From: Meghimatium bilineatum
Lineage: Eukaryota; Mollusca; Gastropoda; Stylommatophora; Philomycidae
NCBI GenBank assembly: GCA_034231615.1
Contig: CM067306.1
Location: 65,313,790-65,377,789 of the forward strand
Direction: 5' to 3'
Length of the DNA: 64,000 nucleotides
The first letter of the stretch is position 1; each line of letters starts with the position of its first letter. This document shows, in pieces, positions 1 to 64,000 of this stretch. The notes under the pieces are model-generated. The model was not told where the DNA came from, made no database searches, and was given only the letters and a program-made list of their open reading frames with translations. Made by a program: the position numbers and the translations under genes.

Positions 1-47
1 GTGAATCTATTCAAAAAGATATGTACATTGATCTGTCAAACAGTTAC

Positions 48-122
48 CTCTTTAACATCCCATATGTTATTGCGAACCCACTTGTTCTCATTCAGTACAT
101 CTTGAACCTTCTTCAAAACATC
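48..122 (-). CDS. OLA1: OLA1 coding exon 6
   Basis: Twenty-five codons, [19 protein letters not shown] then IWDVKE, aligned with the OLA1 segment between the helical domain and the downstream G domain. The donor is GTAACT. The next exon lies left of the window. Confidence 0.9.
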
Positions 123-2649
123 CTACAACAAAGAAAACAATCATTTGGTTAATAAACATCTCCAGGTCAATGTATTGCTAGCTCTGTTTATATAACAATA
201 TCATAGATCTTATCCCGGGTTGTTCTCAAACTCCTGAAAGGTGGCAGGATGTAGTCCAGAGAACAGAAGCACTGTATCATGATTTATAGATTGACTGCGA
301 TATCTGCACATTTCGGCCTGATACTTCAGCACAGCTTCTAGATCACTTTGACTTCTATAGTATGGGCTACCTGCTGACAGCTAATGGGATTATTTCTTCA
401 TCATCATAGTGTTCCACAAATGCACATTCATATATAACACAATGGCATTAGGTCAAAGGGCATAATCCCATGGACCACTGGACTAACCAACCTAGTGTTT
501 CACTACTCACATATTCTTCTTTCTTTTTCTTGTCCCCTGACCCTCTCGTCACAGTTCTCTCAAGAGGATCAAGATGTTTATTGAGATATTCTAGATCTTT
601 CAGTCGAATCTCATCATGGATAATATCCAGGTCACGTGACGGATCAACATCACCCTCTACGTGAACAATTTCTTCATCAGAAAATGCACCTGTGGATATA
701 TTTTTTTAAATAATCAATAAAACAGAACAAAATAGGTTAGTAATGAAAGAAAATGATTTTTTTAAAGTTCAAAAGACATCAATGTACTTGAGTTTCCCCA
801 TATATTCTGTTTCACTCAATAGAGCGCACACTGCCTGCTAAAGATATTTCTTAAAGAACATAACTTAAGCACAAGCAAAATGATGTTATAATCCCTATGG
901 CCTGACACACCCAACTTCAGCATGGTTTCTGGGTCACTTCAACCTCTATAAGTTGGGACAGCCAACTTCACACAACCATCACACAAACAATAATTCAACC
1001 ATCACACAAACAATAATTCAACCATCACACAAACAATAATTCAACCATCACACAAACAATAATTCAACCATCACACAAACAATAATTCAACCATCACACA
1101 AACAATAATTCAACCATCACACACACAATAATTCAACCATCACACAAACAATAATTCAACCATCACACAAACAATAATTCAACCATCACACACACAATAA
1201 TTCAACCATCACACACACAATAATTCAACCATCACACAAACAATAATTCAACCATCACACAAACAATAATTCAATCATCACACACACAATAATTCAACCA
1301 TCACACAAACAATAATTCAACCATCACACAAACAATAATTCAACCATCACACAAACAATAATTCAACCATCACACAAACAATAATTCAACCATCACACAA
1401 ACAATAATTCAACCATCACACAAACAATAATTCAACCATCACACAAACAATAATTCAACCATCACACACACAATAATTCAACCATCACACAAACAATAAT
1501 TCAACCATCACACACACAATAATTCAACCATCACACAAACAATAATTCAACCATCACACAAACAATAATTCAACCATCACACAAACAATAATTCAACCAT
1601 CACACAAACAATAATTCAATCACACAAACAATAATTCAACCATCACACAAACAATAATTCAATCACACAAGGATTAGTCTAACCATCACACAAAGTTTTA
1701 ATAATAATAATAATAATAGAAAAGATATTGAAAGTTCAAAAACCTAAACTAGATAACTTACGGATAACATGAAATATTGCATCACAAGCGCTGATGTTTG
1801 ATAAAAATGCATTTCCTAAACCTTTTCCCTCATGTGCACCCTTGACAAGACCAGCAATATCCACCACATTCAGAAATGCTGGAACTTTACTGCAAGTACA
1901 GACCAAATAGAATGTATCAATCAAAAATTGTTACACCTGCAAAGTCAAAAATATAACACAAGTATATAACATAAGATAATGCTGAACTCTGTCGTAGTTT
2001 CGCAGTACTGGAGAAATGGTAAATTCTGTCACAGTATCTCAGTACTGGCATAACTATTTTCAAAATATTCATCTAAAATAGTCATGTTTGTATTTAGCTT
2101 TTCACTTCTTTGCTACAAGAATATTGTCTAAATCACAAGTTCCTAACCAGTTCATTTCTAAAACAAAAAGCCTGCTGAAAAAAAACAACAAATAAAAATC
2201 CCAGATCTCAATGTCTGAAAGTCATCCCACTGCTATTTTAATAAGATACTGGCTCAGTTAGATGATGCTATCTATGTTTGTACATATCCACCATCTGTGG
2301 ATGCACTTGGCAAGGCTTGTTAACCCTCCCCTTCTGTCAGAACTATAAGTGGGATTGAAACATAAATGTATTTGTTGTAGCCGTTAAATCACACCGTTCT
2401 GCACTTCACAAATACCATTAAGAGTGAAATATTCCTCATCAATGCTAACAAAACTATTAAAAGTGTTATTGGTAGTGAGAATAAAATCCTTCATGACAAT
2501 CACAGAGAACTACAACATCCCCCCTCTACTAATGTAAAAGCAAGTACCTTAGAGGCTCATATGTTTCACATAAGTAGTCAAATCTTTTGTCCGGCACTGG
2601 AACTCGACCTAAAAAATAATATCATTATTACTGTTTATATAGCTGTTTA

Positions 2650-2685
<36 letters not shown>

Positions 2686-5600
2686 TACAAATCATCATCA
2701 TTAAGTGCCATCTCCGCAACGAAGGTTGGCTGCAACTATCTCCAACATCTGTCTCTTGTTTTGGTGGTGCACTCTGTTAGACTGTAACCTGTCCATCTTG
2801 TGATGTTACTCTCCCACTTGTATCTCTGCCTATCTCTTGCTCGCTTCCCTTTGACTTTACTCTCAAGTAAGGTTTTCAATATGCTGTCATAATCAATAAT
2901 TGGTACAAATCACCAGCAGTAAATCACATGGTCCGGCAAAACTATGTCGTATACTGATGATATCTTGGTGTTTAGGCATGGCAAAAATAGGGAAATGTGC
3001 GTTATTAAAGTACAGAAGGAGGGGGACCAAATAGGAAAGTGGTGTGAGGATACAGGGGCTTTGTTGAATCCATCTAAGGCATGCATAACATGGTTTTCTC
3101 TCAACAATCACAATGTAAATACTCCCATGGCTTTTGTCTCGTTGGGTGAGATCAAGCTGAAAGAACTAATACAATGAAATACCTTGGGATGCTTTTTGAT
3201 AGAAGTCTGAGCTTCAAGGAACATGTAGACCACATCATCACAAGGATGATGATATGGTGATGATAGTAGAGGACTGGCATTAATGAAAGTTATGGCTGCT
3301 GCCCAGTTTGGGTAGAGGTTACTTTTTCTTTTGTACCAGGGATTAGTGGTAACAGTGTTAGAGTATGCACTGGCAATTCTGATGCTCAGTCAGACTCAGG
3401 TGGCATGACTGGACAAAATACAGAATGCAGCTATGCAAATTGATCTGCGATGCACAAGGGACACATCAGTTCGGGCTATGTGATGCTTGCTCGACTGTCC
3501 AACTGCAGAACATAGAATACAGTATTGCTGCGCAAAGGATTACCTTCAAATAAATGCGGATAAAGAACATCTTTTGCATCCTGAAATCCTTAAAATCAAA
3601 GGTAGTAGACTGAAGAGAGGAAAATCGTTTATATGACGGGCAGAGAATATCATACAAAGTGTGTGTAGGTTCCAGGATGTAGCAGCAGGCGCAGAATAGA
3701 AACGCCTGCCCATGGATTGCAAAATTGAGTTATAATAACACTTGATAGGGCAGCAAGGAATGGGGGCAAGTGTCGATGGAGGCGTTGGTCAATGAGAACT
3801 CTGGTGAAGGGGATGTGATTATATACACAGACGGATCGGTGGTTAGATATGTTCGTAGTGTGTGGGCCTTCACAGCTCAGTGTGCAGGGAAAAGTGTTAG
3901 GGAAGAGAGTCGAGCTTTTTCTGTGACTACGAGTAGTATGACTATGGAGATCATGGCGGCGACTATGGCATTAGAATGGGTCAGCTCACAGAGGGCTTTG
4001 TGGACCTGTATCCTGAGTGTCTCGATGGATATGATTACGAAAGTACAAAAGGGTCTCGCTCGTGAACAATGGACTGAGATATTGATAGGGTCGAGATTTG
4101 AGATGGTGACTTTTATTTTCGTGCATGGGCATGTTGGCGTTCGGGGCAACCGAGTGAGGTGATTTGCTGGCATTAGGTGCGTTGTTACACCACAGGGAGT
4201 ACCAATGAATTGGGCAGATGTGTTGAATTCCCTACGGGAGACAAGCATGTGAAAGTGACATGGGTGATGATTCTTATTCAATGGTTAAAATTTAAAGAAC
4301 AGGGTTTGAAATGTAGGGTCGCCAGAGGGTAGCAGAAGAATAATGGTCAATCAACATAGATCCGGAACTATCAGCAGAGGTGTTATGGCAGATACTCAGG
4401 GAGAGATCGGAGCACCTATGGATTTGTCCAGAGTGCAGTGATGATGATTGATGATTAACTAACTAACAAACTTAACTAAAAATAATAATTTAATTTTTAA
4501 ATTAATGAAAGTTAAAGTGCAATATTGATTCATCAGCTATTCTCTCCTTTTGGTGTAAGGCATCATTGGATTGAATGACAATCAGCTTTGAGGATATATC
4601 ACGTTTGGTTGCTTGTTAAGTATTATTGTGATCTCAGAATGTTGGTTACTCCTTCAATCTACCTTATCCTAGGTCTTCCTCTTGGTATTTCCATTCTTCA
4701 TGATGTATGCTCTTGTTGCTAGTCAACATGGATTCATTCTCATTAAGTGGCCAAACTATTTAAGTCTGTGTTTCCATATATTTGGCCACAGACGTTCCAA
4801 TAGTCCATGAAATCTATTCATTTTTCACATGACATCTTTGTGTTCCGTTCGCTGCAATTTCCTAGACATTTCATTTTACACATTGTAAGCTTTCTATTTG
4901 TTCTTTAGTTAGTGTCCACACTTGACATCGATATAACAATGTTGGTATGAAGACTAAATCATTTGTCTTTGGTTTCCATAGGAAGAGATGGAGGAGATTT
5001 CCCTTGTGTAGTGGTCAAGCTATTCGCGTTAAACTCAAGAGGTTGTGGGTTCAGAACCTGCACAGACGTCTTATTTATAAAGTGAATTTTTTGGAGATTC
5101 CTGGGGAATTGGGTATCTTGAAGCCACAGAGTTACATCCTATGAGTGGTGCTCTTTATAGGCAACATGCTGCTTCGTTGAGAGCGACATGGTACACAATG
5201 GACAACCTAGGTACAATGAAGTCTTTGACATATATGTTTTTAATCAGTGTACGTTCATAATTTACGTAGTTGGTATTTTGAATTCTTGTCTCGATTTCTC
5301 TGTCCATTCTTCCATCATATGTAAAAATGCTCCCATGATATTGAAATTCTAGCAATTGCTTCAGTAGTTTATCTTTATGTAAGTATCTCTTTATGTAAGC
5401 ATCTCTTTATTTAAGTATCTCTTTATAAAAGTATCTCTTTGGCTGACAATGTGACCACCAACACAGTGATTATATCAGAGACTCCCTAAGTGTGCTGCAC
5501 AAGAGAGGAAAATGCATTGGAAAAGGAGTGGCGTCAAGGACAACGAAAGAGCATATTGGTGGGTAAGCTATAGTAGATGGCTAAGTGATGAGAATAGACC

Positions 5601-7157
5601 AGGCTCAATTAATTAGAGCAGTCATGGATATACAACAAAATAATTAAGAGGATGTTGAAAAAAGATAATAAACAGGTTCAGAGAATGATAGGAATTGGAC
5701 TAACCAGTGAAAGTGCATCCTCACTGGATAGACCAGAAGAACCTACAACCAGCAACTAATTGGAACACTGAGCTGATAAACTTTTAGATGACTGACTCCA
5801 GCAGAAGGTGGATGTGTTGGGTCAGTGGTGCAAATAAAAATGGAGACAACGCATTTCCATAGTCCTGCTACAAGGGAGATCCAGCGGGAGTTTGAGAATG
5901 AACGCTGAAGAAGAAGCTGACTAACTGAATGGTAAGCAGAACATTTATGGGAGTCCCCCTTGTGCAGTGATGCTGGTTACTAATCAAGAATCAGGAAGAA
6001 AACAGTAATTTTTATGTAAGAATAAGAAAATTTAAATAACAATAATAAGACACATCACCTGCCTGGGTCAGAGGAGTGACACACTGGAGACATCAGCACA
6101 AAAAGTCCTCCAAACATCTCTATCCCCAGTCATTCGTATGTAGGAGTGTAGAAAAATCATGCACAGACCATTCCTTGATGTTATCAATCTATAATTATCT
6201 TTATCTTCTCCGTCCACAAGTGACTGTTCCTTGCAAAATAATTTTAGAAAGCGAGTTGTGTCCCCTTACATGTCCAAACTAAAACAAGTTTAAGCCATTG
6301 TAAAGGACAATATGAATCTATTCAATAAAGAATGAGTATACTATTGCACCAATTATAGGAAATATGTACTATATGTATGATCAAGATAAATTAGACTCAC
6401 TTTCATTAGGATCAATTGTACAGAAAGGGAAATTCTCAGCCTGAGCTTGACTCTTTGTCAAACAATTGAAAAATGTTGATTTTCTGAGGATAAATTTCAC
6501 ATAATTTACTAGGGTAATTGTGCATGGGGATAAATTTCACATAATTTACTAGAGTAATTGTGCACGGCAGTAAATTTCACATAATGTACTACGGTAATTA
6601 TGCATGGGGGATAAATTTCACATAATTTACTAAGGTAATTTATACATGCAATGCAGTGATATAAATAAATACAGCTGCATATTCACAATGTTTGTTGTCG
6701 AACAAAGTAGGGCCTGGAACCAGGAAGACTATTTTCCAACTAGTACAATGTTGATTTGTCTTGGCTCTTCCCAGACTCCCATCTATGGGTAGTGGATCTG
6801 AGGCGTGCTTCATCACTCTTCATTCCTTGCCACCTACAGTCTGCTGGCACACAAGATGTGTGCCATGTCTGCCAAATTTGGAAACACAACAAATAGCTGG
6901 CCTTGATGGGGAGGTCTTTGGACAAAATTACACAATCAAGTCCTTGGCCCTCGGTGAGCATGGTCTTAGGTGAGAAAAATACATATAGTCTCTAAGCCCT
7001 ATTCTCAGAATAAGTTGCGTGTGTTGGTTGTGTTATTAACTACAAATTGTCCTTACCCCACATTCGGAAGTCCTACTATGCCAATTTTTAGATTAGTTCC
7101 AATTCTACCAATAAGAGGTGGTGGTTTTTCTCCATCATCTTTCTTCTTTGGTGGCAT
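48..7157 (-). CDS. OLA1: Obg-like ATPase 1 (OLA1/YchF family), 5' six coding exons, gene continues off left edge
   Basis: OLA1 is a cytosolic P-loop NTPase of the Obg/YchF family that hydrolyses ATP and binds ribosomes. Six minus-strand exons join in phase: 7057-7157, 6401-6483, 2548-2608, 1762-1889, 511-689 and 48-122. The start is the ATG at 7155-7157, giving the typical N-terminus [14 protein letters not shown]. The P-loop GLPNVGKST is split between exons 1 and 2 inside the Gly codon; the G3 motif NVVDIAG and the following [16 protein letters not shown] are in exon 4. Exon 5 carries the helical domain ([20 protein letters not shown]) and exon 6 continues it (NENKWVRNN). About 209 residues are present, roughly half of the usual 396. 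Introns contain LINE and SINE pieces and a 23-bp minisatellite. Identity rests on sequence recognition and consistent exon phases; the C-terminal half and TGS domain lie outside the window. Confidence 0.96.
511..689 (-). CDS. OLA1: OLA1 coding exon 5
   Basis: Reads [19 protein letters not shown] and ends GDKKKKEEY before a GTGAGT donor, matching the helical insert of OLA1. It ends in phase 0. Confidence 0.94.
961..1690. repeat. 23-bp minisatellite, about 30 copies, in an OLA1 intron
   Basis: The unit is close to CAACCATCACACAAACAATAATT with a few AAA/ACA variants. It sits between OLA1 exons 4 and 5. Confidence 0.95.
1762..1889 (-). CDS. OLA1: OLA1 coding exon 4 (G3 motif)
   Basis: Reads [20 protein letters not shown] and then [24 protein letters not shown] is the Walker B/G3 motif. 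The donor is GTAAGT and the acceptor TTGCAG. Confidence 0.96.
2548..2608 (-). CDS. OLA1: OLA1 coding exon 3
   Basis: Reads [20 protein letters not shown] between a TTTAG acceptor and a GTACTT donor. Phase matches both neighbours. Confidence 0.93.
2650..2683. repeat. (TA)n microsatellite
   Basis: An uninterrupted TA run of about 16 units in an OLA1 intron. Confidence 0.95.
2690..2890 (-). mobile_element. Non-LTR retrotransposon 3' end
   Basis: Minus-strand translation gives [19 protein letters not shown]-like text and ends near AEMALNDD, the C-terminal tail typical of endonuclease-reverse transcriptase LINEs. Related copies are at 55470-55890 and 63870-64000. Confidence 0.65.
2930..4450 (+). 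pseudogene. Non-LTR retrotransposon fragment: RT palm plus RNase H, 3' end
   Basis: Reading forward, the palm motif [11 protein letters not shown] is followed, after stops and frame changes, by thumb-like sequence. An RNase H domain runs from about 3770 to 4162: IIYTDGSV, then [16 protein letters not shown], then [13 protein letters not shown]-terminal cysteine segment ends around 4430 ([10 protein letters not shown]), and the element ends in GATGATGATT and AACTAAC repeats. RT with a downstream RNase H places it near the I/Jockey-type LINE groups. It lies antisense to OLA1 in an intron. Several stops show it is dead. Relatives are at 24890-26700 and 43325-43613. Confidence 0.8.
4555..5360 (-). 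pseudogene. RTE/CR1-like retrotransposon C-terminal fragment, interrupted by a SINE
   Basis: On the minus strand, 5360-5155 encodes [20 protein letters not shown], the 'YLGS' region after the RT palm. Positions 4955-4560 encode GHLMRMN-type C-terminal sequence. The two halves are separated by tRNA-like SINE sequence at about 4960-5150. Confidence 0.7.
4960..5150 (+). mobile_element. tRNA-derived SINE (possible)
   Basis: TAGTGGTCAAGCTATTCGCG followed about 25 nt later by GGGTTCAGAACC resembles degenerate A and B boxes of a Pol III promoter. It interrupts a LINE fragment. Confidence 0.5.
5792..5925 (+). mobile_element. SINE-like family A copy
   Basis: Shares GGATGTGTTGGGTCAGTGG, CGCATTTCCAT, GATCCAGCGGGAGTTTGAG and the GAAGAAGAAG tail with about ten other copies here. 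It has an internal deletion. Confidence 0.75.
6050..6295 (-). mobile_element. LINE 3' end (TILQGT/GRRRRGRQ family)
   Basis: Shares blocks with 32440-32870, 41500-41760, 48990-50195 and 59440-59600 (CACTGGAGACATCAGCA, GTGTAGAAAAATCATGC, AAAATAATTTTAGAAAG). Minus-strand translation resembles an RT C-terminal tail. Confidence 0.65.
6401..6483 (-). CDS. OLA1: OLA1 coding exon 2
   Basis: After a CTCAG acceptor it completes the P-loop ([14 protein letters not shown]) and reads [12 protein letters not shown], the family's G2 region. It ends one base into the next codon before a GTGAGT donor. Confidence 0.95.
6487..6650. repeat. 40-bp tandem repeat, 4 copies
   Basis: Unit GATAAATTTCACATAATTTA followed by CTAGGGTAATTGTGCATGGG. 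It begins right at the acceptor of OLA1 exon 2. Confidence 0.85.
7057..7157 (-). CDS. OLA1: OLA1 coding exon 1
   Basis: The ATG lies at 7155-7157 on the minus strand. The exon encodes 33 residues through GIVGLPNV plus two bases of the P-loop Gly codon, followed by a GTAAGG donor. The true 5' UTR boundary cannot be seen. Confidence 0.95.
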
Positions 7158-7780
7158 TCTTCAAATAAAATAAGTCATACATCATAAAACAAGGTAGCCT
7201 GACATAAAAAAAATGACATAAGATAAATATATGGGAATGACAAACAAACAAAATCTTGCCAGTTGACATCAATATAGTTTTTCTTCATTTGTCTGATTGA
7301 AATATGTTTATACCTGTAGTTTTGTCTCCTCAATAAACATCACCATCTTTTACAGCTAATACATGTTACAGGGGTCCATAGAGCTTTGATTCTAGTGTCG
7401 TTTATATAGACCCACAAGTTTGTATCAGCATATCATTGGCCAGTTTCTCTATTCCCATGTCTCCTGGGGACAATTGAGAACTTCCAGCAAGCTCTAATGG
7501 GGTCCTTTTGAACCATAATACAAGGCACTAACCCTGCCTGGATGACATCACAGGGTAGGCACTAAAACTATGATAACAGATAGAAACATTGTGTTTGTGT
7601 GCATGGGATCTTGATGTGATGTGTCTCTTCTGGTTGCCTGTCTTCAGCACCTGTACACGCTAGGGCAGACTGTGGTCAGTGTTCTCAGGTCATTTTGGCA
7701 AAATCTGCGGTGACAATCTGTGATTCGACAATCCAAAAGTAGCCCAACTAGTCTACATGAATTATTGCTTACTAATCTCT
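7158..7780. other. Upstream flank of OLA1
   Basis: This contains the OLA1 5' UTR and probably its promoter, but no TATA box, CpG-rich patch or 5' splice site could be assigned. No other gene is seen. Confidence 0.4.
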
Positions 7781-7789
7781 TTTGCCATG

Positions 7790-8240
7790 GGTCTCATTGT
7801 TTCTTTGATCGCACAGTTTTTCCCTCTGTGCACCCCTCTGTGGTTGAGACAGAGATGTACTGCGCAGGAGGAAACTGACAGCACTGTTTTTTCTATGGCT
7901 GAGGCCCATTATAGAGGCATGCTGACTCAGGACGTGACAATCCTTTTGACTTGAACATTTGGTTGCATGCCTGAAGCAATAGGGAAGTTCAGCATAACTA
8001 GTAGTCAATTGGTGGCAGGAAATGAGCACAGTGAACCCTATCTTGGCTTCGTGGCTCGGAGCAGTGCATAGGTTGAAACCTATCTTCCTGGTGGTATGAT
8101 AGTTTTTTCCGGCGATGGCCCAGTGTGAGCTGAAAATCCAGACTTCCCAGCAATATAATGCCAGTAAAAAGGCATTGGGTTGAAGGACATGAGCCCATGG
8201 ACCACTGGATCAGCAACCAACCAACCATAAACAACGGTTG
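7790..8240 (+). repeat. Composite dispersed repeat
   Basis: The left part (7790-8010) matches 42530-42720 in inverse orientation (GGTTGCATGC, GAAGTTCAGCATAAC). The right part (8015-8240) matches 33780-34135 in inverse orientation, and its last 70 bp (GGCATTGGGTTGAAGGACAT) recur at 435-500 and 19690-19770. No coding content. Confidence 0.75.
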
Positions 8241-9149
8241 GATTAAAAATTCTTTGGCGACTACCCACTTTCAAGTTGTTTGAGGGAAAACAAATGCTGG
8301 TTCCGTCAAGTTCAAACAATGAACACGTAATGATTAATATTGTGACAATTTCTAGGCATTCATCATCATGTAACATATTATTTCCAGAATATGGCCTTCC
8401 TTATGGATTCTCCGAACACTCTGCGATTCTGTATGAATTGAGCTGCCGGAGCTAGAGACATATTTAACTCTTTGAGGAAGCAATTATTCCTGATAAATGT
8501 TGTTTTTGTATTATTCAATGAATAAACAAACCGTATAATATAACAACAACTAAAACATACAGATATTACTTCCCATGATGCTTGCAAACCATGCCACGAT
8601 GTACTTACTACATTTGACAATAAAATATGGTGTTGAAAAATCAACATAATTCATTCTAGACTTTCGGTGAATATACGAGCAGGCATTCTCCTTCTCACAA
8701 TCATAATGTGTAAAGGAATTTTACCTTTAGACTGTGACGTATTCCAAGCCTCCTGCGGTGGGAATTCTACGTCATGTGAGCTTAACTTTGTGTGATTCCA
8801 TACTGTAGAATTGGGACATAGCAAAGGGGGTGACTTGAGATGACGACGGTCCACTGGTAACGTATAGTCATCTGCATTCCCAGTCGCTTATGTGGTCAGT
8901 AAGGTTAACAAAAATTTTCGAGAAACATCCAATTCAGAATCTATCAGCAGGCTACAATGGTCGCCAATATGTAAATATGACATAAAATCATTATGGATTA
9001 TGATAGGTATGAACAACACAGGATCATGGGCCCATGTAGCATTTTCTGTTTACATTTTTTTAAAATTCGCTCCCATAGTTTTTTGTTTATAACTTGCTAA
9101 TGTCATTGTGTGAGACGCAATTTATTTTATCTCAAACTTCCGTTACATA

Positions 9150-9965
9150 GCTCTTCCCCTACATATCTTTAGTAAAATGGCTGCCGCATGTATGTTGAAG
9201 TTTCCTTCGATTGACAAAGACACAGTACAATTACTGCAGTCATGAGGAGAGTACTTGCAAACAGGAAAGTATGTGCACGGGGTCATACTATGACATTTAA
9301 CTACTATTGTGATGAACGAATTTGCAGGAAATGCAGCGTTGCAAAACTTCATCAATGAATAAATTTGAAGGTTGGCACCTGTCTTCAAATTTTCATGGCT
9401 GCCACGGTTTCTGTTATGGTTAGGCATACCAGATGACCTCTGCGGAGTGGTGTGTACGTGAACTAGAGAAGCACAGTGGTAGAGGTGAATCCATTCCTTT
9501 GTGAGGTGTGCGTGTACAACATATCACAACTACCAAAATGTCACATCAGAGGAGAAGGCATGATTGTTGAAATCAATGAGTCTATTCTCCACGAGAAAGT
9601 CAAACGTGGGAAGAGTTCTCCATCAACATTGAGTTTTTGGCGGTCTTTGCCGTGAGACTAACGAAGTCTTCCTGTTTCCTGTAAATAATAGAAACGCAGA
9701 GACGCTAAGAGCAATTGTTGAAAATATAGCGCCAGGATCAACTATATACTCCTACTGCTGGCAAGGTTACCAAACAACAGAGATAGAAAGAGCCGGTTTC
9801 ACCCACCTCATAGTTAATCACCAGCATAACTATGTCAATCCATAAACAGGAGTCCACACACAGACAATTGAACGTATGTGGAGAAGTGCCAAGCGGCGAA
9901 ACAAAAAAACAGCACGGCACCACCTAAAAATTTAACTAGCCGAATTCATGTGGCGATCGTGACTA
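9150..9965 (+). pseudogene. Merlin/ISXO2-like DDE transposase, decayed
   Basis: The forward strand, across several frames, gives the pattern of Merlin (IS1016/ISXO2-type) transposases. There is a CARGHTMTFNYYC zinc-binding-like N-terminus, then VEINESILHEKVKRGK, FGGLCRETNEVFLFPV, APGSTIYSYCW, then HTQTIERMWRSAKRRN and AEFMWR. The expected catalytic Asp of VEIDES is Asn (codon 9575-9577) and that of YSDCW is Tyr (9753-9755); the third acidic residue (Glu, 9870-9872) is kept. With several frameshifts it is dead. Terminal inverted repeats were not found. Confidence 0.8.
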
Positions 9966-10782
9966 CAGAACAACGTGAACCCATTTCATTCCATACTTAA
10001 GGAGATGGAAAACTACTGGCTATCTACATAATATGACAAAAAACACTGTGCATTCAATAGCATGCTTCCACTCAAACGACCCTCCAATTAAATACCCCCT
10101 CCCTTTTTTATTGTCTTTACATATTTATATATGTAAAACTGCCCAATAATTGTTCAATATTCCCATGGGAAGTTATACATAAACAAACAGAAATCACTTG
10201 TCTCCCTTACAATCTAGTTACCAACTAGAATTTATTAAATCGGAAAGGGGGGATTTACGTTAGAATTAGTCCTAACACTGAGTCTAATCTCCCTACCCCA
10301 AACTCCTAAATTCCAGCAGTTGCTCATATCTTTAAAATACAAACACAATTCAATTGTTGCAAGCTTTAATCTCCATGCATATCTACTATTAGCCATTTTG
10401 AAATCCGGAGACAAGATCTGCAAATGACGTCATTTCATTGAGCACGCTAAATGTGTGTGAACCGAAGAACACAAATATTGACAGTGTGAAATATTTGTTA
10501 AGTTCCTTTCACATACCGCTAATTGACAGTATATACATGTACCCTTGATTCCGATTGTTTCTAAAGAATTCTTGGAAATAATGCTATTACCAAGTAGAAA
10601 TAGTAACAAGCTGATTGTGTAATATGACACTGAACATGCATGGGAACAACGTTGTGACAGATATTTATTGACATAGGTCTACGAATCTAGAACCATTTTT
10701 GGACTAGGTAAGTTTTTACATGTTTTATTTATTCATTCCTCTTGTATGACACACAAAAACAAATTAGACACTAATATTATTA
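9966..10782. other. No gene seen
   Basis: AT-rich intergenic DNA between the Merlin relic and the TAGG-family element. Only short chance reading frames. Confidence 0.5.
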
Positions 10783-11396
10783 TAAGCATTTGGACTAAAT
10801 TTTTAAAATGGGTTTACAGCATTATAAATACCACAGCTAGATATGCCTTAATGTAATTCAACAATACTTTAACCATTGATCTGTAGGTCAATTCTGAGAA
10901 ATGTTATGAATTTTCTGGTCAAAATTTTACGCAAAAATAATTACATTAACATAAGAAAATATGAACGGACTGGTGAAGAGAGCGGTGACCAGGAATTACA
11001 GCCGAGTTAACAATTTATGAATTATCTTAGTATGAAGTATTTACGATAAAACATGCCTAAAACTATATATTTTTGTGTTCGTAAAGTTAAGACGAATTTG
11101 TTGATTATATTTTGCTACTATTCAGATGTGATTGGGACTAATTAATATTCAAAATGGTGGCTAATTTGCATAATTAACTTTCAACTGCAGTCTAATTATT
11201 AAATATTTCAGTTGTTTATGATAAAATATGCCACAAGTAAGATATTATTGTTTTCAGAAAGGCAAGACACATTTGTTCATTACATAGCACTAATTTTCAG
11301 ATGCAATTTGGAGCAATTAACATTAAAATGGCAATACTACACAACAGTTCTGCAAAATAGATCTGTACATAAAATGTTACATAAGAAGAAATATAT

Positions 11397-12545
11397 TTAC
11401 CTTGTTTCCACTTCTTCCTTCTCAATGCTGACCTTTCTAATGTACTGTGCCAGTTCCTTGTTCATTACTTCCGCTTCCATCAGTTTCTTTTCCAGTCCTT
11501 GAGCATGCTTCATTGCCTTTTCAAGAAGTTTGTCCTGTTGTCGAATTAAGGCCTCAGCATCTGTCAGCTTTTTCTCCAAGTCCTTCCATTTGGCAACTGA
11601 ATCTTGGAAAACATTCTGATTAACTGCTAGTTCCTTGCACCTTTTGCTCAAAGCACATATTCTGATTGCATTCCTCTTCGTGATCTGATTTATCCTCTTA
11701 ACTGAATATATTGCCTTGATATCCTGATTCACCTTCCTTAGTGCCTTCAGCTTCCTTGACAAAGACACACACTTCTTCGTCATATTTGCAATTGTGCGCT
11801 TCTTTTTTGCACAGGCATCACAGTCATATCTCATCTTCTTAGGGGATGGTGACCTAATCAATGTACTAGAAAAAGACGCTGCAATATCAGATGTACCTGA
11901 CAGGAATGGTGACTCAGTTGGAATAGAAAGAGGCTGCAAATCATTAACATTGACCTTGTGTGCCAGGGACACACCTGAAAAAGAAGGTGCCAAGGACACA
12001 CCTGAAAAAGAAGGTACAATATCAGATGCACCTGAAAATGAAGGTGCAATATCAGATGCACCTGAAAATGAAGGTGCAATATCAGATGCACCTGAAAATG
12101 AAGGTGCAATATCAGATGCACCTGAAAATGAAGGTGCAATATCAGAAACACCTGAAAAAGAAGGTGCCATATCAGTTGGCACAGGATGCTGCAAAGTATT
12201 AGCATTAGGTACAACCCTAAAAGGTATAGGATAGGGTTCTAGAAAAAGACACATAAGATTGGACCAGTTTGAATCAATATTTTTTATCTGCATTTTTAAT
12301 TCTCGTTCATATTTTTTCAAAGTGACTCTCAGATAATCTTCTCTGATATGCTTATCTTGTTCCTGAGCAAGCACAAGAGTCTTGATCTTGCGAATCACTT
12401 CAGAAACTTTATTTGTTTTAGGTTTAGTCTTGACCGGGGCCAATAGCAGCTGTGCAATGTACCCTTTCTTCACCGGATACTCTGGTACAAGTTGTACAAG
12501 ATGTCCCCTCAGATCCTCCATACATTTCTTCTCCGTACATGCCAT
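11397..12545 (-). CDS. Unrecognised 382-residue coiled-coil protein with decapeptide repeats, encoded by transposon copy I
   Basis: The start is the ATG at 12543-12545, 12 nt inside an exon whose acceptor (ATTCAG) is conserved as a module. The N-terminal 75 residues (MEDLRGHLVQLVPEYPVKKG, GYIAQLLLAPVKT) match the decayed copy at 23900-24115. Residues about 126-195 are eight tandem units close to APSFSGASDI. There follows a Ser/Pro-rich linker and a C-terminal half starting at CDACAKKKRTIANMTKK, rich in Lys, Leu and Glu heptads and probably a coiled coil. The frame closes with TAA directly after ACAAG|G; since ACAAG|GTAAAT is a plausible 5' splice site, the protein may instead continue into an unseen exon. 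I see no DDE, RT or zinc-ribbon signature, so function is unknown; a DNA-binding or accessory protein of the element is an inference. Confidence 0.65.
   Translation of the reverse strand: MACTEKKCMEDLRGHLVQLVPEYPVKKGYIAQLLLAPVKTKPKTNKVSEVIRKIKTLVLAQEQDKHIREDYLRVTLKKYERELKMQIKNIDSNWSNLMCLFLEPYPIPFRVVPNANTLQHPVPTDMAPSFSGVSDIAPSFSGASDIAPSFSGASDIAPSFSGASDIAPSFSGASDIVPSFSGVSLAPSFSGVSLAHKVNVNDLQPLSIPTESPFLSGTSDIAASFSSTLIRSPSPKKMRYDCDACAKKKRTIANMTKKCVSLSRKLKALRKVNQDIKAIYSVKRINQITKRNAIRICALSKRCKELAVNQNVFQDSVAKWKDLEKKLTDAEALIRQQDKLLEKAMKHAQGLEKKLMEAEVMNKELAQYIRKVSIEKEEVETR
11960..12200 (-). repeat. 30-bp in-frame coding minisatellite
   Basis: Thirty-bp units encode APSFSGASDI-like decapeptides, five nearly identical and three diverged (two shortened to 9 codons). 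Confidence 0.9.
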
Positions 12546-12782
12546 CACTGCCACTACCTGAATTAGAATAAAATTGAATAATAACACAAGTAGACCCAGT
12601 TAGTAAATAAATTTCAAATAAACTTATGGATATGGAAACTATAACAAACTGACAAAGGAGCTGCAGTATATGAAATAATATGCACATAAAAATTGCACCA
12701 ATTTATCAACTTATCAAGATAAATATGCAAAATATTGTTATAGTTAATTCTAATAAATACCTTAATAATAATGTTTAAATAG

Positions 12783-12950
12783 AAGCTCCGCCAAAGACGG
12801 ATGTGTTGGGCCATTGGCGCAAATAAAATGGTGACACAACACATTTCCATTCTCTGGACTACATCCTTCTGGAAATCTAATAGGGCCATGGTCCTCATAC
12901 ACAAGATATCCAGTGGGAGTTTGAGAATGAATGCTGAAGAAGAAGAATAG
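12783..12950 (+). mobile_element. SINE-like family A copy inside the transposon intron
   Basis: Near full length, from CCGCCAAAGACGGATGTGTT to GAAGAAGAAGAA. It is absent from the equivalent intron of copy II, so it inserted after the copies diverged. Confidence 0.8.
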
Positions 12951-14126
12951 AAGCTAGCTGCGTTTCATTACAGATAGTGAGAAACAAAAACACTTGTCAT
13001 CGTCACGGTGACAGATGCGTGACGAGCATCTGACATAATTTTTTGTTTTGTGCCCTTGAATTATTTAACATAATAATGCTTGACGATATTTCAATAAACA
13101 TAAACACTAGTATCACTCTAAATTAACCTTTAGAACACACCGGGTGAAACATTTGGCCCCAATCGTGTCATTTCTTGAATCTTGAAGACGAAATCCTTCG
13201 CCCAGTGCTCGAAACCCGAATCCAAAACAAGTCAGATTTGTAATTTTTTTAAAGGGAATATTATGGCAACTCTCAGTAGATATATTATGTAACTTTCTGT
13301 TTGTGTTACTAAAATGACGATAGGTGACGTGTGATTATTCAATTGAAATCCCAACAATCTATAGTCATCAGCATTGAGGCGAAGCGACATGACAGTGAAT
13401 CGGGTTTTATATACTTTTGTTTTTTTGTCGTATGTTCAGTTAAATCATTATTGATTGTGATCCTAAAGTGGAAATCTTGAGAGGTAAGTTCTTTAAATAG
13501 ATTAAATAAAATAGACCACAAGGTTTTCGTTGTTTAAAATATATAATATTCAGCAGATTTGGAGTGACCAAAAATACAATAGGTCTATATCTAGAAAGGT
13601 CTAAATCTGTCTTTATCACTTTCTAACATGTCTTGTATCACACACAAACAAAACTTACACCAATATATGCAGAATTCAATTCTTTATTTATATGTGCAAA
13701 TATTATTTAAATATCTCTAACAACAAAAAAGTTACCACAATTTCAAAACAGCCACCAACGATTAGGTAACATTTCCAAAAACTAATTCAGCGGCAGGAGA
13801 GAAATTACACAATTGTAAACAGAGCATGCTAAAGGTTAACTAAAGAAATTATAAGAGGCATGAATTATATTATATAATGCAATAACGTACATTTCTCTCA
13901 TTATAAATGTATGTTAATAATGGCGCGGCACTGAAAACAAACTCTAAAGTTAGCGTGGTAGACCGATTATCACAGCATTTTAAAAAATTCGATAACAATT
14001 ACAAGACTTCCAAAAATGTTAAATTTGTGTATATAAAGATTGGTTACCGAATATGTTAGATGTGGTTTCCATATAACGTAAATCAAACTAATCCAATACA
14101 CGTGTGCAAAAGTGAAAAACACTTAC

Positions 14127-14285
14127 CTCGGCTTGTTGAATTGCTTGCTGTAAATTGTACACAAAGGTTGTACATACAACCTCGTCATCCAGAAATGTAC
14201 AAATGGATGACAAATCTTAAACAGTTCACTTTTATATGCATTGTTGTCGCATCGCGTAGCTAAATGACAATTCTATTGGTCAGTA
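14127..14285 (-). promoter_or_regulatory. TATA/CCAAT promoter and non-coding exon 1 of copy I
   Basis: Minus strand: CCAAT at 14275-14279, then GCATATAAAAGTGAAC (TATA about 14230-14238). Exon 1 ends GCCGAG before GTAAGTGTTTTTCAC at 14126. The TATA, exon end and donor align with copies II-IV. The start site is inferred from the TATA position. Confidence 0.65.
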
Positions 14286-14583
14286 TGTACATGATCCTGG
14301 AAAACTGTCCCCGCGTGAGATTTATCAAGGAACATAACCAATTTATCTTTTTTTTTTAATTTCTATTATCGCTAATGCCTATATAAAGGCAGAGGCCCTA
14401 AACTCTTGATATCTTTGAATGGTTCAAAAAGTGGTAGAAATTTACTGATGTAATTTATGGAACTTAGGCCTATATTCTATATCTGCCAGTCACTTGCACA
14501 TTCAAAATTGCATTGCTGGTAGGCCCTGGCAGAGATTGCCTGTAGTACAGCCTACAAAGAAGTCCTTACAAGTTAACTTACTA

Positions 14584-15740
14584 GTAGGCACATAATTACA
14601 AATAATATACCGGTAGTTAGATAGCCCTTAAAAAATGCAATTCGATGATACATCAAACAAGTCTGTACGTCAATCCTGAAAAATTGTATGAATTTATTTC
14701 AAATTAATTTCACATCAACGTTTTTTTTTACATAAAACATATAGGAAAATATAAATAAAACTTGTGACCACAAAATGTAGCCAAGCTGATAATTTCTAAA
14801 TTATCTTTGTTATTTACAATAATACAACACACAAACTTTAAATTTTTTTGTTCGCAAAGAACAGAGGCATCTGTTGATCCCATTTCTGTAATTTTCAGAA
14901 GCAAGAACAACTAATTAATATTCAAAAATGGCAGCTAATTAGCATAATTAAAATATAAAAATTATTATCCGGTATATAGCAATTTAAATACCAAACAATA
15001 TATATATATAGTTCTGTGTTCGCAAAGACAAAGCAGATTTATTGATCACATTTCTATAATTTTCAGATGCGTGCAGAACTAATTAATATTCAAAATGGCA
15101 GATCTTCAGTGTAATTAAAATGAAAATAAATTATATAACTATTGAATATAATAAAATACCACAGAAACTATATATTTTTGTGTGCGCAAGACAAGACATT
15201 TCTATTTATTTGCATATCTCAAGACATATTTATAACATTTCTAAAATTTCAATATGCGAGAAAAAATAATTAATATTAAAAATGGCAGCTAATTAGCATA
15301 ATTAAAATAAACTATATAACTATAAAATATAATAAAATACCACAGAAAATATATATTTTTGTGTTCACAAAGGCAAGATGCATCTGTTTATTACATTGCG
15401 CTAATTTTCAAATGAATCTAGAGTTAATAAAATTCAAAATGGCGGCTAATTTGCATGAATAACATTGCATTGGGTTGTCTAATTATAAAATATATCCGTT
15501 ACCGGTATTTATTAAATATCCTACAATATACCGCTATACATTTTTGTGTTTGGGAAAACTTGCATAATCTGCTAGTTACGTTACCATTATTTTTAGATAC
15601 AACCAAAGCTAATGAATATTCAAAAAGGCTAATTTACATAATTAAAATTAATTTTCATACAGGACTGTTAAATGTCCTAGTTATTTATGATAAATGGTTT
15701 CTGTGCTTCAAATGTGACAAAACGTTCATGGATTATGTGC
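14584..15740 (-). mobile_element. TAGG-family transposon, copy V (3' part only)
   Basis: The left end reads TAGGCACATAATTAC, followed by the conserved 3' block (14605-14790) and five or six subrepeats about 150 bp apart, each with GGCAGCTAATTAGCATAATT-like and TATATTTTTGTGTTCGCAAAG blocks. No promoter or coding part remains on its 5' side. Confidence 0.65.
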
Positions 15741-15743
15741 TTA

Positions 15744-15966
15744 GTGATGTGTTTGGTTAGTTTTGTGAGCAGCTTGTGTGGAGGAATACTATTATTTGCA
15801 TAGTGATGTGTTTAGTTAGTTTTGTGAACAGCTTGTGTGGAGGAATACTATTATTTGCATAGTGATGTGTTTAGTTAGTTTTGTGAACAGCTTGTGTGGA
15901 GGAATACTATTATGTGCATAGTGATGTGTTTAGTTAGTTTTGGGAACAGCTTGTGTGGAGGAATAC
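15744..15966. repeat. 59-bp tandem repeat, about 4 copies
   Basis: Unit begins GTGATGTGTTTAGTTAGTTT and ends GAATACTATTATTTGCATA. Confidence 0.9.
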
Positions 15967-17900
15967 TATTCATGTACATCTACTGGTTTGTAGATCTTTT
16001 ATTTCTGCTGTATTATTCTCTCCCCACCCCCCATATACAATAGTTAAGTTTATTGGTAGCAGTATTATGCAGTAATGTTCTAGGAATAATAGTTGAGCAA
16101 TTTGTGAAATTAAATTAGTACCAAGAGTATGTTGTGATTATAAGCTTCATTTCCATGTCATGAAGCTTGGAAAACACTCTGACTAATCCCCCCCCCCCCA
16201 ACTACGGGGTTGCACGTTTCCTCAGATCATCAATGGACCTCTTGCCAGCCATTAAATTTATGCAATTATATTTCTAAATAACTTTTATAACAAAAGAAAA
16301 TAACTGATGTTCACTATGCAGATAGATGCCAACCAGTGCAGGATCATTAGGCGTAGTTATTTACCGTAGCCATAGCGATAACTGCAATTGCGTAACATGC
16401 TTAGTCCGGTACAGTAGGTCCTCCAATAGAATATACTATTCTATACTACAGGCCTAAGTAAATTAGCGATCAGTCTATGTTCTTAATTGCTACAATGTAT
16501 TTATTAGGTCTATACCATAAATCTAACAAACTACATATTTAAATAAATGCGTGATTGTTATGTAAAAATCTGACGTGGCGAAAATAATTAATAGAACAGC
16601 CATAATGGCAGATGACAAGAAGGTTGTCAGCATGAAATATTGATGACTTTAAAAATTATTTCATCTACTTTCATCCTCAAACATTATTAATAGTTGCATA
16701 TATCTATATAAAAATGGTCTATGAACTTCAGAAATTATTTACAAATGTGACACATCTGAGAGATTAAGTAAATAACATGGTTGTAACATACCTATGAGCA
16801 CTAAATTTTGAATAACTTCAAATGTAAATTATATTTTCACAAAAAACAATGTCTCAATTTTGTGCAATTTTTTTGCCGGCCAAGAATCACTCACTCTTTT
16901 CCATGTAAAAATAATTTAGAATCAAAATTCCCGGGAAAATCACATTATCTCCTGCAGCTGCCTTGGTAAAATGCATAATCAGATATTTATAGCCACAATG
17001 CTGAAAATCGATCAAGAGTTTGATCTGAATGTCCAAGTTACTAAGCCTTACTTTTAATTAATTAGGACTTCATCAAAGTTCATTCATTACGTTCTTGGGT
17101 TTTGATTATCGTTGGTCACTATTTATGGCGAGATGGGCGTATCTTTCTTTCCTAAGGGCACTATGAAATTCGACCCAGTTTTAAGGTATTCTCCAACCTT
17201 TACCTGGTGTCACATGATAGGAAAGGGGGTCTAAGGCAGAATGACAAACTTTCGCAATTGTCACGTGATAAGAATGATGGTTCCAGATGGAATGACAGTA
17301 CAGTGTAGTTTGTTGAAGAAAGGATAAAAAAATTACAAAGAGAAAAGAAAAAAAGGGGGAGGGCAACGCCTCCATAATTTAAAAAAATTACGCAATTGCA
17401 GTATGGGGGCGCGTGGTAATTTATTGGACATTTTTGTGAAAATGACCGGAGCTGTGGAGTACGATTTTCATTAATTTACGCGCTAGTAGGAGTAAATGGG
17501 TTTTGGACTGGTGCATGAACCAAGGTTTACTATGTAACTATAAGAGACCACCGCAAAAGTGATGGATATATTTAGATGTGTCTGCAATTTGGTAGTAATC
17601 GCCATAAAATTATTAGAAGTGTAGTGTTAGAAACAATTCATGATTTCCTTTCCGGGATTAAACAGGTTTATTTGCCACACAACGGGGAATAAGGTAAGTG
17701 CATCATTTTACTCATTTCACACTGTTTACATTTTTAATTAGGCGACTACGGATTTCCACTAGTAAAACTTAAAACCACTGATCAAATCTTTTTAAAAATG
17801 TCAGCCACCCATAAAATTGCTAAATTGGAGGGGATGTGACGTCCATGCACGCGTAGATTTTAATGGTTCTCAGGTTTTCTCGCAGAAATATGTGAAGTCG
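15967..17900. other. Unassigned AT-rich DNA between transposon copies V and III
   Basis: No credible gene, repeat array or RNA is seen. A C10 run is at about 16189. Part of 17700-17900 may be the degenerate 5' flank of copy III. Confidence 0.4.
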
Positions 17901-17909
17901 TCTGCTTAA

Positions 17910-18853
17910 AAATGAAAACAGTGTGCTATTTATAGCGTTTATGTCGCTGGTTATGCTCCTTTATAAATAATTGTAGGGACAGTTTTCCAGATACTAACCA
18001 ATCCAATTATCATTAAAGCATCGTGAAACGACATCAGTGCCTATAATAGGGGACTGTTTCAGTTTTGTCACCCATTTCTATATCGGATTCTGAAGTTGGC
18101 AGTTGAAAATATGTTGTGTAAAATTTACAGCATGGATTTCAACAAGCTGATAAGTGTTCAATAAGTGTTTTTCATTTCTGCACACGTGTATCGAATTAGT
18201 TTGTAAAATCAATGTGAAACAATGCCTAACAAATTCAGAAACCATTTCTCTCTTTATATATTTTGTAACAGAAATTGTAACATTTTTGGAAGTCGCTTGT
18301 AATTGCCCTTGAATTTTTTAAAGATGACAATATTGCCATTTTAATGTTTATTACCACAAATCACATCTGAAAATTGTTATAATGAATTCAACAGGTACGC
18401 CCGTCCTTTCCGAACACAAAAATATATAGTTTGTATGGTATTTTATCGTAAATAACTTGAATATTTAATAATTAGACTTAAATTGAAAGTAAATTATGCA
18501 AATTAGCCACTATTTTTAATATTAATTAACCCGAAGTACATATGAAAATTTGTACAAGCATTTAACAGATGCATCGTGTGGCCCTGCCGAACACAAAAAT
18601 GTATAGTTTTATGCATATTTTATCATAAATAACTCAGATATCTAAGATATTTAATAAACTGTTAACTCTCCTGTTTGGTCACAACTTTCTTACCAGTCCG
18701 TTCATATTTTCTTATATGTTCTCATGTAATTATCTTTTCGTTAAATTTTTACCAAAAAAATTAATAACTTTTCTAAGAATTGACATACAGACTTGGTTGA
18801 GGTATCCTTGAAATACAAATTTCACGGCCTATCTAGCTGTGGTGTTTATAATG
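17910..18853 (+). mobile_element. TAGG-family transposon, copy III (internally deleted)
   Basis: Sequence after 17945 (GGTTATGCTCCTTTATAAAT, GACAGTTTTCCAGATAC) matches the 5' region of copy I. CCAAT (about 18002) and a TATA-like CCTATAATAG (about 18040) precede an exon with TTGTGTAAAATTTACAGC. After a shortened intron come two subrepeats (18330-18640) and the 3' block (18640-18850). There is no coding exon, and the 3' terminal repeat is missing where copy IV begins. Confidence 0.6.
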
Positions 18854-20618
18854 TAGGCATTAGGGAATCATTAGGGGGCGTGAACGTGAATTTGGCTTAG
18901 ATTATTTCCCTTGTTTTGGTAGCGTCCGCTGATCGATTATGGCGTCACGTGAAACACTGACCAGTCCAATTTTCTTTAGGCAACTCGATGCAACCTTATT
19001 GCTTATAAAAGACAACTGTTTACGATTTCTCATTCATTTGTGCATGGATTCCGAAGGTGTATGTTGGAAATATGTTGTGTAAAATTTACAGCCAGCAATT
19101 AAACAAACCTAGGTAAGTGTTTTTCATCTTTGCACACGTGTATCTTATTAGTTTGTTTGTTATACCATCGTGTAACCATGTCTAACAAATTTAGCAACCA
19201 TTTCTCTCTTTATATAAGCGCTATTCTTTTCTGTCGCGGCGATAATTCTGAAATGTCTCTTATTTTAAAAAATTTACATTTAACAACTACAATTCTTGCC
19301 TCTTTTAATTTCTTCAATTCATTTTTAAATGATACTAATAAGAAATCCAAGATTTATATGTAAAATAATTTGAATTATTGGTACAATACCATGCCGGGTG
19401 TGCATACTATTCTGCATCCGTCACCATGACGAATGAAGTGTTTTCTTAGTCAAATCGTCATGTTTCATGTGGATAATTATACAAGAAACACATTTTACAT
19501 TAAATATATATTGTTTATGAAGTCCAAATTCACACTCCAGGGTGCCGGCTGTGCACTCATCCATATGAAACTGTTGACCACCACCTTTTTGAATGTCCAG
19601 CGCTGGATGACATCAGGAAAATGCTCCTCCCTCCAGGGCCAGATAAATGATTATATGGAACAAAACAACAACTCACAAACACATGCATATATCACATAAT
19701 GGCATTGGGTCAAAGGGCATGAGCCCATGGACCGCTGGATCAGCAACCAACCAACCAACCATGAAGTCCAATTACTTATAATTCTCTCATGAATATTTCA
19801 TAAAGTTCATTTTTATTTGAGAGATGCTTTCTCCTTTCAATAGACCTAATAAATCAAACCATCAATGCAGACGTCAACTGCTGCATCTTCCAAACTTTCT
19901 CACTCTTTTTGATATCTTTTTCTGTTGTTTATTATAAAATTTGCTCAATTTTCAACATAAATTTCTACAGTTATCTGCAGAACATACATGTATAAAGTAT
20001 TTAATTATATAGGGCTAATTAAATTATCACTAAAATAGGAAAAAGCTTATTCATAATGAAGTCAGACTATTTTGAACATTTGGTGCACATACCTACCTAG
20101 TATTTCACCCATACCTTTGACAAAGAATTGTTTATGTACCTGTGATACTAAATGCCAATAATAATAATCAAACATTATATTTCAGATACAAAGAGGGCTG
20201 AGAAGACAGATTGCCAGCCATATGATTGCCATAAAGGGCAGCACAGCAGAGATTTTAATTATGCTAATTAGACACCATTATTAATTGGCTTTGGTTGCAT
20301 CGGAAAATTAACACAATGTAATCAACAGATGCGTCCTGTCTTTACAAACACAAAAACATAAGTTTTCCATATATTTTATTCTACATAATTAAATATTGTA
20401 ATAAATATATATTAAATATTACACTGTAACTATGCTAATTAGACGCCATTATTAATTGGCTCTGGTTGCATCGGAAAATGAACACAATGTAATCAAAATA
20501 TGCGTCGTGCCTTCATGAACACAAAAATGTATATTTTGTTCGTTTTTATTGGAAATAACTTTAACTGTGGTGTTTATAATGCTGCAACCCAATTTTTAAA
20601 ATTTTGTCCTAATCCCTA
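18854..20618 (+). mobile_element. TAGG-family transposon, copy IV
   Basis: It starts TAGGCATTAGGGAATC and ends with TTTTGTCCTAATCCCTA. CCAAT (18966-18970), TATAAAAG (19004-19011), exon 1 ending at 19112 before GTAAGTGTTTTTCATC, and intron sequence up to about 19440 all align with copies I and II. The coding exon is lost, a SINE-like piece lies at 19690-19770, and two subrepeats (20250-20560) remain. Confidence 0.6.
18966..19112 (+). promoter_or_regulatory. Promoter and exon 1 of copy IV
   Basis: CCAAT, then GCTTATAAAAGACAACTG, then exon 1 with a GTAAGT donor at 19113, all in the same order as copies I and II. Confidence 0.6.
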
Positions 20619-20639
20619 TTAAAATTATAATGCTGTACT

Positions 20640-20945
20640 TTACTGTATGGGTGCGACGAGTCTTGGACAATAAACAAAACTAGAAAGTGCAAAATTAGAC
20701 GAGGCAATAGAGATGTGGTTCTATAGAAGAATGCTGAGAATACCATGGACTGCCAGAAAAACTAATGTAGAGGTGTTGAAAGAGTCAAATGTGAAACAGA
20801 CCTTAATCAATAATATAAGAAAAGGACAATCTTTTTTTGTGTGGCCACTTCATGAGACAGGCAGGTTTGGAGAACATAGTCACAACAGGTAAAATTGAAG
20901 GCAACAGAGACAGAGGGCGATGTGAGAAAATATTGGTAGAAATGT
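20640..20945 (+). pseudogene. LINE RT C-terminal fragment
   Basis: Forward translation with frameshifts gives GCDESWTINKTRKCK, then EMWFYRRMLRIPWTARKTN, then TLINNIRKGQ, the hallmark thumb region of endonuclease-RT LINEs. Confidence 0.75.
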
Positions 20946-21189
20946 CGTTTCGTCCACCACATTACTATAAATAGCACACTGTTTACATTTTGAACTATCC
21001 AACGTCATGGATTTCCGCGCACTGCCATTGAAATTAATGGATGCTGCGACGTCACACAGTGGAAGCAAAAAGGAGAGTTTTTGCACACGACATGACTTTG
21101 TGCTTCCAGATTCATCAATTTCATTCGTTCTGCGTGGAAAACAGCGCAATTCATAGCCAGTTAGTTAAAAATGTAAAGACTGTTATATT

Positions 21190-21985
21190 GCAATATAAAA
21201 CAAAACACAGTATGATTACCTTATTCACCATTGCTTGGAGGATACACTTTTTATCAAGTCCAGAAAATCCAGGAAAAGATGTGGCGAATTTTGGTATTCA
21301 TTCCGCCACATGTATTCGGAAAGGTATGCGGGAAATTGCCCTTTGCACCGGCTACCCTGATTCCGGAATTGTCTTTTAACAAGGCCCCACAAACTCAATC
21401 GCATTTACGTATGCCCCTGTTATTGGATTTCTGAACTCGATGCTGTGGTTCACAGTCATGTGCAGGTAACAACCTTTATCGCCCAAGCAGGCGTAAGCTA
21501 GCCAACAGTCCGATATGATTGTAGTTCCTGGCAGCACGTGCTGCTTAATAATTTCCAATAAGACTTCTTTTGTCCTTTCGGTCACCACCTTCAATACATA
21601 TTTATTTGTTCCCCTCTACTATACCGAAAACCCATGTCCCTTGTACTCGTTTCCCTCTGTTATACTTTCATTTGCTGAAGAGACTTTCGTCAATTTCGAA
21701 AACTATCCCTTCACCTCCAACTTTTACTGTGTCATTAACATACATTTCAACACAGATCTCTCTACAGAAGCTTTTCCAGTCAGCTACAACATGCGTCCCA
21801 ACCTTCACCTCCCTTTTTATGAATCTGTTCCTTGTCTCCATGACCCACAGATAAGTAAGGAGCAGGATGTCACCCATACTCATGTGACTTTCTCCAAACC
21901 ATGAATTATTTTTAACACTTCTTCTTACATCATGATTATTTTTCCCAAAACATCAGCACCTCCAAATATAACCTTCACTTTTAAC
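21190..21985 (-). pseudogene. Second Merlin/ISXO2-like transposase, decayed
   Basis: Minus-strand pieces read KVGTHVVADWKSFCREIC, VFEIDESLFSK, VEGNKYVLKVVTERTKEVLL, PGTTIISDCWLAYA, NHSIEFRNPITGAYVNAIEF and SEYMWRNEYQNSP. Both catalytic Asp positions (EIDES, ISDCW) and the Glu of AIEF are kept, but at least two frame changes break it. It differs clearly from the copy at 9150, so two Merlin lineages are present. Termini not identified. Confidence 0.8.
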
Positions 21986-22790
21986 CAATCTCATATATTG
22001 GCCACAAGACGGACACACATAATAGTTACATATTAACCCTGTGTTCATTCACCAATCAAGCACACACACTTATCACCGCTTGCACACAAATTAATAAAAA
22101 AAACTTAAATCTTGTACGACCATCTTCGCTCAATTTTATTGAAATAATGGGAATAGCTGTTTTCCCCGCTATCAATTGCGCATGCGTGAAATGACCTGAC
22201 ACCAACTGACCGGATGTCAGCTGACCAGATAAAATCTCGGACCGTTGCCTGTTTTTAATTTTTAAATTTAAGTTTCCCTCATATTATTCATTTTAAAATC
22301 TCTGAAAAAATTTGTATTCTAAAAATTTTATCATTGCCATAACCCCCCCTCCCCCCAGCTTAAAAATTTGTATTCTAAAAATTGTATCGTTGTCAGAAAC
22401 TCCCCCCCTCCACCTTTCCCCCATCGCCCCTGCTTACACAACCCGCGAACGCGCGCATCGTTTAGCCATGCGACCAATACCACAGATCGTGAGAACCGTT
22501 GCAACGCACGAAGAGTGACGTCACAACCCCAGAACATTCTACCTTGGAAAGTGAAAGGTTGGAAAACACCTTGGAAAGTGAAAGGTTGAGAAACACCTCG
22601 AAAGTAGGGCAAAGGTCACAGTGGTGGACGAAACAGTAGATGGGCCAAAATATTAGACAGTTTGACAACCTGGCACGGCAGGGAATCAACAATGATCTTG
22701 ATACATAATACTGTGTGGACAGAGAGCTGTAGAGAGCCATAAACTCTTACGATAGCCGGCATGGCACCTGATGATGATGACAGTACTGCA
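21986..22790. other. Mixed intergenic DNA, possible LINE tail
   Basis: A 63-bp imperfect duplication with C-runs is at 22300-22420 and a 28-bp duplication (CCTTGGAAAGTGAAAGGTTG) is at 22550-22600. From 22620 to 22760 the forward strand reads FDNLARQGINNDL and ELWRAINSYDS, possibly a LINE C-terminal tail. Confidence 0.4.
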
Positions 22791-22826
22791 CCCATTTTGA
22801 AAATTTAGTGCTAATGCCTACTGTAG
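22790..22826 (+). mobile_element. Orphan TAGG-family 3' terminus
   Basis: CCCATTTTGAAAATTTAGTG then CTAATGCCTA is almost identical to the terminal 31 bp of copy II, with nothing else of the element beside it. Confidence 0.6.
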
Positions 22827-23074
22827 AAAAGAAAGATTTACCCTATTTATATACTTGGAGTCGCATGCAAAAAATAGTCAAGGTCGACCAACGAAATTCA
22901 CGAAAATAATGAAAAGGACTTTTAGGTCATGTTTACATTTTCTTTGCATAGGTCTTATACTAGGCATTAGCACTAATCGAAATATTTCCGCAAAAAGATA
23001 TTTAGAGTAATGTCCCTTGATAAACATGCCATTTGCCGACATTTTCATTTTTTCATGGACCACGTGTGCACTAT

Positions 23075-23227
23075 CCAATGGAATTGTCATTTAGTGACGC
23101 CACGCAGCTTTAGTTCATATAAAAGTGAACTGTATACTATTTATAATCCATTTGTTCAGTGTATTAAGATTATAAATGTTGGAGATACCTTATCTACAAT
23201 TAACACCAAGCAATTAAACAAGACGAG
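23075..23227 (+). promoter_or_regulatory. Promoter and exon 1 of copy II
   Basis: CCAATGGAATTGTCATTTAG, then CATATAAAAGTGAAC, then exon 1 ending AAACAAGACGAG before GTAGGTG. CATATAAAAGTGAAC is identical in copy I. Confidence 0.65.
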
Positions 23228-23887
23228 GTAGGTGTTTTTTCTCTTTGCACACGTATATTTTTTAGTTTTGATTTTAAGTGATATGTGAAACCATGTCTAA
23301 CATATTCAGCAACCATTTCTCTCTTTATGTACCAAATTTTAACATTTCTAGAAGTACCTATTAATTATTATAAAATTTTAAAAATGCTATGGTGATCGAC
23401 CGACCACGCTACTAACTTTAGAGTTCGTTTTCGGCTGTTCAATGTTGCCGCGCCGTTAATTATCGATATACGTGTATAATGTTAAAAATTTAAGTTACAG
23501 TTTAATGAATTTCTACATCTTATCATTCTTTAGTTAATTTAATGTGACACTATGTACTAGTTTTTATTTAAATGTCTTCAAACAGTATTATATTAAATTA
23601 TTCAAGGGTACAGATAAAAAAAAACATGTCAGCGCGTCAGAATGCTTGTAGCCCATGTTACCATGACAATGACAAGTGTTTGTGTCTCACCGAAGTCACT
23701 GTAATCAAACTCAAGATAGCTTCTATTCAAACATTATTAGTAGGTCTAGGTATAAATTAGAATTACCGTAAAGATAGTTGAGAAGTCACCTATGTAAGTT
23801 TCTTATAGTTTGAATATCCATAATTTTATTTGGAATGTATGAACTAACAGGGTGTACATGCATTTTTGATTATTCTATTTAATTCTG

Positions 23888-24115
23888 GTAGTGACAGTGA
23901 TGGCATATAAGGTCAAGAAATCTATGGAGGATTTGAGGAGACATTTTGCCAATTTTGTACCAGAGTATCCTGTCAAGAAAGGATACATTGCGCAGCTGCT
24001 ATTGACCCCGGTCAAGACTTAGCCTAAAACTAATACATTTTTGGAGGTGATACGAAAGATTAAGACTATAGTGCTTGCTCAGGGACAAGATAAATATATT
24101 AGAGAAAATTATGCA
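23888..24115 (+). pseudogene. Truncated copy of the transposon coding exon
   Basis: ATG at 23900-23902. The first 40 codons (MEDLRRHF.., PEYPVKKGYIAQLLL) match copy I. Codon 41 is TAG (24020-24022) where copy I has Lys. Similarity goes on to about codon 71 and then stops at the first subrepeat. The acceptor AG seen in copy I is TG here (23886-23887). Confidence 0.8.
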
Positions 24116-24889
24116 AATTAGTCACCATTTTGAATATTAATTAGCCCCAATTACGCCTGGCAATTGGTACAGTATATTCAACAGATGCGTCTTGCCTTCC
24201 CGAACACAAAAATGTATAATTTGTATGGTGTTTTATCATAAATAAGTGAAATAATTAATAATTAGACAATTAAATTACAAGTAAATTATGCAAATTAGTC
24301 ACCATTTTGAATATTAATTAGCCCCAATTACGCCTGGCAATTGGTACAGTATATTCAACAGATGCGTCTTGCCTTCCCGAACACAAAAATGTATAGTTTT
24401 ATGCATATATTATCATAAATAACTGAAATATTTCATAAATTGCTAGTTCTGCTTCAATTCTTGGTCACAACTTTCATCATCAGTCCGTTCATATTTTATT
24501 ATATGCTCTCATGTAATTATCTTTTCCTGAAATTTCGACAAAAAAAATTCATAACTTTTCACAGAATCGACCTACAGACTTGGTTGAGGTATCGTTGAAT
24601 TGCAAATTTCAAGGGCTATCTAACTGTGGTGTTTATAATGTTATAACCCCAATTTGAAAATTTAGTGCTAATACCTACTTATACACGGGAGACCGGTCAC
24701 GGCCTGGTCTACTGAGATTGCAGTCGGTTGCATGTTTGCGCTGACTCTGTGAGTTACCTACTAAGAGAAAGTTTACACTTTAGGTTTATTGATTTTTTAC
24801 GTTACCAGTACTTACCTGAAAGAATAAATAAAAGGTTATATTCTATTGCGCAAGAATCAAATTTGATTTTGTAAAGAATTGACACACTG

Positions 24890-26700
24890 GTGACTGTTAC
24901 AATAACGTGCTTTTACCAATGTGGCACCATAAGTCGGTAACACACAACATAAAATGTACTTCCGGTTTACAGAGGCCATATCCGGCTCTTTGGTGCTTGT
25001 ATGAGAGTGAGTTAGTCGTCGGATTATCACTACTCGTAGTCACAGCAAAGGCCCCACTCTCCTCCTCGATCGATTTACATGCGCACTGAGCTGTGAAGAC
25101 CCAAGCACTGCGACCATGTATAATCACATATCCATCAGTGTATATAATAACGTTCCCCTCTTTGGCATTCTAACTGACCAAAGCCTGCGCCTCTTACTTC
25201 ACAGCTGTGGGACACCATTCCCTGCTAAGTGTAATTACTACTCTCAAACAAGTTTAGAAATCTGTTGGTAGACCTATCCATTCCGCACTTGTTGCCATAT
25301 CTTGCGATCTGCACACGCTTTGTATGACATCCTCAGCACATCATATCCACGACTTCCCTCTCTTAGTCTACTACATTTAACTTTCTGTATTTCGGAATAC
25401 AATGGGTGTTCCTTGTCTGCATGTGTATGAATTTACGCCCGTGCATGGCAATACTGTAATCTGTGCTCAGCTGTTAGACAATGAAGTAGGTACCGCATAT
25501 TTTTTGTCGATGTCTCTCTTGTGCACCCAAGAATGATACACATCGCTGCACTCTGGATTCTATCCAGTCTTTCGATCTCAGTTTGGCCAAGAGTCAGAAT
25601 TGCCAGTGCATATTTCACCACAACCACCACCAAACCCTGGTATAAAAGAAATTGCAACCTCTGCTCACACTGCGCAACAGCCATAGCCTTCATTACTTCT
25701 AACCCTTTGCCTGCCCTTATGATAACGTGGTCAACGTTTTCCCTGAAACTCAGACTTCTGTCAAAAAACACACCAGGTATCTAATTGTGCTGGTTCTTTC
25801 TCACCTGTTCCCGTTCAACGAAACATGTGGCATGGGCGTCTTTACCATGTGATTGTTCAAGGAAACAAAGTTACAAATACATTAGAAGAATCCACCACTG
25901 CTCCCGTATCTTTACACCAATTCGTCAGTCTGTCCAGCTTCCCCTGTAGTTCCACGACGCACTCCTCTCGATTTCTGTCCTGCCAATGTACCAGGATGTA
26001 ATCAACTTACGATATCGTTCTGCCAGCACTTGTGATTTGATTGCTAGTGATATGTACTGCGTATACATTGAAAAGCACAGGAGATAGAGGCGATTTCTGT
26101 GGCAAACCAGGGTTAATAACCGTTGGTGCAGATACCCAGTTACCACAATTAAGAACTACTATCCTGTGCAGCAGGGCCGCACCGACTCACTGCACGAAAA
26201 ATCATTTACTGCAAGATTTAACAGTTGGTCCATCAAGACATCCAAGGACACCCTATTGTAATCATCCTCAAGATCTATTACGACCGCACATGTCTCCGTG
26301 CGTGAATCGAACCACTCAAAATAATCCTGCGCAAAGATGGCTGCATTCTGCCATGTCTTTTTTCCTGGGCGATACCTATCTAACAACGTTAGTAAACACC
26401 TATATCTCTCAAGATGACACGATACCTTCCAGGCCACAATGTTTTCCAAAAGCTTGCCTATTGTATTCTGCATTGTTATTATTCTGTAGCCGTGTATCCT
26501 GGTGTGATCCTTGCTAGGTTTGGGTAGTGGAACTATATAGACATGTAACCAGTCTTCTTTTACTGTGTCCTTTAAAATGCTTTTATTGAACATGTCCGCC
26601 AACTCTCCTAACTCCTCATTCGTTCTCCGACTAATGTCATGGTATCTAATGCCATCTGGTCCAAGTGCTGTGTTTTTTTTTACTTTTCAGCACCTTCCTA
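24890..26700 (-). pseudogene. Non-LTR retrotransposon (RT plus RNase H), decayed
   Basis: Minus-strand order: RT fingers (KEDWLHVYIVPLPKPSKDH, GYRIITMQNTIGKLLE, AVVIDLEDDYNRVS), palm in another frame (GLPQKSPLSPVLFNVYA), catalytic region reading VDYILVHWQ where YVDDILV is expected, thumb (FFDRSLSFRENVDHVI, ILTLGQTEIERLDRIQ), then the start of RNase H (WVFTAQCACKSIEEESGAF). RNase H is cut short and joined to the element's last bases near 25020. Same family as 2930-4450. Confidence 0.8.
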
Positions 26701-26936
26701 ATTTCTTCCTAATTTTTATCATATGTTTTTCCCCATGCTAAAGTTCTTACAAGTGTCTGTAATATTTTTCTTGATATGTCTTCACGTTTCTCTGATCAAT
26801 TTAAGCGTTATAGAGTGCCAGCAACGCCGCACCTTTTGTCGCGTCCGTCTTCTGCTAAGCCGTATCAGCGATCTGGAAGCCAGCAATGGTCGTGCGTCTT
26901 GTCAGATCATTCATGGATTTGTGTAAGCGCCAGAAC

Positions 26937-27230
26937 AATTTAGTGATGCAGTGGTGGTACATCTAGCATTCCCGTTCACATAGGCGCATACCACAAAAGT
27001 GCAATGTCCGTTAGCCTGCATCTCTTAGTCATCTATTGGGATTATGTGATAGAAGACAAAAGTGAGAAATTGAGACAAGATATGAGGACGCTTTTTTCAC
27101 AGATGAAAGGTTGTCAGCCTATCCCCAACTTTCAGTAGTTGCCTGCTACAACATGCCTGGAAGACAGTGGTCCTAATTTTTGCACTCTGAACTAGATACA
27201 AGTCCATGCATCTATTGTTAAACGGGCAAT
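26937..27230 (+). repeat. Dispersed repeat R1, copy 1
   Basis: Matches 61205-61610 in the same orientation (GATAGAAGACAAAAGT, GAGACAAGATATGA, CTACAACATGCCTGGAA). Its tail resembles the 'cgcctcttacaacatgcatgg' segment found at 33680, 52020 and 58120. Confidence 0.7.
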
Positions 27231-27599
27231 CGGAAGATAGAAAGGTGCATGATAAGAAAATAGTTGATCATTTGGTTCATTACGGGAGAGATGTGTCCTG
27301 ATTTCCAGATTCCAACTTTTTAATATTTTGCAATTTCATTCAGCTTTTGTGATGAGGAAAAAAATCACCACATCTGCATCAATCTCCACGCTACACACTG
27401 AGAGTCCCCTTCCACAAGGGGCATCCAAGGGGAGGTGGGTGGTAGTGCAGCATGCAGATCATTACATGTGGCATTGTTCAGTCTGACAATGTAGTTGCCA
27501 TCCAGTTTAGTTCAAGTCAAGCATAGTATGCACCTAGATTGTGAAGTTCACCAGTTGTGTACCTACTTTAGTTTAAGTAAATTGTAACAGAAAAGTGTG

Positions 27600-27780
27600 G
27601 CACATGGCTGAGAGGTTAGAGCGTTGATCTTACATTTGTGAGGTCCAGAATTCAACTCATGGCTGAGAGGTTAAAGCATTGGTCTCACATCCGTGAGGTC
27701 TAAAGTTCAATTCATGGTTGAGAGGTTAGAATGTTGGTTTAACATCTGTGGGGTCCAGAGTTCAACTCCCAGTAAGGACT
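27600..27780 (+). repeat. Three tandem tRNA-like (SINE head) units, 55-bp period
   Basis: Each unit has TGGCTGAGAGGTTARAGC, a perfect Pol III A box in units 1 and 2. About 45 nt later comes a B-box-like GTTCAATTC or GTTCAACTC. Units start at about 27605, 27660 and 27715. No acceptor stem or cloverleaf is complete, so they are not tRNA genes. Confidence 0.65.
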
Positions 27781-28699
27781 AGTTTTTTCTGTCGGAGGGT
27801 AAACTAAAAAACTCACCCTGTAAATGATGTTGCGACAGCAAGAGCATGAAACCTTCAGAAGCACAGCCACAAAATCCCTCCCTGCAACTTCCTAACGGGA
27901 AACATGCAGTATTTGACAGTAACAGAAAAGATAAACTATTGCCCTGCAACAAAGTTTCCATTCAGTCTACAGTTATAGAAGAAACAGATCACAGAAATAT
28001 ATATATATAATATATCAGAACTGTAAATACGTATTTGGCAAGGAGAGGGTTTTACCGAAGTAAAAAATAGACAGAAAAAAGGTGATTCTCCAGTTTTCTT
28101 GTGTAATTTCCTCCCTTTTTAATGAGAAATTTGATGACCTTTTTACCTGTTTTGTGAAAAACTAAAAATTTGTGGTGGTAAAAAAGACAAAAGAAGTATG
28201 TGTAATTTTGGATGGGGGCCTGTGGAGAACCTTGTGGAAAGTGGGTAAAACCACAACCAAAATTACACATACTGTTTTCAAAGTCCTAGTCAGACAATGT
28301 TCCTAGTACTAAAGTCATGTTCTGATGTGCTAAGGGGGCGGTCTGAACATCCTAAACTTCCCTCCCCCATTTATGATGGCATGATAGCCGCCAATTGGCT
28401 GTATGTAAAAGCAATGAATAAATAACAACCGTTAATTGACATCTATAAGAAATGTATTATAATAACATTATAATGTAACATTTATTACAAAATTCAAAAT
28501 TTGAAAGAAATCTATTAGCTAGGGTCTAATTTAACATAGAGGAATGGTCCTTTAACAAAATATGTCAATGTTTTTCATATATGAGCTGAAACACATGCTA
28601 TGAAGTACCAGCTAGTGGTACCCATAACATGCTGTCCACCAATAGAAATGGATTGATCTGTCAGGATTGTCAGTTACAAACGTGAATTACAATCAAGAC

Positions 28700-28980
28700 T
28701 AGTACTTACGAAGAACACAGGTTTTTGATGTTTCACTTGAACACAACAGATAGACTATCACTAAGACTAAGGGGTTATGAGGTGCAAACACGGAAACATA
28801 CAAATTACAATACACAAGCATTTTCAACGTTTCGAAACATTAAGTCTTTCTCAAGAATATATAAAACAAACATGTCAATTAGTCAAATTTTGTACATGTC
28901 AATAATATATCTATTGCCTCTGTAGTGGTAACATTGTTTTTACTGTTTTAATTGTTTTTCACTGTTTGTTTCCACCATTT
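28700..28980. repeat. Dispersed repeat with hammerhead-like motif, rearranged
   Basis: 28700-28860 is the reverse complement of about 40735-40880, while 28917-28975 matches 40670-40725 directly, so one half is inverted relative to the other copy. Confidence 0.6.
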
Positions 28981-29559
28981 GTACCTTGGATCAGTTCATT
29001 TCTATTGGTGGGAAAAATTGTGACAAATATCCAGATAACATTTTAGCAGTAAAAGACATAACAACAAAAAGATTTTAATAAATACATTTTAGGTTTAACA
29101 GACTCAACTAGAGGATGACATTTTAGGTTTAACAGACTGAACTAGAGGAGAAGACACTGAGATTATTTCACTAGTGACATTCTATGGAATGTCCTAATTA
29201 AGGGATGACGGAGAATAATTTGACATTTGATGAAAGTGAATATAAGAGAAGCATATGAACTAATTTGACATGCATGAATCTGAAATGTTTTTGGGTCAAT
29301 TAGATGCTATGTAATTTGACATAAGTGAATCTAGAATGCTCTTGAATGTTTTTTTATCATGTGTAAGTGCAGCATGGTCATATGAAGAGTGGGCGCCAAA
29401 TTACCCCAAGCCCCAACAGCTGTGCCGCTCCAACTTGGGTGAGCATGAACTGTTTTTTTTGTGGATGTAATTCCCAGATACGATTTTTCAACTGGGCTAG
29501 AGCATTTTATCCATTCTTGACCTCTCCCACTTGAACTGTCTGCTACGCAATTATGTCCA

Positions 29560-30130
29560 GTTTGTAACTTTCATCCTTTTATTCACCCTGTGACACTATC
29601 TATCTATGAAACAAATCTCTTATAGGACGTTGTCCTCACTTAAACTCTCTTAAGTCTTTCGGTTCTGTGCTAACTATCCATACCTCTCCATTGTTATGTT
29701 AAGAATGTCTTCAATATCCGGTGTCCATCAAAGTCTAGGTCTGCCTCTTGGTCTCCGCCTGAAATTTTTTTCTCCATGATTAATCTTTCTAAATCATTGT
29801 GTCTTTTTATATGACAAAAATATATTATTGTGCGTTTTTTGATAGTTTTGACAAGCCAGTCTTCTATGTTCAAGCCTTTTCAGACATTTGAGTATGTTCA
29901 TCTTTCTGTCCATGATATTCTCAGGACCTTTCTATAACGTTTAATTTCAAGTGTTAGTTTTTCTATTCCATTGTAGATGTCATTGCCCATGTCTTACAAC
30001 CATATGTTGCCAGTGGAAAAATATATCTTAAAAGTTTTCACTGTTTCTGTTTGTCCCTTGCCATAGATGTTTCTCATGATTACCTGTAGAACATTAGGAG
30101 ACAATTCCCACCATCTACTGACTAGCTGTG
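29560..30130 (-). mobile_element. LINE 3' fragment
   Basis: Minus-strand text includes RRPRGRPRL and resembles the fragment at 62840-63330 (GTTGTCCTCACT, CTCTCGGTTCTGTGC blocks). C-terminal RT tail. Confidence 0.55.
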
Positions 30131-30332
30131 GACGGTGTTTGTCAGCTGTTTAGTGGACCCTTTTGTCTCCTAGTCAGTGGGATTGTCACATCATGCAAAC
30201 TATGTTTCTGCAGTGGTCGGTAGTATTGGGGCCTGCAAGCTAAGCCGGATGCAGACTTGTCTAATTCATACGAGCAATGATGTCTGGTCTAGACCTTTTT
30301 CAGACTAATTTAATGTATATGAAACAGTTCCC

Positions 30333-30488
30333 TACTGAAGACAGATGTGTCGAGTCATTGGCGCAAATAAAAAGGTGACACAATGCATTTCTATTCTCTG
30401 GACTACTGCTGGAAATCTAGAATGGATCATGGTCCTGCTACAAGAGAGATCACGTAGGAGTTTGAGAATGTACGCTGAAGAAGAAGAA
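30333..30488 (+). mobile_element. SINE-like family A copy
   Basis: Runs from GAAGACAGATGTGTCGAGTC to the GAAGAAGAAGA tail. Confidence 0.8.
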
Positions 30489-30544
30489 ACATTTCTGAAA
30501 CAATCTGACATATGTTTCATATAGCTGTCAACTTATTTTTTCAT

Positions 30545-30845
30545 AAATCCGTATTTTTAACAATTTATTTCTGTATTTTTAACAATTTATTTCCGTATTT
30601 TTAACAATTTATTTCTGTATTTTTAACAATTTATTTCCGTATTTTTAACAATTTATTTCCGCATATTTAACAATTTATTTACGTATTTTTAACAATTTAT
30701 TTCCATATTTTTAACAATTTATTTCCGTATTTTTAACAAATTATTTCCGTATTTTTAACAATTTATTTCCGTATTTTTAACAATTTATTTCCGCATATTT
30801 AACAATTTATTTCTGTATCTTTAACAATTTATTTCCGTATTTCAA
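30545..30845. repeat. 22-bp minisatellite, about 14 copies
   Basis: Unit ATTTCCGTATTTTTAACAATTT with few substitutions. Confidence 0.95.
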
Positions 30846-31339
30846 TAACAACATCCGTATTTAGGCACCAACAAAAAAGTAATTTTTTTTTAAATTTACG
30901 TTTTTTAATGGGTTTTTTTGGGGGACCGAAATCTGTTATAATACGGAAAACCGTACAAGTTGACAACTATGGTATCATTTTAAAATGTTGGACTAATTAC
31001 TAACTTGACATGTATGAATATGAAACATTTTGGTGCTAGTAAATGTATGTGAACAGTTTTTGGACCAATCTGACACAAGTGAATAAACATGATATGTTTT
31101 TAGCATAATTCACTGAATGAGGAAGAACTGCGAGTCAATTGTCTACTAGAACTACCACCATACAACAGTATACTTCTAGTAGATATGGCTATATAATGAG
31201 GCTTTTCTTTCAATGAAAATCCCTCGAACATTCATCTTTACATCTAGCGAGAATAACTATGCATGATAATGTATTATTGTCACGGATGACGCATATAACT
31301 AATAAATAGCAAAAATACTAAACATAAAGTATTGTCAAT

Positions 31340-31515
31340 AAATTATGTTTGTTACTGCGGCACTCTTCACCTTGTGGGATATTCTCTGAAAGTTTGATTA
31401 CTGTGGCACTCTCTGAGCTTGTTGGATATTCTCTGAAAGTTTGATTACTGCAGCACTCTCCAAGCTTGTTGGATATCTTCTATGTTTGATTACTGCAGCA
31501 CTCTCCAAGCTTGTC
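31340..31515. repeat. Tandem repeat of 41-47 bp, about 4 copies
   Basis: Unit contains TTTGATTACTGCAGCACTCT and CCAAGCTTGTTGGATAT. Confidence 0.85.
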
Positions 31516-31529
31516 GGATATCCTCTGAC

Positions 31530-32240
31530 AGCCTGGTTGTTATTTATCTTTACAGTTTTATGTTTCATGTTGTATGTCCTATTGCCCAACGTATTGGTTA
31601 AATACATGTCTTGCCTCAATTTCTGAGTTTTTTCTTCTATGAAACACCCTCATGGATGATTAATTTTTTCAAGTGCAGAGGACATTGCACCATAGTCCTT
31701 CTAGGACAATTTCCAAGGTGCTAGGGAATGCCAGATGGATGTACCATAACTGTAGATAGGTCAACAAAGCTGATGGAAGAATGATGAACTTGTTGGCCAA
31801 GAAGTATGTACTACACAAACTCCTGGCTGGACATGATGATCCTGGGGTACTTCTGCACTGGAATACCTCCCTTCAGGGTCTACCATGCATTCATAAACCC
31901 CCCAACACAATCCTGCCTTTTAGACAGGAAATCTTATACATGCTTACGTTTCACTTCGGTTACACAACTGAGAAGAACCTGTGCTTTTGTCAGGAAGGCT
32001 ATGGGCTGTCAAGAGCTACCTTCTCACAGTTAAAGTCATTATTTCATCATCATCATGTTATAATTGAACATAAGTATGAATGTAAAAGATGTTTCTGGAC
32101 TAGATTAGCGATATAATGTATGAAGTAGCTGAATGTGCCATGCTGGCTAGTACAGGTCACTAACTGCATCTCCACACATTCCTATCCTAATGCAGCTACC
32201 AAGTTCTGTTGTTGATTTTCATTCATGTCACAAGGTTAAA
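31530..32240. other. No recognisable gene
   Basis: A forward 111-codon frame at 31781-32116 (LLAKKYVLHKLLAGHDDPG) has no family I know and no supporting signals. It may be a transposon relic. Confidence 0.35.
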
Positions 32241-32253
32241 TAACAATAATCTG

Positions 32254-32408
32254 CCGAAGACAGATGTGTCGGGTCATTTGTGCAAATAAAACGGAGACAC
32301 AACGCATTTCCATTCTCTGGACTACATCCAGCTGGAAATCTGATATCACCATGTTCCTGCTACAAGAGAGATCCAGCGGGAGTTTGAAAATGAACGCTGA
32401 AGAAAAAA
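32254..32408 (+). mobile_element. SINE-like family A copy
   Basis: Near complete, ending GAGTTTGAAAATGAACGCTG and AAGAAAAA. Confidence 0.8.
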
Positions 32409-32439
32409 TAACAATAATATAACAATAATAAGATCCATA

Positions 32440-32870
32440 ACCCGTTTAGTGGTTCCACACTGGAGGCATCAGCAAAAAAAGCACCCCAAACATCTCCATC
32501 CTCAGACATTCAGAGAAGTGTGGAAATTTTATCAATTCAAAATTGTATCTGTCTGTCTCTTCTCCTTCCACCCTTGTCATTTCCTGGCAAAATAATTTTA
32601 GAAAGTGAGTCGTGTCTCGGTACATGTCCAAACCAGAAAAGTTTACAGCATGTCACTACTATCAACATTTGCTCTTGTTAACTCGCAAGTTTGTTTATTT
32701 GCTGCTGCAGAAATATATTTTTCTTGTGCTCTATATAGCTTATTCTTAACAAACATCTGTAGCACTTGTTTTCAACAGCCTGAATCCTTCTTTCTGTGTC
32801 TGCACTGAGTGTCAAACTTTCACATCCGTATAAAAGTATAACTGGCACTAGCAGATCTGAATAGATTGAA
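32440..32870 (-). mobile_element. LINE 3' end (GRRRRGRQ family), just 3' of NSF
   Basis: Shares its blocks with 6050-6295, on the minus strand, about 400 bp beyond the NSF stop codon. It may lie in or near the NSF 3' UTR. Confidence 0.65.
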
Positions 32871-33214
32871 CTTGACTGTAATACTGTGATCTTATTTCTT
32901 CAAATAATATTCAAACTTGCTATGGTAGTTAAAAATATTATTCATTTGTGCAGATACCCCAGTGTAGCATTTCCATGGGCAGAATTTTACTCGTTGGCAC
33001 CTAAATCTTCTCCGAAACTTGGCCTATTGGCAAGCAGAAAAAAAACTCAGCTGTTATTCTACATCATTTTGACCAGAAGTCCAACCATATGGACTGGCGA
33101 AACATATGACTTGAAATTTCATTAAAAAGTAAACAGTAAAAATATCAAGAGATTAGTATAAATACTTAATCAAAAACTCTTCTCCATATAATGGGGAAAG
33201 AGGAGAAATGATGT

Positions 33215-33292
33215 GTACACCTAACAATGAATGTGTACACCTAACAATGAATGTGTACACCTAACAGTGAATGTGTACGCCTAACAATGTGA
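33215..33292. repeat. 20-bp tandem repeat in the NSF 3' UTR
   Basis: Four copies of AATGTGTACACCTAACAATG abut the NSF stop codon. Confidence 0.85.
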
Positions 33293-63789
<30,497 letters not shown>

Positions 63790-63869
63790 CTGCAAAAAAA
63801 AAAATGATGAATAATTGAAACAAAACATAATAAAACTTATTTTCAAAAATAATATATTTCATTATCAGG

Positions 63870-64000
63870 TAATGTCTCTACATTGAAGGTTGGCTGCAAT
63901 AGACCTCCAACATATTCTGTCTCTTGCATTGGTGGTGCACTCTGCTAGACTGTAACCTGTTCACCTCATGATGTTTCTCCCCCAATTTCATCTCGGCATA
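63870..64000 (-). mobile_element. LINE 3' end, cut by the window edge
   Basis: Third copy of the 2690-2890 sequence (GAAGGTTGGCTGCAATAGAC, GGTGGTGCACTCTGCTAGAC). Confidence 0.65.

Follow-up and report, generated by a model that had tools for sequence, protein, structure and literature searches.

A probable cut-and-paste DNA transposon family with 7- or 8-bp target-site duplications in Meghimatium bilineatum and its predicted DDE-like transposase

About 20 superfamilies of eukaryotic DDE transposons have been named, according to the available text of one account (PMC9587614). A large survey of molluscs relied on profiles of 17 superfamilies, as its accessible portion describes (PMC10294476), and such a survey would pass over a family that lies outside them. 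Target-site duplications (TSDs) of 7 bp are on record for hAT7 elements of rust fungi (PMC12730594, in excerpt), and the Repbase paper uses a hAT element with a 7-bp TSD as its example query (PMC4455052, in excerpt). Galileo, an element of the P superfamily, likewise has 7-bp TSDs in the excerpted description (PMC2775673).

The element considered here, copy II, lies in a 64,000-nucleotide stretch of the M. bilineatum genome (C9:65313790-65377789; the genome comprises 1.61 Gb in 32 contigs). This whole stretch is called the window, and positions in it are counted from its first letter. Copy II is best explained, with a probability of about 0.92, as a non-autonomous member of a cut-and-paste DNA transposon family whose full-length elements encode a DDE-like transposase of about 1000 aa.

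Copy II spans positions 22961-24677. An initial annotation had described inverted ends here, with CTTATAC abutting both, and each description proved accurate. The left terminal inverted repeat (TIR), TAGGCATTAGCACTAA at 22961-22976 (+), and the right TIR at 24662-24677 (-) are 16 nt long and pair at 15 of 16 positions, giving 94% complementarity with one mismatch. The two copies of CTTATAC adjoin the left end (22954-22960) and the right end (24678-24684) exactly. Read from the sequence, TATAAAA at 23118-23124 (+) is a likely promoter element, and a likely 5' UTR intron covers 23228-23891 (+). Its donor is GAG/GTAGGT at 23228, the exon upstream of this donor appears noncoding, and the acceptor is most likely the AG at 23890-23891, before the ATG at 23900.

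The coding exon of copy II is broken, and it represents only the beginning of a far longer transposase. The N-terminal remnant at 23900-24112 (+) was recognised by reading the sequence and by comparison with L021, a complete element elsewhere in the genome; with its leader counted in, it covers 85 aa (23858-24112) that are 84% identical to the L021 frame. The frame opened by ATG 23900 reaches an in-frame stop after 40 codons. Two subterminal repeats, also found in full-length elements, occupy 24103-24438 (+) as units of 159 nt each (24103-24261 and 24280-24438; 177 bp from start to start), and a 3' block continues to the right end (24439-24677, +). The subterminal repeats contain ATGCAAAT, which we take to be the octamer motif. 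Three blocks of copy II (1-812, 898-1152 and 1148-1717) align to the complete L021 element, at 92.7, 92.2 and 97.7%, and this pattern identifies copy II as an internal-deletion derivative of the 8.1-kb L021 type. Other short copies retain different middle pieces of the element.

Five further copies or relics in the window had been said to share one internal order. That order is kept nearly whole in a single older and longer copy at 10783-14381 (-), but the others consist mostly of 3' subrepeats, 3' block and rearranged pieces. The older copy has degraded ends, and no matching duplication was seen beside them by eye. It contains a 400-aa open frame (11397-12599, -) that corresponds to the transposase N-terminal part, is 70% identical to residues 3-403 of the L021 frame, and lacks the catalytic region. 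The remark that no transposase is seen therefore stands for a complete enzyme within the window, but not for this N-terminal part, nor for the genome, where complete elements exist. The relics comprise pieces in rearranged order (18162-19216, +), subrepeats plus 3' block with a degenerate right end (20257-20618, +), pieces built of 3' subrepeats (14615-15694, -), and subrepeats plus 3' block (43959-44439, +). A lone right end of a relative sits at 22791-22820 (+), about 140 bp before copy II.

Other features of the window were also recorded. Tandem repeats are abundant between 973 and 63563, in 72 entries whose units range from 2 to 203 bp. An RNase H domain above the Pfam cut-off (3749-4162, +) and a reverse-transcriptase piece below it (26159-26686, -) are retroelement remains, and neither was connected to the element. 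An open frame at 46783-47127 (-) resembles a fragment of an AAA ATPase, possibly NSF.

Genome-wide counts establish copy II as part of a repeat family beyond chance, since there are 586 exact occurrences (289 + 297) of the end TTAGTGCTAATRCCTA, compared with 2 (1 + 1) of a reversed-pattern control. Outside the window, the left 830 bp has at least 42 counterparts that match it at 94-99%, a lower bound because scoring covered 40 of 2227 first-look candidates. The copies examined stop at TAGG/CCTA, in line with the boundaries first proposed for copy II. When the left 800 bp of 14 copies are compared with their majority sequence, the divergence is 0.25-3.15% (4.68% for L021), a low level which indicates that the short copies spread recently.

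Some copies are locally clustered. At C10:31999000-32008900 (L036), several short copies stand in a row with three left ends 1831 bp apart, and two of the left ends have identical flanks, which would fit a head-to-tail array that grew after insertion. Transposase fragments also recur at regular intervals, of about 2.2 kb on C14 (about 64620294-64691502) and about 4.7 kb on C7 (about 51295911-51340046). Their spacing suggests tandem satellite-like arrays derived from the transposon.

Target-site duplications were scored in 38 copies. The sample combined 7 copies seen earlier, 30 pairs whose flanks were previously unseen, the window copy and L026, making 39, from which L079/L080 was dropped for want of a recognisable right end. 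Copies at C3:23344710 and C2:23999773 and two from the C10 cluster, all lacking a clear right end of their own, were left out, as was C4:5602817, although its pair is computable. An exact 7-bp TSD flanks 23 of the 38, two of these lying in CA or TA repeats where the match runs over 9 or 11, and seven others have an exact 8-bp TSD that fails at 7. The remaining eight (L041, L053, L065, L077, L091, L095, L097 and L037) have neither, L037 differing at one of 7 bases. The 7-bp duplication proposed from copy II alone thus describes most copies but not the 8-bp class or these eight, while recurrence of duplications at genomic flanks, the check suggested at the outset, is seen in 30/38.

Mispaired flanks gave exact 7-bp matches in 6 of 1406 pairings and an exact 8-bp match in 1 of 1406. 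Among the previously unseen pairs, both ends were present in 29 of 30, and 22 of those 29 carried exact TSDs (16 of 7 bp, 6 of 8 bp), with two of the 22 in simple repeats that leave the length indeterminable. All seven 8-bp cases have complete TAGG/CCTA ends, which shows that a trimmed end does not account for the extra base. In raw composition, the 30 targets are AT-rich in the middle; they show no strong consensus.

In search of empty sites, the two flanks of each copy with an exact TSD (30 copies) were joined around a single TSD and compared with the window and the retrieved loci longer than 3 kb. An alignment crossed the junction for 11 of the 30, and five revealed an empty site, one of them weak, so that this proposed check also had a positive outcome. 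The L036b target GTGTTTA occurs once in L035, L036 and L026 (94-95%); clean empty sites were also found for L045/L046 (91%), L057/L058 (84%, ungapped) and L038 (96%, in L020). The site for L055/L056 is weaker, at 79% with a 2-base gap beside it. The junctions of L063/L064, L067/L068, L087/L088, L089/L090, L035 and L036a are unclean, with gaps, tandem copies or a microsatellite. The L036b, L045/L046 and L057/L058 targets fall within the 3' block of relatives, which means that elements of the family nest in each other.

Four coding elements of 6.4-8.1 kb have recognisable ends and TSDs of 7 or 8 bp. L021 (C19:565986-574091) measures 8106 bp with TSD ATGATGG, and L028 (C1:132444451-132450803) measures 6353 bp with TSD GCATAGCA and a left end that diverges after TAGGCATTAGCA. 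L029 (C19:14517577-14524018, minus strand; 6442 bp, TSD ATCATAG) and L027 (C21:22092479-22099363; 6885 bp, TSD ATAATTA, right end CCTT) belong to a separate group whose identity to L021/L010 is 50-64% in the pieces compared, and their frames are interrupted. A further copy, L023, matches L021 at 98% along most of its length and has lost the final right-end bases. With predicted splicing at GT...AG sites, L028 and L021 yield uninterrupted proteins of 986 and 1078 aa, which are 76% identical over 877 aa.

The 400-aa frame of the window has 139 matches to open frames genome-wide. In L010 and L021, the frame extends to 681 aa and adds acidic motifs absent from the window; the core has 146 matches, and the last transposase exon, which lies downstream, has 122. 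In 36 of the 146 core matches, the open frame is exactly 185 aa and spans the region that immediately precedes the first candidate catalytic D, as in L035 (6617-8807). This frame may give a truncated product. A repressor role was not adopted for it, because recent spread explains equal length in near-identical copies.

Candidate catalytic residues are D414, D495, C520..H523 and E782 in L028 and D504, D585, C610 and E874 in L021. D1 and D2 are separated by 81, CxxH follows 25 residues on, and E lies about 287 after D2. Across aligned rows, D1 is present in 8 of 8 and D2 in 7 of 8, missing in the broken L104; CxxH appears in 6 of the 7 rows that reach that position (the exception, L103, carries Y), and E in 5 of 5. 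These conserved acidic residues and their spacing make the protein resemble a DDE enzyme from the C/DxxH group (hAT/P/MuDR/Kolobok/Dada). This is a placement by motif alone, because the comparison with same-genome hAT profiles was insignificant.

Profile searches returned no family for this protein. Nothing exceeded the curated Pfam-A cut-offs when the transposase pieces and the full L028 protein were scanned with hmmscan, the KDZ, MULE, P-type, THAP and Dimer_Tnp_hAT models included; the matches below the cut-offs were chance-like, among them a weak HTH_21 match of 11.9 bits (E 0.28) against a cut-off of 28.1. NCBIfam produced chance-like matches and nothing relevant to the transposase, and sequence searches of the PDB produced chance-like matches only. 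As positive controls, three of these models were run over the genome. The Dimer_Tnp_hAT model lists at least 150 places (150 of 2569 candidates scored), MULE lists 104 and the P model PF21787 lists 2, and none of these listed places is inside the four coding elements. An AlphaFold2 model of 135 aa from the N-terminal part in the window was discarded at a mean pLDDT of 47. No relatives were confirmed in viral and GTDB contigs, which are non-animal collections with little bearing on the question.

Two side observations concern other loci. MULE-domain fragments recur many times within 0.42 Mb of C22 (about 61567756-61986951), possibly through local amplification. At C2:121989805-121990428 (L111), a nuclear contig holds a mitochondrial COX1-like stretch with an in-frame TGA, readable by the invertebrate mitochondrial code.

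Several observations favour cut-and-paste transposition: TIRs at exact boundaries, TSDs, empty sites, complete copies that encode the predicted transposase with its conserved residues, and short copies with internal deletions. The full-length elements (6.4-8.1 kb) would carry a gene that is spliced to encode the transposase of about 1000 aa, with a layout of N-terminal region, coiled-coil-like stretch, D1, D2, CxxH and E. This enzyme may bind the TAGG...CCTA ends, and perhaps also the subterminal repeats, and would excise the element by DDE catalysis in a putative RNase H fold. Insertion would proceed with a variable stagger of 7 or 8 nt that is filled in as the TSD. Copy II, having lost most of its coding region, was presumably moved in trans by the transposase of full-length elements.

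As the transposase has no match in the families searched, it probably belongs either to an unnamed superfamily or to a very divergent hAT-like lineage. We tentatively put forward the first, at somewhat less than even odds: a eukaryotic DDE superfamily of the C/DxxH group with TAGGCATTAG... ends, 7-/8-bp TSDs, a transposase of about 1000 aa in three coding exons, and at least three diverged subfamilies in this genome, recently active.

Repbase or Dfam may already list the family, whether under an existing name or a general one; the chance of this is substantial though less than even, and it is compatible with any of the other readings. Animal repeat libraries are large. Similar uncharacterised proteins may be present in fish and corals, which would count in favour of prior cataloguing. 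Against it, none of the papers listed in the literature searches describes the family, judged by title and start of abstract in a scope that leaves Repbase, Dfam and most subscription journals outside, and among the papers listed for the end letters none concerns transposons by title. Calling the family apparently undescribed, as the initial annotation did, is consistent with this result, a status judged from literature rather than repeat libraries.

A very divergent hAT lineage that cuts with a 7- or 8-nt stagger is less likely than not. The order D1, D2, CxxH, long spacer and [A/S]ER is that of hAT transposases, and the ER is present in the same-genome hAT rows. An insignificant hhalign alignment pairs the stretch after CxxH, RYVGNRFNVLFHMAAV, with the RW-type stretch of hAT, VTTRWNSTFYMLRRL; hAT families with 7-bp TSDs are known, and 8-bp TSDs occur here. 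Against this reading, hhalign gave a probability of 0.15% in both runs against same-genome hAT, and when a 7-domain same-genome hAT profile was searched without filters at E values as high as 1000, it listed shuffled sequences and neither of the two transposases. The absence of a Dimer_Tnp_hAT match in the transposase, when every listed genome place of that model is outside the coding elements, points the same way. Distant hAT kinship keeps its place among the readings because the same-genome profiles are shallow.

Membership in the P superfamily, as a Galileo-like element, is improbable. The initial annotation had noted that P- and Dada-like elements make duplications of about 7 bp, and this likeness stands. 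In P transposases, a coiled coil and then an interrupted catalytic domain come after the N-terminal domain, a resemblance that counts for this assignment. However, hmmscan found no P-type or THAP match, the PF21787 places lie outside the coding elements, and GTAGTAC, the Galileo target consensus in the excerpted description (PMC2775673), is absent among the 30 targets here.

The other half of that comparison was set aside. Dada elements have no TIRs and insert into small-RNA genes (PMC3706591), whereas TIRs of 16 bp are present here; aragorn found no tRNA in the 30 joined flanks, and for 20 of the 30 fetched copies the left-end locus gave no Rfam match. These two differences rule out Dada, and Kolobok is ruled out because the targets here do not fit its TTAA. 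That the repeats are duplicated genomic segments rather than a mobile element is barely credible, since dispersed copies have sharp ends, TSDs and single-target empty sites, even though some transposase fragments form regularly spaced arrays (C14 ~64.62-64.69 Mb, C7 ~51.30-51.34 Mb).

The preferred reading, a mobile family with its own predicted transposase, has several consequences. A recently active family whose transposase lies outside Pfam would add a candidate to the named DDE superfamilies, and its ends and protein would give repeat curators search queries. The two stagger lengths offer a natural test of transposase tolerance. The case also shows that a dispersed transposon can escape scans with family models even when a single genome contains hundreds of its ends.

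Among known systems, Kolobok shares the C/DxxH group and differs in its TTAA-specific 4-bp TSDs, according to the available text (PMC9587614). Kyakuja (KDZ) shares 7-bp TSDs but, in the excerpted account of two Laccaria families, has CA..TG ends and no TIRs (PMC12730594). MuDR/MULE elements belong to the C/DxxH group, whereas the MULE domain is unmatched here. Their usual TSD is 8-9 bp. Dada resembles this family in its 6-7 bp TSDs, C/DxxH-group DDE enzyme and introns, but it lacks TIRs, targets snRNA or tRNA genes for insertion, and spaces its residues D567-D635-E811 by 68 and 176, compared with 81 and 287 here. P, represented by Galileo, shares the 7-bp TSDs and a coiled-coil-like region before the catalytic part, whereas the present family has no THAP or P-type domain match and no GTAGTAC target. 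The hAT end consensus departs from TAGGC, with which the ends of this family start. Although no significant sequence similarity links hAT to this transposase, hAT elements, hAT7 included, resemble the family in their short TIRs, known TSDs of 7-8 bp, the D...D...CxxH...E order and the long spacer before E.
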